64,000 bases of DNA, from assembly GCA_004347695.1 (NCBI GenBank), contig SLTK01000003.1:59898-123897 (forward strand). The letters are read 5' to 3'. Position 1 is the first letter of the stretch, and each line of letters starts with the position of its first letter. Shown here one piece after another: positions 1 to 64,000 of this stretch. A program made the position numbers and the translations under genes. The notes under the pieces were generated by a model. That model ran no database searches, had not been told where the DNA came from, and worked only from the letters and a program-made list of their open reading frames with translations. This stretch comes from Chloroflexota bacterium. Lineage in GTDB: Bacteria > Chloroflexota > Anaerolineae > Anaerolineales > Anaerolineaceae.

Positions 1-475
1 CTGCGGTTCGATCTTCGAGAAAAATATCAATGGGCAAATCGATCTCGTTAACCTGCGCCGTAGTGACATCCAACCGGCCGCCGTACAATAAGGGCGCGTT
101 GGGGTAGGTTCGCAGTACCAGGTCATCCAAAGCTGTGCTGCCCGGATTAGTGAAGCTGATCCGGGCGCTACCGCTGTAATCCGGCCCGCCAGAGGTCAGG
201 TCGAACGTCAGGTTGTAGCACGTATCGATGCCAAGCGTGCTCCAGTCCGGCACAGTGCTGGATCGCAATGCGTTGGCCTGCAGCGTCAGGTCGCAAGCTT
301 TCAAAGCATCCGGGCTGGAACCGGCTGGCTGGCTGGTCGGAGTGGGCTGTAAAGGCGGGATGGACGTCTGGATCACCGTAGATACAGGGGGCAGCGTAAC
401 CGGAGCTGGAACCGGCCGGCAAGCGCCCGACAGTAGCAATAAGACCAGTACCGTCTCAACCATCCAAATGCGCAT
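1..475 (-). CDS. Lipoprotein-like N-terminal fragment of a probable M1-family (aminopeptidase N-like) peptidase, truncated by window edge
   Basis: Minus-strand reading from ATG at 475: MRIWMVETVLVLLLLSGACRPVPAPVT...ACDLTLQANALRSSTVPDWSTLGIDTCYNLTFDLTSGGPDYSGSARISFTNPGSTALDDLVLRTYPNAPLLYGGRLDVTTAQVNEIDLP; lipobox-like LSGAC, and a fold pattern like the M1 N-terminal beta domain. Open to the window edge. Confidence 0.6.
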   Translation of the reverse strand, partial: MRIWMVETVLVLLLLSGACRPVPAPVTLPPVSTVIQTSIPPLQPTPTSQPAGSSPDALKACDLTLQANALRSSTVPDWSTLGIDTCYNLTFDLTSGGPDYSGSARISFTNPGSTALDDLVLRTYPNAPLLYGGRLDVTTAQVNEIDLPIDIFLEDRTA

Positions 476-669
476 CGTTAGTCCCCGTTGTCTCCTGGGA
501 GAATTATAACGCTCTGGTTTTGCCGCCGGCACAGAATGCTCGCTACAACTGAATGTCGATAGGAGGTAAATAAAATCCAGGCGGTTTCTTAATCAAATCT
601 GAATAAAATTGTGTTAATCTTGTGCTGAGTAAATAATAGGAACGGGCGTGTCTGGAAGGGCAAATATTT

Positions 670-1356
670 ATGGCCGAAACCATCATGGTTGTGGACGACC
701 AGTCCAGCGTAAGGCAATTATTGCAGGAATACCTCACCGAACAGGGTTACCGGGTGGTGACCGCCCCGGACGGGCAAACCGCGGTATACCTGGCGCGGCA
801 TGAGCAGCCTGACTTGATTTTGCTGGACATTATGATGCCCAAAATGGATGGTTATCAGTTTTTGCGCCAGTTTCGCCTGGAACGACAGACGCCGATTATC
901 ATCATCACCGCCCGCGAGGAGGAGACGGATGCCGTCCTGGGGTTGGACCTGGGCGCAGACGATTATGTGACCAAGCCGTTTCGGATGCGCGAACTGCTGG
1001 CGCGCATCCGGGCAGTACTGCGTCGGGCCGATGGCAGTTCTGAACGTTTTGAGCTGCTGCGGGTGGGCGACGTAATTCTGGATGAACGCACTCACTCGGT
1101 GGCAGTGCGCGGCACGCCGGTGTCACTGACCCCGCTGGAATTTGACTTGCTGGCTCTGTTGATGCGCTCCCCAGGCCGGGTTTTCAAACGGGATGAACTG
1201 GTTGACCTGCTGTCAGGGAGCGGCTTCGCCGGGGTGGATACTACCCTCAATGTACACATCCGCAATCTGCGCTTAAAAATCGAAACTGACCCTGGCAAGC
1301 CAAAGTACGTAGAAACCATCTTTGGGGTTGGTTACCGCTTTCAGAAACCGGCTTGA
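670..1356 (+). CDS. OmpR/PhoB-family response regulator
   Basis: Receiver domain (VVDDQSSVRQLL..LDIMMPKMDGYQ..ITAREEETDAVLGLDLGADDYVTKPF) plus winged-helix C-terminus (TPLEFDLLALLMRSPGRVFKRDELVD...VHIRNLRLKIE..YVETIFGVGYRF). Confidence 0.97.
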   Translation: MAETIMVVDDQSSVRQLLQEYLTEQGYRVVTAPDGQTAVYLARHEQPDLILLDIMMPKMDGYQFLRQFRLERQTPIIIITAREEETDAVLGLDLGADDYVTKPFRMRELLARIRAVLRRADGSSERFELLRVGDVILDERTHSVAVRGTPVSLTPLEFDLLALLMRSPGRVFKRDELVDLLSGSGFAGVDTTLNVHIRNLRLKIETDPGKPKYVETIFGVGYRFQKPA

Positions 1357-2756
1357 TCATGCTAAACAAGTCACTCTACTGGAAAATCGCGCTGGCTTTC
1401 GTTCTGGTTGCTTTTTTTACGGCGGCCCTGGTTGCAGTCTTTATTCGCGCTACCAGTGTTGATCGCCTCACTCAACTGGTGTTGGATCAGCAGCGGGAGA
1501 ACTTGCAGACAATCCTGGCAAATTATTACCGGGCAAATGGTTCATGGAATGGGTTGCTAAAAAACTGGCAGGAAATCGCCCCCGTAAGTGGGATGGGAAT
1601 GGCACCTGGTGAAACAGGCCAGGGTAATGGTCTGCATATGGGCATGGAACGGCGCAGTTTATATGGGTTGGCGGATGCGGAAGGCCGCGTCATTGTGCCG
1701 GTTGGGGAGTATGACGCCGTCGGTCATGTGCTGACCAGGCGGGAATTACGTGATGAAACTGCCATAATGGTAGATGGCGAACGGGTGGGAGTGCTGCTTA
1801 CCACACATAGCCTGCCGGTCTATAACGCAGCGGAAACTTTGTTCTTGCAGCGCACCAACCGCGCATTGATTCTGGCTATGGGTGGCGCTTTGCTCATCGC
1901 TTTGCTGATTGGGTTGGTCCTGGCGCGCAATCTGACCCGACCTTTACAGGCGCTAACCGTGGCAGCCCGAAAAATTGCGGGTGGGCAATTGGATCAACAG
2001 GTCGAAGTGACGTCCGACGATGAAATCGGCGAACTGAGCACCGCTTTCAATCAGATGAGCCGCGAGGTGGCCCGGGTAAACCAGCAGCGGCGTCAAATGA
2101 CGGCTGACATTGCCCATGATCTGCGCACACCGCTGACAGTCATCTCCGGCTACATAGAGTCGATGCGCGACGGCGTGCTCCAGCCCACTACCCAGCGGTT
2201 GGATCTGATCTACACTGAAATCGGCCGCCTGCAGCACCTGGTCGCCGACCTGCGCATGCTCTCGCAAGCCGATGCCGGCGAACTGGCTCTCGCGCCGGTT
2301 GCAATCGATCCGGCGGCGGCCCTGGATCATATCGCTGAAGTTTTTCAGCATCATGCCAGCCAGAAAGGCGTGGCTTTACGAGTAGAGGTGGAAAGCGCAC
2401 TGCCGGCTGTTCGGGTCGATGAAGCGCGCTTCATGCAGGTGATGGATAATTTGATCAGCAATGCGCTGCGCTATACCCCGGAAGGCGGCGTAATAACCCT
2501 GGGAGCTCGCCAGCAAAAGAACGGGATCGAATTTAGCGTGGGTGATACCGGCAGCGGCATCGAACCCGCTGCACTGCCCTTGATCTTTGACCGGTTCCAG
2601 CGGGGAGATCAATCGCGGCATGCCGACGGCAACGAAAGCGGGCTTGGGCTGGCAATCGTCAAGGCGCTGGTCGAGGCGCACGGCGGAAAGGTATCCGCCG
2701 AGTCCATTGTTGGGCGCGGCACCACCATTCGCCTGTGGTTTCCCAACCAGATTTAA
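1353..2756 (+). CDS. HAMP-domain sensor histidine kinase
   Basis: Two TM segments, HAMP (ARNLTRPLQALTVAARKIAGGQLDQQVEV), H-box (DIAHDLRTPLTVISGYIESM), N and G boxes (NLISNALRYTPEGG; GDTGSGIEPAALPLIFDRF; ESGLGLAIVKALVEAHGG). Overlaps the stop of the response regulator. Confidence 0.97.
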   Translation: MIMLNKSLYWKIALAFVLVAFFTAALVAVFIRATSVDRLTQLVLDQQRENLQTILANYYRANGSWNGLLKNWQEIAPVSGMGMAPGETGQGNGLHMGMERRSLYGLADAEGRVIVPVGEYDAVGHVLTRRELRDETAIMVDGERVGVLLTTHSLPVYNAAETLFLQRTNRALILAMGGALLIALLIGLVLARNLTRPLQALTVAARKIAGGQLDQQVEVTSDDEIGELSTAFNQMSREVARVNQQRRQMTADIAHDLRTPLTVISGYIESMRDGVLQPTTQRLDLIYTEIGRLQHLVADLRMLSQADAGELALAPVAIDPAAALDHIAEVFQHHASQKGVALRVEVESALPAVRVDEARFMQVMDNLISNALRYTPEGGVITLGARQQKNGIEFSVGDTGSGIEPAALPLIFDRFQRGDQSRHADGNESGLGLAIVKALVEAHGGKVSAESIVGRGTTIRLWFPNQI

Positions 2757-3063
2757 CCCGAGTTAATACTTGCATAGCCGGGGCCAGTGGGATAGAAGGA
2801 GTGGATCGGAATATCCCATGCTCCCCTTGGACTACTGGCGCTGCGCCTATCCGTACCCTGTCCCCAGGCTTCGATGGGTTCACTTCCAGGGTGCCCTACC
2901 CGCAGAGCACCTTGTGGGTGCTGGCAGTCACCGGATTATCCGGCCTTTAGGACTACAAAAAACATTCTCCTACAAAAATCGCGGTTACATGTAGCGCGAA
3001 ATTTAATTTCGCATCACAATAAAATCCGTGCAGCGCGAAACATAATTTCACGACTGGAATTAG

Positions 3064-3081
3064 GCGCGCAGCGCTGCGCGC
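3064..3081. repeat. 18-bp perfect palindrome GCGCGCAGCGCTGCGCGC
   Basis: Read directly; intergenic, just beyond the 3' end of the M48 peptidase gene. Confidence 0.7.
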
Positions 3082-3083
3082 TC

Positions 3084-3884
3084 CTATATTAATTTCGTTG
3101 CCATTAATTCACGGTATTCCTTTGATGCGGCGAAATTGCGCAATTTCTCGATGCGGTTGATGATCAGTGGATGGGTCGCCAGTCTTTCCCCCAACGTGCT
3201 GACGGGCGAATCGTTTTCAGCATCCAGCAGCCTTAACGCCTGTTCGATCTCGGCAGGCGAATCCAGCTCCCCCGCCGCCAGCTTGACCAGCGCCGAGGTG
3301 GCTTTTTCCAGACTACCGCAAGCCACCAGGCCGGCCCGGTCGGACGAATATTCGCATGCCCGGCTCCACCAGCGGAAGGCAAAAGTAAAAATGACAGCCG
3401 CACCAAGGGATGGCGGCACTCCGGCTATCCCACCCAGCAGGGTGGTCAGCCAGGTATGGTTGAGCACCACGTGGCCCAGCTCATGCCCGATGATAAAGCG
3501 CAGTTCAACGGCATCCATGACTCTTAACAACGGCGAGTACATCACCACCACCCGAGGGTCTGAAAAGCCAAAGGTGTAAGCATTCATTTGCCGGGCGCGC
3601 AGCACATATAACTCAAACGGCCCGGAATCGAGTGCTTTTCCGCATTCGGCCGCCAGTTGAGCCAGGTCTGGCGCAGTTTGGCTGCTGATTCGCAGCGCAT
3701 TCTGCACGATAGCACGGTGATGCGCCTGGTTCATCTGAAAAGCGGCAAATACCAATAAAATGGCGCCCAGTGGTAACAGGCACAGTGTAGGAGCGGCGGC
3801 CAGCAAAAAAACCGCCAGGATCACCAAAAAAGTGCCGACCAGAATCGGCTGTTCACTGGGGTCGCGCAATAAGTCCCGATGCAT
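3084..3884 (-). CDS. M48-family zinc metallopeptidase (HtpX/Ste24-like), membrane anchored
   Basis: HELGH motif (RFIIGHELGHVVLNHTW), downstream ACEYSSDRAGL, N-terminal TM pair. Start trimmed to MHRDLLRDPSEQP because the longer ORF overlaps the upstream gene. Confidence 0.9.
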   Translation of the reverse strand: MHRDLLRDPSEQPILVGTFLVILAVFLLAAAPTLCLLPLGAILLVFAAFQMNQAHHRAIVQNALRISSQTAPDLAQLAAECGKALDSGPFELYVLRARQMNAYTFGFSDPRVVVMYSPLLRVMDAVELRFIIGHELGHVVLNHTWLTTLLGGIAGVPPSLGAAVIFTFAFRWWSRACEYSSDRAGLVACGSLEKATSALVKLAAGELDSPAEIEQALRLLDAENDSPVSTLGERLATHPLIINRIEKLRNFAASKEYRELMATKLI

Positions 3885-3891
3885 AACCAGC

Positions 3892-4245
3892 TCAGGCGTC
3901 CTTGCGTCCGCGAGCCAGGTCCAAAGTTTCCACCGCGTGCCGCAGGTGCGGGATGACGATGCTGCCGCCCACCACCAATGCCACGTTGAACGCCTCGTAC
4001 AATTCTTCGTCGCTCCAGCCTGCATCTACACACTGCAGGATGTGGTAATCGATGCAGTCATTGCAGCGCAGCACCATCGAAGCGGTCAACCCGAGCAGTT
4101 CCTTGGTTTTGCCATCCAGCGCTGCGTCATTGTAAGCAGCGGTATCCAGATTGAAGAAGCGTTTTATCCCCAGGTGGTCGATTTCGAAAATACGCTCATT
4201 CATTTTTTTTCGGTAAGTCTGAAAGTCATCCAGCCGGTTGGTCAT
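3892..4245 (-). CDS. Carboxymuconolactone decarboxylase / AhpD-like family protein
   Basis: CxxC motif in the family context (LRCNDCIDYHILQCVDAGWSDEELYEAFNVALVVGG). Confidence 0.88.
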   Translation of the reverse strand: MTNRLDDFQTYRKKMNERIFEIDHLGIKRFFNLDTAAYNDAALDGKTKELLGLTASMVLRCNDCIDYHILQCVDAGWSDEELYEAFNVALVVGGSIVIPHLRHAVETLDLARGRKDA

Positions 4246-4263
4246 GGTGTTTTCCTCTTATTT

Positions 4264-5250
4264 TTAATGGACTTCATTGGGATCGGTGATGTACTTCCAC
4301 CAGTTATACGCAATACCATTGGCCTGCCCGGTAATGTGCGGGAATAGCTTCAGCCACCAGTTGTGGTGCGCCCGGATATCGCCGCTCCCCCACTCCTCAC
4401 AGGCAACCGTCACCGGCGCGCCGTCCAGTTGCGGGAAATGTTCCCAATTGCGGCTGCGGCAAAGCACAGGTGTAGGATTACCCCATTCGTAATCGCGGGT
4501 GCTGTTGGGTGCAAAATGGACCGTACCGCACTCAGCCATCCCGGGAGAGGTCTGATCGTAGCGGGTAAATCGCGCCCACAGGTTTTTTGCGCCGTTCGTT
4601 GCGCGAAAAACCTGCCGCAGGATCGACTCGGAGCGGTGGCCAAAGCTTTCCAGCATCTCTCCCACGCCGCGCTGGTAGGTAAAGCCCATGATGATGAAAC
4701 GCCGGTTGGCAGCGGTGCCGGTCAGTGACGGAGCATTGCAGAAGAAAGCGCCCGGTCCGGCCATGATCGACTCGTAAAAACCGCCGTACGGCATGGCCAC
4801 CAGCCAGACCTCATCGATCGTCCCGGCGTTGACTTTGGCGACCAGATCGAAATCCGTCAGGATGCGCTGATAATCGACCATATCTGGCATGTGAAAGCCG
4901 CTGCCGGTTTGCCAGAATTGCAGGTAGGCATCGGCGTCGTATAAGAAACCGTCCGCTTTTACCGGAAAGGTCGGCGATTGGATGGTCTCGACAATTTCAT
5001 AATTCAAATAGCCGTGGCTGCTGGTTTTCAAATCGGCGATATAGCCATCCACAAGCGCGGCTGTGTCAGCCCAGCCTAACACGCGGGTAAGCGGTTTGTT
5101 GCTCTGTGACGGAACCGGTGGGTCAAAAATAATCAGGGAAACTTTACGGGTCACCGGGTTGGGCTTTAACCCCACCGCTTCGCTCGGACTGCTCGAGCCG
5201 CCGGTCAATGACCGCAGCCAACCTAAGAAATCATCCCAGAAGCTCATCAT
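4264..5250 (-). CDS. Conserved hypothetical protein, family not recognised
   Basis: Long ORF with GGAGGT upstream of MMSFWDDFLGWLRSLTGGSS; coding-like composition with W/H-rich motifs (IDEVWLVAMPYGGFYES, ACEEWGSGDIRAHHNWWLKLFPHI). Confidence 0.75.
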   Translation of the reverse strand: MMSFWDDFLGWLRSLTGGSSSPSEAVGLKPNPVTRKVSLIIFDPPVPSQSNKPLTRVLGWADTAALVDGYIADLKTSSHGYLNYEIVETIQSPTFPVKADGFLYDADAYLQFWQTGSGFHMPDMVDYQRILTDFDLVAKVNAGTIDEVWLVAMPYGGFYESIMAGPGAFFCNAPSLTGTAANRRFIIMGFTYQRGVGEMLESFGHRSESILRQVFRATNGAKNLWARFTRYDQTSPGMAECGTVHFAPNSTRDYEWGNPTPVLCRSRNWEHFPQLDGAPVTVACEEWGSGDIRAHHNWWLKLFPHITGQANGIAYNWWKYITDPNEVH

Positions 5251-5575
5251 ACCTCCAAGATCAGGTTGTACAGGAAAACAGTATGGCCATAGTATAGTCA
5301 TATTCCAGGTAAAGCGGCAAGCGCACGGATTCTCGGTTTAAAAGACATTCGACTTTAAAACATATTGCCCTCACCTGGCTTCTCCCCGGCCAAAAAACTG
5401 GGGGGCAGGGATCAAAGTCGGGCGGCTTGCGATAGCCCTGCTACTAATATTCCTGTCTGCTTTTTGTTCGCCCCTTACTGGTATCGATGCCATTAAATCT
5501 TTTCTTCTTTTCTCGTGTACAATAAAGTTTGTAGTCGTGAATAATCGATATTTGCTTTGACACACAGGAGTCGCC

Positions 5576-5992
5576 ATGTACCATACCATTATCCTCGTCG
5601 GCAATCTGGGTAAGGATCCGGAAATGCGCTACACGCCCAGCGGTCAGGCGGTAACCAGCTTCTCCGTTGCCACCAGCCGGCAGTACACCGGTCAAAACGG
5701 CCAAAAAGTCAAAGAAACGATCTGGTTCCGGGTGTCCGCCTGGGGTAAACAAGCCGAGACCTGCAACCAGTACCTGCGCAAGGGCAGTAAAGTGCTGGTG
5801 GAAGGCCGCCTTACCCCGGATCCATCCACCGGGGGGCCGCGCGTCTTCACCCGCCAGGATGGAACCACCGGCTCTTCCTTCGAAATCACTGCCAGCAACG
5901 TTCGCTTCATGTCCACCCGCGCTGAGGGTGAAGGCGAAGGCGGCGGCAGCGACTTCCCTGAAGGGGATGCCGGCGACGAGATCCCGTTCTAG
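5576..5992 (+). CDS. ssb: Single-stranded DNA-binding protein
   Basis: MYHTIILVGNLGKDPEMRYTPSGQAVTSFSVATSR...WFRVSAWGKQAETCNQYLRKGSKVLVEGRL, acidic tail ending DAGDEIPF. Confidence 0.97.
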   Translation: MYHTIILVGNLGKDPEMRYTPSGQAVTSFSVATSRQYTGQNGQKVKETIWFRVSAWGKQAETCNQYLRKGSKVLVEGRLTPDPSTGGPRVFTRQDGTTGSSFEITASNVRFMSTRAEGEGEGGGSDFPEGDAGDEIPF

Positions 5993-6004
5993 GGGTCAAC
6001 TGCC

Positions 6005-6373
6005 ATGAACGGTCAATCCAAACCTCCCGCTCCTGGTTTCAACATGGAGATGCCGGGTGACCTGCTGGCTGTGTACAGCAATGTTTTCCGTATCAGTCAC
6101 ACGCCATTTGATTTTGTGATGGACTTCTCGCAGGCGCTGCCGGGTAAGCTGCATGCTGAAATTTTGTCCCGCGTCATTATGTCGCCCACCGGGGTCAAGC
6201 TGTTTCAACGGGCATTGACCGAAAATATTGCCCGCTATGAGTCTGTTTTTGGCGAAATCATGCTTCCCAAAGGCGACACGGGGTTGGCAACCGACCTCTT
6301 CCGGCGTGTTCAACCACCGGATGCCCCTCCCGTCGAACCTACCATAGACGAACCCACCCCACCGAAAGAATAA
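6005..6373 (+). CDS. DUF3467-like protein
   Basis: VYSNVFRISHTPFDFVMDFSQALPGK...SRVIMSPTGVKLFQRALTENIARYESVFGEI resembles the DUF3467 pattern (recognised from memory). Confidence 0.75.
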   Translation: MNGQSKPPAPGFNMEMPGDLLAVYSNVFRISHTPFDFVMDFSQALPGKLHAEILSRVIMSPTGVKLFQRALTENIARYESVFGEIMLPKGDTGLATDLFRRVQPPDAPPVEPTIDEPTPPKE

Positions 6374-6376
6374 TCT

Positions 6377-7009
6377 TTGGAAGATTTTTCGCAATTCACT
6401 GAAGTTGTACATCAAGCTTTCGAAACCTTAAACCAGGCGCGCGATAACGCGCTGGTACAGGCGCGCCAATTGACCCGCCTTTCAGCCAACACCATTCGTG
6501 CCATACACCGCGGCGAAAGCGACGCGGCACACAAAAATCTGGCCGAAGCCGGCAAAATTGCGGCTGACTTGAAGAAATCTCTGACCGGTTTCCCGCAACT
6601 GTTCTTCGCCGGCTACACCCAGGACGCGCTCAAAGAATATGTCGAGGCGACTCTCACCTGCGCCATCATCGAAAACCAGCGCTTGCCCAAACCGGAAGTG
6701 CTGGATGTTGAAATCAACACCTATTTAAACGGTTTAGCCGAGGTCACCGGAGAACTGCGCCGCCGCACCCTGGATATTTTGCGGCAGGGCTATTCCCCGG
6801 AAGCCGAACGCCTGTTAAGCTGGATGGACGAGATTTATAACCTGCTGGTCACAGTCGATTACCCGGATGCACTGACCAACGGCCTGCGCCGCCAGACAGA
6901 TCTGGTGCGCGGCATCGTTGAACGCACCCGCGGCGACCTGACCATCAGCCTGCGCGAGGAACGCCTCCAGCAGGCGCTGGAGCAGGCAATCAAACGCCTG
7001 CCAGAGTAA
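6377..7009 (+). CDS. Translin-family protein (bacterial translin/TRAX-like)
   Basis: All-alpha ORF from a TTG start: ARDNALVQARQLTRLSANTIRAIHRGE...YVEATLTCAIIENQRLPKPEVLDVEINTYLNGLAEVTGELRRRTLDILRQGYSPEAERLLSWMDEIYNLLVTVDYPDALTNGLRRQTDLVRGIVERTRGDLT. Confidence 0.85.
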   Translation: MEDFSQFTEVVHQAFETLNQARDNALVQARQLTRLSANTIRAIHRGESDAAHKNLAEAGKIAADLKKSLTGFPQLFFAGYTQDALKEYVEATLTCAIIENQRLPKPEVLDVEINTYLNGLAEVTGELRRRTLDILRQGYSPEAERLLSWMDEIYNLLVTVDYPDALTNGLRRQTDLVRGIVERTRGDLTISLREERLQQALEQAIKRLPE

Positions 7010-7248
7010 TGCGGGTTATTCGCGCATCCGAGATCGGCGCTTACCTGTACTGCCACCGCGCCTGGTGGTATCAATTGCAAGGGATTGCCTCCGAAAACCA
7101 ACAGGAACTTGCGTCGGGGAGCGGCTTCCATCGCAGCCACGGCCGGCGTGTGTTGAGTGCAAACCTGCTGCGGGCAGCCGGTTGGATTCTACTGCTGGCA
7201 GCGCTGGTTGTAGCGGCTGTGACGGCCACGTTGCAGCTCCTCCCCTGA
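7009..7248 (+). CDS. N-terminal part of a Cas4-like/PD-(D/E)XK protein, ending in a TM helix (upstream half of an interrupted or split gene)
   Basis: IRASEIGAYLYCHRAWWYQLQGIASENQQELASGSGFHRSHGRRV matches the Cas4 N-terminal Cys and His region, followed by TM LLRAAGWILLLAALVVAAVTATLQLL and a TGA stop. Confidence 0.75.
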   Translation: MRVIRASEIGAYLYCHRAWWYQLQGIASENQQELASGSGFHRSHGRRVLSANLLRAAGWILLLAALVVAAVTATLQLLP

Positions 7249-7251
7249 GCC

Positions 7252-7764
7252 ATGCCCTGGATTCTCGCACTCCTTCTGGTTGCAGCCGCCCTGGTGCTGC
7301 TCTGGTTGAGCCGGCGTCAGCAGCATTCTGCCGGGCTTCCCGCCGGGCGCGTGCTATATAGCGACCCCAGGGTCATTGGCGCCCCGGAACGTCCGCTGTA
7401 TGATCCGGAAACGCACCTCACCGGTAAACCGGATTATCTGGTCGAAGAGCACGGCGTGGTTATTCCGGTGGAGGTTAAAAGCGGCTGGGCGCCGCCGGAG
7501 CCTCACCCCGGCCATATTTACCAACTACTGGCATACTGCCTGCTGGTGGAAAAAACCCACGGCAACCGTCCGCCGTATGGCATCCTGCGCTACCGCAACC
7601 GCTCCTTCAGCATTGATTACACCCCGGCGGCTGAGCGTGAACTCAGAGCGTTGTTGGAGGAGATGCACGCCTCCGCCCGGCACAAGGAACTGGATCGTTC
7701 GCATGAGGACCGCAGCCGCTGCGCCCATTGCGGCTACCGCTCGATCTGCGATCAGAAGCTGTGA
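7252..7764 (+). CDS. C-terminal part of a Cas4-like PD-(D/E)XK nuclease, starting with a TM helix
   Basis: TM WILALLLVAAALVLLWL, then GKPDYLVEEHGVVIPVEVKSG (D..ExK), HIYQLLAYCLLVE (QxxxY), and CAHCGYRSIC (CxxCx5C). Same reading frame as 7009..7248. Confidence 0.88.
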   Translation: MPWILALLLVAAALVLLWLSRRQQHSAGLPAGRVLYSDPRVIGAPERPLYDPETHLTGKPDYLVEEHGVVIPVEVKSGWAPPEPHPGHIYQLLAYCLLVEKTHGNRPPYGILRYRNRSFSIDYTPAAERELRALLEEMHASARHKELDRSHEDRSRCAHCGYRSICDQKL

Positions 7765-7783
7765 ATTTGCAGTTTGTCTTGGT

Positions 7784-7797
7784 TAATTGGCCAATTA
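7784..7797. promoter_or_regulatory. 14-bp perfect palindrome TAATTGGCCAATTA, candidate operator
   Basis: Read directly in the 80-nt leader upstream of the cytosine deaminase gene. Confidence 0.35.
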
Positions 7798-7844
7798 TGA
7801 TAAAATTGGTTTATATACACTCGCTGGATAAAGGTATTTAACCT

Positions 7845-8282
7845 ATGGACATGTTCATGCGTGCGGCCTACGAAGAAGCCAAAAAGGGGATGCGCGAAGG
7901 CGGCATCCCGATCGGATCGGTACTGGTAGTGGATGGTAAGATCGTCGGGCGCGGGCACAACCGGCGCGTTCAACGCGGCAGCCCCATCCTGCATGCCGAA
8001 ATGGACGCCTTTGAATCCGCCGGGCGCCTCAAAGCCAGCGACTATCAGCGCGCCGTGCTGTACTCCACCCTCTCCCCCTGCGACATGTGCACCGGAGCGA
8101 CTTTACTTTACAAAGTCCCGCGGGTAGTGGTCGGCGAAAATTGCACCTTCCACGGCCCGGAGGAAATGCTCAAAGCGCGCGGGGTGGATGTGGAAGTGCT
8201 CAACGACCCCCAGTGCATCCAAATGATGGAAGATTTCATCCACTCGCATCCCGATTTATGGAACGAAGACATCGGCGAATGA
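7845..8282 (+). CDS. Cytosine deaminase of the yeast FCY1 type (cytidine/dCMP deaminase superfamily)
   Basis: HAEMD and SPCDMCTGA zinc motifs; aligns from memory with yeast Fcy1 (AYEEA..G..EGG.PIG..LV..GRGHN.R.Q.GS..LH.E...LYSTLSPCDMCTGA...VVGEN...W.EDIGE). Confidence 0.9.
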   Translation: MDMFMRAAYEEAKKGMREGGIPIGSVLVVDGKIVGRGHNRRVQRGSPILHAEMDAFESAGRLKASDYQRAVLYSTLSPCDMCTGATLLYKVPRVVVGENCTFHGPEEMLKARGVDVEVLNDPQCIQMMEDFIHSHPDLWNEDIGE

Positions 8283-8314
8283 CTTTTTCTGAACGATCGA
8301 TATGAAACGAACCA

Positions 8315-8339
8315 GGCGGGCATTTTGCCCGCTTTTTTG
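8315..8339 (+). terminator. Rho-independent terminator
   Basis: GGCGGGCATTTTGCCCGCTTTTTTG hairpin plus T-run after the deaminase gene. Confidence 0.9.
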
Positions 8340-8407
8340 CAACTTTTTCCGCAAATGTGCGTAAATATAACGTAATATAATTACACATTACGGAAAAGGA
8401 TTAGACC

Positions 8408-8850
8408 ATGAAAATTCAGCTCAAACCGTCGTTACCACCCCGAACAAAGGCCCAGGCTGCCTGATTCGCATCCTATACTTCATCTTCGTCGGCCTGTGGC
8501 TCGGCGGGATCGTAACCGTCGCTGCCTGGGTGCTGATCATTACCATCATCGGACTGCCGCTCGGTCTCTGGTTGCTCAACCGCCTGCCGCAGCTTATGAC
8601 CCTCAAACCGGTGCAGACCCAGACCCGGGTGACCGTCGTGGACGGCAAGGTGGTGTACCGCGAAACCAGCCTGCCGCCGCATCCATTCCTGCTGCGCGCA
8701 CTCTATTTCATTCTGGTAGGCTGGTGGTTCAGCGCCGTCTGGCTGATTCTGGCCTGGCTGCTGACCGGCCTCAGTCTGGGGCTTGGCCTGCCGCTGGCTT
8801 TCTGGATGTTCGACCGGGTGCCGGCCATCACAACTCTGGCGCGCTATTAA
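8408..8850 (+). pseudogene. YccF/DUF307-like two-repeat membrane protein with an apparent 5' frameshift
   Basis: The ATG at 8408 stops within 19 codons, while frame 1 stays open from at least 8401 and encodes NSAQTVVTTPNKGPGCLIRILYFIFVGLWLGGIVTVAAWVLIITIIGLPLGLWLLNRL...GLSLGLGLPLAFWMFDRVPAITTLARY. One extra A in the AAAA after ATG would restore MKNSAQTVV.... The track's 8530 start would cut a TM helix. Confidence 0.65.
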
Positions 8851-8855
8851 ATTAA

Positions 8856-8884
8856 ATCCACCCGGCCAATTTGACCGGGTGGAT
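8856..8884. terminator. Bidirectional terminator-like hairpin
   Basis: ATCCACCCGG...CCGGGTGGAT perfect stem between convergent genes. Confidence 0.75.
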
Positions 8885-8903
8885 TATGACTGCCTCCCTG
8901 AGT

Positions 8904-10190
8904 TTAGATCCAGCCGCGTAACTGCATCGCTTTGACGACGCGGGCTATGGATACCATATATGCTGCATCGCGCATATACACTTTTTCCTTGAGGGACATG
9001 TCCAAAACGGCGTTGAAGGCCTCGGTCATTTTGGTGTCCAACTTGGTGAGCACTTCGTCCTTGGTCCAATAGAAATTCATATCGTTCTGGACGCTTTCGA
9101 AGTAGGAAACGGTCACGCCGCCGGCATTGCACAGAAAATCGGGGACCAGGAAGATTCCGCGTTCCTTGATGACCGCATCCGCATCTGGGGTTGTCGGGCC
9201 GTTGGCGCCTTCGGCAATGATCTTGACCTTCTTAGAGATCTTTTGCACGGTTTCGCCGTTGACCTGCCCGCCCAGCGCAGCCGGGATCATAACATCCACA
9301 TCCTTGCTGATCCAGGCATTGCCGTCTTCAATCAAATAACCGGCTGCTTTGGCCCTGGTTTTATCGATCGAGCCGTACTGGTCGGTGATTTTCATCAGGA
9401 AGTGCGGGTCGATCCCGTCGTTTTTGGTGACGGTGTAGGAGGCGCGGTCTTCGCGATCCCAGTAAGAGACGCAAACAACCTTGCCACCCAATTGTTCGAT
9501 GAAGCCGATGGCAGCGTACTGAGCCACATTACCAAAGCCCTGGATCGCTGCGGTGCACTGGGTCGAGTCCAGTTTAAGGTGTTTCATCGCCTCGCGGACG
9601 GTGTAGATCACGCCGTAGCCGGTGGCTTCGGTGCGTCCCTGAGAACCACCGCCGCCCAGCGGCTTGCCGGTGATGACGCCCGGGGTGTACTGCCCAACCA
9701 GCTTCGAGTATTCATCCATCATCCAGCCCATCATTTGCGGGTTGGTGCCAACATCCGGCGCCGGCACGTCCTGGCGCGGTCCGATATTTTTCCACATTTG
9801 CTGTACCCACCCGCGCACCAGGCGTTCTTTTTCGCCCGTAGAAAGCGTAGCGGGGTCGACAATCACGCCGCCCTTGCCGCCGCCCAGCGGGATATCCACA
9901 ACGGCGCATTTCCAGGTCATCCAGGTAGCCAACGCGCGCACCATATCCAGCGTTTCAGCCGGATGCATGCGAATGCCGCCCTTGTTAGGGCCGCGGACAT
10001 CGTTGTGCTGCACGCGGAAGCCCTGGAAGATGCGGATCGTCCCATCATCCATGCGCACCGGAATGCGGAAAGAAAATTCGCGCAGCGGCCAGCGCAGGAT
10101 TTCACGCACCTGCGGGTCGAGTTTGAGTAGTTCAGCGACATGGTCGAATTGGCGCTGAGCCATTTCAAATTCGTTGGTGGGTTCTGACAT
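8904..10190 (-). CDS. gdhA: Glu/Leu/Phe/Val dehydrogenase (glutamate dehydrogenase)
   Basis: GFRVQHNDVRGPNKGGIRMHP, WKCAVVDIPLGGGKGGV, DVPAPDVGTNPQMMGWMMDEY, IQGFGNVAQYAA, IIAEGANGPTTPDAD. Confidence 0.95.
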   Translation of the reverse strand: MSEPTNEFEMAQRQFDHVAELLKLDPQVREILRWPLREFSFRIPVRMDDGTIRIFQGFRVQHNDVRGPNKGGIRMHPAETLDMVRALATWMTWKCAVVDIPLGGGKGGVIVDPATLSTGEKERLVRGWVQQMWKNIGPRQDVPAPDVGTNPQMMGWMMDEYSKLVGQYTPGVITGKPLGGGGSQGRTEATGYGVIYTVREAMKHLKLDSTQCTAAIQGFGNVAQYAAIGFIEQLGGKVVCVSYWDREDRASYTVTKNDGIDPHFLMKITDQYGSIDKTRAKAAGYLIEDGNAWISKDVDVMIPAALGGQVNGETVQKISKKVKIIAEGANGPTTPDADAVIKERGIFLVPDFLCNAGGVTVSYFESVQNDMNFYWTKDEVLTKLDTKMTEAFNAVLDMSLKEKVYMRDAAYMVSIARVVKAMQLRGWI

Positions 10191-10422
10191 TTATACTTCT
10201 CCTCTTGAGTTTTGAGAGAAAGGATTGGAATGGATCCAGCGTCAGGGGCAGCCTGGAAAACAACGGTGCGTGAATTTCTTATGGTTGGCCGCCAACACAC
10301 CGGAGTATTCGCCTGGCTGGGTACTCTATTAGGGTAGCAAACCTGAACCATTCGGTCAAGATGATAAAAATCGCTAATAGAGGGTGATACAAGTCGTCAA
10401 TTTGTGAATACCAGTACAAATC

Positions 10423-10464
10423 CTGGAAGGATAGAGGCGGTTCGAGCTGCCTCTATCCTTCCAG
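10423..10464. repeat. 16-bp-arm perfect hairpin (REP-like or terminator)
   Basis: CTGGAAGGATAGAGGC-ggttcgagct-GCCTCTATCCTTCCAG, no clear T tract. Confidence 0.7.
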
Positions 10465-10635
10465 CGAACTGTCCTTGAGGAGCGAAGCGGAGAGAAGCAA
10501 TCCATTTCGTCCGAACGGGACAAATATCCACCGGTCAAGGTTTTGATCGATCTCCGTGGATTGCTTCGCCCCTTCGAGGCATCGCAATGACAACCCTCAC
10601 CGAGCCATTGTGGGAAAACTTCGTCCCCCTGTTAT

Positions 10636-11046
10636 TTACGCTTTTGGCAGATCCTCAGGCGTGAAAGCCCCCGGCAGCAGCTCGCGTACGGTCAATTTTC
10701 GCACAATATTACCCTGATCATCGGCAATCAGCACCAGCGTGTCCATGCCAAACTCAGCCATTACCTGGCGGCAGCCGCCGCATGGCATGCCGGCGTTGGA
10801 AGTCACCACCGCAATAGCCGTAAAATTCTTTTCACCTTCAGACACAGCCTTAAAAATCGCTACGCGCTCAGCGCACATGGAAGCCGGGTAGGCTGCATTC
10901 TCCACATTGGCTCCGGTGAACACTTTGCCGGATGCTGTCAGTACAGCCGCACCGACCTGGTAATGTGAATACGGCGCATATGATCGGTGCTGTGCTTTTA
11001 TGGCATCTTCGATCAGCGCTGCAAATACCTCACGGTTTTCCGGCAT
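10636..11046 (-). CDS. cdd: Cytidine deaminase
   Basis: SYAPYSHYQVGAAVLT, TGANVENAAYPASMCAERVAIF, MPCGGCRQVMAEF. Confidence 0.95.
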   Translation of the reverse strand: MPENREVFAALIEDAIKAQHRSYAPYSHYQVGAAVLTASGKVFTGANVENAAYPASMCAERVAIFKAVSEGEKNFTAIAVVTSNAGMPCGGCRQVMAEFGMDTLVLIADDQGNIVRKLTVRELLPGAFTPEDLPKA

Positions 11047-12328
11047 CTAAATTTTCCTCATCTGGAATTTGCAGCGGCTGGCGGTGTGCCCGCACCTTAC
11101 GAATTCTTCGCCCGCTCACCTGTTCGACGGATAAATCCCAATCTTCGACCTGCATATGTTCACCACCGGTTGGTACGCGGCCAATGGTACCGTAAATGTA
11201 GCCGCCCAGCGTATCCGCCAGTTCAGTTGAAAGATTGGTACCCAGGACTTCATTGAAATCGTCCAGGCCGATCCGTCCGTTCAGCATAAATTCGTCTTCG
11301 GAAACGCGCTGGAAGAGATGCTCTTCACCCTGGTCGTATTCATCGCGAATTTCGCCAACGATCTCTTCGACGATGTCTTCCATGGTCACCAGACCAGCCA
11401 TGCCCCCGTATTCATCCACCACAATTGCCATGTGAATACTGCGGGATTGCATTTCACGCAATAACTCATCGACTTTCTTGGCCTCCGGCACAAAATAAGC
11501 CGGGCGCAGGAACGGGCGGATGCTTTCGGGCGGGGTTTCATCCAACTGGGTTCGCAGCAGGTCCTTGGCATATAACAACCCGATCACATTGTCGATTGTG
11601 TCATCGTAAACCGGCACCCGCGAGTGCCCCGAGAGGGTCAGCGCCTGGATCGAATCCGTCACGCTGGCATCCGCTTCCAGCGCCAGGATGTCGATACGCG
11701 GTACCATGATCTCGCGGCACAAAGTATCGCCGAAATGAAAAATGGAATAGATCATCTGGCGTTCGCCCTTATCCAACCCGCCTGACGATTGGCCAACCTC
11801 CACCCAGCTCTTCAGCTCATCTTCCGTCACGGATCCCGGAGTGCGTTCGATCGGCGCAGAATCGCCCAACAACCCCAGATAGAGCGCAGAAAATGGCCGC
11901 AGGATCACATCCAGCGCGCGCGCCAGAGGCGTCAGCCAGATCAGCCAGGATTCAGGATTTTTGCGTACCGCGCCTTCCACCCCAAATTCAAACGCCATCA
12001 CCGTCAGCCCGGCCAGAAAAACAACCAACAGACCGAACCCAACGGTAATTCCAGCCGCATAAACTGTTAACAACAGGTACACCAGGGCTGCCAGCAAAAA
12101 GTGCAGGATGATGATCATAAAGCGCAACGCCACCCGCAGGCTGATTTTTTCTACAATCGCCAGGGTTGGCTCCAGACTGCGTTGTTCATTTTGCGCGCCA
12201 AGGGTGATTAGCTGTGGCAAGTGGGCATTGCTCAGGCTCACCCGAACAGCGTTTATGAGTAAATCCAAAATAAAGGCTACAGCGGCAATAATCCAAAAAA
12301 TTTGAACGTCCAAACTTTCCAGCCTCAC
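11030..12328 (-). CDS. CNNM/HlyC-CorC-type membrane protein with CBS pair and C-terminal CorC_HlyC domain
   Basis: N-terminal TM domain, MVPRIDILALEADASVTDSI CBS, VVDEYGGMAGLVTMEDIVEEIVGEIRDEYD, C-terminal EDEFMLNGRIGLDDFNEVLGTNL. Confidence 0.95.
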   Translation of the reverse strand: MRLESLDVQIFWIIAAVAFILDLLINAVRVSLSNAHLPQLITLGAQNEQRSLEPTLAIVEKISLRVALRFMIIILHFLLAALVYLLLTVYAAGITVGFGLLVVFLAGLTVMAFEFGVEGAVRKNPESWLIWLTPLARALDVILRPFSALYLGLLGDSAPIERTPGSVTEDELKSWVEVGQSSGGLDKGERQMIYSIFHFGDTLCREIMVPRIDILALEADASVTDSIQALTLSGHSRVPVYDDTIDNVIGLLYAKDLLRTQLDETPPESIRPFLRPAYFVPEAKKVDELLREMQSRSIHMAIVVDEYGGMAGLVTMEDIVEEIVGEIRDEYDQGEEHLFQRVSEDEFMLNGRIGLDDFNEVLGTNLSTELADTLGGYIYGTIGRVPTGGEHMQVEDWDLSVEQVSGRRIRKVRAHRQPLQIPDEENLDAGKP

Positions 12329-12331
12329 TTC

Positions 12332-13363
12332 TTATTCACGAGCCGGACTCACGTCCTGATTGTTAAAGCGATGAGTAAATGGTTTCAGAATAGTTTCATC
12401 CGGCAACTGGCTGTCTTCGATTACAGAATAGGATACCTGGCAGCCGTTTCCAAGTTCACTATTGGCAATTTTAACATCAGGCCCAATCTGGCAGGCCGTT
12501 CCGATAACCGTACTCCCCTGCAAAACCGTTCCTGGGAGCAGCAGTGTCTCGCGTCCAATGCTGACATCCGCATCGATGTAGGTGGTGGCCGGGTCGATCA
12601 TACTGACGCCAGCCAGCATCCAGCGGGAGTTGATCCGGCTGCGCAGCACTGCTGCCGCCTCGGCCAAATGCTGACGGGTGTTGATCCCCAATGCTTCCTG
12701 TGGATCATCCGCAATCAGCGCCTGCACCGGCAAACCTTGTGCGACTGCTACGCCGACGATATCGGTAAGGTAATACTCACCCTTGGGCGAAAGCTTGATC
12801 TGGCGCAGCGCATCCCACAGCCAGAGGTTATCGAAGCAATACACGCTGGCATTGAGCTCGCGAATGGCCAGAACGTCCGGGGTTGCCTGCGCTTCCTCGA
12901 CGATCGCGCATACCGAACCATCTGCGCCGCGTACCACACGTCCAAACCCATGCGGGTCAGGCAGTACCACGCTTAACATGCTGATCGGTCCGGAATTGCT
13001 GCGCGCCAACACAACCAGATGGCTGAAGGTAGTGTTGGTTAATAGCGGCATGTCGCCGGTTGTGACCAGTAACAGGCCCGGTTGACCCGACAGCAGCGGT
13101 TCAGCCATTTGCAGCGCGTGTGCAGTTCCCAATTGTTCTTGCTGCAGCACAAAACGTGCATGACTGCCGACTGCCTGGCGCACCTGATCTGCACCGTGGC
13201 CTATGACCACGACCGGCAGTTCACGGGTCACACCTGCGACGGCGCGCAGGGTATGCTCGATCATCGGCACGCCCGCCAGGGGGTGAAGCACCTTTGGCAG
13301 GTCGGACTGCATGCGTTTGCCAAAACCGGCAGCCAGGATGACGGCGTTTAATGAATCGCTCAT
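12332..13363 (-). CDS. GlmU-like nucleotidyltransferase with short left-handed beta-helix tail
   Basis: VILAAGFGKRMQSDLPKVLHPLAGVPMI, QQEQLGTAHALQMAEP, GDMPLL; only a few hexapeptide turns before the end (343 aa). Confidence 0.85.
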   Translation of the reverse strand: MSDSLNAVILAAGFGKRMQSDLPKVLHPLAGVPMIEHTLRAVAGVTRELPVVVIGHGADQVRQAVGSHARFVLQQEQLGTAHALQMAEPLLSGQPGLLLVTTGDMPLLTNTTFSHLVVLARSNSGPISMLSVVLPDPHGFGRVVRGADGSVCAIVEEAQATPDVLAIRELNASVYCFDNLWLWDALRQIKLSPKGEYYLTDIVGVAVAQGLPVQALIADDPQEALGINTRQHLAEAAAVLRSRINSRWMLAGVSMIDPATTYIDADVSIGRETLLLPGTVLQGSTVIGTACQIGPDVKIANSELGNGCQVSYSVIEDSQLPDETILKPFTHRFNNQDVSPARE

Positions 13364-13505
13364 CGCGCTCTGATGTTCAGAAATATGAAATTTATGAAAT
13401 TATGGATAATTTGCCCCGGCACAGCACAGCAAAGCAGCCCTTGATAAGGCGAAGGGTCATCCGGTTGTGCAGAAGATTCGGTCTCAGCGTTCATGCTTAT
13501 TTTTA

Positions 13506-13579
13506 TGGCTGGGGCACCTGGACTCGAACCAAGATCCACAGATCCAAAGTCTGGTGTGCTGCCATTGCACCATGCCCCA
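13506..13579 (-). tRNA. tRNA-Gln (anticodon TTG), CCA encoded
   Basis: Minus strand TGGGGCATGGTGCAATGGCAGCACACCAGACTTTGGATCTGTGGATCTTGGTTCGAGTCCAGGTGCCCCAGCCA folds as a cloverleaf; anticodon loop CTTTGGA. Confidence 0.96.
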
Positions 13580-13712
13580 GTGGGGGCTACCGCCCCAAAG
13601 TGGTGCTATTTTAGCACAGAATATCCACCAGTGCCAACCCGCCCGGGCCTTGGAGAGGCATCGTGCCAGCATCCTGGAGGGGAAAGGTTTCAAAACAACC
13701 AGAGGATTGATA

Positions 13713-13745
13713 AAAAATCCCCTCTGGTTTCTCAGAGGGGATTTT
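13713..13745 (-). terminator. Terminator hairpin
   Basis: AAAAATCCCCTCTG...CAGAGGGGATTTT, downstream of the minus-strand surface protein. Confidence 0.85.
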
Positions 13746-13763
13746 CGTGGTTAAGGATATGGA

Positions 13764-14789
13764 TTATTCTTCGATTTTCTTGGAGAGACCTTGCAGCACC
13801 AGGCCGATACCGAGGAGTGCCAGACCGAGTCTCCCGAATACGGATTGCACATTTGCCATCGGGGAAGGCATTGACTGATCTGCACCGGTCACTGGGATGA
13901 GGACCCTATTGGTCGAAGGCGGAGGAGGAGCAAAGGTCGCAGGGTCAGTGGGGTCAGTGGTTTCTGTTACGACCGGGGTAACTGTCACGACCGGAGTGTC
14001 CGTAACAACCGCAGTAACTGTCACGACCGGGGTTTCGGTTACGACCGGAGTGTCCGTAACAACCGGGGTATCGGTCACGACGGGGGTGTCAGTAACAACC
14101 GCAGTAACTGTCACGACTGGAGTTTCGGTGACAACTGGAGTTTCAGTGACAACCGGAGTTTCAGTAACCACCGGAGTATCGGTTACAACTGGGGTATCGG
14201 TCACGACCGGAGTGTCTGTCACAACAGGCGTATCCGTCACAACCGGAGTATCGGTTACAACCGGGGTATCAGTAACGACTGGAGTATCAGTAACGACTGG
14301 AGTATCAGTAACAATCAGGCCATCCACCCGATAGTTGTCATTCTTTATCTTAGCACTCTCCAGCCAAAGATCAACGGTATATACACCCCAGTCATCAGGT
14401 AATACTGTGTAAGCATCTACACAAAAATAACCAGTTGCAAGGGCTGTTACTGAAACATTGGCGACCTCGGTATCCGAGTCACCGCTCGAGCCGCCAGGAT
14501 TTCCGGTAACTGTAACTTGGTACGTTGTATTTGGTATAAAACCTTCCCCTCGCACAACCACGGTTTGACCAATTGCGTAATGGTTCTTGTCTTGATCAGC
14601 GCCGGCATCAACGCTGCAAGGCTGAACTGTGGTCCAAATTGACCCGGCCCCGCCTTGTTGAGCCTGAACCTGCTTCATAGGTATGACGTTAAATACTAAT
14701 GAAGCGATAAGCAGCCCCAGTCCGCTGATATAGCTGATACGGCTCAGCGAGCGCAGTGTTTTGTGTAAGGGAATTCCGTGTGTATTCAT
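13764..14789 (-). CDS. Cell-surface protein with about 20 tandem (V/P)VVT(D/E/V)T hexapeptides and an LPXTG-like sorting tail
   Basis: N-terminal hydrophobic signal, Ig-like N-domain, repeat region, C-terminus LIPVTGADQ...VFGRLGLALLGIGLVLQGLSKKIEE (motif, TM, basic tail). Confidence 0.85.
   Translation of the reverse strand: MNTHGIPLHKTLRSLSRISYISGLGLLIASLVFNVIPMKQVQAQQGGAGSIWTTVQPCSVDAGADQDKNHYAIGQTVVVRGEGFIPNTTYQVTVTGNPGGSSGDSDTEVANVSVTALATGYFCVDAYTVLPDDWGVYTVDLWLESAKIKNDNYRVDGLIVTDTPVVTDTPVVTDTPVVTDTPVVTDTPVVTDTPVVTDTPVVTDTPVVTETPVVTETPVVTETPVVTVTAVVTDTPVVTDTPVVTDTPVVTETPVVTVTAVVTDTPVVTVTPVVTETTDPTDPATFAPPPPSTNRVLIPVTGADQSMPSPMANVQSVFGRLGLALLGIGLVLQGLSKKIEE
13957..14312. repeat. 18-bp-period coding tandem repeat
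   Basis: About 20 units of GTNAC(A/G)ACNGGNGTNTCN on the + strand, encoding PVVTDT on the minus strand. Confidence 0.95.
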
Positions 14790-14961
14790 TTGGCTCTCCT
14801 GTTTCCCAGTAGTAAAAAAGGAAGAAAACGATCTTGAAATAAAAAGTTGTTAAGACCAGCGCCTGAAATGGCACTGGGGTAAATATCCCGCCAGTTGCGG
14901 GAAAAGATGAAATCCGATGGATGTTATTTAAATGTGCAAGGACATCCTGGCTAACCATTTG

Positions 14962-15048
14962 GGCCGGTTTCGCTATTGGCTCCCCACATCCCGCTTTCCC
15001 CCTTGGAAAAGATAGCGACCAATTTCGGGTTCGTGGATCGACGCCGCC
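14962..15048 (-). ncRNA. Structured leader RNA, copy 1 (gene-proximal), unidentified riboswitch-like motif
   Basis: GGCGGCGTCGATCCACGAACCCGAAATTGGTCGCTATCTTTTCCAAGGGGGAAAGCGGGATGTGGGGAGCCAATAGCGAAACCGGCC; shares conserved blocks with copy 2 while the helices differ by compensatory changes. Confidence 0.6.
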
Positions 15049-15076
15049 CTTGCTTTGGTATTAACTGGTATTAAAT

Positions 15077-15101
15077 AAAAAAACCAGCCCAAAGGCCGGT
15101 T
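15077..15101 (-). terminator. Rho-independent terminator overlapping the 3' end of leader RNA copy 2
   Basis: Minus strand AACCGGCC-TTT-GGGCTGGTT then TTTTTATTT. Confidence 0.75.
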
Positions 15102-15179
15102 TCGCTACTGGCTCCCTATGCACCTGTCCCCACTTTCAGGACCAAGCGACCACGTTTTGGCACATAGATCTTCGCCGCC
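15094..15179 (-). ncRNA. Structured leader RNA, copy 2 (promoter-proximal)
   Basis: GGCGGCGAAGATCTATGTGCCAAAACGTGGTCGCTTGGTCCTGAAAGTGGGGACAGGTGCATAGGGAGCCAGTAGCGAAACCGGCC; helix CTATGTGCC/GGTGCATAG and GGTCGCT/AGCGAAACC. Confidence 0.6.
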
Positions 15180-15510
15180 TTATAATACCACTCAATTATT
15201 AATGTTGTTACTTAGTATTATATATCAATAAAAGTCCTTGTCAATAATTTTTTGGTTTGTAATTGGTAGAAATTTCTAAGAAATACTCACCCGTTTCAAA
15301 GACTTTCGAATATCCAGCACTTATGTATTCAAGTGCTTAAGTATTATACAGAAAAAATATGGAATTGAAAACAACCAATATTTGACCTGTCAGATCTCCT
15401 GGTAAACCCATATTTTCCGTGACATTCAGTACCAGTGACATTCCACACTGACATTCCGCACCTTGACAGAGCCAGCTTCGCTGACTATACTCGAATTAAA
15501 TTGAATACTT

Positions 15511-15640
15511 GGCCTTCGGGGCAGGGTGCGGGATCATGATCCCAATTCCCGATCGGTGGTGATAACCCACGAGCGCATCAATCAGCGCATGACCTGGTGA
15601 AACTCCAGGGTCGACGGTAAAGTCCGGATGAAAGAAGGCA
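15511..15640 (+). promoter_or_regulatory. FMN riboswitch (RFN element)
   Basis: CCTTCGGGGCAGGGTG...TTCCCGATCGGTGGTGATAACCCACGAGC...GACCTGGTGAAACTCCAGGGTCGACGGTAAAGTCCGGATGAAAGAAGG matches the canonical RFN blocks. Confidence 0.95.
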
Positions 15641-15683
15641 AATGAGACCGGTGTTGCTTGCAATGGGCGCACTGCGTCTGCCA

Positions 15684-15720
15684 TGCCCCGAAGACTTGTT
15701 GTTTTCGGGTTTTCGTTTTT
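15684..15720 (+). terminator. Terminator of the FMN riboswitch expression platform
   Basis: CCCCGAAGAC-TTGTTG-TTTTCGGG followed by TTTTCGTTTTT. Confidence 0.8.
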
Positions 15721-15752
15721 AACGCAAACCTGCTCTGAAGAAAGGATATCTT

Positions 15753-16571
15753 ATGGAAGTGAGTATTCCGAACGCGCTGCGCGCTTTACAGGCCAAGAAC
15801 CGGCTGTTTCGCCGCGCGCGGCTGTTCCTCACGCCCATCTCGCTGGTTTTAGCCCTGGTGCTGTGGGAATTGGTGGCGCGCATCGCCAACCTGCCAGCCT
15901 TCATTTTGCCCACCCCCGGCCGCGTGTTCGAGCGTTTTATTCAGGCTGCCAGCGACGGAACCTTGCTGCGTCACACTCTGGCTACCCTGCTCGAAGTCGT
16001 CCTTGGGTTGATTGCCGGGACGGTGCTGGCAACCTTTACCGGCTATTGGATTGCTCGCTCGCGCATGTTCGAGAAATTGATCGCTCCTTACCTGGTCGCC
16101 AGCCAGGCAATTCCCATAGTCGCCATCGCCCCGCTGCTGGTCATCTGGTTCGGCCCAGGCATGGGTACCAAAGTATTGATCTGCTCGCTGATTGTGTTCT
16201 TCCCGGTGCTGGTGAACACGGTGGTCGGCCTGCGTGCGGTACCCGAAGATTTGCGCACCCTGATGCGCTCCCTGCGCGCCACCCGCCTGCAAAACTTGAA
16301 ATATCTGGAAATCCCGGCAGCCCTGCCAGTCTTTCTTGGCGGGCTGCGCATCGGTGCCACCCTCTCGGTGATCGGCGGCGTGATCGGCGAGCTGGTCGGC
16401 TCGAATCGCGGGTTGGGATTTCTGATCAATGTCGGCCGCGGTCAGTTTGACACCGCACTGGTTTTTGTCGCTGTTTTCACTCTGGTTACGCTGGCGCTGG
16501 CGCTCTACGGCCTGGTCATGCTATTGGAAAAACGCCTGCTTTCGTGGCAAAACGAGCCGCAGGAAAAATAA
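15753..16571 (+). CDS. ribX: ABC transporter permease, probable riboflavin transporter RibX
   Basis: SsuC/ThiX-like permease (IAPLLVIWFGPGMGTKVLICSLIVFFPVLVNTVVGLRAVP); downstream of an FMN riboswitch. Confidence 0.85.
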   Translation: MEVSIPNALRALQAKNRLFRRARLFLTPISLVLALVLWELVARIANLPAFILPTPGRVFERFIQAASDGTLLRHTLATLLEVVLGLIAGTVLATFTGYWIARSRMFEKLIAPYLVASQAIPIVAIAPLLVIWFGPGMGTKVLICSLIVFFPVLVNTVVGLRAVPEDLRTLMRSLRATRLQNLKYLEIPAALPVFLGGLRIGATLSVIGGVIGELVGSNRGLGFLINVGRGQFDTALVFVAVFTLVTLALALYGLVMLLEKRLLSWQNEPQEK

Positions 16572-16586
16572 TTTCTGGAGAAACAA

Positions 16587-17585
16587 ATGAAGCCCACATT
16601 ATTAAAAACTTCCCTCGCACTCATCGTGTTGCTGTTACTGGTCGCTGCCTGCGCGCCGGCTGCTTCCCCTTCACCAACGCCCAAAGCGGTCAGCATTCGC
16701 CTTCCGGTCGGGTTCATCCCCAATGTGCAATTTGCCCCACTTTATGTTGCGCTCGAAAAAGGCTATTTTCAGGCAGAAGGCCTGGATGTGACGCTGGATT
16801 ACAGCATGGAAAACGACAACGTGGCGTTGGTAGGCGCCGGTCAGCTTCCGTTTGCCATCGTATCCGGTGAACAGGTGTTGCTAGGCCGCGCCCAGGACCT
16901 GCCGGTGGTGTATGTCATGGCCTGGTATAAGGACTATCCAGTCGGGATCGTATCCCTGAAATCGGAAGCCATTCGTGAGCCGGCTGACCTGCGCGGCAAA
17001 AAAATCGGACTGCCCGGGCTGTACGGCGCCAGTTACATCGGGCTGCGCGCGCTATTAATGGCCGGTGGTCTGACCGAGAATGACGTCACCCTGGATTCGA
17101 TCGGTTACAACCAGGTGGAAGCGTTGACCGCCGGGCAAGAGCAAGCCGTTGTGATTTACATAGCCAATGAGCCGGTACAACTGGCCAGTCAGGGGTATGA
17201 GACCGACTTGATCAAAGTGGCCGATACCCTCTCGATGGTTTCAAACGGTCTGATTACGAATGAGACGGTGCTGCGCGAAGACCCGGAACTGGTGCGGCGC
17301 ATGGTTCGGGCAATCGTTCGCGGTATCCAAGATACTGTCGAAGACCCGAATGCAGCCTATGAAGTTGCGCTTAAATTTGTAGAGAATCTGGTTCAGGCCG
17401 ATGCGGCAGTCCAAAAACAAGTGCTGGCTACCTCCATCGAACTTTACCAGTTGGAGCCGTGGGGCTGGTCGGATCCGCAATCGTGGAAGAACACGGAAAA
17501 TGTTTTGTTGGATATGGGGCTTATCAGCCAACCACTGGACCTTGAAAAAGCCTATACCAATGATTATCTGCCCGAAGGTGAGTGA
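16587..17585 (+). CDS. ribY: NMT1/THI5-like ABC substrate-binding lipoprotein, probable RibY
   Basis: Lipobox [37 protein letters not shown] typical of NMT1-like binding proteins; FMN-riboswitch operon. Confidence 0.88.
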
Positions 17586-17588
17586 CCG

Positions 17589-18347
17589 GTGACCGCTGCC
17601 TTGCTCCAGCCTTCCCTGCAGGTGCGCAACCTCAGCGTAACCTATCCGAATGATAACGGCGGTTTGCTGGCGCTGACCAATCTAACCTTTGATGTGCATC
17701 CGCGCGAATTCATCTGTATCCTGGGGCCTTCCGGTTCCGGAAAAACCACCTTGCTGCGCGTACTGGCAGGTCTGTTGCCGCCGTCCAGCGGCGAAGTGTG
17801 TTTCCTGACCGAGCAGGCGCCGTCGATCGGTTATGTATTCCAGCAGGCCAACCTGATGCCCTGGCGCAGTGCCATGGAAAACATCATGTTGCCCCTGGAG
17901 ATGCAGGGAGTACCGCTGGAGAACGCCCGCAGCCGGGCAGCCGAGCTGATCGAATTGACCGGCTTGAAGGGCTTTGAAGACTCGTGGCCGCGCGATCTTT
18001 CTGGCGGCATGGCGCAGCGCGTGGCCATCGCTCGCGCCCTGATTCAGGACCCTGACTTGTTGTTGTTGGATGAACCCTTCGGTTCACTGGATGAATTAAC
18101 GCGCGACCGGATGGGCGAAGAGTTATTGGATTTATGGCAAAACCGCCGCAGCACCGTCTTGATGGTGACCCATTCCGTTTCGGAAGCCCTGCTATTATCC
18201 GACCGGGTGCTGGTACTCACCCCCCGTCCCGGCCGGCTGGCTTTGGATTACCCGGTGACCCTGAAACGTCCGCGCTGCGAGGAAATGCGCTATACCGCCC
18301 AATTCGGCGAAATGGCCAAAGAATTACGGGCTGCCATCATCGAATGA
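17589..18347 (+). CDS. ABC transporter ATP-binding protein (SsuB/TauB-like)
   Basis: Walker A LGPSGSGKTTLL, signature LSGGMAQRVAIARAL, Walker B LLLLDEPFGSLDELTR. Confidence 0.95.
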   Translation: MTAALLQPSLQVRNLSVTYPNDNGGLLALTNLTFDVHPREFICILGPSGSGKTTLLRVLAGLLPPSSGEVCFLTEQAPSIGYVFQQANLMPWRSAMENIMLPLEMQGVPLENARSRAAELIELTGLKGFEDSWPRDLSGGMAQRVAIARALIQDPDLLLLDEPFGSLDELTRDRMGEELLDLWQNRRSTVLMVTHSVSEALLLSDRVLVLTPRPGRLALDYPVTLKRPRCEEMRYTAQFGEMAKELRAAIIE

Positions 18348-18819
18348 AAATGGATTTGCCGGGTTCGATTTGCTCAAACCTGTTGGGCGCATTTCGGTTT
18401 ATTCGGAACATGGCATAAATGTTTCACATGAATAATTTCTCCATACAACTGCCACCTGATCAAGATAAAAAAGCGATGGTGTCCAGGATTGGCTCTCCAT
18501 GCGATCAGTAATCTGCAAATTAAGCCAGTATCTTGCACCTGCCTTAGAGAATAAAATCTCAAAACATTTAGTTTAAGTCTTCGACTTTTGTATTTTATGC
18601 ATTTTCTAAAATACCAACGTTAAAAGCTTTAGGTAAGCGTGAAATATAAAGAACAACTAAAGCCATGGCCATATAACGTCAATCACTTTTATCTCATTTC
18701 AAAATTATAAAAATGTGTGGCGGTTTTTGCGCAAAGTTGTGCGACATATTGCGGGAAGTCATACTGAGCCGTGCCCTGAGCCTGTCGAAGGGGCAGGCGA
18801 GGGTCTCATTTTCCTGGCT

Positions 18820-18895
18820 TCAAGATGCTTCCCTTCGTTCACTCACAGAGTGTCCCACCCAGGGGGTGCTCTGTGAGTGCGGGCAGCTGACATTC
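18820..18895. repeat. Dispersed intergenic repeat, inverted relative to 26941..27015
   Basis: GATGCTTC..TTC.CTCACAGAGTG.CCCA.CC..GGGGTGCTCTGTGAGTGCGGGCAGC.TGACAT is shared by both loci. Confidence 0.6.
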
Positions 18896-18994
18896 AATTG
18901 TCACCCTGTTCAAGTTTTCCATCCACGCTGAATAAAACCTTCGATAAGTCAGAAATTTTTTTGGGAGAACGGAATGAAAAGACCAACCTGTTCT

Positions 18995-19792
18995 CTACCG
19001 TCCAAAAACCAAATACAACCCGCCCGCAAATATGGCTCCCCCTCCATCGACGCAGTCCGGCGCGCTCAGTCCATTCACGGTCTCGCCGCCATCGCCCACC
19101 CGCAGGCTGTAGGAAACTCCCGGCGTCATTTGGAAGTCGGCATAACCCGCGCTGACCGCCGGTTTAAGGCCGGTGAAGAAGGTGTCCAGCCCGCCGTCCC
19201 AGGCCACATTGATCTGGATGCCGGGCACGGGCGTACCGTTGCTGTCGCGCACTTCGATTTGCAAGAGACCGGGCGTTTGCGCAACATCGCACACCGGTTG
19301 GCGGTCGACGATTACAAACGGCTCATCCATTGCGGGACCAGGGCTGGCAGCCGCTTCCGGGGCGGCTGGCGCGGTGGATGTCACTCCCTGGGTACTGCCT
19401 GCCACCGGGGTGGATGCGGGTGATTCCATGCTCAGATCGCTCAACGCAGAAGCCAGGCTTGCCAGGTCGCGCGCGGCTTGCTCATCGCCAACGGAAAGAG
19501 CCTGCTGCGCTTGAGCTGCCAATGATTCTACCGGTGAGAAATCATGCAACAGCGCTATCCTCTGGCTGGCGCGCACAATATCCAGGTTTGCCCGGTACGC
19601 CCGGGCAATGCTCAAGCGGTAATCGGCTTTATATTCTCCGGCTAACGCAGCGGGGGTGGTGTCTTTATAGGTTACCGGGCTGATCACCAGTGAAATCAGC
19701 AAGCCCAACCCCAGGCCAAGCACCAAACCGGTCAGCAAGTACCAGGGCGGCTGGCGGCGGCGCTCTTCGCGTTCCAGATAGTCGTCTTCCAT
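18995..19792 (-). CDS. Membrane-anchored hypothetical protein with extracellular domain
   Basis: N-terminal TM (WYLLTGLVLGLGLGLLISLVI), YKADYRLSIARAY motif, S/T/P/A-rich linker. Confidence 0.75.
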   Translation of the reverse strand: MEDDYLEREERRRQPPWYLLTGLVLGLGLGLLISLVISPVTYKDTTPAALAGEYKADYRLSIARAYRANLDIVRASQRIALLHDFSPVESLAAQAQQALSVGDEQAARDLASLASALSDLSMESPASTPVAGSTQGVTSTAPAAPEAAASPGPAMDEPFVIVDRQPVCDVAQTPGLLQIEVRDSNGTPVPGIQINVAWDGGLDTFFTGLKPAVSAGYADFQMTPGVSYSLRVGDGGETVNGLSAPDCVDGGGAIFAGGLYLVFGR

Positions 19793-20154
19793 TACGGTGT
19801 CGGCTCCGGGGGAACAGGTGTGTAGCGCTGCAGTCCGGTGAACAAGCGCGCCAGCAGTTGCATATCTGCCTGTTCGTAGCCCAGTTCCTGGGCGCTGATG
19901 ATAGCCTGCTGCACGGCCTGAAGCGAATCGTTTGCTCCCAATGAGCGCAAACGGACATCGGCGGCTGCCAGGTCGCCGTCCTGGCTGTAGATTTCGGCGG
20001 TCATCAGCACGAAATCAGCTTTGTAATCTGCGCGCAGGCTCTGAGGCTCGGCCGCTTGTGCCGCCGGTGGGAAGAGCAGCCAGCCGGCCAGCAAGCCGCC
20101 AGCCAGGCCAATGGCAATGGCCAGCGCGAACCCTAAAATTCGCCAGCTGCGCAT
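19792..20154 (-). CDS. Small membrane-anchored hypothetical protein, N-terminal paralog of 18995..19792
   Basis: TM then LRADYKADFVLMTAEIY; overlaps the next gene by 1 nt. Confidence 0.75.
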   Translation of the reverse strand: MRSWRILGFALAIAIGLAGGLLAGWLLFPPAAQAAEPQSLRADYKADFVLMTAEIYSQDGDLAAADVRLRSLGANDSLQAVQQAIISAQELGYEQADMQLLARLFTGLQRYTPVPPEPTP

Positions 20155-20160
20155 TACCGG

Positions 20161-21816
20161 TTAATCCTTCAGCATCGGCATGTGGATGCCGCGCTCGTGG
20201 GCCGTTTTGATCGCTTCCGGGTAGCCGGCATCCGCGTGACGCACCACCCCCATGCCGGGGTCGCTGGTGAGCACGCGTTCCAGACGGCGGGCAGCAGCCG
20301 GGGTGCCGTCTGCCACGATGACCATTCCGGCATGCTGGCTGTAACCAATGCCCACCCCACCGCCGTGGTGGAACGACACCCAGGTTGCGCCGCCGGCGGT
20401 GTTGATCAGTGCGTTCAAAATTGGCCAGTCCGAGACTGCGTCGGTGCCATCGCGCATAGCTTCGGTCTCGCGATTGGGCGAGGCCACCGAGCCCGAGTCC
20501 AGGTGGTCGCGCCCGATCACGATCGGCGCTTTGACGACCCCCTTTGCAACCATTTCGTTGAATTTGAGTCCGGCTTTGACGCGTTCGCCGTAGCCCAGCC
20601 AGCAAATGCGCGAGGGCAGCCCCTGGAAGGGCACCCGTTCGCGCGCCAGCTTCAGCCAGCGCTGCAGGTGCACATCCCCGGGGAACAGCTCTGCGACGGC
20701 TTCATCGGTGCGGTAGATATCCTCGGGGTCGCCGGAGAGCGCCACCCAGCGGAAGGGGCCTTTGCCCTCGCAGAACAGCGGCCGAATGTAGGCCGGGACG
20801 AAACCGGGAAAGTTGAAGGCATCCTTGACGCCGGTGTCGTAGGCTCGCTGGCGCAAATTGTTACCATAATCAAAAACCTCGGCGCCGCGGCGTTGGAACT
20901 CGAGCATGGCTTCCACATGCCGCGCCATGGATTCCAGCGAGCGGCGCTCGTATTCCTGCGGGTTCTGCACGCGCAGCGCATCCGCCTCGGCCACGCTCAA
21001 ACCACCGGGGACGTAAAACAAGACATCGTGGGCCGGGGTCTGGTCGGTGACCACGTCCGGCGTCACACCGCGCAGCACCAGCTCCGGGTAGATATCGGCT
21101 GCATTGGCGACCAGCCCGATCGAACGCGGCACGCCGCGCTGTGTGCAATCCTCGACCAGGGTCATGGCCTCTTCCAGGGTATCGACCACGTCATCGATGT
21201 AGCCGATTTCCTGGCGACGACGGGCGCGGGCGGGGTCAACCTCCACCACCAGGCCTACGCCTTCGTTCATCGTCACTGCCAGCGGTTGAGCGCCGCCCAT
21301 GCCGCCTAGCCCGGCAGTGAGCACAAATTTACCCTTGAGCGATGGCCAGCCCTTTTGCACCGCCAACGACGCCAGAGTCTCATAGGTGCCCTGCAAAATG
21401 CCCTGGGTGCCGATGTAAATCCACGAGCCGGCGGTCATTTGACCGTACATGATCAGTCCGCGCGCGGCCAGCTCGTCAAAATGCTGCTGGGTGGCCCAGT
21501 GCGGCACCAGGTTGGAGTTGGCGATCAGCACCCTCGGGGCATCCGGGTGTGACTTGAAAACCGCCACCGGCTTGCCGGACTGCACCAGCAAAGTCTCGTC
21601 ATCCTCCAAGTTGCGCAGCGTATCCAGGATGGCGTCAAACGCCTCCCAACTGCGGGCCGCCTGACCGCGTCCGCCGTACACCACCAGGTCCAACGGGCGT
21701 TCGGCCACCTCGGGATCCAGGTTGTTTTGAATCATGCGATAAGGAGCTTCGGTCAGCCAGGATTTGCAGGTGAGCTGCGTACCGCGGGGTGCGCGAACGG
21801 TTCTGGGACCAGACAT
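20161..21816 (-). CDS. hutU: Urocanate hydratase
   Basis: [93 protein letters not shown]; full length. Confidence 0.98.
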
Positions 21817-21904
21817 AAAACTACCTCCGGTAGAAATGCTGCGCGTTTGGAATGCATAATTTTACTCTACTTCAGTTATCCATATCCGGCGGCAAGCTGG
21901 AATC

Positions 21905-21947
21905 AAAAAGCAGACCTTTACCAGCAGCTGGTTCGAGTCTGCTTTTT
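21905..21947 (-). terminator. Terminator-like hairpin downstream of the CBS gene
   Basis: AAAAAGCAGA...TCTGCTTTTT stem with a nested CCAGCAGCTGG. Confidence 0.7.
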
Positions 21948-21964
21948 ATAATTTGCCGCTACGA

Positions 21965-22465
21965 TTACTTGTCTACAGGCTTTTTACCCCAACCCGCAAA
22001 CCGCGGCACTGCCGGTTCGATCACCTCCGGTATCTTGCCGCGTACCTTATCTTCCATTTCGCTGATCATTTGCCGCTGGCGGTAAATGATGTTCTTAAGC
22101 ACATCGCCGATGGAAATCACGCCGATCAATTTGTCGTTTTCGATCACCGGGAGGTGGCGCACGCGTTTGTCGGTCATCAATTCCATACATTCTTCGATGG
22201 TCTGGTCGGGATGGATGGTGAAAACCTGCGAAGTCATGATCTCCTTCACCAGAGTGTCACGGGAGGTACGACCTTTCAGGATGACCTTGCGGGCATAATC
22301 GCGCTCGCTGATGATGCCGACCATTTTTTCGTCCTTGGTCACTACCAGTGCCCCGACCCCTTTGGTCGCCATCAGACGCAGGGCTTCAAAAACAGTGTCG
22401 TCGGGCGAGATCGTCCAAATATAGTCGCCTTTGAGTTGCAGAATATGCCGCACCTGGTGCATCAT
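21965..22465 (-). CDS. Tandem CBS-domain protein
   Basis: DTVFEALRLMATKGVGALVVTKDEKMVGIISERDYARK and DQTIEECMELMTDKRVRHLPVIENDKLIGVISIGDVLK. Confidence 0.95.
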   Translation of the reverse strand: MMHQVRHILQLKGDYIWTISPDDTVFEALRLMATKGVGALVVTKDEKMVGIISERDYARKVILKGRTSRDTLVKEIMTSQVFTIHPDQTIEECMELMTDKRVRHLPVIENDKLIGVISIGDVLKNIIYRQRQMISEMEDKVRGKIPEVIEPAVPRFAGWGKKPVDK

Positions 22466-22608
22466 TGCCTCCTTGTTGGTTTATTCCTGTAACGGTTGTT
22501 TACTTAATTTATAACACTTTTAAATGGCATTTGACACTATCGTATCATAATATTTTATGAATTGGATAGAAATTGATAGCTTATTTTTGCCAGATAAGCC
22601 GCTTTAAA

Positions 22609-24504
<1,896 letters not shown>

Positions 24505-24667
24505 GATTGCAGGAGATTTGAGGGCAAAATAAGCATAGAATGAGCCGGGGATCCGTTAAATTTCCCCCGGCGATGTGCAGTATACCACAGCCCCAAAGAT
24601 CGCCATGCGCTGCCGGTTGTGGCGTTTGCACAAGGTTTTAGAGTTCGACCTTGATCTTGATCCGGGT

Positions 24668-24898
24668 GCTGTCTCAAAAGAATAAATTGGTTATTTATTC
24701 CGCCATATATGCGGGATGAGAAAATGAATTTTGAGTGTTTTTGCGCCGCCATAGCGGCGCAAAAACACTCCATTAAGACAAACCCGCCCCAAGACTGGGG
24801 CGGGATGGGTGGGGTTGATAACCTTAAGGCAAACAGAAACCCATCAGATCAAGATAAAAGGGGCGGGTTTCCACTCCCGCCCGCTGTTGGGACAGCTC
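24668..24898. mobile_element. Candidate MITE / non-autonomous element
   Basis: Left end GCTGTCTCAAAAGAATAAATTGGTTATTTATTCC, right end TGTTGGGACAGCTCC (complementary end motif), internal 17-bp-arm hairpin; the left end recurs at 63911. Confidence 0.5.
24733..24770. repeat. Perfect 17-bp-arm hairpin
   Basis: GAGTGTTTTTGCGCCGC-CATA-GCGGCGCAAAAACACTC. Confidence 0.9.
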
Positions 24899-25081
24899 CT
24901 GTTCTTGAACGGTCGCTCCCCACGGGCCGGAGGCAGCGTTGTTTTCTTGCAGGCGAAAGGCAATTGCTATCACCCGTGTGAGACGTCCCGCTGGATTCCG
25001 GCATGAATGCCTCTGACCTCCATCTGGCGCGTATAGTATACTCAGCGGGTAGCTCTCTCATTTTTTTTGAAAGGACATCAC

Positions 25082-26884
25082 ATGCCTGAAATCACACCTC
25101 CCCGCTGGGACCTTTCCAATGTGTATCCAGGTCTGGATTCACCCGAGTTTGCCTCGGCCACCGAACGCCGGCAGCAAATGCTGGGAGAAATAGAAAACCT
25201 GGTGGCGTCTTTGGAAGCTCTCGATGCCAGCAGCGATGCGGATCTGGTCGCCGGCCGCATCAATCAAATGCTCACCGAGATGGACAAGCTATTGCTGCTC
25301 GATAATACGATGGGCGCCTATCTCCACTCGTTTGTAACAACCGATTCCTTCAACCAGGATGCCATGCGCAAATTATCGGAATTTGAGCAGGTTTCGGTGC
25401 GCATGGATAAGCTGGAAACACGCCTGCGTGCCTGGATAGGCAAAATCGCACCGCTGCTGCCGAAAATCACCGCTGCGCCTGGCCCGGCGCAGGACCATGC
25501 TTTCTGGCTGAAGGAGGTTGCGGAACAAAGCCGCTACCTGATGAGCCAGCCGGAGGAAGCCCTGGCGGCGGAGCTTAACTTGAGCGGCGCGAATGCCTGG
25601 CAAAAACTTCAGGGGACGATTACTTCACAAATGACGGTCGACTTCGAACTGGACGGGAAAGTCCAAGCCCTTTCGATGCCGGCCTTGATCAACCTGCGTT
25701 CGCACCCGGATGAAAATGTGCGCCGCCGGGCGTACGAAGCCGAAAGCCAGGCCTGGCACAACGCTCGCGAACCGCTGGCAGCCGCGCTGAATGGAGTCAA
25801 AGGCACGGCGGTCACGCTCAACCAGCACCGCGGACGTACCGATGCGCTGCACTCCGCACTGGACATCAACCGCATCGACCGCCAGACTCTGGATGCCATG
25901 TTAACCGCAATGCGCGAGTCACTGCCCATGTTCAGGCGTTATTTCCAATCCAAAGCGCACAAACTTGGCAAAGAAAAGCTTCCCTGGTGGGATCTGTTTG
26001 CTCCCGGCGGCAAGAACACTCGCTCCTACACTTATGCCGAGGCGCGCGCCTTTGTACTGGATAATTTTGCCAAATTCTCACCGGACCTGTCCAACTTTGC
26101 CCGCCGCGCCTTTGACGGCAACTGGATCGACGCGGAACAACGCAGCGGTAAACGCGGCGGGGCCTTCTGCATGTCGGTGCCGGGGGTAAAGGAATCGCGC
26201 GTGCTGCTCAGCTTCGACGGCTCGCTGGATGTGGTCAGCACCCTGGCGCATGAACTGGGGCACGGTTTTCATAATGACTGCATGTTCAAAGCCGGGCGCA
26301 CCGAGTTACAGCGTACCTCGCCCATGACAATGGCGGAAACAGCTTCGATTATGTGCGAGACAATTGTGGTGGAGGCAGTGCTGGCTCAGGCCAAGGATCC
26401 CGATGAAGTCTGGGCGATCCTTGAAACTGCGCTGACCGGCGACTCGCAGGTGATTGTGGATATCTACTCGCGTTTCCTGTTTGAGACTGAAGTGTTCAAG
26501 CGCCGCGAAAAGGCCGAATTATCGGCGGACGAGTTCTGCGAGATCATGGAACGGGCGCAGAAGGAAGCCTACGGCGACGGTCTGGATGAGCGCTACCTGC
26601 AGAAATGGATGTGGACCTGGAAACCGCATTATTACAGTTCCGGCCTGGCCTTCTACAACTTCCCTTATGCCTTCGGGCTGCTGTTCGGTACCGGTCTATA
26701 CGCCATTTACCAGCAGCGCGGTGAGAGTTTCGTGCCGGAATACAAATCGCTGCTTTCATCCACCGGCATGGGCGACGCTGCCACCCTGGCAGCGCGCTTC
26801 GGCATCGACATTCGCCAGCCGGAATTTTGGCGCGGCAGCCTGGCCATCATTGGCAAACGGGTGGAACGTTACATTGCGTTGTAA
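25082..26884 (+). CDS. M3-family oligoendopeptidase (PepF-like)
   Basis: HELGHGFHNDCMF zinc motif, TMAETASIMCETIV, C-terminal KPHYYSSGLAFYNFPYAFGLLFGTGLYAIYQ. Confidence 0.95.
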   Translation: MPEITPPRWDLSNVYPGLDSPEFASATERRQQMLGEIENLVASLEALDASSDADLVAGRINQMLTEMDKLLLLDNTMGAYLHSFVTTDSFNQDAMRKLSEFEQVSVRMDKLETRLRAWIGKIAPLLPKITAAPGPAQDHAFWLKEVAEQSRYLMSQPEEALAAELNLSGANAWQKLQGTITSQMTVDFELDGKVQALSMPALINLRSHPDENVRRRAYEAESQAWHNAREPLAAALNGVKGTAVTLNQHRGRTDALHSALDINRIDRQTLDAMLTAMRESLPMFRRYFQSKAHKLGKEKLPWWDLFAPGGKNTRSYTYAEARAFVLDNFAKFSPDLSNFARRAFDGNWIDAEQRSGKRGGAFCMSVPGVKESRVLLSFDGSLDVVSTLAHELGHGFHNDCMFKAGRTELQRTSPMTMAETASIMCETIVVEAVLAQAKDPDEVWAILETALTGDSQVIVDIYSRFLFETEVFKRREKAELSADEFCEIMERAQKEAYGDGLDERYLQKWMWTWKPHYYSSGLAFYNFPYAFGLLFGTGLYAIYQQRGESFVPEYKSLLSSTGMGDAATLAARFGIDIRQPEFWRGSLAIIGKRVERYIAL

Positions 26885-26940
26885 TGCGAATGGTTTATGC
26901 CCGCTAAGTAAACCGTCAATAGGTATTTTACAAACTCCAC

Positions 26941-27015
26941 CATGTCATGCTGCCCGCACTCACAGAGCACCCTTAGGTTGGGGCACTCTGCGAGTGAGCG
27001 AAGCATCTCAATGGC
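26941..27015. repeat. Dispersed intergenic repeat, second copy
   Basis: Reverse complement closely matches 18820..18895. Confidence 0.6.
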
Positions 27016-27116
27016 CGCCTCCAAGACTCTTCGCCTCGCTCAGAGTGACATCAAGTTTCTAGTTGCTTTCGACGAAGCACATAGCAATCAGGAACATAAA
27101 CTTAGTGATGCTTGAG

Positions 27117-27144
27117 CCAGGAGCGACCAGCCGGTCGCTCCTGG
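27117..27144. repeat. 12-bp-arm perfect hairpin
   Basis: CCAGGAGCGACC-AGCC-GGTCGCTCCTGG, no T tract. Confidence 0.6.
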
Positions 27145-27400
27145 CGGTAATTCTTTGGATTTGTTTAGAATCGGCGAAAACGTACCATATTTATTACTAA
27201 GTTTGTTGACAAAATTTTATCCATCGCTAAACTTAAAGTCAGAGGCCAGCCTTTTCCTACAACCGAGTCATAATCCGGGGTATGTTATTTCTATCAGCCG
27301 GGTTGGGGGGATAGACGGCAAACTTTTTTTCGATCCATCATTCTTTATTCTAGCTGCCGCCGGAATGTACGATCATTCGGGGGTGTAAGGGGAGGGAATT

Positions 27401-30169
27401 ATGAACACGCGTGTAATAAGGTGGCTCTATCGATTATCGAATCTGGGCTTGATTTTCGTGCTGGTGACCGGGCTGGCGCTTGGCAGCGCCCGGCCGGTGG
27501 AAGCCGCCAGTCCCATTTATGTGGACGATAGCTGGGTGGGTAAAACCCCTGGCGCAGACCCGGATGGGGATGGCCCGGCCATCAATTTCAGCACCGATTC
27601 GTTTGCCACCATTCAGGAAGGGGTAACTGCGGTTGATGCCGGCGGCACGGTGCAAGTTTACGCCGGCACATACACCGAGCAAATTTCCATTAATAAAAAC
27701 CTGACGCTTACAGGCGAGGACAGGCTGACCACCATTATTGAAGCGCCAGCGGTGATGAGCGAGGCATGCAATACATCCGACCTGCTTCCCAATCGGCCCA
27801 TTCTGTGCGTGACCGGTGGCGCCATTGCTACTATTCAGGGTTTCACGTTTGATGGTTTGTCGCTTGGTAGCACAAATTTGCGGCTGACGGGTGTCGCTTT
27901 CCGCAATGCAGGTGGTGTGTTTCAAGATAACATCATTCGAAATATTAGATTTAGCGGCTTAAGCTCTGCTCAAGAAGGCGTCGGGTTCTATCTTTTCAAT
28001 TCAGACTTATCTCCCACTCGTGATATTCAGATACTGAATAACACAATTCAGAATTTTAATAAAAATGGTATAACGCTAACTTCCCATGAATATTGGAGTC
28101 CAGCTACGTTCCTCATTCAAGGTAATACAATTTCTGGTATAACCCCCAACTCTACAATTGCCCAAAACGGCATTCAAATTGAGTTGGTAAATGGCAGTGG
28201 TACTGTCTCCGGAAACACCATATCGAACATTGCCTTAAACAATACAGGTAAGCCAGATCCCTTAGTCGCTAGCAGTATCTATGTGATCACTACACCCGTA
28301 ACCACCAGTGGGAATACCATTTCCGGCGCGCAAACCGGAGTTTACTATTTCGATGGTGTTGGTCTGATCAGTGAAAACACCATTTCGGTGGTTAAGCCAG
28401 GCGTAAACGCTTACGGGATTGTGGCAACTGACCCGCCCTGGGCGGTTCCTTCGCCGTATGACAGCGCCTATAACCCTGGAGAAATATCCCAGAATGGACT
28501 TGCCGTCGCGGGACCTCCCCCACCGATTAGCGTGGAAGTCGCCGGTAATACCATCTCCTTCGGCGGGGCGGATAACACCAATACGGCAGGGATTACATCC
28601 GAAGCCGGGGTTGGCGCGAATCAGCTGGACCTTAATGTCCACGATAACACGGTCAGCGGTTTTGAGGACGGTGTTGAGTTCCATCAATGTGAGCCCACCC
28701 TCGAAGCCTGCTCTTACGGGTACTTTTCCTCGATCCGCGCAGTGAGCAATAACCTCTTTAGCAATGTTAATGGGCTCACCTTCTTCGGAGCCATCGATGA
28801 TCTGATTACTCCCATCGAGGTTCATCACAATCGGCTATTGGGTAATACCACCGGCCTGAGTAATGAAACTTATGGGGGCGATATGACCACCCCTATTCTT
28901 ATTGTTGCCGAGAACAACTGGTGGGGTTGCAATGCCGGCCCTGGCGATGTTGACTGCGATTCTTTCTTTGCAAATGATCTGCTCAAAGTGGATGCGGACC
29001 CCTGGCTGGTGATGACCGCCGCTGCGATTCCGGGGCCCATCAACCTGAGCGCTACTGCACCCTTCACGGTCGATCTGAATCACAACTCCGACCTGGCATT
29101 GTTGACCCCCGGCGACGCCGTTCCGGCTACCGTACCGGTAACATTTTTCGTGACGACTCTTGGCTCGGTTTTACCCGCTGTCGGCTTCTACACCAGCGGC
29201 GAGGTAACTACCACCTTTACCGCCCCAACCTCCGCTGGTACTTATGAGATCTGCGGGACAACCGATAATCAATCTGTGTGCTCCAGTGTCACCGTTGAGG
29301 ATTTCAATGACGCCCCGGTTATAACCGGGCAATCTCCTCTCTCCACTCCGGAAGAAACTCCGCTAACCATCACTCTGGCTGATTTAAATGTAACCGATCC
29401 AGATAACACCTATCCAACCGATTTCATTCTGACCGTACAGCCAGGCACGAATTATTCCCTGTTGGGGAATCAAATTACCCCGGAGGCAGATTTCAATGGT
29501 GATTTGACGGTACCGGTAATCGTAAATGATGGCCAGGCGGATAGCAATACCTTTAATCTGAGTGTAACCGTGACCCCGTTGAATGATGCCCCGGTGATCA
29601 TCGGACAAGCGACGCTGACAACTCCCGAGGAAACAGCATTGGAGATCACCCTGGCTGATTTAACGGTAGGGGATATCGATAACACTTACCCAACCGATTT
29701 CAACCTGACCGTGCAGGCCGGCACAAATTACTCGCTGGTGGGCAATACGATTACCCCGGCGGTAGATTTCGTTGGTGATCTGACCGTCAACGTGACCGTC
29801 AGTGACGGTGAGGTCGATAGCGCAGTATACGGGTTATTGGTGACCGTGACCGCAGCCAACGACGCGCCGATAGCCGGTAACCAATCGGTTAGCACCCCAT
29901 ACGAGACCGATTTGGACATCACTCTCACCATGTCGGATGTTGACGGCGGAAGTCCGGTAACGTGGACTGTTATTGACGCGCCGCTCCACGGTAGTTTGAG
30001 CGGTACTGCCCCCAACCTGACCTACACGCCAGAAGCCGGATACAGCGGCGGCGACAGCTTCACCTTCAAGGTAAACGACGGTGGCGCCGATTCCAATATC
30101 GCCACAGTGACGATTACCGTCGAGCCACAAGTTATGTATTCCATCTTATTGCCCGTCATTTTTAAATAG
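27401..30169 (+). CDS. Large secreted protein: right-handed beta-helix domain plus three Ig/cadherin-like repeats, C-terminal YSILLPVIFK
   Basis: Signal peptide ending in VEAAS; DGPAINFSTDSFATIQEGVTAVDAGGTVQVYAGTYTEQISINKNLTLTGE; repeated NDAPVI...TPEET...DGQADSN units. Confidence 0.9.
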   Translation: MNTRVIRWLYRLSNLGLIFVLVTGLALGSARPVEAASPIYVDDSWVGKTPGADPDGDGPAINFSTDSFATIQEGVTAVDAGGTVQVYAGTYTEQISINKNLTLTGEDRLTTIIEAPAVMSEACNTSDLLPNRPILCVTGGAIATIQGFTFDGLSLGSTNLRLTGVAFRNAGGVFQDNIIRNIRFSGLSSAQEGVGFYLFNSDLSPTRDIQILNNTIQNFNKNGITLTSHEYWSPATFLIQGNTISGITPNSTIAQNGIQIELVNGSGTVSGNTISNIALNNTGKPDPLVASSIYVITTPVTTSGNTISGAQTGVYYFDGVGLISENTISVVKPGVNAYGIVATDPPWAVPSPYDSAYNPGEISQNGLAVAGPPPPISVEVAGNTISFGGADNTNTAGITSEAGVGANQLDLNVHDNTVSGFEDGVEFHQCEPTLEACSYGYFSSIRAVSNNLFSNVNGLTFFGAIDDLITPIEVHHNRLLGNTTGLSNETYGGDMTTPILIVAENNWWGCNAGPGDVDCDSFFANDLLKVDADPWLVMTAAAIPGPINLSATAPFTVDLNHNSDLALLTPGDAVPATVPVTFFVTTLGSVLPAVGFYTSGEVTTTFTAPTSAGTYEICGTTDNQSVCSSVTVEDFNDAPVITGQSPLSTPEETPLTITLADLNVTDPDNTYPTDFILTVQPGTNYSLLGNQITPEADFNGDLTVPVIVNDGQADSNTFNLSVTVTPLNDAPVIIGQATLTTPEETALEITLADLTVGDIDNTYPTDFNLTVQAGTNYSLVGNTITPAVDFVGDLTVNVTVSDGEVDSAVYGLLVTVTAANDAPIAGNQSVSTPYETDLDITLTMSDVDGGSPVTWTVIDAPLHGSLSGTAPNLTYTPEAGYSGGDSFTFKVNDGGADSNIATVTITVEPQVMYSILLPVIFK

Positions 30170-30192
30170 GCGTATTTTGTTCGTAAAACAAA

Positions 30193-30219
30193 CGGGGCTG
30201 CCAGGGTAAGGCAGCCCCG
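30193..30219 (+). terminator. GC-rich hairpin, possible terminator
   Basis: CGGGGCTGCC-agggtaa-GGCAGCCCCG; weak T tract. Confidence 0.5.
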
Positions 30220-30296
30220 CGGATATTATTGCCCTGGCGCAACCTTTATTAACTCCGTTTGTCGTAGAATGGGTTTAACCTTTTGCGGAGGTTAAA

Positions 30297-30716
30297 ATGC
30301 CTCTTCTAACCCGCTTATGGATCAAGACTGCCCTGGTTTATTTTGTCCTTGGGCTGCTGATTGGTATTCTACTGGCCGGGCAGAGCGCCGGTTTCATCCG
30401 CCTGCCCATACAGGGTTTATTTCCATCCTATATTCATTTCCTGGCAGTTGGCTGGATTTCTCAACTGATCATCGGCGTGGTTTTCTGGATGTTCCCCAAA
30501 TATACTCAACAAAAACCGCGCCGCAGTGATGCGCTGGGCTGGCTGACCTATATCGCGCTCAACCTTGGGCTGGCGCTGCGATTGGTTGGCGAGCCGCTGC
30601 ATTCCACCACCAGCGCAGCCTGGACTGGCTGGCTGATGGTGGGTTCTGCCCTGTCGCTGCTGGCAGCCGGGGTGGCCTTCGTTGTCAATACCTGGGGCCG
30701 GGTCAAGGAAAAGTAA
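30297..30716 (+). CDS. Four-TM membrane protein (COX1/CcoN-like fragment family)
   Basis: YIHFLAVGWISQLIIGVVFWMFPKYTQQ, H..xxGW..q.i.G...w..P pattern. Confidence 0.65.
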   Translation: MPLLTRLWIKTALVYFVLGLLIGILLAGQSAGFIRLPIQGLFPSYIHFLAVGWISQLIIGVVFWMFPKYTQQKPRRSDALGWLTYIALNLGLALRLVGEPLHSTTSAAWTGWLMVGSALSLLAAGVAFVVNTWGRVKEK

Positions 30717-30717
30717 G

Positions 30718-31119
30718 ATGCCGCGGTTAAGCGTCTGGTTCATCCGCGCCTCGCTGATATATTTGCTGGCCGGGTTCATGCTGGGGGCATTGCTGCTGGC
30801 CAACAACGGGATCGAGTTCATGCCATCCGCCTGGGCGCTGCTGCCGGCTCACGTTGAGTTTTTGCTGGCCGGGTGGGTTGTGCAACTGGCACTAGGCACG
30901 GCGTACTGGATTCTGCCGCGCCATACGCACGGACAGGCGCGCGGTTCGGCGGAGATGGGGTGGCTCTCCTTCGGCTTTTTTAACCTCGGCGTGCTGCTGG
31001 CAGCCAGCAGCGGGTTACTGCCCGGCGCCTTTCAGTTTAGCGGCAGAGTATTGGAGGTACTGGCGGCTGGTTTATTACTGGTGCTTATTTGGCCACGCGT
31101 TAAGGCCTACGGCGCATAA
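30718..31119 (+). CDS. Paralogous four-TM membrane protein
   Basis: HVEFLLAGWVVQLALGTAYWILPRHTHGQARGSAEMGW aligns with the preceding gene product. Confidence 0.65.
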   Translation: MPRLSVWFIRASLIYLLAGFMLGALLLANNGIEFMPSAWALLPAHVEFLLAGWVVQLALGTAYWILPRHTHGQARGSAEMGWLSFGFFNLGVLLAASSGLLPGAFQFSGRVLEVLAAGLLLVLIWPRVKAYGA

Positions 31120-31290
31120 TCCGCACCTGACGATCCACTTCGTGCAACTTTTGGTGTCAGGGGCTGTCCAAACAGGTATCATTCGTCATTTTTCACCCCA
31201 TATATGGGGGACAGGGTGGAACCCGTCCGCGAAGGTTCTGCACGGAACGGGCAAGCTGCGTTCCCTGCAATGATTTTTCAGGCGCAAAAA

Positions 31291-31770
31291 TTTGTAGGAT
31301 AAGCTTTAGATTGTCCAGAACTTTCCAACTGCTGGCTCAAATGAGGCCTCCGACAATCCCAATTAGAAGAAGTTTGTAGGGTAAGCTTTAGCTTGTCCAG
31401 AACTTTCCAATTGCTGGCTCAAATGAGGCCTTCGACAATCCCAATTAGAAGAAGTTTGTAGGATAAGCTTTAGCTTGTCCAGAACTCTCCAACTGCCGGC
31501 TCAAATGGGGCCTCCGACAATCCCAATTAGAAGAAATTTGTAGGATAAGCTTTAGCTTGTCCAGAACTTTCCAATTGCCGGCTCAAATGAGGCCTTCGAC
31601 AATCCCTATTAGAAGAAATTTGTAGGATAAGCTTTAGCTTGTCCAGAGCTCTCCAACTGCTGGCTCAAATGAGGCCTTCGGCCTGCGCAAGCTAAAAGCT
31701 TACGCTACCATAAGCGCCCTTCGACAATCCCAATTAGAAGAAGTTTGTAGGATAAGCTTTAGCTTGTCCA
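31291..31770. repeat. 82-bp tandem repeat array, 5 units plus a partial
   Basis: TTTGTAGGATAAGCTTTAGCTTGTCC starts at 31291, 31373, 31455, 31537, 31619 (exact 82-bp spacing) and 31743 (after a 42-bp insertion). Confidence 0.97.
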
Positions 31771-31798
31771 TCGGCTGTGTCCTTTATAGCTATTATGC

Positions 31799-34700
31799 TC
31801 AGCGATTCACCAGCGGCAGGTATACCGGATACACCACACCCACGGTTGCCTGGATGGGTTCGCTCAGGGCGGATTCAAAGCCATCTTCAGCAAAAGCTGT
31901 CACCCGATACTGATACGTCTGGCCTATGACCCCTGATAGATCGACAAACCCGGGGATAAAAGTGCTGCCGACCGGTGCATAATCTCGCCCGTCGCTTGAC
32001 CGGTATACGCGGTAACCCTTTACAGAGCTGTGCTCAACCGGCAGCCATTCCAGAAAAACGGACGAATCGCCGGGTTCAGCCGCGCCTGCCAGTTTCTGCG
32101 GCGTTGGAAGCCCGCCAATTTCCACCGAATAAGAATTATTTTGGGAATTACTTTCTGCTATGGTTTGCGCCGGATTCACCTGGACATAAAGCGTATGAGG
32201 CAGGTGGGGAAACGTGGGTGGGGTTAGCGTTCCAGCGGCAGGGTCGGCGGAGAATTCGATACCCGTTAACGTACCTGCATCGATAAAGGGAATGACAACT
32301 TCGCCAGCGGGTGTTCCCAGGCCAACCGGGGCATCCCAGGCCAGCTTCACCACCAGGTTGCCCATCTCGCGGCCGCTGGTGAAGGATGGACCGTTGTTAA
32401 GCACCGTAACCAAGATGATCAGCGGCTCACCCTCTGGCTGTGGATAAACCGTGCTTGGAATTACATCGGTGATGGAAAAATCGGGCGTGGAACTGGTGAC
32501 CGCAAAGACAAGTGGATCCTCAGCCACAGCCAACCCATCGACCGAATAGCCCATCGCTTCCAGGGCGCTTAGCGCCTGCTGCGACAAGGCGGGACCGCTG
32601 CCCTGCGAACCAACCGCGTACGTCTGATTAAACAGCGGGTCGTACACAGCGGTTGTTTGCCAGACCGTGTTTCCGCTGCTGGTCTGGTACGAAGGGGTAA
32701 TGGTCGCCAGGTTCGCACCACTGACGGTGACCAATGCCTGGGCTATTTCGCCGGTGCCAATGACCGTGCCCAACGGATCACCCGGTAGAACCGTTGGGCC
32801 ACCGGAATAACCCTCGCCAAACCCCAACGCGCGGTAGGTGATCTGGGCTTGCCCGTTGGAATTCAGCGTCAGCGCCGGGCTTTCAGCATGCACCGGGCGG
32901 TTGTTCGAGTCAACCAGAGCGCTGTAAGCCCAGGTACAGCCGCCCCCGCCGCAGGTTTGTTTGGCGGCATGCAACTGGCGCTGGTTACCCATGAATGCTG
33001 TTGGGTCGGTGGCGACAGTAAAGGCCAGGATCATCTCACCCGCAGCATTGACCGCCAGCGAAGGTTCAACCGCGCTGGCAGGCAGACCGGTCAAGGCAGT
33101 CACCGGACTCTCACTTGCCAGCTGCCGGTGGTAGATCAGCCGGTCAGTCACTGTGCTCAGACTGCGGTCCGCGTCGCGCATCCAGACCACCTGGGCAGCG
33201 CCTGTCGGTGAGTAGGCAACGGCAGCCTCGGCGTCCGTGCCGGTGCTGGCTGGGTCAACTGCGGCAGCGGAACCCCAGACTCCGCCGTTGAATGCGGCGT
33301 AAAACAGCCGGAAGTTACGTTCGCTGTAGGTTGTACCCATATCCCGTACCCACACCGCGGTCACTCCCCCGCCAGCCGGGCAATTTGCCTGGGTGCTCGG
33401 GCAGCCGGCCAGGACAACTTTTCCCTCGCCGTTACTGGCCGCGGGTAGGGTCAGGTTCTGCGGTGCGCCCCAACTGTTGCCGTTCCAAAGGGCATATTTC
33501 AAATGCTGCGCCTGGAGCGCTTGCTCCAGCGTGGCGTTCTGGGATGATCCAAGGCTGCTTTCTGTCCAGACGGCCACCGCCTTGTTGGGCGCATAGAAGG
33601 CCACCTGCGGGTCAATGCCGCCCATGGTGGAACTCACTGCATAATCGCCCACGGTTTGCCCGCCGGACATCAACCGGGACTGAATATTGTTGTTCGCGTC
33701 TGACCAGACCAGCAAGGTGTGACCAAACCCGTCGACGGCAATGGATGGCGAGGAGGTTGGGGGTTGAGCTGTGGTGGCTGTGACATTATTCTCAGTCAGA
33801 GAAGCGCTGGCTGTGGATGGAACCGTGCACGGGCTGGGATTTGAACCGTTAAATAGCTCCTCGCTGTCTGAATAGGAAAGGCATAACGGACATATCCCGG
33901 TTTTCGCCGTCCATGAGAGGGTTAGCTTATACAAAAAGCACCTTTTAGAGTCCGATAAAGTTCCATCTACAAAGGATGCCGGCATTCCAAGCCCAATATT
34001 GGGTAATGCATGGGCGCTCGCGCTGATAAGGCCAAAAAGGACGCTGGCGTCCAAAAACGCGTCCACGCCGATGGTGGCCTTGGGAAAGACCAGCATGTTG
34101 GTCGACGTTCCACCGCCCGGTAGAAATTTAATTAAACCGCTGGTGGTCAAAGTGGCGTCGATCCACATATCGGCCCCGAGGGTGGCCCCGGCGATCGGAT
34201 AGATGCCGATTACGTGGCGGTAAAGCGGGATTTTTCCAGTGTCGAGCACGGTTACGGTTTCTTCAGGAATATTGATTTCATTGCCCCCGGCGACACTGCT
34301 GTTGTAAGCTTTGGTGGGCACATCTTCATCAACCACCGTCGAATCCGACCGGCCAGCGTAGGTTATCCCGCTGGTATGGTCTGGGTACAAAGACTGCTCT
34401 ACATCATCCTGGAAGCTTACATTGTTTGCCAGCGGGCCAATTTTTGGTACGTCGGTGTCTAAATTTGAAGTTGAATTGGGCGCGCCGGCTGGAAATTGAT
34501 AGCCATGCATAACAATCGAGGTGCCAAATAGATTTATTTCACGTGCTTTGTATTTGGCATCGAGAATCCAGGTTGGAGGTGAGATGTAATTCAGTTGAAT
34601 ATAATGTTTGGTTATATTAGGTACAGTCGCATTATCGCGGATTTCAATTAACCCCGTATGGTTGCCGGGTGACAACCGGTGGGCCTGCGGGATTGTGGCC

Positions 34701-36559
34701 CGGTATTTGATAATCTCACAGCCTTGTTGTCCGCCTGATTTCTTATAATAAAAATAAAATGGATAAGTTTGGCCTTCCAGGGTAAATGTTATGTTATCTT
34801 CATCCAGGGGACCAAAAAGGGCAGGATCGTATTCGAACTCGATGTCGATATTTCCGCTGCCGGTGAACCAGGCATCCGGGAATTGCGAGAGCGGGAAACT
34901 GTACAGATTGCCGAAGGCTGTCATCGGGATGTTAAGTCCGAGGTAATTCTTAAAACCTCCCAAAACAACCGCTGCATCATGGATCGTGTATGGATCTTTG
35001 ACCTTTGGCACGATGGGTACGGTTATCTTTGTGCCCGCCGGCAGCGATTTTAGGCTCACGACCAGCGGGTCGGTATCCAATTTGGTATTTTTCGCTGCAT
35101 CATAAAACCAATGGGTCGTACCGCTAAAATGGATTGCCAGGGTATAGGGTTCAGGAAGACCTTTATTGCCGAAGCCCTGGAAGGTGGCGTTGACATATAG
35201 GGGGAAATCAATGTCCAGCGGGTATTCCATGTAGCCAGATTGGTTTCCATTCTTAATATATGTCTTTGAGCCCAACAGTGATAACATTTCCGGGTCAATT
35301 TTGACTTCGAAAATGCCGTTTTCATCAGTGCGACCATAAGTATTCGTCAATTCACATGAAAACGGATCCGACTGGCTGGGGGTATAAAGGTTGAGGTAAT
35401 TGATTATCTGGTTGGGGTGCATTTCCAGGTTGTTGAGCTGGTTTTGCATCACTTTCTCACCGCTTGTTTCACCGCTGATTGTTTTAAGACTTGCATAAAA
35501 AGCCCGCACATCCACAATTGCACCCTGGATCGGGCTCCCGTTTTCGTCGACCACTTTAACCTTAAATACCGGGTAAGGTGGATTCAGCCAGGGGGCAAAC
35601 CCGGCCGTGGAGTTCCCCCCGTTGTTTTTATCGATGAAAACCACACCAACACTTCCGCCGGTTTCAAAGCCTGGGAGAAGCGGGTCACCGCCCATGAGTG
35701 AGGGCGCATGACCGGTAATGGTGAATGAGCCGTTCGATAGCAGTTGCGGCGTACCATCGGTAATGGGAACGATCTGCCCGCTGGCGGACTTCCACAGAAG
35801 CTTCAATTCGTATAAATTGAGCGGCCCCTGTGGCGGCGGAGAAATAGTACCTTGAAACGTAAATGGATACCCGGGAGCAACGGGGCTGGGGGGAACCTCT
35901 GTTATTAGAATGCTGTATGGTGGAGAACTAAAAATTGGCCAATCCTGAGATTCAGCCACAAAATAGGTAATCGCGCTGCCAATGGTTTGATTACCGATCG
36001 TGTTAAAGGCTATAACCGGAACGTCTTGCGGGAAACTGTCCGGCCGGTCAGCCGGAACCAGGAAATCACCTTCAAAGATGCCTGCTGAAACGTCAACCGG
36101 TCCGTAGATGGGGATGCCGGCATAGTCCAATCGTAGCTGACCCGCTGTGAGGTTGCTGACGGTAAAATGGACGATGGTCCCCGGGGTACCGCTGTTGGGC
36201 AGCAGGTCGAGCGTCATCGCCGGCAGCACGGCGATATCTGTTAAAACATCGTATGGAACCGCCATGACCTGGTAGTTATCTGCCGCCACTACCGGCAGCG
36301 GCAGCGCCCCCGAGAATTGCCCTGCGGAGTCAGTTGCCAACATGCCCAGGTACTGGCTCGGCAGCGTTTGCAGGTACAACTCAACGGAAGAATCGGGGAG
36401 AAAACCAAAGCCTGAAAATACTACGTCTGCGCCGGGCATGACTGACCCCGGCGACGCATAAAATTCCCCGACCGGTTCTGCAACTGCCGCCCTGATTGAG
36501 AGCATTGGCGCGGCTAGCATAGCTGCGATTAACGATAGAAATAAAGTCCTTTTGATCAT
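31799..36559 (-). CDS. Giant secreted multidomain protein (CARDB-like and fibronectin III-like domains), C-terminal VYLPLVNR
   Basis: Start MIKRTLFLSLIAAMLAAPMLSIRAAVA behind GGAGG; CARDB-like (PDFSITDVIPSTVYPQPEGEPLIILVTVLNNGPSF...), FN3-like (GDSSVFLEWLPVEHSSVKGYRVYRSSDG). Confidence 0.88.
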   Translation of the reverse strand: MIKRTLFLSLIAAMLAAPMLSIRAAVAEPVGEFYASPGSVMPGADVVFSGFGFLPDSSVELYLQTLPSQYLGMLATDSAGQFSGALPLPVVAADNYQVMAVPYDVLTDIAVLPAMTLDLLPNSGTPGTIVHFTVSNLTAGQLRLDYAGIPIYGPVDVSAGIFEGDFLVPADRPDSFPQDVPVIAFNTIGNQTIGSAITYFVAESQDWPIFSSPPYSILITEVPPSPVAPGYPFTFQGTISPPPQGPLNLYELKLLWKSASGQIVPITDGTPQLLSNGSFTITGHAPSLMGGDPLLPGFETGGSVGVVFIDKNNGGNSTAGFAPWLNPPYPVFKVKVVDENGSPIQGAIVDVRAFYASLKTISGETSGEKVMQNQLNNLEMHPNQIINYLNLYTPSQSDPFSCELTNTYGRTDENGIFEVKIDPEMLSLLGSKTYIKNGNQSGYMEYPLDIDFPLYVNATFQGFGNKGLPEPYTLAIHFSGTTHWFYDAAKNTKLDTDPLVVSLKSLPAGTKITVPIVPKVKDPYTIHDAAVVLGGFKNYLGLNIPMTAFGNLYSFPLSQFPDAWFTGSGNIDIEFEYDPALFGPLDEDNITFTLEGQTYPFYFYYKKSGGQQGCEIIKYRATIPQAHRLSPGNHTGLIEIRDNATVPNITKHYIQLNYISPPTWILDAKYKAREINLFGTSIVMHGYQFPAGAPNSTSNLDTDVPKIGPLANNVSFQDDVEQSLYPDHTSGITYAGRSDSTVVDEDVPTKAYNSSVAGGNEINIPEETVTVLDTGKIPLYRHVIGIYPIAGATLGADMWIDATLTTSGLIKFLPGGGTSTNMLVFPKATIGVDAFLDASVLFGLISASAHALPNIGLGMPASFVDGTLSDSKRCFLYKLTLSWTAKTGICPLCLSYSDSEELFNGSNPSPCTVPSTASASLTENNVTATTAQPPTSSPSIAVDGFGHTLLVWSDANNNIQSRLMSGGQTVGDYAVSSTMGGIDPQVAFYAPNKAVAVWTESSLGSSQNATLEQALQAQHLKYALWNGNSWGAPQNLTLPAASNGEGKVVLAGCPSTQANCPAGGGVTAVWVRDMGTTYSERNFRLFYAAFNGGVWGSAAAVDPASTGTDAEAAVAYSPTGAAQVVWMRDADRSLSTVTDRLIYHRQLASESPVTALTGLPASAVEPSLAVNAAGEMILAFTVATDPTAFMGNQRQLHAAKQTCGGGGCTWAYSALVDSNNRPVHAESPALTLNSNGQAQITYRALGFGEGYSGGPTVLPGDPLGTVIGTGEIAQALVTVSGANLATITPSYQTSSGNTVWQTTAVYDPLFNQTYAVGSQGSGPALSQQALSALEAMGYSVDGLAVAEDPLVFAVTSSTPDFSITDVIPSTVYPQPEGEPLIILVTVLNNGPSFTSGREMGNLVVKLAWDAPVGLGTPAGEVVIPFIDAGTLTGIEFSADPAAGTLTPPTFPHLPHTLYVQVNPAQTIAESNSQNNSYSVEIGGLPTPQKLAGAAEPGDSSVFLEWLPVEHSSVKGYRVYRSSDGRDYAPVGSTFIPGFVDLSGVIGQTYQYRVTAFAEDGFESALSEPIQATVGVVYPVYLPLVNR

Positions 36560-36927
36560 TGCCCGCCTCCAAGTCCATTCCATCCTGAGGAATAATTCAC
36601 GCCATTTTCGATATCGCTCGGTGGACAGTGGAAGGCAATGAGGAGCGGAGCAGCTAAATCTGGCGGAGAAATTAAAGTGCGCTGCCGGAATATTCCAGCC
36701 GCGCATGAATTAGTAATTTTCCAACCCCAAAGTAGACAAATATAATAAATTTTCACTGTTATTATAGAAGATATTACTCCGGAATTCAACAACCGGTAGA
36801 GATTTTTACCTGAATTTTGGCTGGAAACGAATTTGGATCCTGCCTCGCTCTTTGCGAAAGGGGAAATAAAAATCTTTTTGCGGCGAATAAGAAAAGACTG
36901 CCCGGCTGCCAATGCTATAATCAGCCC

Positions 36928-38514
36928 ATGGCCGCAACGCAGAAGCGCAACTTTCTCCTCCTCCTTGCCCTTTCAATCCTTGTACTCATTATTTTCTCGC
37001 TGCCAAATTCGCGCGCATCCGCAAATATCCAGATGGTTCAGGTGTTCGAACCTGATGAAGCCGTGCCCATGCCGTATCTGCTGCAAATGATCGCTCCAGC
37101 CGATACCGTAGAGCAGGCGCTAAGGCATTTTGTTTTTTATGAATATTACTATTATGGCTTCCCGCATTTTGCTTATTCGGCGATCTTGTTACTCCCTTTA
37201 AAATGGCTTGGAAAGTTAAATGACACCCCAGCCGTGATGCTCATGCTGCGCCAGGGCAGCAGTGTTTTGCTGATGCTGGCCGGCATCCTGCTGCTGGTTT
37301 ATTTGCAGGATCGGTTCAAGACATATCGTTCCTTTGCGCTGTTCATCCTGTTCATAAGCATACCAGCCGTGGTTCACAACAATTTTTGGTGGCATCCAGA
37401 TGGTATGGTCGTACTGTTGGCCGCGCTGATCTTGTTTTTCCTGCAACGCGATGATCTGCGTTTAGGGAAGAATTTTCTGATTGCCGCAGTGTTGTGTGGG
37501 ATTCTCACAGCCGCGAAAACCATCGGAGCTTATTTTTTTCTGGCAGTTGGTCTGGCGCTGCTGCTCAGTCTGATCACCCGGAGATCAAGTTTAAGGCGCG
37601 CTGCTGGCATGGCACTGGCATTCCTGCTGGTAATGGGCGTCTCGTACATCATGGCAAATCCGTTTTTGCTTTCTCCCTGGGGGCGAACGGCGTATATCAA
37701 TATTTTTCATAAGCAGACTGACTTATTATTTAATGGCTACGGCATCGTATACGAAAAAGGTTTGATCGCTTCATGGCCTGTGGTGCGCCAAAATTATGGG
37801 GGCGCAATATTCTTATTGATCGCTACAGCCACTACGCTGTGGGGAATATGGCGCAGCGATAAAAAACTGCTGTTTGCCTTAATCCTGGCCTGGTTTCTGC
37901 CGGTATCGATCCTCGTGTTTTATATTACACACTTCAAGTTTCAGTATTGGTTGCCTGCGGCCCTGCCCTTGATCTCAACCGTTGCCGTCTTGATGCCAGA
38001 AAAGCTGAAAGATTTTCGGCCCTTCAGGTGGGAAAAGATCCTGCAATTGGGTGCGCTGTTGCTGGTTTTTATTCAGATGGTATTGTTTTACCAGACTGAT
38101 GTGCAGAATATTCTGGCGCGGTATCATCGCGCCGATGACGAACCTTCGATTCAATTTTATGATCAGGCTCTGGCAGCGCTTGAACCTTTGCAAGGGCAAA
38201 CCATCAAAGTGTATTATGACGCCCGCATGTATGTACCGGAAACGGCCGGCTGGTCAACAGTTTCAACCTATGACCTTTTAGAGTATGGCTATATCTCTGA
38301 GAACAATTTTGATGTGCTGTTGTTGATGGAGCAGCGGATTCGTGATTATCTGAATCCCAATGCGGTTGGGATTGACGTGGACACCTTTAAACGCAACCAG
38401 CAGTTTTATCGGGATGCCGATTTAGAATCGGTGAATGGTTACCATCTGGTGTATCGAGATACTTTTGGATTAGTTTTCGTTCGCGATGATTATGCCGGCT
38501 TATTTACGAAGTAA
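36928..38514 (+). CDS. GT39-like (GT-C fold) membrane glycosyltransferase
   Basis: About 10 TM helices, acidic motif in first loop (QVFEPDEAVPMPYL), GFPHFAYS.. pattern. Confidence 0.7.
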   Translation: MAATQKRNFLLLLALSILVLIIFSLPNSRASANIQMVQVFEPDEAVPMPYLLQMIAPADTVEQALRHFVFYEYYYYGFPHFAYSAILLLPLKWLGKLNDTPAVMLMLRQGSSVLLMLAGILLLVYLQDRFKTYRSFALFILFISIPAVVHNNFWWHPDGMVVLLAALILFFLQRDDLRLGKNFLIAAVLCGILTAAKTIGAYFFLAVGLALLLSLITRRSSLRRAAGMALAFLLVMGVSYIMANPFLLSPWGRTAYINIFHKQTDLLFNGYGIVYEKGLIASWPVVRQNYGGAIFLLIATATTLWGIWRSDKKLLFALILAWFLPVSILVFYITHFKFQYWLPAALPLISTVAVLMPEKLKDFRPFRWEKILQLGALLLVFIQMVLFYQTDVQNILARYHRADDEPSIQFYDQALAALEPLQGQTIKVYYDARMYVPETAGWSTVSTYDLLEYGYISENNFDVLLLMEQRIRDYLNPNAVGIDVDTFKRNQQFYRDADLESVNGYHLVYRDTFGLVFVRDDYAGLFTK

Positions 38515-38617
38515 GCTCCATTATTTTTTCTGCGAAACATGCTGCCTGGTTTTCAATTCGTAATTTGACCTGTTTCTTGTTAGAATCGCGTCATAACCAA
38601 TCAATATCGGAGGGTAT

Positions 38618-39484
38618 ATGAGTACACCTCGTTCAGTTTTAGCTTCCATCGACCCGCAAATGGTCATCGAAGGCGCGGACGTCAAGTTGCGCCGTTCCAT
38701 CTCGCCGCGAGTATCCAACCTGTATGATCCGTTCCTGCTGTTCGACCATTTTGCCTTCAACGACCCGGTCGAAGGCCCAATTCAGGGTTTTCCGACCCAT
38801 CCGCACCGCGGCATCGAGACCGTCACCTACATGCTGGAGGGCAACGTCCGCCACCGCGACAGCCTGGGCAACACCGGCATCATCGGTCCCGGCGATGTGC
38901 AGTGGATGACCTCGGGTCGCGGCATTTTGCATGAGGAAATGCCCCGCCGCGGCGCTGACGGCGTCATCTACGGCTTTCAATTGTGGGTTAATCTGCCTGC
39001 TGCGCTCAAAATGGGTCACCCGCGCTATCAGGAAGTCAGCGCTGCCCAGATCCCGGCAGTCGAGCAGGACGGCGTGAAGGTGCGGGTAGTGGCCGGCGAA
39101 GTGCGCGGCGTCCGCGGTCCGGTTACCGAAATTGCGGCTGACCCGGTTTACATGGATGTCCAGTTGCAAGCGGGGGCAACCTTTGCGCAACCCGTTCCTG
39201 CCGGACACACCGGGTTGGTCTATCTTTTCGAGGGCAGCGGAACCCTGGGCGGCGACGCAGTCTCAGCGCTGCGCATGCTGGTGCTGACCGACGGCGACGA
39301 ATTGACCGCACAGGCCGGGCCGGACGGAATGCGCTTTATGTTGATGGCGGGTGCGCCTTTCCACGAACCGATCATGCCATACGGCCCGTTCGTCATGAAT
39401 ACTCGCGAAGAAATCCAACAGGCACTGGTGGATCTGCGCAATGGAACTTTCGTGGACGCCGGTTCTGCGCTGGTAAACGAGTAA
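38618..39484 (+). CDS. Pirin-family protein
   Basis: LLFDHFAFNDPVEGPIQGFPTHPHRGIETVTYMLEGNVRHRDSLGNTGIIGPGDVQWMTSGRGILHEEMP. Confidence 0.97.
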   Translation: MSTPRSVLASIDPQMVIEGADVKLRRSISPRVSNLYDPFLLFDHFAFNDPVEGPIQGFPTHPHRGIETVTYMLEGNVRHRDSLGNTGIIGPGDVQWMTSGRGILHEEMPRRGADGVIYGFQLWVNLPAALKMGHPRYQEVSAAQIPAVEQDGVKVRVVAGEVRGVRGPVTEIAADPVYMDVQLQAGATFAQPVPAGHTGLVYLFEGSGTLGGDAVSALRMLVLTDGDELTAQAGPDGMRFMLMAGAPFHEPIMPYGPFVMNTREEIQQALVDLRNGTFVDAGSALVNE

Positions 39485-39493
39485 AGCCCGCAT

Positions 39494-39976
39494 TTAGAAG
39501 GAAATGCCAAACAGGCGCAGCCAGGGCCGCGCAGAGGTGGTGAAAGGCCAGGGGACGGCTGCCAGCATAAGCGCAAAGGACAGAGCATACCAAATGGCGA
39601 TGCTGCGGTGTTTTCGAACCGCATCAACAGCTTTGCGGGAAAGCGCGCGCCCGACGTGCGCGGCGATCAATGCTCCCACCATCGTCAACAAGTGGTCGAT
39701 GGCAAAAAAGCGTAAATCGGCCGAGCTCATGGCTGCATTGAAGTCAGCGGTCAGCACCCCAAACCAGCCTTTGCTGAAATAGAGGATAACGCCCAGCAAA
39801 AACTGAATATCGAATGCAATCGTGTAAAGCATGCCTGTCCGGTTATCGGCTGGCGTGTATTCCTTCTTACCGAACCAGCCTGCGAAAGCGCGAATGATGG
39901 CAACCAGACCCAGAATGACGATGCCCCAGCGGGTCAGGTTGTGCAGCGTTTGGACGATGAGATTGATGGTAGACAT
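39494..39976 (-). CDS. Four-TM integral membrane protein, unknown function
   Basis: Hydrophobic ORF with conserved-looking His positions (LVQTLHNLTRWGIVILG; RFFAIDHLLTMVGALIAAHVGRA). Confidence 0.8.
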   Translation of the reverse strand: MSTINLIVQTLHNLTRWGIVILGLVAIIRAFAGWFGKKEYTPADNRTGMLYTIAFDIQFLLGVILYFSKGWFGVLTADFNAAMSSADLRFFAIDHLLTMVGALIAAHVGRALSRKAVDAVRKHRSIAIWYALSFALMLAAVPWPFTTSARPWLRLFGISF

Positions 39977-40211
39977 ATTTCCTCCCTGTGGTTGCCAGAC
40001 TAGTGGAAATTATACCCGGGAAGGGTTTGCCGTGCGTCACGTTAGGAAAGGCTTCGCTGTGTCGTACGACTTGTAGGACGAGTCGTTCAAAAGGTCGATT
40101 TCGGGGCGCTTACCCATTTCCAAACCGTTTGTGATTTCAACATCTGGCGGGACGGGGTGGAACCCGCCCCCTGCATAGGGGTTTTCTCTGCGGCTCCGTG
40201 GTGATAATATC

Positions 40212-41375
40212 TTACGGCAAATACTTCAGCCCCGTCCCGGTATTCAACAGCACCACCCGCTCATCATTTTTCAGCCAACCCCTTTCGAGCAGAACCGGCA
40301 AGGCTGCTACCGTCGCGGCGCCTTCCGGCGCGGCAAAAATGCCCTCACTCTGCCCTAATTGAAGCTGCGCCGCCCGAATCTGCTCGTCGCTGACGGCCAC
40401 GGCCGTGCCGTGCGACTGGTACAGCGTCTCCATCATCAACCGGTCGCCGTAACTTTTAGGAACGCGCAGTCCCGAGGCAATCGTCCCGGCATTTTCCCAG
40501 AAGGTGTTGGTCATCTCGCCGGCTTCGAAGGCGCGCACTACCGGCGCGCAGCCGGCAGCCTGCACCGCCACCATGCGCGGCCTGTTTGGGCCGTTAAGCC
40601 AGCCCAATTCTTCCAACTCGGCGAAGGCTTTCCAGATGGCTACCAACCCCATCCCGCCGCCCGCCGGGTAAATAATCACATCAGGCAAGTCCCAGGCAAA
40701 GGCCTCAGCAAGCTCGTAGCCCATCACCTTCTTGCCTTCCAGCCGGTACGGTTCTTTGAAGGTGGACACATCGAACCAACCTCCCTGGCGCACCACCTCG
40801 CTGACCGCGCGAGCCGCATCACTGATCAAGCCTTCCACCAGAACCACCCCGGCGCCAACCGCCCGGCATTCTTGCATGTTGGAATGCGGCGTGTCGGCTG
40901 GCATGTAAACCCGTGCGACCAGTCCAGCCCGGCTGGCATAGGCCGCCATGGCGCCGCCGGCGTTACCGGCAGTCGGAATGATCACCTGTTGGGCGCCCAA
41001 CTCTTTTGCGCGGGAAATGGCAGCCGCCTGTCCGCGCGCCTTGAAGGTGCCGGTGGGATTGAGCGATTCATCCTTGAGCATCAGGCGGCTGAGTCCGATT
41101 GCCGCGCCCAGATGTGGCAGATTAAGCAGAGGGGTGTCGCCTTCGCCCAGTGTGACAACATTTTCGGGCGTCTGAACGGGCAATAGTTCATGCCAGCGGT
41201 TCATCCCGCGCGGACGGGCAGCAATGCTCTCGCGCTGCAATTCGGCGCGGGCTGCCGGCAGGTCGTAGCGCGCCAGCAGTGGCGACTGGCAGTCCGGGCA
41301 AACATTCTGCAATTTTCCGCTATCCCAATGACGATGGCAGCGGGAACATTCCAGGTGGGTTAACAGTGAATAGCG
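40212..41375 (-). CDS. thrC: Threonine synthase
   Basis: Zn-ribbon N-terminus (LECSRCHRHWDSGKLQNVCPDC), PLP lysine region LMLKDESLNPTGTFKARGQAAAISRAKELGA, IYPAGGGMGLVAIWKAF. Confidence 0.95.
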   Translation of the reverse strand, partial: RYSLLTHLECSRCHRHWDSGKLQNVCPDCQSPLLARYDLPAARAELQRESIAARPRGMNRWHELLPVQTPENVVTLGEGDTPLLNLPHLGAAIGLSRLMLKDESLNPTGTFKARGQAAAISRAKELGAQQVIIPTAGNAGGAMAAYASRAGLVARVYMPADTPHSNMQECRAVGAGVVLVEGLISDAARAVSEVVRQGGWFDVSTFKEPYRLEGKKVMGYELAEAFAWDLPDVIIYPAGGGMGLVAIWKAFAELEELGWLNGPNRPRMVAVQAAGCAPVVRAFEAGEMTNTFWENAGTIASGLRVPKSYGDRLMMETLYQSHGTAVAVSDEQIRAAQLQLGQSEGIFAAPEGAATVAALPVLLERGWLKNDERVVLLNTGTGLKYLP

Positions 41376-41428
41376 CATGTGCGCCTCCGATGATCGAAGC
41401 AATGAAGATGACCGGCGCTGCCAGCCGA

Positions 41429-43297
41429 CTAAGGATAGGTGGTGGGGGCACCACCGGGTGTGATGGTCGGCAAATCACCCGGATATCCCGGGTAACCGGG
41501 CAGGGACGTTGCGGTCGGCCCGGATGGCTGTGTTGCGGTGCGGGTAGGCTGTGGGGTTGCCAGCAAAGTCGCAATGGGTCCCGTGGGCGCCGGTCCTGTT
41601 CCGAAGACGACCCACGAGGTGGGCGTTGGCTGAACCCCGCTGTTTACCTTGCTCACGTCGTTCACATAATCCAGCGCGCCCTGGCAGGCAACTTCCAGCC
41701 TGTCGGAGACATTATCCCAGGTGAGCGGCAGGTTTGCCAGGTACGTACGTTTAATGGCCGTGGTCAGGCAGCCAGCCCCGGCGTTGTAATTGACCAGCGT
41801 GAAGCGCCACAGGTCAGCATAGCTGGCAGCCTGACCGGGCAGCAAACTGGTTGTATTGTTGATAATGCGGCTCGTCTGTTCACAATTGGCTGCCATGGTC
41901 TCCGCAAACACGCGCACGCTGAACTCAGCCTGGGTCAAATCGATGCCTGCCGGGCAGTCCACGCAAGAAGCGTTGACCTTGGTGACCAGCGCCCCTTGCA
42001 GCATGGCCTGTTCACTGGTAAGCAAATTGCCGAATCCCAGATCGCAGCGCGACTGATGCAGCACCAGCGGACAGAACTGTTCGAAAAAGTCCGGGTTCCA
42101 CAGCAGCACGGTCTCTGCGCCCTGGTCTGTCAACTGCCCCAGCCCGGCTTCTTTGTAATTGACATACATACCCGGCCAAAATTGACTTTCGCGGCTGAAT
42201 ACATTCTTGAGCAACTGCGCCGGGATGCCGGTTTCGCGTCCAACTGTCAAAATTTGTTCGTCGAACTGGTTTTGCCAGGTAATCACATCATCCCGTGCTG
42301 CCGCCAGACCGCACTGATTGGCTGAAAGTGGGTCGTCCAGCCCACCGTTCGGGCAATTGCTGGCATCCACCTGGTTATTGGTGATTAACATGGCTGCCAG
42401 GTAGTAAAGCGAGACTTCGGTGTACAGATCAGCGGCATTCAGCGGGGTCGTCAGCCAGGGTTCCGGTCCGCCGGTTTCGGGGAAGGATTGCCAGGTATCG
42501 GAGCAGGAAGCCTGTGGGCCGCCGCGCCACTGGTCAGTGATCACATCAATGTAATAAAGCGGTGGGTCACCGGAGGCGCCCTCTGGCGACATGAAATCGC
42601 CGCGCGGCAGCACGCGGATTAAGCCTTCATAGTGCTGGCTTGAATCGCCAAAACTGGACTCGGCCCAGAATTCGATTGCCGCTCCCTCTGAACCGGTCGG
42701 TTTTAGCGGCAGATTACAGGGATTGCCGCTGCAGGTGAACGGCTCGCCCTGATAAACACCCTGGATGCTGATAATGGCCTCATTGGGCAGCGGCTCTTCA
42801 CCGATCAGCACCAGGTTGGGCGTGCCCACGCAGCGGTTGCCGGGCGGTTCGATCGAGCAGCCGGCCAGCGAAACCCACACACTGGGCAGCGGCAACTCGA
42901 CCTCGACCTGCTTTTTAGCGGGCTTGCTTTCGAAGAAATACAGGTACATCCCCGGGCATTCCTGGACGGATTGGCCGGGCGTACTCAGCTTGCAGGGCTG
43001 GGTTCGGCTCCATTCGGTGAACAGCGCATCACCGCACCAGGTTTGAATTTCATCGCTGATGGGCAGGCCGTCATGGTCGATGATAAAACGGCAGGTGATT
43101 TCGTTGCCGCGCCAGCGCACCAGCCACCATTCGTAGGCGGTGTAATCAACAGTCAGGGTGGTCAGGCGTTTTGGCGCTTCGGGGGTCTCCTCTTGCGCGC
43201 GCACAGGCGCAGACTGCAGGGCGGCGGTGATAAGCAGCCCCCCGACAGCGAATATAAATAGACCCCTGGCCAGCCAGCGCTTGAATGCGATCATCAT
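41429..43297 (-). CDS. Large secreted protein with lysozyme/SLT-like domain
   Basis: Signal peptide (GLFIFAVGGLLITAALQSAPVRAQ); SRESQFWPGMYVNYKEAGLGQLTDQG...FTLVNYNAGAGCL resembles the SLT E-S-x-F / G-x-x-Q-L / YNAG triad. Confidence 0.7.
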   Translation of the reverse strand: MMIAFKRWLARGLFIFAVGGLLITAALQSAPVRAQEETPEAPKRLTTLTVDYTAYEWWLVRWRGNEITCRFIIDHDGLPISDEIQTWCGDALFTEWSRTQPCKLSTPGQSVQECPGMYLYFFESKPAKKQVEVELPLPSVWVSLAGCSIEPPGNRCVGTPNLVLIGEEPLPNEAIISIQGVYQGEPFTCSGNPCNLPLKPTGSEGAAIEFWAESSFGDSSQHYEGLIRVLPRGDFMSPEGASGDPPLYYIDVITDQWRGGPQASCSDTWQSFPETGGPEPWLTTPLNAADLYTEVSLYYLAAMLITNNQVDASNCPNGGLDDPLSANQCGLAAARDDVITWQNQFDEQILTVGRETGIPAQLLKNVFSRESQFWPGMYVNYKEAGLGQLTDQGAETVLLWNPDFFEQFCPLVLHQSRCDLGFGNLLTSEQAMLQGALVTKVNASCVDCPAGIDLTQAEFSVRVFAETMAANCEQTSRIINNTTSLLPGQAASYADLWRFTLVNYNAGAGCLTTAIKRTYLANLPLTWDNVSDRLEVACQGALDYVNDVSKVNSGVQPTPTSWVVFGTGPAPTGPIATLLATPQPTRTATQPSGPTATSLPGYPGYPGDLPTITPGGAPTTYP

Positions 43298-43407
43298 CTA
43301 CCGAAAAATGCAGAAACCGTGCCGAATACATCGCCTGATAAAAGGCATTTGTTAAGTTTAGCATAGTTGGGATTGAATCGCTACCGTACTTATTACCACG
43401 GTAGTGA

Positions 43408-44643
43408 TTACGGAGTCAGCGTGACAGTCGGCGTGACGGTGACCGATTGGGTAATGGTACCGGTGACGGTGCGTGACGGGGTAACGGTGGCGCTGACGGT
43501 TGGGGTAAAGGATTGGGTAGCTGTAGGCGTTTGGGTGATGGTCGGCGTGGCGGTGGCTGTGCCGGTGGCAGTCGGGGTGGGTGAGACGGTCAGCTCATAC
43601 TCCAAAGTCACGATCAGTTCACTGTTCGGCTCGGGAATCAGGGCAAAATCAATGGCAGCCTGCACCTGTTTGACAAGCGATGTTTGATCCAGCAGGAAAA
43701 CAGTGGGCTTCAAACCGTCCGGGATTTGCCAGGTAACCAGGGCCGGTTTTTTAACCTGAAAATAGCCCACATGGTTTGCATCGCCCAGGCGCAGCATAAA
43801 AGGTACATAACTCAGGATTTTCGGCAGCGTCAGGCTGGTTTCGATGCTTTCGCTGTACAACGCGAACAGATCCGGCAGGCGTGCCAGCGTTCCGCCATGC
43901 ACCATGCGTTGAATGACCAGTCGCAACACTTCCTGCTGACGTAAATTTCGATTTAACTCGTTCATCTTGTCGCGGTAACGCAGGTAGCACATCACCTGGT
44001 CACCGTTAAGCAGCGCCCGCTCGGGCTGGATGTCCGAACAGATACTTGGCATGCGCTCGACCACGGTCAGTTCCAGCCCGCCGAGGTCGTCGATAAAATA
44101 GACAAAATCGTCCAGGTGGAATAGCGCGTAATCGTCCGGGCGCACGCCGAAGTTGTATTCCAGCGCGTCCGCCAGCATGTTGAAACCGCCGACTGCATAA
44201 GCCACGTTGAGCCGCTGCATGGTGTACCCCGGGATGTTAAGGAAGGTGTCGGGCGGGATCGATAAAAAGCTGACGCGCCCCAGCCGCGGGTGATAAAACG
44301 CCAGCACGATGGCATCGCTGCGGCCCGGGAAAGGGGTCAGGCTGTCGGTGCCGATCAACAGCAGCGTTTTGACGTCAGTGGGGAGGGTAATACCTGTTAA
44401 AGGCGCCTGCGTTGCGCGAATGGGAGTCAGTTGAGCTGTTGGATAGATACTGCGCGCCGTTCTCACGGCAATCGGGGTAGCAGTTGGCACAGGGCGCTGG
44501 GTGGCGGAGGGTGTGACCGTCGCGACCGGGGTGGCGGGAGCCGGGGTGGGGGCAGCACAGGACGCCAGCGCCAGGCTGGCCAAAACCCACAAGATAAAAA
44601 AAGTACTCCAGGCGGTTTTTGCAGTTACTGGAGAAGCATGCAT
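43408..44643 (-). CDS. LytR-CpsA-Psr (LCP) family lipoprotein with T/P-rich C-terminal tail
   Basis: Lipobox LALASCAA; LLIGTDSLTPFPGRSDAIVLAFYHPRLGRVSFLSIPPDTFLNIPGYTMQRLNVAYAVGG, YLRYRDKMNELNRNLRQQEVL. Confidence 0.9.
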   Translation of the reverse strand: MHASPVTAKTAWSTFFILWVLASLALASCAAPTPAPATPVATVTPSATQRPVPTATPIAVRTARSIYPTAQLTPIRATQAPLTGITLPTDVKTLLLIGTDSLTPFPGRSDAIVLAFYHPRLGRVSFLSIPPDTFLNIPGYTMQRLNVAYAVGGFNMLADALEYNFGVRPDDYALFHLDDFVYFIDDLGGLELTVVERMPSICSDIQPERALLNGDQVMCYLRYRDKMNELNRNLRQQEVLRLVIQRMVHGGTLARLPDLFALYSESIETSLTLPKILSYVPFMLRLGDANHVGYFQVKKPALVTWQIPDGLKPTVFLLDQTSLVKQVQAAIDFALIPEPNSELIVTLEYELTVSPTPTATGTATATPTITQTPTATQSFTPTVSATVTPSRTVTGTITQSVTVTPTVTLTP

Positions 44644-44733
44644 TGCGGTTAAGTCCCCAATGGAGATTATAGCAGGTTGGTTAATATCCTGGGATGGGGC
44701 GAAAAGAATTCGTCCCAATAAACGTACGCTGCA

Positions 44734-44883
44734 TGCATTGCACCTCCCAGGTGCATTGCACGTACTCTTGATCTTGGTATCAAGGCAAGAGTGATGGTTG
44801 CATACGACTTGGCGACTTTCAGTCAAAGCACGTGTGTGGTCGAGCGACTGGTGCGTTCAAATTAAATTCAGGTGCAACGCACC
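44734..44883. repeat. About 150-bp direct repeat, copy A, hairpin-rich
   Basis: TGCATTGCACCTCCCAGGTGCATTGCACGT...CTTTCAGTCAAAGCACGTGTGTGGTCGAGCGACTGGTGCGTTCAAATTAAATTCAGGTGCAACGCACC. Confidence 0.95.
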
Positions 44884-45100
44884 CAGCTCAAAATCGTCGG
44901 TAGCGGCAGGGCGAGAAGAATCCATCCAATTGAACCGATACCCTGTAGTCTCGCCCGCCAATGACGCATCCGTTTGGCTAAAGGGAACAAGGGCGTTCAC
45001 TCACAGGGCGCAAAGACCGCGAAGTTTGAATTCAGTTCGACGGGATTTTGAAGGTTTTTGCCCTGAATTGCGTTATAACATATATAGGGTGGTAAAACGC

Positions 45101-45682
45101 ATGCCAAGCCTTGATGAAACAATCCGAAAGTCTTCGCCTGGTGACCCGCTGGTCTATGAAGCGTTAATGGTCGAATATTTCAATTTCATCCTTCGCCTCA
45201 CGAACTCAATTCTCCTTGAGCCATGCGAGGCAGACGATGCTACCCAGGAAACGTTTATCCAGGCGACTACACACTTGGCCGATTATCAGACCGGTACAAA
45301 TATCAAGAACTGGCTGGCAAAAATTGCGATCAATACTTGCCGGGATAAACTGCGCCGGATGAAAACCCGGAATCGCCTATTGGACATCCTGAAAATTATG
45401 TCCTGGCAAAATATGCAAGCCTCTCCAACCCCTGAGGAAACGGTTATCCGCAATGAACGTCTGCGGACCGTCCAGGAAGTAGTTGAAGCACTTGACGAGA
45501 AGCACCGTCTTCCTGTTCTTCTCCGATATGTTCAGGGTATGAGCGTATCAGAAATTGCCGAAGTGCTGGAGGTGAATGAGGGTACGGTTCATTCCCGTCT
45601 GCACTACGCCCATTTGAAATTGCGCGAACGCTTACAAAAACTTACCGGTGAACAGCCCGGATTAATTAAGGAGGGATATTAA
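45101..45682 (+). CDS. ECF-type sigma-70 family RNA polymerase sigma factor
   Basis: Region 2 (EADDATQETFIQATTHLADYQTGTNIKNWLAKIAINTCRDKLRR) and region 4 (LDEKHRLPVLLRYVQGMSVSEIAEVLEVNEGTVHSRLHYAHLKLRERL). Confidence 0.95.
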   Translation: MPSLDETIRKSSPGDPLVYEALMVEYFNFILRLTNSILLEPCEADDATQETFIQATTHLADYQTGTNIKNWLAKIAINTCRDKLRRMKTRNRLLDILKIMSWQNMQASPTPEETVIRNERLRTVQEVVEALDEKHRLPVLLRYVQGMSVSEIAEVLEVNEGTVHSRLHYAHLKLRERLQKLTGEQPGLIKEGY

Positions 45683-48600
45683 TGGAGCCCCTCACCCACC
45701 TTCAGGCCCAGGAAATTCTGCGTGCTGGAATTAATCCTTCATCAGCGGAACATGAAGATCTTGCCAACCACCTCTCAACCTGCTTCGAATGCCAGGCCTA
45801 CGCGGCACTGATCACCGAACTGGCAACTGCTTTACCGGCCATTTACCCATCCGCGGCATTGTCCGTGAGGGATATCCGGCGGAAAGCAACCGAAGGGTCA
45901 TCGCGGCTGTCGCGACAAGCCAGGATAGGCAGAACGATACACGGGCTGCGTACAGTAATCGTAGTGGGGGCTACCCTGGTCTTCTTATTGATTCTGGCGA
46001 TCATTACGCCGAAACTCTTGCCTGTTCAGCCAGTCGGACCTGGAGAAGCCACCCCCACATACGAAAACACGATCACACCTTTTACAACTCCACAACCGAC
46101 CTCCACGTTGGCCCCGTTACCTACTGCTCCACTGTCGGATGTGTTGGGGGTTGTGCGGCTGACATCACCGGACTGGCAGTTTACCGCCATTTTCCATCCT
46201 TTGACTCGTGAATTGGAAATTGTGGATGGCATGGGGCGTCAGGTGCGCGCCTACCAGGCACAGGACGATCAAATGATTTTAGGTCCCTGGTCACCGGACA
46301 GCCAGCAGCTGGTTTTTTGGTTGGGTGGGCAATCCTTGTCGCTCTCTGTCGACGGCTTGCCGATGTGGCTTCTGGATGTCCAGACCGGTCAGGCCAGCCA
46401 GGTGTCCGAGCTTGCGTTGCCTAACAAGGCTTATCAAAGCTGGTCGCCCGACAGTAAAACGCTGGCCTTTACCAACGGCGGTTACCGCTCGGCTCAAATC
46501 GGAAAACACTTGTCCCTGTATCATGTAGAGACAAACGAAATTACCGAAATCAACAAATTGCTCACGACTGGGGGACTCGTAACCGGCGCTGTTGCCTGGT
46601 CGCCTGCGGGGGAACTCATTGCCGTTGCCGCGATCGAATCCTCTCAGACCGGGACCGATTACGCCGATTACATGGGCTGGGATAACCCGGCCATTGCGGC
46701 GCGGCGCATTTATGTAGTCAACCCGCAAAACGGCGCTTTCCAGCCGTTGACCTTGAGTGACGTTTACGAAGACGCTCCGTTATGGAACTTGGACGGCAGC
46801 CGCCTCTATTTCGTCCAGCAGGCTGACGCCACAGCGCGGCTGATGATGTTCGATTTGGAGACCACCCGTTTGGAGGCGTTGCCCGGCTGCGAGATACCTA
46901 TGCCGCCAAGCGCTGAATATTACGGCCAGGTGGACTGGTCTGATTTATTCACTGTCTGTGAAGGTGCCGACGGCTTGCTGCCTTTCTGGACCTCCCCCGA
47001 GCCGCAGGAAACCCTGACCACTGAGGAAACTTTCTGCGCTCGGGTGGAGCAAAATCATCAACCTTCGCCGGGGTTCCGAACCTACTGCGATGTAGATTAT
47101 TCCTTCGCATTGGATATCCCGCAGGATTGGGCAGTTCAGCTCATCAGTTCCGCGCCGGACGAGACCACTGGGGCCAATACGGCCCGTAAGGCTATGCGCT
47201 TCGAAGAAGATAGCATGAGTAACTTCGTCCGAACGGACACCTACCGCCTGTATGCATCCATGAATCTGGAACAGCGGATGCGGCGGTTCTTTTCCTACGA
47301 TGAGCGCGAATTCCCGGATAAAGATTACCCTTCGTTAATGATTGGCGGCAAGCCGGCTTACGCCATTCTCAACCGCTGGGATCAGGACATCAGCGCCGTG
47401 TACCTGTTTTTTGAGCACGGCGACTACTTTACGGTGCTGGAACTAAAGGCTCCCACTCGGGCAGCACTCTATCTCAATTGGGAGATTGCCCGTTCTATCC
47501 AGGTACCTGGTATGGGTATCGCCGCCCAATATAATATCCCTGCTGACCTGATTGAGGATTCCTATTCCCTGCTGAAGCCATCACCCGAAGCGCTTGCCAC
47601 AACCTCCAATAATTCTTTCGCAGTTGGCTTTTCTGCGGATGGAAGCATTCTGGCTTTCAACAGCGACCTCGATGGGCTGGTACCGGATGACCAGAATCAC
47701 CTACCCGACCCGTATATCTACCATCTTGAAAATGGGATCCGCTTCCGGATTTCGCCTGACAATGTTGACCAACCAGCGGCCGCCTCATTTTCGCGGGCTT
47801 CTAGCCTGAGCGCTGACGGGCGTTACCTGCTGTATGGCGCACGCTCCAACAGCCCGCTGCCCGCAGCCGATCATTATAATTATATTTATTTGCGCGACCT
47901 GCAAACCGGGCAGGACGAGAAGATCGATTTTATCCCCCTGGAAAAGGAACTAAACACCTCAAGTATTTCTGCCACGCTCTCCCCAGCAGGGCGCTTTATG
48001 GCGCTGGAAACAGTGGTGGATAATTGGCAAATCTACCTGCTGGAGCGAGCCACTGGCAAAATTGTTCCGGTGAGCTTAGGCAAGAATGGCCGGATGGGCA
48101 ATGGTGACAGCATGGACCCGGTCTTTTCGGCGGATGGCCGTTACCTGGCATTTGTTTCCAGTGCCAGCAATCTGGCAGATGGAGATATGCGCTGTTCGGA
48201 TACCAACCTCACTTGCGCAGACGTTTTTCTCTACGAGATTACTACCGGCAAAATTGAGCGCATTCCAGCGAAAATTGAATTCACTATGGGTAACCCTTCC
48301 CCATATCTGACGCTATCTGCCGACGCCCGCTGGCTGGCCTGGACAGAGGTGATCTATCCGTCTCCTGTCTTCCGCCCGATCATCCGCCTGCATGACCGCT
48401 CCACGGGTGAAACACGGACGATTTGGGCCGGTTTGGGAGCATACCTAACTGGGCATTCCCCTTCCATCTCTAACGATGGGCGCTGGCTTGCATTTGGTGC
48501 CCTGTCGAACTTCGATTACGATCTTACACCTCTCCCGGATTCTTATCCCCAGGTTTATCTGCTCGACCTGCAGACGAACGAAAGTACCCTGGTCAGCGCT

Positions 48601-48855
48601 GATTCCAACCGCAATGATGGCATTGGACCTAGCGGTATCATTTCATTACAGCAGGAAGGGTGGTCCAGCGATATCCACATCTCGGGTGACGGACGGTTTG
48701 TAGCTTTCTCCTCACAGGCGGCAAATCTTTTACCGCCAGGTGTCACTAAACGCCAGTGCAATGATCCGATCATCGTCGGCGCTTATGCCTGTTATGATTT
48801 ATTCGTTTATGACCGCGAAACGAAGGAATTAATCTGGGTAAGCCAGGCCCGTTAG
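45682..48855 (+). CDS. Membrane anti-sigma-like protein with extracellular TolB/PD40 beta-propeller
   Basis: N-terminal HEDLANHLSTCFECQAY zinc-finger-like segment, one TM, then many WSPDSKTLAF / FSADGRYLAFVSSASNL blades; overlaps the sigma factor stop. Confidence 0.88.
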   Translation: MEPLTHLQAQEILRAGINPSSAEHEDLANHLSTCFECQAYAALITELATALPAIYPSAALSVRDIRRKATEGSSRLSRQARIGRTIHGLRTVIVVGATLVFLLILAIITPKLLPVQPVGPGEATPTYENTITPFTTPQPTSTLAPLPTAPLSDVLGVVRLTSPDWQFTAIFHPLTRELEIVDGMGRQVRAYQAQDDQMILGPWSPDSQQLVFWLGGQSLSLSVDGLPMWLLDVQTGQASQVSELALPNKAYQSWSPDSKTLAFTNGGYRSAQIGKHLSLYHVETNEITEINKLLTTGGLVTGAVAWSPAGELIAVAAIESSQTGTDYADYMGWDNPAIAARRIYVVNPQNGAFQPLTLSDVYEDAPLWNLDGSRLYFVQQADATARLMMFDLETTRLEALPGCEIPMPPSAEYYGQVDWSDLFTVCEGADGLLPFWTSPEPQETLTTEETFCARVEQNHQPSPGFRTYCDVDYSFALDIPQDWAVQLISSAPDETTGANTARKAMRFEEDSMSNFVRTDTYRLYASMNLEQRMRRFFSYDEREFPDKDYPSLMIGGKPAYAILNRWDQDISAVYLFFEHGDYFTVLELKAPTRAALYLNWEIARSIQVPGMGIAAQYNIPADLIEDSYSLLKPSPEALATTSNNSFAVGFSADGSILAFNSDLDGLVPDDQNHLPDPYIYHLENGIRFRISPDNVDQPAAASFSRASSLSADGRYLLYGARSNSPLPAADHYNYIYLRDLQTGQDEKIDFIPLEKELNTSSISATLSPAGRFMALETVVDNWQIYLLERATGKIVPVSLGKNGRMGNGDSMDPVFSADGRYLAFVSSASNLADGDMRCSDTNLTCADVFLYEITTGKIERIPAKIEFTMGNPSPYLTLSADARWLAWTEVIYPSPVFRPIIRLHDRSTGETRTIWAGLGAYLTGHSPSISNDGRWLAFGALSNFDYDLTPLPDSYPQVYLLDLQTNESTLVSADSNRNDGIGPSGIISLQQEGWSSDIHISGDGRFVAFSSQAANLLPPGVTKRQCNDPIIVGAYACYDLFVYDRETKELIWVSQAR

Positions 48856-48960
48856 GACCAACCACCCTAAAAGGTTGCCGCTAGCGGCAAAGCGATAAGA
48901 ATCCGCCTAACTAAACGTACTCTGCGTGCAACGCACCCCGTCCGCTGGCCTTGATTTTCG

Positions 48961-49110
48961 TGCAATGCACCTCCCAGGTGCATTGCACGTGCTCTTGATC
49001 TTGGAATCAAGGCAAGAGCGATGATTGCATGCAGTTTCGCCACTTTCAGTCAAAGCACATGCGTGGTCGAGCAACTGGTACGTTCAAATTAAATTCAGGT
49101 GCAACGCACC
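48961..49110. repeat. About 150-bp direct repeat, copy B
   Basis: Same orientation as copy A; contains CGTGCAATGCACCT-CCC-AGGTGCATTGCACG and CTCTTGATCTTGGAATCAAGGCAAGAG hairpins. Confidence 0.95.
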
Positions 49111-49193
49111 AACCGCAGGTGCATCGCACCCTTGCCGCTGGCCTTGATTTTCGTGCAAGGCACATACTCGGTCGGGGGACCGTCACGATCGGA

Positions 49194-49221
49194 ACTTGAC
49201 ACTTGATACTTGACACTTGAC
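49194..49221. repeat. Heptameric tandem repeat (ACTTGAY) x4
   Basis: ACTTGAC ACTTGAT ACTTGAC ACTTGAC directly upstream of the SH3 lipoprotein gene. Confidence 0.9.
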
Positions 49222-49290
49222 ACGTCTTTTTCCCCGCTTGCAGGGGTGTATATAATGAATACAGGATGATATTGCGCTCAGGAGGGAGTT

Positions 49291-50019
49291 ATGAAAAAGC
49301 AGTCTGGTTTGTTCGGTTTAATCACCCTGCTGGCGCTGGCAGCTTGCAGCCCGTCGACTCCAGCTCCAGTTGCCGTGACCCAAACACCGGAGGCAAGCCC
49401 GGCTCTGCCCGCCACCTGGACACCATCACCGCCACCGACAGAAACCCCGCTGCCGTCGCCCACGCCGTTCCAACCTTTCGAGGCCAAGGCGCTGACCGAC
49501 AACCTGAATTTACGCGCCAACCCCGGCTACTTATTTGATGTACTTCAAATGCTGGCCAAAGACACTGCCTTCCAGGTGATCGCAAAATCGCCGGGCGGCG
49601 AGTGGATCTATGTCGAGCTGGCAGATGGGAAGACCGGCTGGCTCTTTGCCCAGTTGATCGCCACGGATCAGGATTTGCAGCAAGCCCCCATCCGTGAGCC
49701 GGAAAACGCCCAGTTGATCACCGGAACGGTCAAAAACGCCAGCGACCAACCGATCAACGGGATCCAGTTCATGATCCAGGGAGCCGGTACCAGCGCCCCG
49801 CGAACCGACGCTCTCACCGATGACAGCGGTGTTTTTTACGCCTTCCTGCCGGCTTCATCCGCGGGAAAATGGTATGTGAGCTTCACGGCTGTATCCTGCA
49901 CCAGCGTGGTCATGGACAAGGATTGTAATTGTCTGAATGGGAAGTGCGGTAGCATCGAACCTGCTTTAATAAATGTCACGTTACCGCAGGTTGAACCGCT
50001 CGAGTTCCTCTGGCAATAA
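49291..50019 (+). CDS. SH3b-domain lipoprotein
   Basis: Lipobox LALAACSP; LNLRANPGYLFDVLQMLAKDTAFQVIAKSPGGEWIYVELADGKTGWLFAQLI. Confidence 0.9.
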   Translation: MKKQSGLFGLITLLALAACSPSTPAPVAVTQTPEASPALPATWTPSPPPTETPLPSPTPFQPFEAKALTDNLNLRANPGYLFDVLQMLAKDTAFQVIAKSPGGEWIYVELADGKTGWLFAQLIATDQDLQQAPIREPENAQLITGTVKNASDQPINGIQFMIQGAGTSAPRTDALTDDSGVFYAFLPASSAGKWYVSFTAVSCTSVVMDKDCNCLNGKCGSIEPALINVTLPQVEPLEFLWQ

Positions 50020-50047
50020 AAAATCCCCCCGAGTTTCGGGAGGATTT
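50020..50047 (+). terminator. Terminator hairpin
   Basis: AAAAAATCCCCCCGAGTTTCGGGAGGATTT stem. Confidence 0.75.
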
Positions 50048-50113
50048 CAGGTGCGCGGACGGGTCTTCACTCTGCGAGGCTGTGCGATGTTCCATCCGCA
50101 CGAGTTCGGGTGA

Positions 50114-50284
50114 TTAGAGATCTTTAAGTAAGGTTGCAAGAACCAACAGAACCAGGCCGACGAAAACCAGCCAGAAGGCGTAGGCTGCGACGACTGAAAC
50201 GACGCCCACTTGACCAAGCAGTCCAAGAGCGCCAAGAATTACGGCAAGCCACCAGGTGATATTTTTAGGTGCACTAAGCTTCAT
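50114..50284 (-). CDS. Small (56-aa) two-TM membrane protein, absent from the ORF track
   Basis: Manual translation: MKLSAPKNITWWLAVILGALGLLGQVGVVSVVAAYAFWLVFVGLVLLVLATLLKDL, with GGGGAGG upstream. Confidence 0.75.
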   Translation of the reverse strand: MKLSAPKNITWWLAVILGALGLLGQVGVVSVVAAYAFWLVFVGLVLLVLATLLKDL

Positions 50285-50432
50285 GGTTTCCTCCCCTAAA
50301 GACGAAAATGCCGGTCAGCCTCGCAACAGCTTATATTAGTGTAACACTGACTTGACCGAAAAGATACAAACATTGGTATTTTTTCGATATGTTTCCAGAC
50401 ATAATTAGCAACCAATGTGAAAGGAATTAGCA

Positions 50433-51161
50433 ATGGATGTTTATGATGCGGAAACCTATGGCGATAAGATCGCACCGGTATACGATGAGCTTTATCCCGG
50501 TTATGACGAAAATGCAATTCACCGTCTGGCTGAATTGTCGCACGAAGGGCGGGCGCTTGAATTAGGCATCGGCACCGGGCGGTTTGCTCTGCCGCTGCAA
50601 GATTTGGGCGTGGAGGTGCATGGCATCGATGCCTCCCAGGCCATGATCGACCGGCTGCGCGTCAAACCAGGCGGCGAGCGCATTCCTGTGACCGTAGGCG
50701 ATTTCACCGTGGTGGGTGTGGCGGGAGAATACTCGCTGATTTATGTCGTCTTCAATACCCTGTTTGGCCTGTTGACCCAGGATGCCCAGATTCATTGCTT
50801 CGAGAATGTTGCCCGTCACCTGACGCCTGAAGGCGTATTCGTGGTCGAGGCGTTCGTGCCGGACTTGAAACGCTTTGACAATGGGCAAAGCCTGAAGGTC
50901 ATCAGCCTGGACGAGGGTGCTCTACGTCTGGACGCTTCCCGCATCGATGTCGCCCAGCAAACGATTACTGCCCAGCATGTACACCTGAGTGAAAAGGGTA
51001 TCCAGATCTTCCCGGTCAGGTTACGCTACATTTGGCCATCCGAAATGGATCTGATGGCGCGTCTGGCCGGCCTGCGTTTGCGCCAGCGCTGGGGCGGATG
51101 GGAAATGACTCCTTTCACCGGCAGCAGCGGCAAGCACATTTCGGTGTACGGATTGGGTTGA
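50433..51161 (+). CDS. Class I SAM-dependent methyltransferase
   Basis: ALELGIGTGRFALPLQDLGVEVHGIDASQAMIDRL motif I. Confidence 0.95.
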   Translation: MDVYDAETYGDKIAPVYDELYPGYDENAIHRLAELSHEGRALELGIGTGRFALPLQDLGVEVHGIDASQAMIDRLRVKPGGERIPVTVGDFTVVGVAGEYSLIYVVFNTLFGLLTQDAQIHCFENVARHLTPEGVFVVEAFVPDLKRFDNGQSLKVISLDEGALRLDASRIDVAQQTITAQHVHLSEKGIQIFPVRLRYIWPSEMDLMARLAGLRLRQRWGGWEMTPFTGSSGKHISVYGLG

Positions 51162-51200
51162 TAATTGTGCGGCAAGACTACATCTCATTAGTCATGCGTA

Positions 51201-51328
51201 GGGGCACGGGGTTCATCAACGGGTCTATGTTAATCGCCAACCCCGTGCCCGTTCAAGGCACGATTTCTCCATAGTACGGGCACGGGGAATTTCAACGGAT
51301 CTATCTGTACGCCCCAACCCCGTGCTCC
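51201..51328. repeat. Two tandem palindromic units with GGCACGGGG...CCCCGTGCY ends
   Basis: 51201..51250 and 51277..51328 share ends and an internal CAACGG(G/A)TCTAT. Confidence 0.75.
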
Positions 51329-51344
51329 TACAACTGATCACAGA

Positions 51345-51376
51345 AACAGCCGTTGGAATAGCCAACGGCTGTTTTA
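51345..51376. terminator. Bidirectional terminator between convergent genes
   Basis: AACAGCCGTTGG-AATAG-CCAACGGCTGTTTT. Confidence 0.9.
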
Positions 51377-51391
51377 CCAGCCCGCTTGGAA

Positions 51392-52630
51392 TTAGAATTT
51401 CACCAAAAACGCGGTCAGGTACATGATCGCCAGGCCGGCGGCAAAACCGCCCAGATTGAGGGCATTGATCCAGCCGGTCTTTTCAGCGGCTGCCGAACGG
51501 CGCAACAGGCCGACCACTTCGACGATCACCTGCCAGATTGCGCCCAACCCGACGCCGAGGAACAGCGTACTGAGCACCGGCGAATACGCGAACCCGCCGA
51601 TCCATGCGCCCAGGATGGCCGGCCCGCCTGAAACCAGCAGCAATAACAGGAAGGGGCCCAATCCGGGGCTTTTGGTTTCATCCCTATCGGTTTCGCTGCT
51701 ACCTGGGATGAGCGGGGCGGCAATGCCAATCCCTTCGGTGACATTATGCAGGATAAAGCCGACCACCAGGAAGGTACCCAGGGCGGCCTCGCCCAGCGAG
51801 AAAGCTGCACCCACGGAAAGCCCTTCGCCCAGGTTGTGCAGTCCAATGCCGGCAGCAATCAACAGCGCTAGTTGAAATCCGCGTGGCGATCTAGTCTGGG
51901 CGCTGCCTTTTTTGCGAAGCGAACTCAGGGCAATAATCGCCAGCCAGGATAGTAAGGCGGCAAAAAGCGCCAGCGGAATCCCCTGGAAGACGCCGGGTAC
52001 TTGCGCGCCAATTTCGATCACCTCCAATAAGGTGTCGATCAGCAGGAAGACCAGCAATCCGATGGTTAGCGCCAACACGGCATTCAACCAGCGGCGTTCC
52101 ATGCGTTTCATGGCCGGGAACCACAGCAACCCGATACCAATCGGGATGATGCCAATATAGATGCCCAGCAGACCATAAGCCAGAAATTCGCGCCCGCCGG
52201 GGACCGGCGTCTGCGTGGCGACGGGCACCTCTGCTTCGAAGGTCAACCCGGTCGAGGTCACCAGGCGGATGTGATACAGGTCATTGGCTACCCAGTGGAA
52301 CGGAATGGTCAGGCTGGCGCGCCCCAGCCGCGGCAGCGGACCGGCCGGCTCCTGTTTGAACTGCCAGTAGGCGTCGTCGACCGTTACCTGGGCAATGTTG
52401 ACCGGCATGGGTCCGCTGTTCAACAGGCGCAGTTCGAATCCCTCCGGCGTGAGCAGGACGCGTTCAACCGCAAGCTGCTCGACGGGCGGCAGGTTGGCGG
52501 TAAAAAGAGCCAGCGGGTTGGCTACCGAAAAAACCCAGGCCAGCAGACCAAGCAGCAGCAGCGGCAGCAGTGAGAGCAGCCAGGATGGCAATCGCACCGA
52601 TTTTTCTATAGCGCTTTTTTCAAGGGTCAT
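51392..52630 (-). CDS. ZIP-family-like metal transporter with N-terminal extracytoplasmic domain
   Basis: GIGLHNLGEGLSVGAAFSLG and FILHNVTEGIGIAAPL, the ZIP HNxxEG motifs. Confidence 0.9.
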   Translation of the reverse strand: MTLEKSAIEKSVRLPSWLLSLLPLLLLGLLAWVFSVANPLALFTANLPPVEQLAVERVLLTPEGFELRLLNSGPMPVNIAQVTVDDAYWQFKQEPAGPLPRLGRASLTIPFHWVANDLYHIRLVTSTGLTFEAEVPVATQTPVPGGREFLAYGLLGIYIGIIPIGIGLLWFPAMKRMERRWLNAVLALTIGLLVFLLIDTLLEVIEIGAQVPGVFQGIPLALFAALLSWLAIIALSSLRKKGSAQTRSPRGFQLALLIAAGIGLHNLGEGLSVGAAFSLGEAALGTFLVVGFILHNVTEGIGIAAPLIPGSSETDRDETKSPGLGPFLLLLLVSGGPAILGAWIGGFAYSPVLSTLFLGVGLGAIWQVIVEVVGLLRRSAAAEKTGWINALNLGGFAAGLAIMYLTAFLVKF

Positions 52631-52639
52631 GGTTGCCTC

Positions 52640-53662
52640 CTAGGCGACCGCTTCGAACATTCCCATCCAACCCAGCTCGGCGAACTCGGATTGGTGGGCG
52701 TGGAACATATATTGCCCGGGATAATCGAGGGTAAATTCCAGAATGTGACGTTCGCCTTGCCCCATGATCACGTTATCCGTCAACTCGAAATGTTCCAGGT
52801 TGGTGCCGGTACGGTATAGCCGGAACATGGCAGCGTGAAGATGGAATGAATTGATCAAATCGAATTCAGTCAAGTTGGCCAAATACACGCGCACCAGCTC
52901 GCCTGCCCGTACCTGTACCGGGTGGCGGGCGTAGTGAAAAGCGACCGTATTGACCGCATAGACTTCATTTTCATTGTCGAAATTGGTGTCAAAACCGTTC
53001 ATCACCATCACCAGCTCGTGTGCCGGGGCGCGCCCGCCAGGCGGATCGATAATGAAGGTGCCGTACAGCCCGCGGTGGATATGCTTTTTGAGCGGCATCA
53101 CATGGCAGTGATACAGATGCAGCCCAAACGGCCGGGCTTCGAATTCATAGGTAAACTCACCACCCGGCTCGATGATCGGCGAAACTCCGTCCATGGATGG
53201 AGGGTGAATGCCGTGAAAGTGGATGGTGTGTTCGTGCGAGGTACTGTTGGTGAAGTGAAAACGCAACAGATCGCCTTCCGTGCAGCGGAAGGTCGGCCCG
53301 GGGACCTGGCCATTATAAGTCCAGGCTGGAAAATAAACGCCCGGGGCGATTTCGATTTCCTGATCGAGCGCGGTGATCTGGTATTCGCGCAGGGTGCGGC
53401 CGTCAGCCAGGCGGCTGACTGCGCCGGTGTCGAATTGGGTCATAAAGGTGGTAGGATCAAAACGGAATAAATCAACCTCGCCAACCGTGCCGCTGGCATC
53501 CAGCGCACCCGCTGGCTGACTCATATCCATTCCGTGGCCAGTACCCTGGGTCAGGCCGGCTTCTCGCGGCATTAAGGTGGCCAGGCCTGCCATACCGGCG
53601 GCGGCTCCCACTGTTTTTATAAAGGTTCTTCTTGATATCATCATGGTCTCCTGCTGCGTCAA
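52640..53662 (-). CDS. Two-domain multicopper oxidase with Tat signal
   Basis: SRRTFIK Tat motif; four copper motifs HTIHFHG, HLYHCHVMPLKKH, NSFHLHAAMF, YMFHAHQSEFAELGWMGMF. Confidence 0.93.
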   Translation of the reverse strand: MTQQETMMISRRTFIKTVGAAAGMAGLATLMPREAGLTQGTGHGMDMSQPAGALDASGTVGEVDLFRFDPTTFMTQFDTGAVSRLADGRTLREYQITALDQEIEIAPGVYFPAWTYNGQVPGPTFRCTEGDLLRFHFTNSTSHEHTIHFHGIHPPSMDGVSPIIEPGGEFTYEFEARPFGLHLYHCHVMPLKKHIHRGLYGTFIIDPPGGRAPAHELVMVMNGFDTNFDNENEVYAVNTVAFHYARHPVQVRAGELVRVYLANLTEFDLINSFHLHAAMFRLYRTGTNLEHFELTDNVIMGQGERHILEFTLDYPGQYMFHAHQSEFAELGWMGMFEAVA

Positions 53663-54327
53663 TGAGCAGCGTCGATGAAAATTCTATTGGTGATTTCGCG
53701 GCCGAGGGCATGATCACTGCCCGATTCAGAGCTATGGACGGTCAGCGGTCCTTCGAATGGAGCTTTCTCCAGCACCTCAACGGTGACGTCCAGGTTCAGG
53801 CCAATTTCACCCAGGTAGCGCAGGATTTCAGGCCTGTCTGCTGCGACGCGGGTAATGCGCCCGCTCTGCCCGGCAATCAGGTTGGTGAGCGGCAGCTCGC
53901 TGCGGTTGGGCAGCAGACCGTTTCGGTCGGGTATATCCTCGCCATGGGGGTCACGCACCGGGTCGCCCAGCAAGGCTGAAATGCGTTCGATCAGCAGGGG
54001 CGAACTGGCATGTTCAAGCCGGTCGGCGTCCGCATGGACTTCATCCCAGGTGTAACCCAGCACGCGTACCAGGAAAGTTTCCATCAGACGGTGAACGCGA
54101 ATGACTTCCAGCGCCTGTTTTTCCCCGGCGGGGGTCAGCCGGGCGCCCTCGTAAGGGGTGTAGCTGATCAGCGGCGGCTGCATGGCAGCCATGCGCTTGA
54201 GCATCATGGTAACGGACGGGTTGGCAACCGTCATGTGGTCCGCAATGGCCGAGGTGTTGGCCCAGCCGCTTTCATGCTGCAGGTAGTAAATGGCCTTGAG
54301 GTAATTTTCGACCGAAGAAGTTAGCAT
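53659..54327 (-). CDS. DtxR/MntR-family metalloregulator with C-terminal FeoA-like domain
   Basis: SVENYLKAIYYLQHESGWANTSAIADHMTVANPSVTMMLKRMA; ADRLEHASSPLLIERISALLGDP. Confidence 0.95.
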   Translation of the reverse strand: MLTSSVENYLKAIYYLQHESGWANTSAIADHMTVANPSVTMMLKRMAAMQPPLISYTPYEGARLTPAGEKQALEVIRVHRLMETFLVRVLGYTWDEVHADADRLEHASSPLLIERISALLGDPVRDPHGEDIPDRNGLLPNRSELPLTNLIAGQSGRITRVAADRPEILRYLGEIGLNLDVTVEVLEKAPFEGPLTVHSSESGSDHALGREITNRIFIDAAH

Positions 54328-54356
54328 ACACTAAAACCTTAATTAGGATATGCTAA
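54321..54356. promoter_or_regulatory. Two candidate DtxR-family operators
   Basis: TTAGCATACACTAA (54321..54334) and TTAGGATATGCTAA (54343..54356), near-palindromic TTAGnATAtnCTAA at the dtxR start. Confidence 0.5.
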
Positions 54357-54448
54357 TATTATACTATTTGGACATATTTTGTCAAGATTAATATGTTAGG
54401 ATTTATACAGAGCTCTTTGCTATACTAATAGAAGAAAATCGTAATCTG

Positions 54449-55498
54449 GTGGTATTTGGAGGTGAGACAGTGACTCTTCCCAACGATCCCCTTAAAGAAC
54501 CGGTCTGGAAGTTTCGCGGCTACGAGTTGCGCCCCTCTGAATTTACCACCGCCATGGTGCATTACTACCGCGCCGAGATCCAGCGCAGCAACATCTGGCG
54601 CAACCGCCTGGATGCCACCACCAACTGGGCGGTCATCTCCACCGGCGCGGCGCTCTCGTTTGCGCTTGCCAGTCCGGACAATCATTACGGCGTCATTATC
54701 CTGACCTCCCTGCTGGTAACGCTTTTCTTATGGATCGAGGCGCGCCGCTATCGCTACTACGAGTTGTGGAGTTTCCGCGCCCGGCTGGTGGAAACCGATT
54801 TCTTTGCCGCCATGCTGGTGCCTCCCTTTTCGCCGCATGCCGAGTGGGCAGAAAGCCTGGCGGATTCGCTGCTGAACCCGGAATTTCCCATTTCCATGCT
54901 CGAAGCGATTGGCCGCCGCCTGCGGCGCAACTATATCTTTATCTACTTCATCCTGGGGCTGGCCTGGGTGATGAAGATTTATTTGCACCCAACCCCGGCG
55001 CTCTCCTGGGATGATTTCATTCAACGCGCTGCCCTGGGGTCGATCAGCGGTCAAACCGTCTTTCTGGCAGGCATCATTTTTACCGGGTTCATGCTGCTTT
55101 TGGCGTTGTTCACCATCCGGCTGGGTCAAACCAGCGGCGAAGTGCTGCCCAAGTTTGATTTTATGGATGTGGAAGGCGACACCACGCCGCTCAAAAGACG
55201 CACTCCATTGCAGCGTAAACGCCGCCAGTTATTGGTGTGGATCATCACCGATAAGCCGGACGAGATTGGCAAGACGATCATGAGCAAAATGGCGCGCGGG
55301 GTTACCTCGCTGCCTGGCACCGGGCTGTACACTCATCAACCGCATACCATCCTGATGGTGGCGGTAACCGTCACCGAGGTAGCGGAGTTGAAGGCGATCG
55401 TCCAGAATATCGACCCGAACGCTTTTGTGGTGGTCAACCCCGCCCGCGATATTTTTGGCAAAGGATTCCAGGAACTTAAGGGCGAGAAACAAGCGTGA
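54449..55498 (+). CDS. DUF2270 membrane protein with C-terminal DUF2179-like domain
   Basis: YRAEIQRSNIWRNRLDATTNWAVISTGAALSFAL..., WSFRARLVETDFFAAMLVPP; C-terminus LLVWIITDKPDEIGKTIMSKMARGVTSLPGTGLYT...NAFVVVNPARDIFGKGF. Confidence 0.85.
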   Translation: MVFGGETVTLPNDPLKEPVWKFRGYELRPSEFTTAMVHYYRAEIQRSNIWRNRLDATTNWAVISTGAALSFALASPDNHYGVIILTSLLVTLFLWIEARRYRYYELWSFRARLVETDFFAAMLVPPFSPHAEWAESLADSLLNPEFPISMLEAIGRRLRRNYIFIYFILGLAWVMKIYLHPTPALSWDDFIQRAALGSISGQTVFLAGIIFTGFMLLLALFTIRLGQTSGEVLPKFDFMDVEGDTTPLKRRTPLQRKRRQLLVWIITDKPDEIGKTIMSKMARGVTSLPGTGLYTHQPHTILMVAVTVTEVAELKAIVQNIDPNAFVVVNPARDIFGKGFQELKGEKQA

Positions 55499-55579
55499 TG
55501 CCGGGTTTGCATTGAACTAAATCGAAGTTACATGCGCTCGCTTGCAAAAGCCAGCCGCCACGGGCTCATGCTGTGGTTG

Positions 55580-56149
55580 TTATTCCGCTTCAAGATCTTT
55601 GCGGGTCGTCTGCGCTTCGAACGCGTCCAGGTTGCTTTCTGGCGATTCCACATCCACCGCACCGGCAAATGGCCAGCGCTTGCGGGCGGCTGCCAGCAAT
55701 TCCGGCCGAACAGTGACAAGCGCCACCTGGTAGGCGCGCGAGTTGAGTGCTTTTAGCCCGGCATTCCACCCCTGGCCTGCCTCTAATTCGAGCGGGCCCA
55801 ATTCATCCACGACCAGCATATCGCAGGGGATTGCGCTGCTCAATATCTGGTTGCCCCATGCCAGAGCAATCGGGTCATAAACCCATCGCTGCCGGTGTGA
55901 TAGTCCGCCATCCGGATCAACCGGTCGGCGGGCAAAAAGGCGGCTTTCTCCACTGCGCAAGTCTAGCGCCTCGATGCCGGTTTTATCTCCACCGTCGAAA
56001 ACTGCCGGCGAAACAACGCCGGCAACATCCCAGCCCAGCGACTTGGCCTCAGCAGCCAGCCGGCGGCACAGGGTAGTCTTTCCGGAGCCGCGCGGCCCGG
56101 TCAGAATCCACAAATGACCATTTACCGGTGATTCGATCTTTGTACTCAT
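55580..56149 (-). CDS. THEP1-like nucleoside-triphosphatase / P-loop NTPase
   Basis: Walker A ILTGPRGSGKTTLCRRL, Walker B DMLVVDELGPLEL. Confidence 0.85.
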   Translation of the reverse strand: MSTKIESPVNGHLWILTGPRGSGKTTLCRRLAAEAKSLGWDVAGVVSPAVFDGGDKTGIEALDLRSGESRLFARRPVDPDGGLSHRQRWVYDPIALAWGNQILSSAIPCDMLVVDELGPLELEAGQGWNAGLKALNSRAYQVALVTVRPELLAAARKRWPFAGAVDVESPESNLDAFEAQTTRKDLEAE

Positions 56150-56328
56150 TGTTAATTATTTTGCCACAAAATTCGCTGGAAATATTAAAAAATCCAACAA
56201 TATTTTTCGAGCTGGTTGTTCAACATGTCCATTAACAGGCAACTTCGACAAGAATGGTAACTTTACCAGTCTGGCTGCGACTTAAAGATTGACCGTTAAT
56301 CGTATACATATCGATATTGGAGGAACGA

Positions 56329-57570
56329 ATGAAGGTTACACACAAATTCTTAATCGTTACCGTGGCTTTTCTGGCAATTGTGGGTGTTTTTGCTCTACTG
56401 GGCAACGTCAATCAATCAGCCAGGGCCGCATTTTCAATTCCATTTGGTTCCAGCCAGAAAGTCAACTCTGCGGATGCGCCTAAATTAGGTGTGGTCGAGT
56501 TGAAGGGAACGGTGGATTCCATCCAGGCGGATAGCTACACCGTCAGTGGCCTGACCTTCCGCTTCGACACGCTGACCATCATCAGCGGCGCACCGGTTGT
56601 GGGCGACAGCGTCGAGGTTAAGGCGCTGCTGCTCCCCGACCTGACCCGTTATGCGTTGAAGATCGAGCTGCAGGATGAGGTGGTAAGCGTTCCCAGCTTC
56701 GAGTTCCACGGCCTGGTAGAGGCAATGGCAGCCGACGTGTGGACTGTTTCCGGTGAACAGGTACAGGTCACGGTAGATACGGCGATCGATGCCGATATCG
56801 CCGCGGGTGCGCTGGTTGAGGTCAAAGGTAAAGTGGCCGGCGGGCTGATGGTCGCTGGCTCCATTGAACTCGAGGAAAGCATGCCCGGCGCAGTGGGTAC
56901 TGAAGTTGAAATATTTGGCACGATCGAATCCTTCACCGGCACGGTGTATGTGGTTGGCGGTAAGACGGTAAATACCGACGCAGCGACCGAAATCACCGGT
57001 GTGTTGGCGGTGGGCAGCTTTGTCAAAATCCATGCCGCCTTGAACGCCGACGGAACTTTCCAGGCTCGCGAGATCGAGCTGGTGACCGAACCCACAGCGG
57101 AACCTGGCGACGATGATGACCAGGACGAGGACCAGGGCGACGATCAAGACGACCAGGATGACCAGGACGAGGATATGGATGAAGAAGAAGTCAAGCTCAC
57201 CGGCGTACTGGAATCCATGACGGCTGGTCTGTGGGTGGTTGACGGCGTCAGCTTTATGGTCGATTCGTCCACCAAGATCGAGGGCGATATCCAGGTGGGC
57301 GACACCGTAAAAATTGAAGGGCATGTCCAGAGCGACGGCACTACGGTTCTGGCACACGAAATCGAGCTGGAAGAAGACACATCCATCGGTTCTGACGATG
57401 ACTCCGAGGACTCGGATGACAATTCGGGATCATCTGGGTCGGGTGACGATGACTCCGGGGACGATGATGACGGCGGCGATGACAGCGGTCACGGCGATGA
57501 CGACGATGAGGATGAGGATGACGACGACGTTGTTGTAGAGCTGTCCGTTTCTGCCGGCCTGCAACCCTGA
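56329..57570 (+). CDS. Secreted DUF5666-repeat protein with Asp-rich linker and tail
   Basis: MKVTHKFLIVTVAFLAIVG signal; four VELKGTVDSIQADSYTVSGLTFRFD-like units; DDDDQDEDQGDDQDDQDDQDEDMDEE and DDDSGDDDDGGDDSGHGDDDDEDEDDDD. Confidence 0.88.
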   Translation: MKVTHKFLIVTVAFLAIVGVFALLGNVNQSARAAFSIPFGSSQKVNSADAPKLGVVELKGTVDSIQADSYTVSGLTFRFDTLTIISGAPVVGDSVEVKALLLPDLTRYALKIELQDEVVSVPSFEFHGLVEAMAADVWTVSGEQVQVTVDTAIDADIAAGALVEVKGKVAGGLMVAGSIELEESMPGAVGTEVEIFGTIESFTGTVYVVGGKTVNTDAATEITGVLAVGSFVKIHAALNADGTFQAREIELVTEPTAEPGDDDDQDEDQGDDQDDQDDQDEDMDEEEVKLTGVLESMTAGLWVVDGVSFMVDSSTKIEGDIQVGDTVKIEGHVQSDGTTVLAHEIELEEDTSIGSDDDSEDSDDNSGSSGSGDDDSGDDDDGGDDSGHGDDDDEDEDDDDVVVELSVSAGLQP

Positions 57571-57613
57571 AAGATGTTTCCTGTACATTAATAATCGACT
57601 GTAAGGTTGAGCT

Positions 57614-57644
57614 CCTGTGGGGCGGATTCCTTCCGCCCCACAGG
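57614..57644. terminator. 13-bp-arm hairpin, possible terminator or REP
   Basis: CCTGTGGGGCGGA-TTCCT-TCCGCCCCACAGG; no T tract. Confidence 0.5.
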
Positions 57645-57718
57645 TACGTCGATGTTCATCTGCCGCAGCAATTTTGACATCGGTTTTTCGCCAAATTCAT
57701 CGGTTATACTTTAAACCG

Positions 57719-58282
57719 ATGAATTATTCACTCAGTCCGGATATGGATATCGACGGCCTTCTCGCGCGCGCTCATCAGTTTGACCCGCAGGCGTTGTCCC
57801 AGCTTCATGATCAACTGTATCCGCAGGTTTACCGGTATGTTGCATACCGGCTGGATGATCCTCAGGCCTGTGAGGATATTTCTTCAGAAGTGTTCCTGCG
57901 TTTGCTGGATGTACTGAAGAAAAAAGTACAGACGGTTCAATCGGCGCGCGCCTGGGTGATGGGAACCGCCAATCACCTGGTAATGGATTATTACCGCAAC
58001 AAGTACCGCCGAAAGGTGGAGAAACTGGAAAATCACGACGATTTACCGGATTACCATTCACCCGAAGGTGAAACGGAATCCAGGCAAGTTCATCAGGAAG
58101 TACAGGATGCCATGCTTAACCTGACCGATGACCAACAACACGTGATTGCTTTGCGTTTTTCACAGGAGCTTTCGCTTGAAGAAACTGCCCAGATGATGGG
58201 AAAAACGGTGAACGCCGTAAAAGTTTTACAATACCGGGCTCTGGCTGCCTTACGACGGCAACTGGACAGGAGATATATGTAA
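57719..58282 (+). CDS. ECF-type sigma-70 family RNA polymerase sigma factor
   Basis: CEDISSEVFLRLLDVLKKKVQTVQSARAWVMGTANHLVMDYYRNKYRR; LNLTDDQQHVIALRFSQELSLEETAQMMGKTVNAVKVLQYRALAALRRQL. Confidence 0.95.
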   Translation: MNYSLSPDMDIDGLLARAHQFDPQALSQLHDQLYPQVYRYVAYRLDDPQACEDISSEVFLRLLDVLKKKVQTVQSARAWVMGTANHLVMDYYRNKYRRKVEKLENHDDLPDYHSPEGETESRQVHQEVQDAMLNLTDDQQHVIALRFSQELSLEETAQMMGKTVNAVKVLQYRALAALRRQLDRRYM

Positions 58283-59398
58283 GTGACGCAACATTTGGAA
58301 ACCTATTCGCTTCTCGAAAATTGTCTGGCCCGCCTGAATGCCGGCGAGGATTTGGAATTAATCCTGGCCCAATACCCGCAGCAGGCCGCTCAATTACGTC
58401 CTTTGCTGGCAGCCGCATTGAGGGCCCGCCAGAGTGGAAGGCCGCTGCGTATCCCTGCTTCAGCACAGATTGACAGCCGCACGCGCTTTTTAGCGGAAGC
58501 TCAGCGCCGCCAGAGTCAGCCGAAGTCTTTCTTACCGCGGCTGAATTTTGCCGGAGCGCTGGTGACTGCGCTTGTGCTGCTCTTTGCCGGAATTTTTGGT
58601 ACCAGCCTGGCATCGGCGAAAACAATTCCTGGCGAGGCGCTCTATCCTTTTAAACGAGTGGTGGAGAAGGCGCAACTGGCGTTGACTACCGATCAGAGTA
58701 CCCGATTGAAACTGGAAGAGGAATTTGACCGCCGCCGGGTGGCAGAAGCGGAAGCACTGGAACAAAACGGACGCATTGAGTCCGTGCGGGTTGCCGGACC
58801 CCTGGAAGAATCAGACGATGAGACCTGGTCTGTTGGTGGGGTAAAACTTAAGCTGACAGCAGAACAGGTTGTTTTAGCTCGCACCCTGACCGGCTCGTAT
58901 ATCGAGGTGAACGGCCAAATACGAGGAGAGGAGGGCATCGAGGTTGAAAGCCTTGAATTGCGGCTATTCACCTTCTCCGGAATACTGGAAGCCATCCAGG
59001 ACACTGAGTGGACCGTCAGTGGGGTCAAAGTGCTGGTAATGGACTCCACCCAGATCACCGGCAAGCCCAAGGTTGGCAAACGGGTGGATTTAACCACCCT
59101 GCGTTATGACGAAGACTATTTCCTGGCACTGACGATACGAGTTACCGGCGGCTCGAATGGCGGCAAACTTGAAGAAACCGATAAGAGCGGCAAGAACACC
59201 GATGAACCGGTAATCACCGATATCATCGATGATGTGCCTGTGCCCACAATCGAGCTGACCAGGACGCCGGAACCCGAAAAATCCGAACCAACGCATGTGT
59301 CTGAAGAAACGAAAGGTTCCAATTCAGGTAGCGACGACAAGGAGACGGAATTGCCTGAGTTGATCGAAACGCTTTTGCCAACCAAAACACCCGATTAA
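58283..59398 (+). CDS. DUF5667 plus DUF5666-like membrane protein, probable anti-sigma partner
   Basis: GTG start directly after the sigma stop; TM, PGEALYPFKRVVEKAQLALT (DUF5667 hallmark), then two OB-like DUF5666 units. Confidence 0.85.
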   Translation: MTQHLETYSLLENCLARLNAGEDLELILAQYPQQAAQLRPLLAAALRARQSGRPLRIPASAQIDSRTRFLAEAQRRQSQPKSFLPRLNFAGALVTALVLLFAGIFGTSLASAKTIPGEALYPFKRVVEKAQLALTTDQSTRLKLEEEFDRRRVAEAEALEQNGRIESVRVAGPLEESDDETWSVGGVKLKLTAEQVVLARTLTGSYIEVNGQIRGEEGIEVESLELRLFTFSGILEAIQDTEWTVSGVKVLVMDSTQITGKPKVGKRVDLTTLRYDEDYFLALTIRVTGGSNGGKLEETDKSGKNTDEPVITDIIDDVPVPTIELTRTPEPEKSEPTHVSEETKGSNSGSDDKETELPELIETLLPTKTPD

Positions 59399-59405
59399 CT
59401 CCCGG

Positions 59406-59891
59406 CTAGACCGCTTCCCATGCCTCGCACAGGCGGCGGTAGGTGTCTTCCAGCGCTTCAGGCAGCACTCTTGCGCCTGCCAGCGTGGACATAAAATTGG
59501 TGTCCCCGGCCCAGCGTGGAACCACATGGATATGCACATGGTCTGCCACGCCAGCGCCGGCGGCTGCCCCAATATTGACGCCAACATTGAACCCTTCCGG
59601 TTTATATACCGCCCGCAATACCTGCAAGCCGCGTGAAACCAGTTCCATCATTTCCCCCCGGGTTTCCGCATCCAGCAGGTCCAGGCTGGGACGGTGAGCA
59701 TAGGATGCCACCATAATATGACCGCTGGTGTATGGATAGCGGTTTAAAATCACGAAGGCAGTTTTACCTCGACTCACAATTAAATTCGCCGGGCTGTCTT
59801 CCTGTTGCAGCGCCTGGCAAAAAATGCAGCCGGAGGTGGGTTCATTGCGCATGATGTACTCCATTCGCCAGGGCGACCACAGATGTTCCAT
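59406..59891 (-). CDS. HIT-family hydrolase/phosphorylase
   Basis: GCIFC..., YPYTSGHIMVASYAH, ADHVHIHVVPRW (HxHxH). Confidence 0.96.
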   Translation of the reverse strand: MEHLWSPWRMEYIMRNEPTSGCIFCQALQQEDSPANLIVSRGKTAFVILNRYPYTSGHIMVASYAHRPSLDLLDAETRGEMMELVSRGLQVLRAVYKPEGFNVGVNIGAAAGAGVADHVHIHVVPRWAGDTNFMSTLAGARVLPEALEDTYRRLCEAWEAV

Positions 59892-60057
59892 ACTGCTCCT
59901 GAGTGAATAAGGTTCTACCGCGAGCTATCAGGTCAACCCTCGAAGGCAGGGATGCGTTCATTGTAACAAAATCAGGCAGGTTTGACCCCGTGATTTTTGG
60001 AATATGTTTTCCCTGTAGTTGACACCACTCGCCTTGCAGGGTATCCTATCCTTGTCT

Positions 60058-61281
60058 ATGGAACAGCCGCAAATCTTTGGCCCGCGCTTGTTGACCGTCA
60101 CTGAACTTTCCCAGTACCTGCGTGCCTTGATGGAGAGCGACGAAATTTTGCGCGATCTGTGGGTAAGTGGGGAAATCTCCAATCTTTCGCAACCGGCATC
60201 CGGGCATATCTATTTCACCCTTAAAGACCCTTCCTCGGCTTTGCGCTGCGTCATCTGGCGCACAACTGCTGCGCGTTTGCTGGTCCATTTACGTAATGGG
60301 CAGGCTGTCGAAGCTCATGGCGCCATCAGCCTGTACGAACGGGATGGGCAGTACCAGCTCTACATCGATTCGCTCCGGCTGGCCGGTGAAGGTTGGCTGT
60401 ATCAGGAGTTCTTGCGCCTTAAAGCGCGTCTGGAAGCCGATGGGCTTTTTGACGAAGCGCGCAAACGCCCGGTTCCCGCCTTTCCGCAGCGTATCGGCAT
60501 TGTGACCTCTGCCACCGGGGCAGCTTTGCAGGATATTCTCAACACGCTCAATCACCGCTACCCGCTGGCAGAGGTGATCCTTTCGCCCGCGCCGGTGCAG
60601 GGCGATGACGCCCCACCGAGGCTGGTGCGCGCGCTGCAGCGGTTGGAAGCTGCCGGCCCGGATGTGATTTTGATGGTGCGCGGCGGCGGTTCGCTGGAGG
60701 ACCTGTGGGCCTTCAACGACGAACGTGTGGTGCGCGCCATTGTGGCCTGCGGTGTCCCGGTCATCACCGGCATTGGCCACGAGACCGATTTCACTCTGGC
60801 GGATTTTGCAGCCGACCTGCGCGCGCCAACCCCCACCGGGGCAGCGGTGCTGGCAACGCCCGATGCCGCAGACCTGCGCGCCGCTCTGGGATCAAAACTA
60901 TTACACCTCGATAGCGCCGTGGCAGCCCTGCTGGCCTCCAACCGGCGCGACCGTACGGATTTGGAAATGCGACTGGCGCGTCTTTCCCCCCAACGCAAAG
61001 TGCAGGAGGATCGCCAACGCCTGGACGAGCTAACGGAACGCGCCCTCCGCGGCCTGGCAGCCGGTCACCGGCTGCGCCGCGCGCGCGTGGACGGCCTGGC
61101 ATCCCGGTTGCAGGCTCTCAGCCCGCTGGCAGTATTACAACGCGGGTATGCCGTGGTGCGCGGGCCGGACGGACGCATCCTGCAAAGCGTGCAGCAGGTT
61201 AAACCCGGCGACGCGATCGCGGCGCGCCTCAAGGACGGCGAACTTTCCGCACAGGTTCAGCAAGTCACCTCAATCCCCTGA
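60058..61281 (+). CDS. xseA: Exodeoxyribonuclease VII large subunit
   Basis: LTVTELSQYLRALMESDEILRDLWVSGEISNLSQPASGHIYFTLKD; RIGIVTSATGAALQDILNTLNHRYP; RGGGSLEDLWAFNDERVVRAI. Confidence 0.98.
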   Translation: MEQPQIFGPRLLTVTELSQYLRALMESDEILRDLWVSGEISNLSQPASGHIYFTLKDPSSALRCVIWRTTAARLLVHLRNGQAVEAHGAISLYERDGQYQLYIDSLRLAGEGWLYQEFLRLKARLEADGLFDEARKRPVPAFPQRIGIVTSATGAALQDILNTLNHRYPLAEVILSPAPVQGDDAPPRLVRALQRLEAAGPDVILMVRGGGSLEDLWAFNDERVVRAIVACGVPVITGIGHETDFTLADFAADLRAPTPTGAAVLATPDAADLRAALGSKLLHLDSAVAALLASNRRDRTDLEMRLARLSPQRKVQEDRQRLDELTERALRGLAAGHRLRRARVDGLASRLQALSPLAVLQRGYAVVRGPDGRILQSVQQVKPGDAIAARLKDGELSAQVQQVTSIP

Positions 61282-61295
61282 GAAAGAGAAATCTC

Positions 61296-61538
61296 ATGGC
61301 AAAATCCCAACCGCCCGTTGAATCGCTCAGCTACGAGCAGGCCTTTCTGGAACTGGAAGGTGTGGTTTCTGCGCTGGAAGCCGGGCAGTCCAACCTGGAG
61401 GATGCTCTGGCGTTATTCGAGCGCGGCCAGGCGCTGGCTAAACGCTGCGCCGGATTGCTCGATCAGGCCGAAGTACGTGTCCACCGGCTGGCTGAAAATG
61501 AGCCCAACCTGCCCGTGGAGACAGACGAAGAGGCATAA
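61296..61538 (+). CDS. xseB: Exodeoxyribonuclease VII small subunit
   Basis: SYEQAFLELEGVVSALEAGQSNLEDALALFERGQALAKRC, directly after xseA. Confidence 0.96.
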   Translation: MAKSQPPVESLSYEQAFLELEGVVSALEAGQSNLEDALALFERGQALAKRCAGLLDQAEVRVHRLAENEPNLPVETDEEA

Positions 61539-61544
61539 CCCGAC

Positions 61545-62000
61545 ATGGGCGAAATCTTTTCGAACCAGGTTTTGGTTTGCGCCTTGCTGGGCTGGTTTTT
61601 TGGCCAGTTCCTCAAGGTGCCGATTGAGTACCTGGTCAAGCGGCGCTGGAACTGGGCGCTATGGTTCAGCAGTGGCGGCATGCCAAGCTCGCATTCGTCG
61701 CTGATGGTGTCGACCACCCTGGCGGTCGGGTTATACCACGGTTTTGGCACGCCGCTATTTGCACTGGCATTTGCCATGTCGATGATCGTGATCTATGACG
61801 CAGCCGGGGTGCGCCGTCAGGCAGGATTCCACGCCCAGAAGATCAATATCGTTTTCGAGGAGTTGTTTCACGGGCGGCCAATTCCACAGGAGCGTTTGAT
61901 CGAAGTGCTGGGGCACACACCGCGCCAGGTACTGGGGGGTATCTTTCTGGGGGTGGTAATTACGCTGGTGGTATACGCAATCTGGCCGCCGCTGCCCTGA
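61545..62000 (+). CDS. Divergent PAP2 family protein (DUF212)
   Basis: SSGGMPSSHSSLMVSTTLAVGL, DAAGVRRQAGFHAQKIN. Confidence 0.93.
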   Translation: MGEIFSNQVLVCALLGWFFGQFLKVPIEYLVKRRWNWALWFSSGGMPSSHSSLMVSTTLAVGLYHGFGTPLFALAFAMSMIVIYDAAGVRRQAGFHAQKINIVFEELFHGRPIPQERLIEVLGHTPRQVLGGIFLGVVITLVVYAIWPPLP

Positions 62001-62011
62001 TGAATAGCCTG

Positions 62012-63712
62012 CTAACCGTACAGATCGCGCGTCAACTCATCGATGGTCGGTGAAGGTTTTTCTTTGCCGATCAATTCCTCCCAGAAGCGCGGATCATAGC
62101 GCCGCGAGCGCACCGGCAGTGGCATTTTGACGCCCCAGCCCAACAGCAAAACCTCTTCCTTGGGCTGCAGGCGCGCCAGCATACCGCGCAGCGAGTCGCG
62201 CCCGGCCAGGCCGGAGAGCACCGCCGCGATGTCCGCTTCGTCACCCAGCCAGCCGGAAATGCGCGTGCCGAGCTGCGACATGACCTCATCGTAAATCTGC
62301 GATGGGCGCTGGTCGATGATCAGCAAAGTAACATAATATTTGCGCATCTCCCGCGCGATGGTGCTGAAAGCGGTCTGGGCGGCCATTTCGCGGTTGAGCA
62401 GCTTATGGGCTTCCTCTACCACCACCACCAGCGGACGCGGCTCTTTGGCCTTTCCCGTGCGGAACGCATTGGTGCGCCTCTCCCAGGTCTCGCGGATGCG
62501 GCGGGTAAGCAGGTTGGTTACCAGCAGGTAGTCCAGGTCGGACTCGAATTCACCGAATGAAAGCACTACGTGCTTGCCTTCATCCAGCAGTTGGATGATG
62601 TCGTCCAGAATGTTTTTGGGTGGTTCCGGCATGATATAGGGCCGGTTGAAGACCCGGCCGAGCTTGCTGTGCAGCCCTTCGGCGGCGGCTACATTCACGC
62701 CGGTTTGATTGGCCCAGGCCGCCACGCTGTCGGATGCTGGAACGGTTTTACCCTCGTCAGTGTGCTCCACCGCGCCGTTGCGCATGGCCTTGAAGGCGCT
62801 GAACCAGTTAGCCGCGCCAAAGGAATGCAACAACGCATCCAGTGTGGTAGGCGTGGTCTCCTTGAGGTTCAGCTCGCGGGCAAGCATTTCGATGTCTTCC
62901 GGACGCAGGTCTTTTTCCCCCAGCACCAGGTTGAAGTTGGGGGTATTGCCGCGGATGCTGGCGCCCGCTCCCAGCCCGACCACCTGCACCCTGCTGCCAA
63001 ACTTGGTGCGCAGCCCGGTCACCTTGTCGCCGGTTTCGGAGGTGTCGTCGAAGGCGTATTCGTTGTGCATGTCGAATACCAGCAGCGAGGTCTTGTCGTA
63101 ATGGATCAACCCGGCCAGCAGAATACGCGTCAGGAAGGATTTGCCGGTGCCGGTGGCTCCGAAAATGCCGGATGAGCGCTGAACGAAGCGCTCCAGGTCG
63201 ATGCACACCGGGTGACCCTGTTCGCGGGTATAGCCAACAATGTAGTTTTTGCCGCCGGGCTCGCCAAAGATTTCCGCCACGTCGCCGGCATGCGCCACGC
63301 GCACCGGGGCATGGTGTGAGGGCACGGTTTTGACCGGCAGCGGCTGCGGATCTTGCGGGTGCGCCTCGCGCCAGGCCGGATAGTCCGGCGAGTCGATCTC
63401 CGGGCCGCGCTCCAGCATCAAGGCCGGCAGCACTTCCAGATTGGTGAATAACGTCTGGCCGTGCAGCAGCTTGGCCAATCCGGCCGGCAGGCGCTTTTCG
63501 GACTGCTCGTCGGCGAAGCGCGGGTCGGTGGCGCCCAATTGCAGGTCGGTCACCAGTCCGTAGAACTGCCAGGGGTCGCTTTCGATCACCACGAAGGAGC
63601 CTTCCTGCACTTGCTGCGGCGGAACGGTCAACCGCACCGTCAGGCTATCCTTCAGCGTCCCGCCTACGACGTAACCGACCGGCGTATCATTGGGCAGGGG
63701 TTCTTCGGGCAT
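62012..63712 (-). CDS. HerA-like ATPase (DUF87/HAS-barrel)
   Basis: N-terminal HAS-barrel-like, Walker A GIFGATGTGKSFLTRILLAGL, PLVVVVEEAHKLLN, LLIIDQRPSQIYDEVMSQLGTRI. Confidence 0.93.
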   Translation of the reverse strand: MPEEPLPNDTPVGYVVGGTLKDSLTVRLTVPPQQVQEGSFVVIESDPWQFYGLVTDLQLGATDPRFADEQSEKRLPAGLAKLLHGQTLFTNLEVLPALMLERGPEIDSPDYPAWREAHPQDPQPLPVKTVPSHHAPVRVAHAGDVAEIFGEPGGKNYIVGYTREQGHPVCIDLERFVQRSSGIFGATGTGKSFLTRILLAGLIHYDKTSLLVFDMHNEYAFDDTSETGDKVTGLRTKFGSRVQVVGLGAGASIRGNTPNFNLVLGEKDLRPEDIEMLARELNLKETTPTTLDALLHSFGAANWFSAFKAMRNGAVEHTDEGKTVPASDSVAAWANQTGVNVAAAEGLHSKLGRVFNRPYIMPEPPKNILDDIIQLLDEGKHVVLSFGEFESDLDYLLVTNLLTRRIRETWERRTNAFRTGKAKEPRPLVVVVEEAHKLLNREMAAQTAFSTIAREMRKYYVTLLIIDQRPSQIYDEVMSQLGTRISGWLGDEADIAAVLSGLAGRDSLRGMLARLQPKEEVLLLGWGVKMPLPVRSRRYDPRFWEELIGKEKPSPTIDELTRDLYG

Positions 63713-63910
63713 GGCGGCAGCTCCTTGAAAGGGATAGAACGATTGATCTAGCTTTATTGTACCAGAAATCGAGCTATAACCTCCCCTGAAATCGAGGGTT
63801 TTGGGGTTTTTGCACCCTGTGGGGCAGGTGCAGGTTGGTTTGAGGGCAGGCAAGTTATTTTGCGTTAATCGAGGCTGTAGCAGCCCGAAAACCAACGTCC
63901 TGGGTCGCTA

Positions 63911-64000
63911 GAGGCTGTCTCAAAAGAATAAATTTGTCATTTATTCCACCACATATGCGGGATGGGGTGGAACCCATCCCCTTGTATATTAGGGGTATGC
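63911..64000. mobile_element. Second copy of the MITE-like left end, truncated by window edge
   Basis: GAGGCTGTCTCAAAAGAATAAATTTGTCATTTATTCCACCACATATGCGGGATG matches 24668 onward. Confidence 0.55.

Follow-up and report, generated by a model that had tools for sequence, protein, structure and literature searches.

The window analysed here, a stretch of 64,000 nucleotides, carries on its minus strand two aptamers in series of ~87 nt each, placed between a promoter and the gene for a 341-aa secreted Thr/Pro-rich repeat protein, which is their presumed target (Table 1). The start of the gene lies at 14789, with AGGAG as its ribosome site, and its repeat (Thr/Pro/Val) consists of 19 copies of an 18-bp unit at 13972-14314. 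The N-terminus of the protein is signal-like and its C-terminus ends in LIPVTGAD followed by a hydrophobic stretch and a basic tail, an end that we take to be a sortase-type sorting signal. A Pfam search of the 341-aa protein gave no domain above the cut-off. The first-pass annotation, made from the sequence alone, had described two repeated RNA copies on the minus strand upstream of a repeat-rich surface protein; every motif that it listed was found in its place, and its choice of a surface protein as target is supported. Divergent from the tandem lies an FMN riboswitch (RF00050), followed by an ORF of 255 aa that falls in no family, an NMT1/SsuA-like binding protein and an ABC ATPase, which together look like a riboflavin-type ABC importer. 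Antisense control of this plus-strand gene by the tandem was considered and set aside, since the gene has its own FMN riboswitch.

Table 1. Positions of the tandem element and neighbouring features in the window.
Feature	Position	Strand	Evidence or remark
FMN riboswitch (RF00050)	15508-15643	+	92.3 bits
Promoter, TTGACA / 16-nt spacer / TATAAT	15217..15244	-	12/12 consensus matches
Upstream aptamer (copy 2 of the first-pass annotation), class II c-di-GMP fold	15085..15188, core 15180-15094	-	RF03169, 46.4 bits
GGCGGCGNNGATC	15179-15167 (upstream copy), 15048-15036 (downstream copy)	-	sequence inspection
Upstream-copy helix	CTATGTGCC 15167-15159 with GGTGCATAG 15124-15116	-	
GGTCGCT	15151-15145 (upstream copy), 15020-15014 (downstream copy)	-	sequence inspection
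Upstream-aptamer pseudoknot, 5' strand GGUCGCU	15145..15151	-	partner AGCGAAACC 15106-15098; A69/A70 left bulged
Distal hairpins	15143-15126 (upstream copy), 15011-14994 (downstream copy)	-	
GGGAGCCARTAGCGAAACCGGCC	15116-15094 (upstream copy), 14984-14962 (downstream copy)	-	sequence inspection
Intrinsic terminator, AACCGGCC-TTT-GGGCTGGTT then Ts	15101-15082; independent finding 15103-15080	-	fold -14.3 kcal/mol
Downstream aptamer (copy 1 of the first-pass annotation)	14953..15055, core 15049-14962	-	RF03169, 39.7 bits
Downstream-copy helix	CCAC..CCCG 15036-15026 with CGGG..GTGG 14993-14984	-	
Leader, downstream aptamer to start codon	14787..14961	-	
Presumed target, 341-aa secreted repeat protein	13764..14789	-	

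Rfam cmscan of a 701-base query against 4227 families matched both copies to RF03169 (c-di-GMP-II-GAG), with E = 6.9e-8 for the upstream copy and E = 3.6e-6 for the downstream copy, the latter 0.3 bits below the curated cut-off of 40 bits. The scores for RF01786 (c-di-GMP-II) were 42.3 and 34.9 bits, respectively, both below its curated cut-off of 53.5. RF03169 and RF01786 belong to the same clan, CL00127, and the architecture of that clan, P1-P2-P3 with a pseudoknot, is present here with covariation. The variable helix of the window copies is P3 and the pairing of GGUCGCU with AGCGAAACC, already noticed in the first-pass annotation, is the pseudoknot of the class, while P1 has only ~3-4 pairs in both copies. 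The tandem riboswitch reading made at that stage is borne out by these matches, and the failure to place the RNA in a known family is not: the Rfam matches of both copies rule out a novel riboswitch family, the very outcome that the annotation had named as refuting novelty, and the window tandem calls for no new class.

Homologs with covariation, which were to be sought in related genomes, are common in the order of the host. RF03169 matched in 56 of its 201 genomes and RF01786 in 55, with all 14 control genomes silent, and the RF01786 cut-off was reached in only 5 of the 201. Tandem sites, taken as aptamer pairs less than ~150 nt apart, numbered seven in six genomes (G000, G013, G113, G123, G152 and, twice, G174). 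One of the G174 sites is a triplet (L037, C14:311841-312171), three class II c-di-GMP aptamers with almost no spacing between them, each of the first two lacking its own terminator. Among 64 parsed aptamers of the order, 93% of cells at positions 1-7 of P3 hold a standard pair. Sliding the helix by 1-3 bases lowers this to 33-52%, a control that corrects for relatedness where shuffling does not. Many exchanges were seen in P3 (GC/AT/CG/TA, for example), and in the pseudoknot, where pairing reaches 97-100%, pair 3 exchanges T-A/G-C/A-T and pair 5 G-C/A-T. These results show that the RNA structure is real.

The upstream aptamer has a visible means of switching. The 5' arm of the intrinsic terminator, AACCGGCC, is also the strand that provides the pocket, pseudoknot and P1 of this aptamer, and an overlapping terminator follows 57 of 63 aptamers of the order, against 32 of 189 shuffled tails (17%). 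Pocket, pseudoknot and P1 are incompatible with the terminator hairpin, and the ligand is thus predicted to prevent termination. The mutually exclusive pairing proposed in the first-pass annotation therefore stands for the upstream copy, the only one of the two with such a terminator. Transcription would start near 15210, a few bases past the promoter. With no ligand, AACCGGCC would pair with GGGCUGGUU and RNA polymerase would halt at the run of U residues near 15080. Once the level of c-di-GMP, the biofilm signal, goes up, the ligand would be held by pocket residues U37, G39, A61, A69, A70, C71, C72 and G73, so that pseudoknot and P1 form, the terminator is blocked and transcription continues into the surface-protein gene. 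The downstream aptamer would be read only after read-through and would make the response steeper by adding another c-di-GMP-dependent step, and its platform may be translational. Our reading, held with fair confidence, is that the leader of a sortase-anchored surface protein contains two class II c-di-GMP aptamers in tandem and that these operate as an ON switch. The sequence, the family match, the covariation, the pocket identity, the overlapping terminator, the promoter and the neighbouring regulon are observed directly, and from them we infer the ligand, the ON direction, the role of the downstream copy and the anchoring of the protein.

The downstream copy has no recognisable platform in the window. 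No terminator overlapping it was found in the leader, and the best duplex of its 3' strand with the leader (-11.5 kcal/mol) was reached by ~50% of shuffles. Hairpins near 14865 were tried as a terminator and rejected because too much sequence separates the T-run from the stem. Translation control by this copy found no supporting duplex in the window, and found support in a relative of the same family, G113, which has a terminator after its first aptamer, none after its second, and an IPVTG-ending protein downstream. At this locus (L021), the switching strand of the second aptamer, UAGCGAAACC, is complementary at every base to the start region of that similarly anchored gene, GGUUUCGCUAUG, and likewise to GGUUUCGCUA, which runs into the AUG. 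The second aptamer of G113 thus probably has a platform that acts on translation, paired with a first one that acts on transcription. G013, of the same genus as the host, has its terminator after the second aptamer instead. The absence of a terminator and of any significant alternative pairing, together with a score just under the cut-off, would suit a duplicate that is decaying and regulates nothing, leaving the upstream copy as the only switch. This explanation deserves some weight, but we consider it the less probable one, since the pocket, the pseudoknot and P3 (through its internal loop) are all intact in the downstream copy, and G013 and G113 likewise have leaders with two aptamers ahead of proteins that end in IPVTG. 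What G113 suggests for the window is that a single ligand could act at two levels on the same surface-protein gene, on termination through the upstream aptamer and on translation through the downstream aptamer, a proposal that we regard as rather doubtful.

The identity of the ligand was approached through the pocket. The numbering of the c-di-GMP-II structure 3Q3Z was carried over to the window letters by means of the Rfam consensus lines and of the Clostridium acetobutylicum sequence, an alignment with a small register risk. In 3Q3Z the ligand is contacted by A13, A14, U37, G39, U60, A61, C68, A69, A70, C71, C72, G73 and A74 (PMC7288161). Both window copies keep U37, G39, A61, A69, A70, C71, C72 and G73. 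In both, position 68 is A for C68 with its partner changed to U (U40-A68 for G40-C68), and the bulged contact A13 is C. Of the 64 order aptamers, 14 have C at position 13, both window copies among them, and 48 have A. U37, A69 and A70 are present in both copies and in 64 of the 64 parsed aptamers, and c-di-GMP is therefore the likely ligand as far as pocket letters can tell, in line with the second-messenger aptamer that had been offered as a guess.

The RF03169 match raises the question of whether both aptamers are instead true c-di-GMP-II-GAG variants that sense another signalling molecule, since this model, that of an orphan-ligand variant, outscores RF01786 for both copies (46.4 vs 42.3 and 39.7 vs 34.9 bits). 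The GAG name, as Weinberg reportedly used it in 2017, refers to pocket letters 69, 70 and 73. The RF03169 consensus has a C before GG and a G at 69, and our scan of 84,980 genomes for a G69 core returned 55 stretches, mostly in Nitriliruptoraceae and Frankiales, with a few in Chloroflexi and one in Verrucomicrobia. C37 is found in 38 of 43 parsed members; G69 was imposed by the search pattern, C37 was not. True GAG-type (G69) aptamers also occur as close pairs, ~150 nt apart, at two loci in Frankiales/Frankiaceae (L119 and L131). In the window these markers are absent, with A in place of G69 and U in place of C37, and the higher RF03169 score comes from the scaffold (U40-A68 for G40-C68, and the GGUCGC strand). 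We therefore consider a GAG-type ligand improbable. The window RNA has an ordinary c-di-GMP-II pocket on a GAG-like scaffold, so that its Rfam label is probably misleading and it should not be classed with the GAG variants. Members from the host's order sit between two Rfam models although they carry the pocket of ordinary c-di-GMP-II, a caution that the top Rfam label may name the wrong ligand variant.

A two-input gate, with a different ligand for each aptamer, had also been raised in the first-pass annotation as an alternative to a steep response, and P3 and the distal hairpin are indeed unlike between the copies. These elements, though, are variable in every homolog, and every pocket position that could be read is identical in both copies; the GGGAGCCARTAGCGAAACCGGCC 3' core is one base apart, at position 62, where G and A alternate freely among the aptamers of the order (36 vs 28). 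Two inputs are thus very unlikely, and the shared pocket residues make a steeper response to one ligand the likelier part of that suggestion. That the copies are chance repeats or an inverted-repeat artefact with no functional RNA has nothing in its favour and can practically be dismissed, given E values of this size across all Rfam families and the compensatory changes among homologs.

The genomic setting gives the c-di-GMP reading a context. Elsewhere in the host genome, single aptamers lie ahead of two secreted proteins of the camelysin family (PF12389), of a response regulator with a sortase behind it, and of a subtilase. The genome encodes two clear sortase domains and a weak one, nine GGDEF domains and one EAL domain. 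The genes preceded by aptamers and the nine GGDEF and one EAL domains fit c-di-GMP control of the cell surface. At one locus (L152, G000:C6:240400-244500), a class II c-di-GMP aptamer stands before an OmpR-type response regulator and a sortase, with a second, weak sortase domain on the opposite strand. A search of the host genome for c-di-GMP-I (RF01051) gave no match, but control genomes were equally silent, so that this result does not establish absence. From sequence, these loci suggest that c-di-GMP may control surface and matrix proteins through riboswitches in a Chloroflexota-like lineage that has been little studied. They also provide a coherent small regulon for testing.

Our literature search returned no paper on class II riboswitches in Chloroflexi. 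Compared with known systems, the window copies share with c-di-GMP-II (RF01786; 3Q3Z, C. acetobutylicum) the P1/P2/P3 and pseudoknot fold and the eight kept pocket residues, but differ from it in C13, in U40-A68, in scores below 53.5 bits and in an extra distal hairpin between the pseudoknot strand and P3. With c-di-GMP-II-GAG they share the scaffold, U40-A68 and scores around the cut-off of 40, but they have A69 and U37 where the variant has G69 and C37, and the GAG core is mainly found in Actinomycetota (Nitriliruptoraceae, Frankiales), unlike the window's host. Tandem c-di-GMP-II riboswitches have been published as 59 doublets and 9 triplets, most of them preceding a COG4932 surface anchor protein in Paraclostridium (PMC9481103). 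The window differs from those tandems in its Chloroflexota-like host, in an unrelated target protein and in having a visible terminator for only one of its two aptamers. It resembles them in the same-class pair before a surface-protein gene, for which a sharper response is expected, and it is a further example of an already published arrangement, the tandem c-di-GMP-II riboswitch before a surface-anchor gene.
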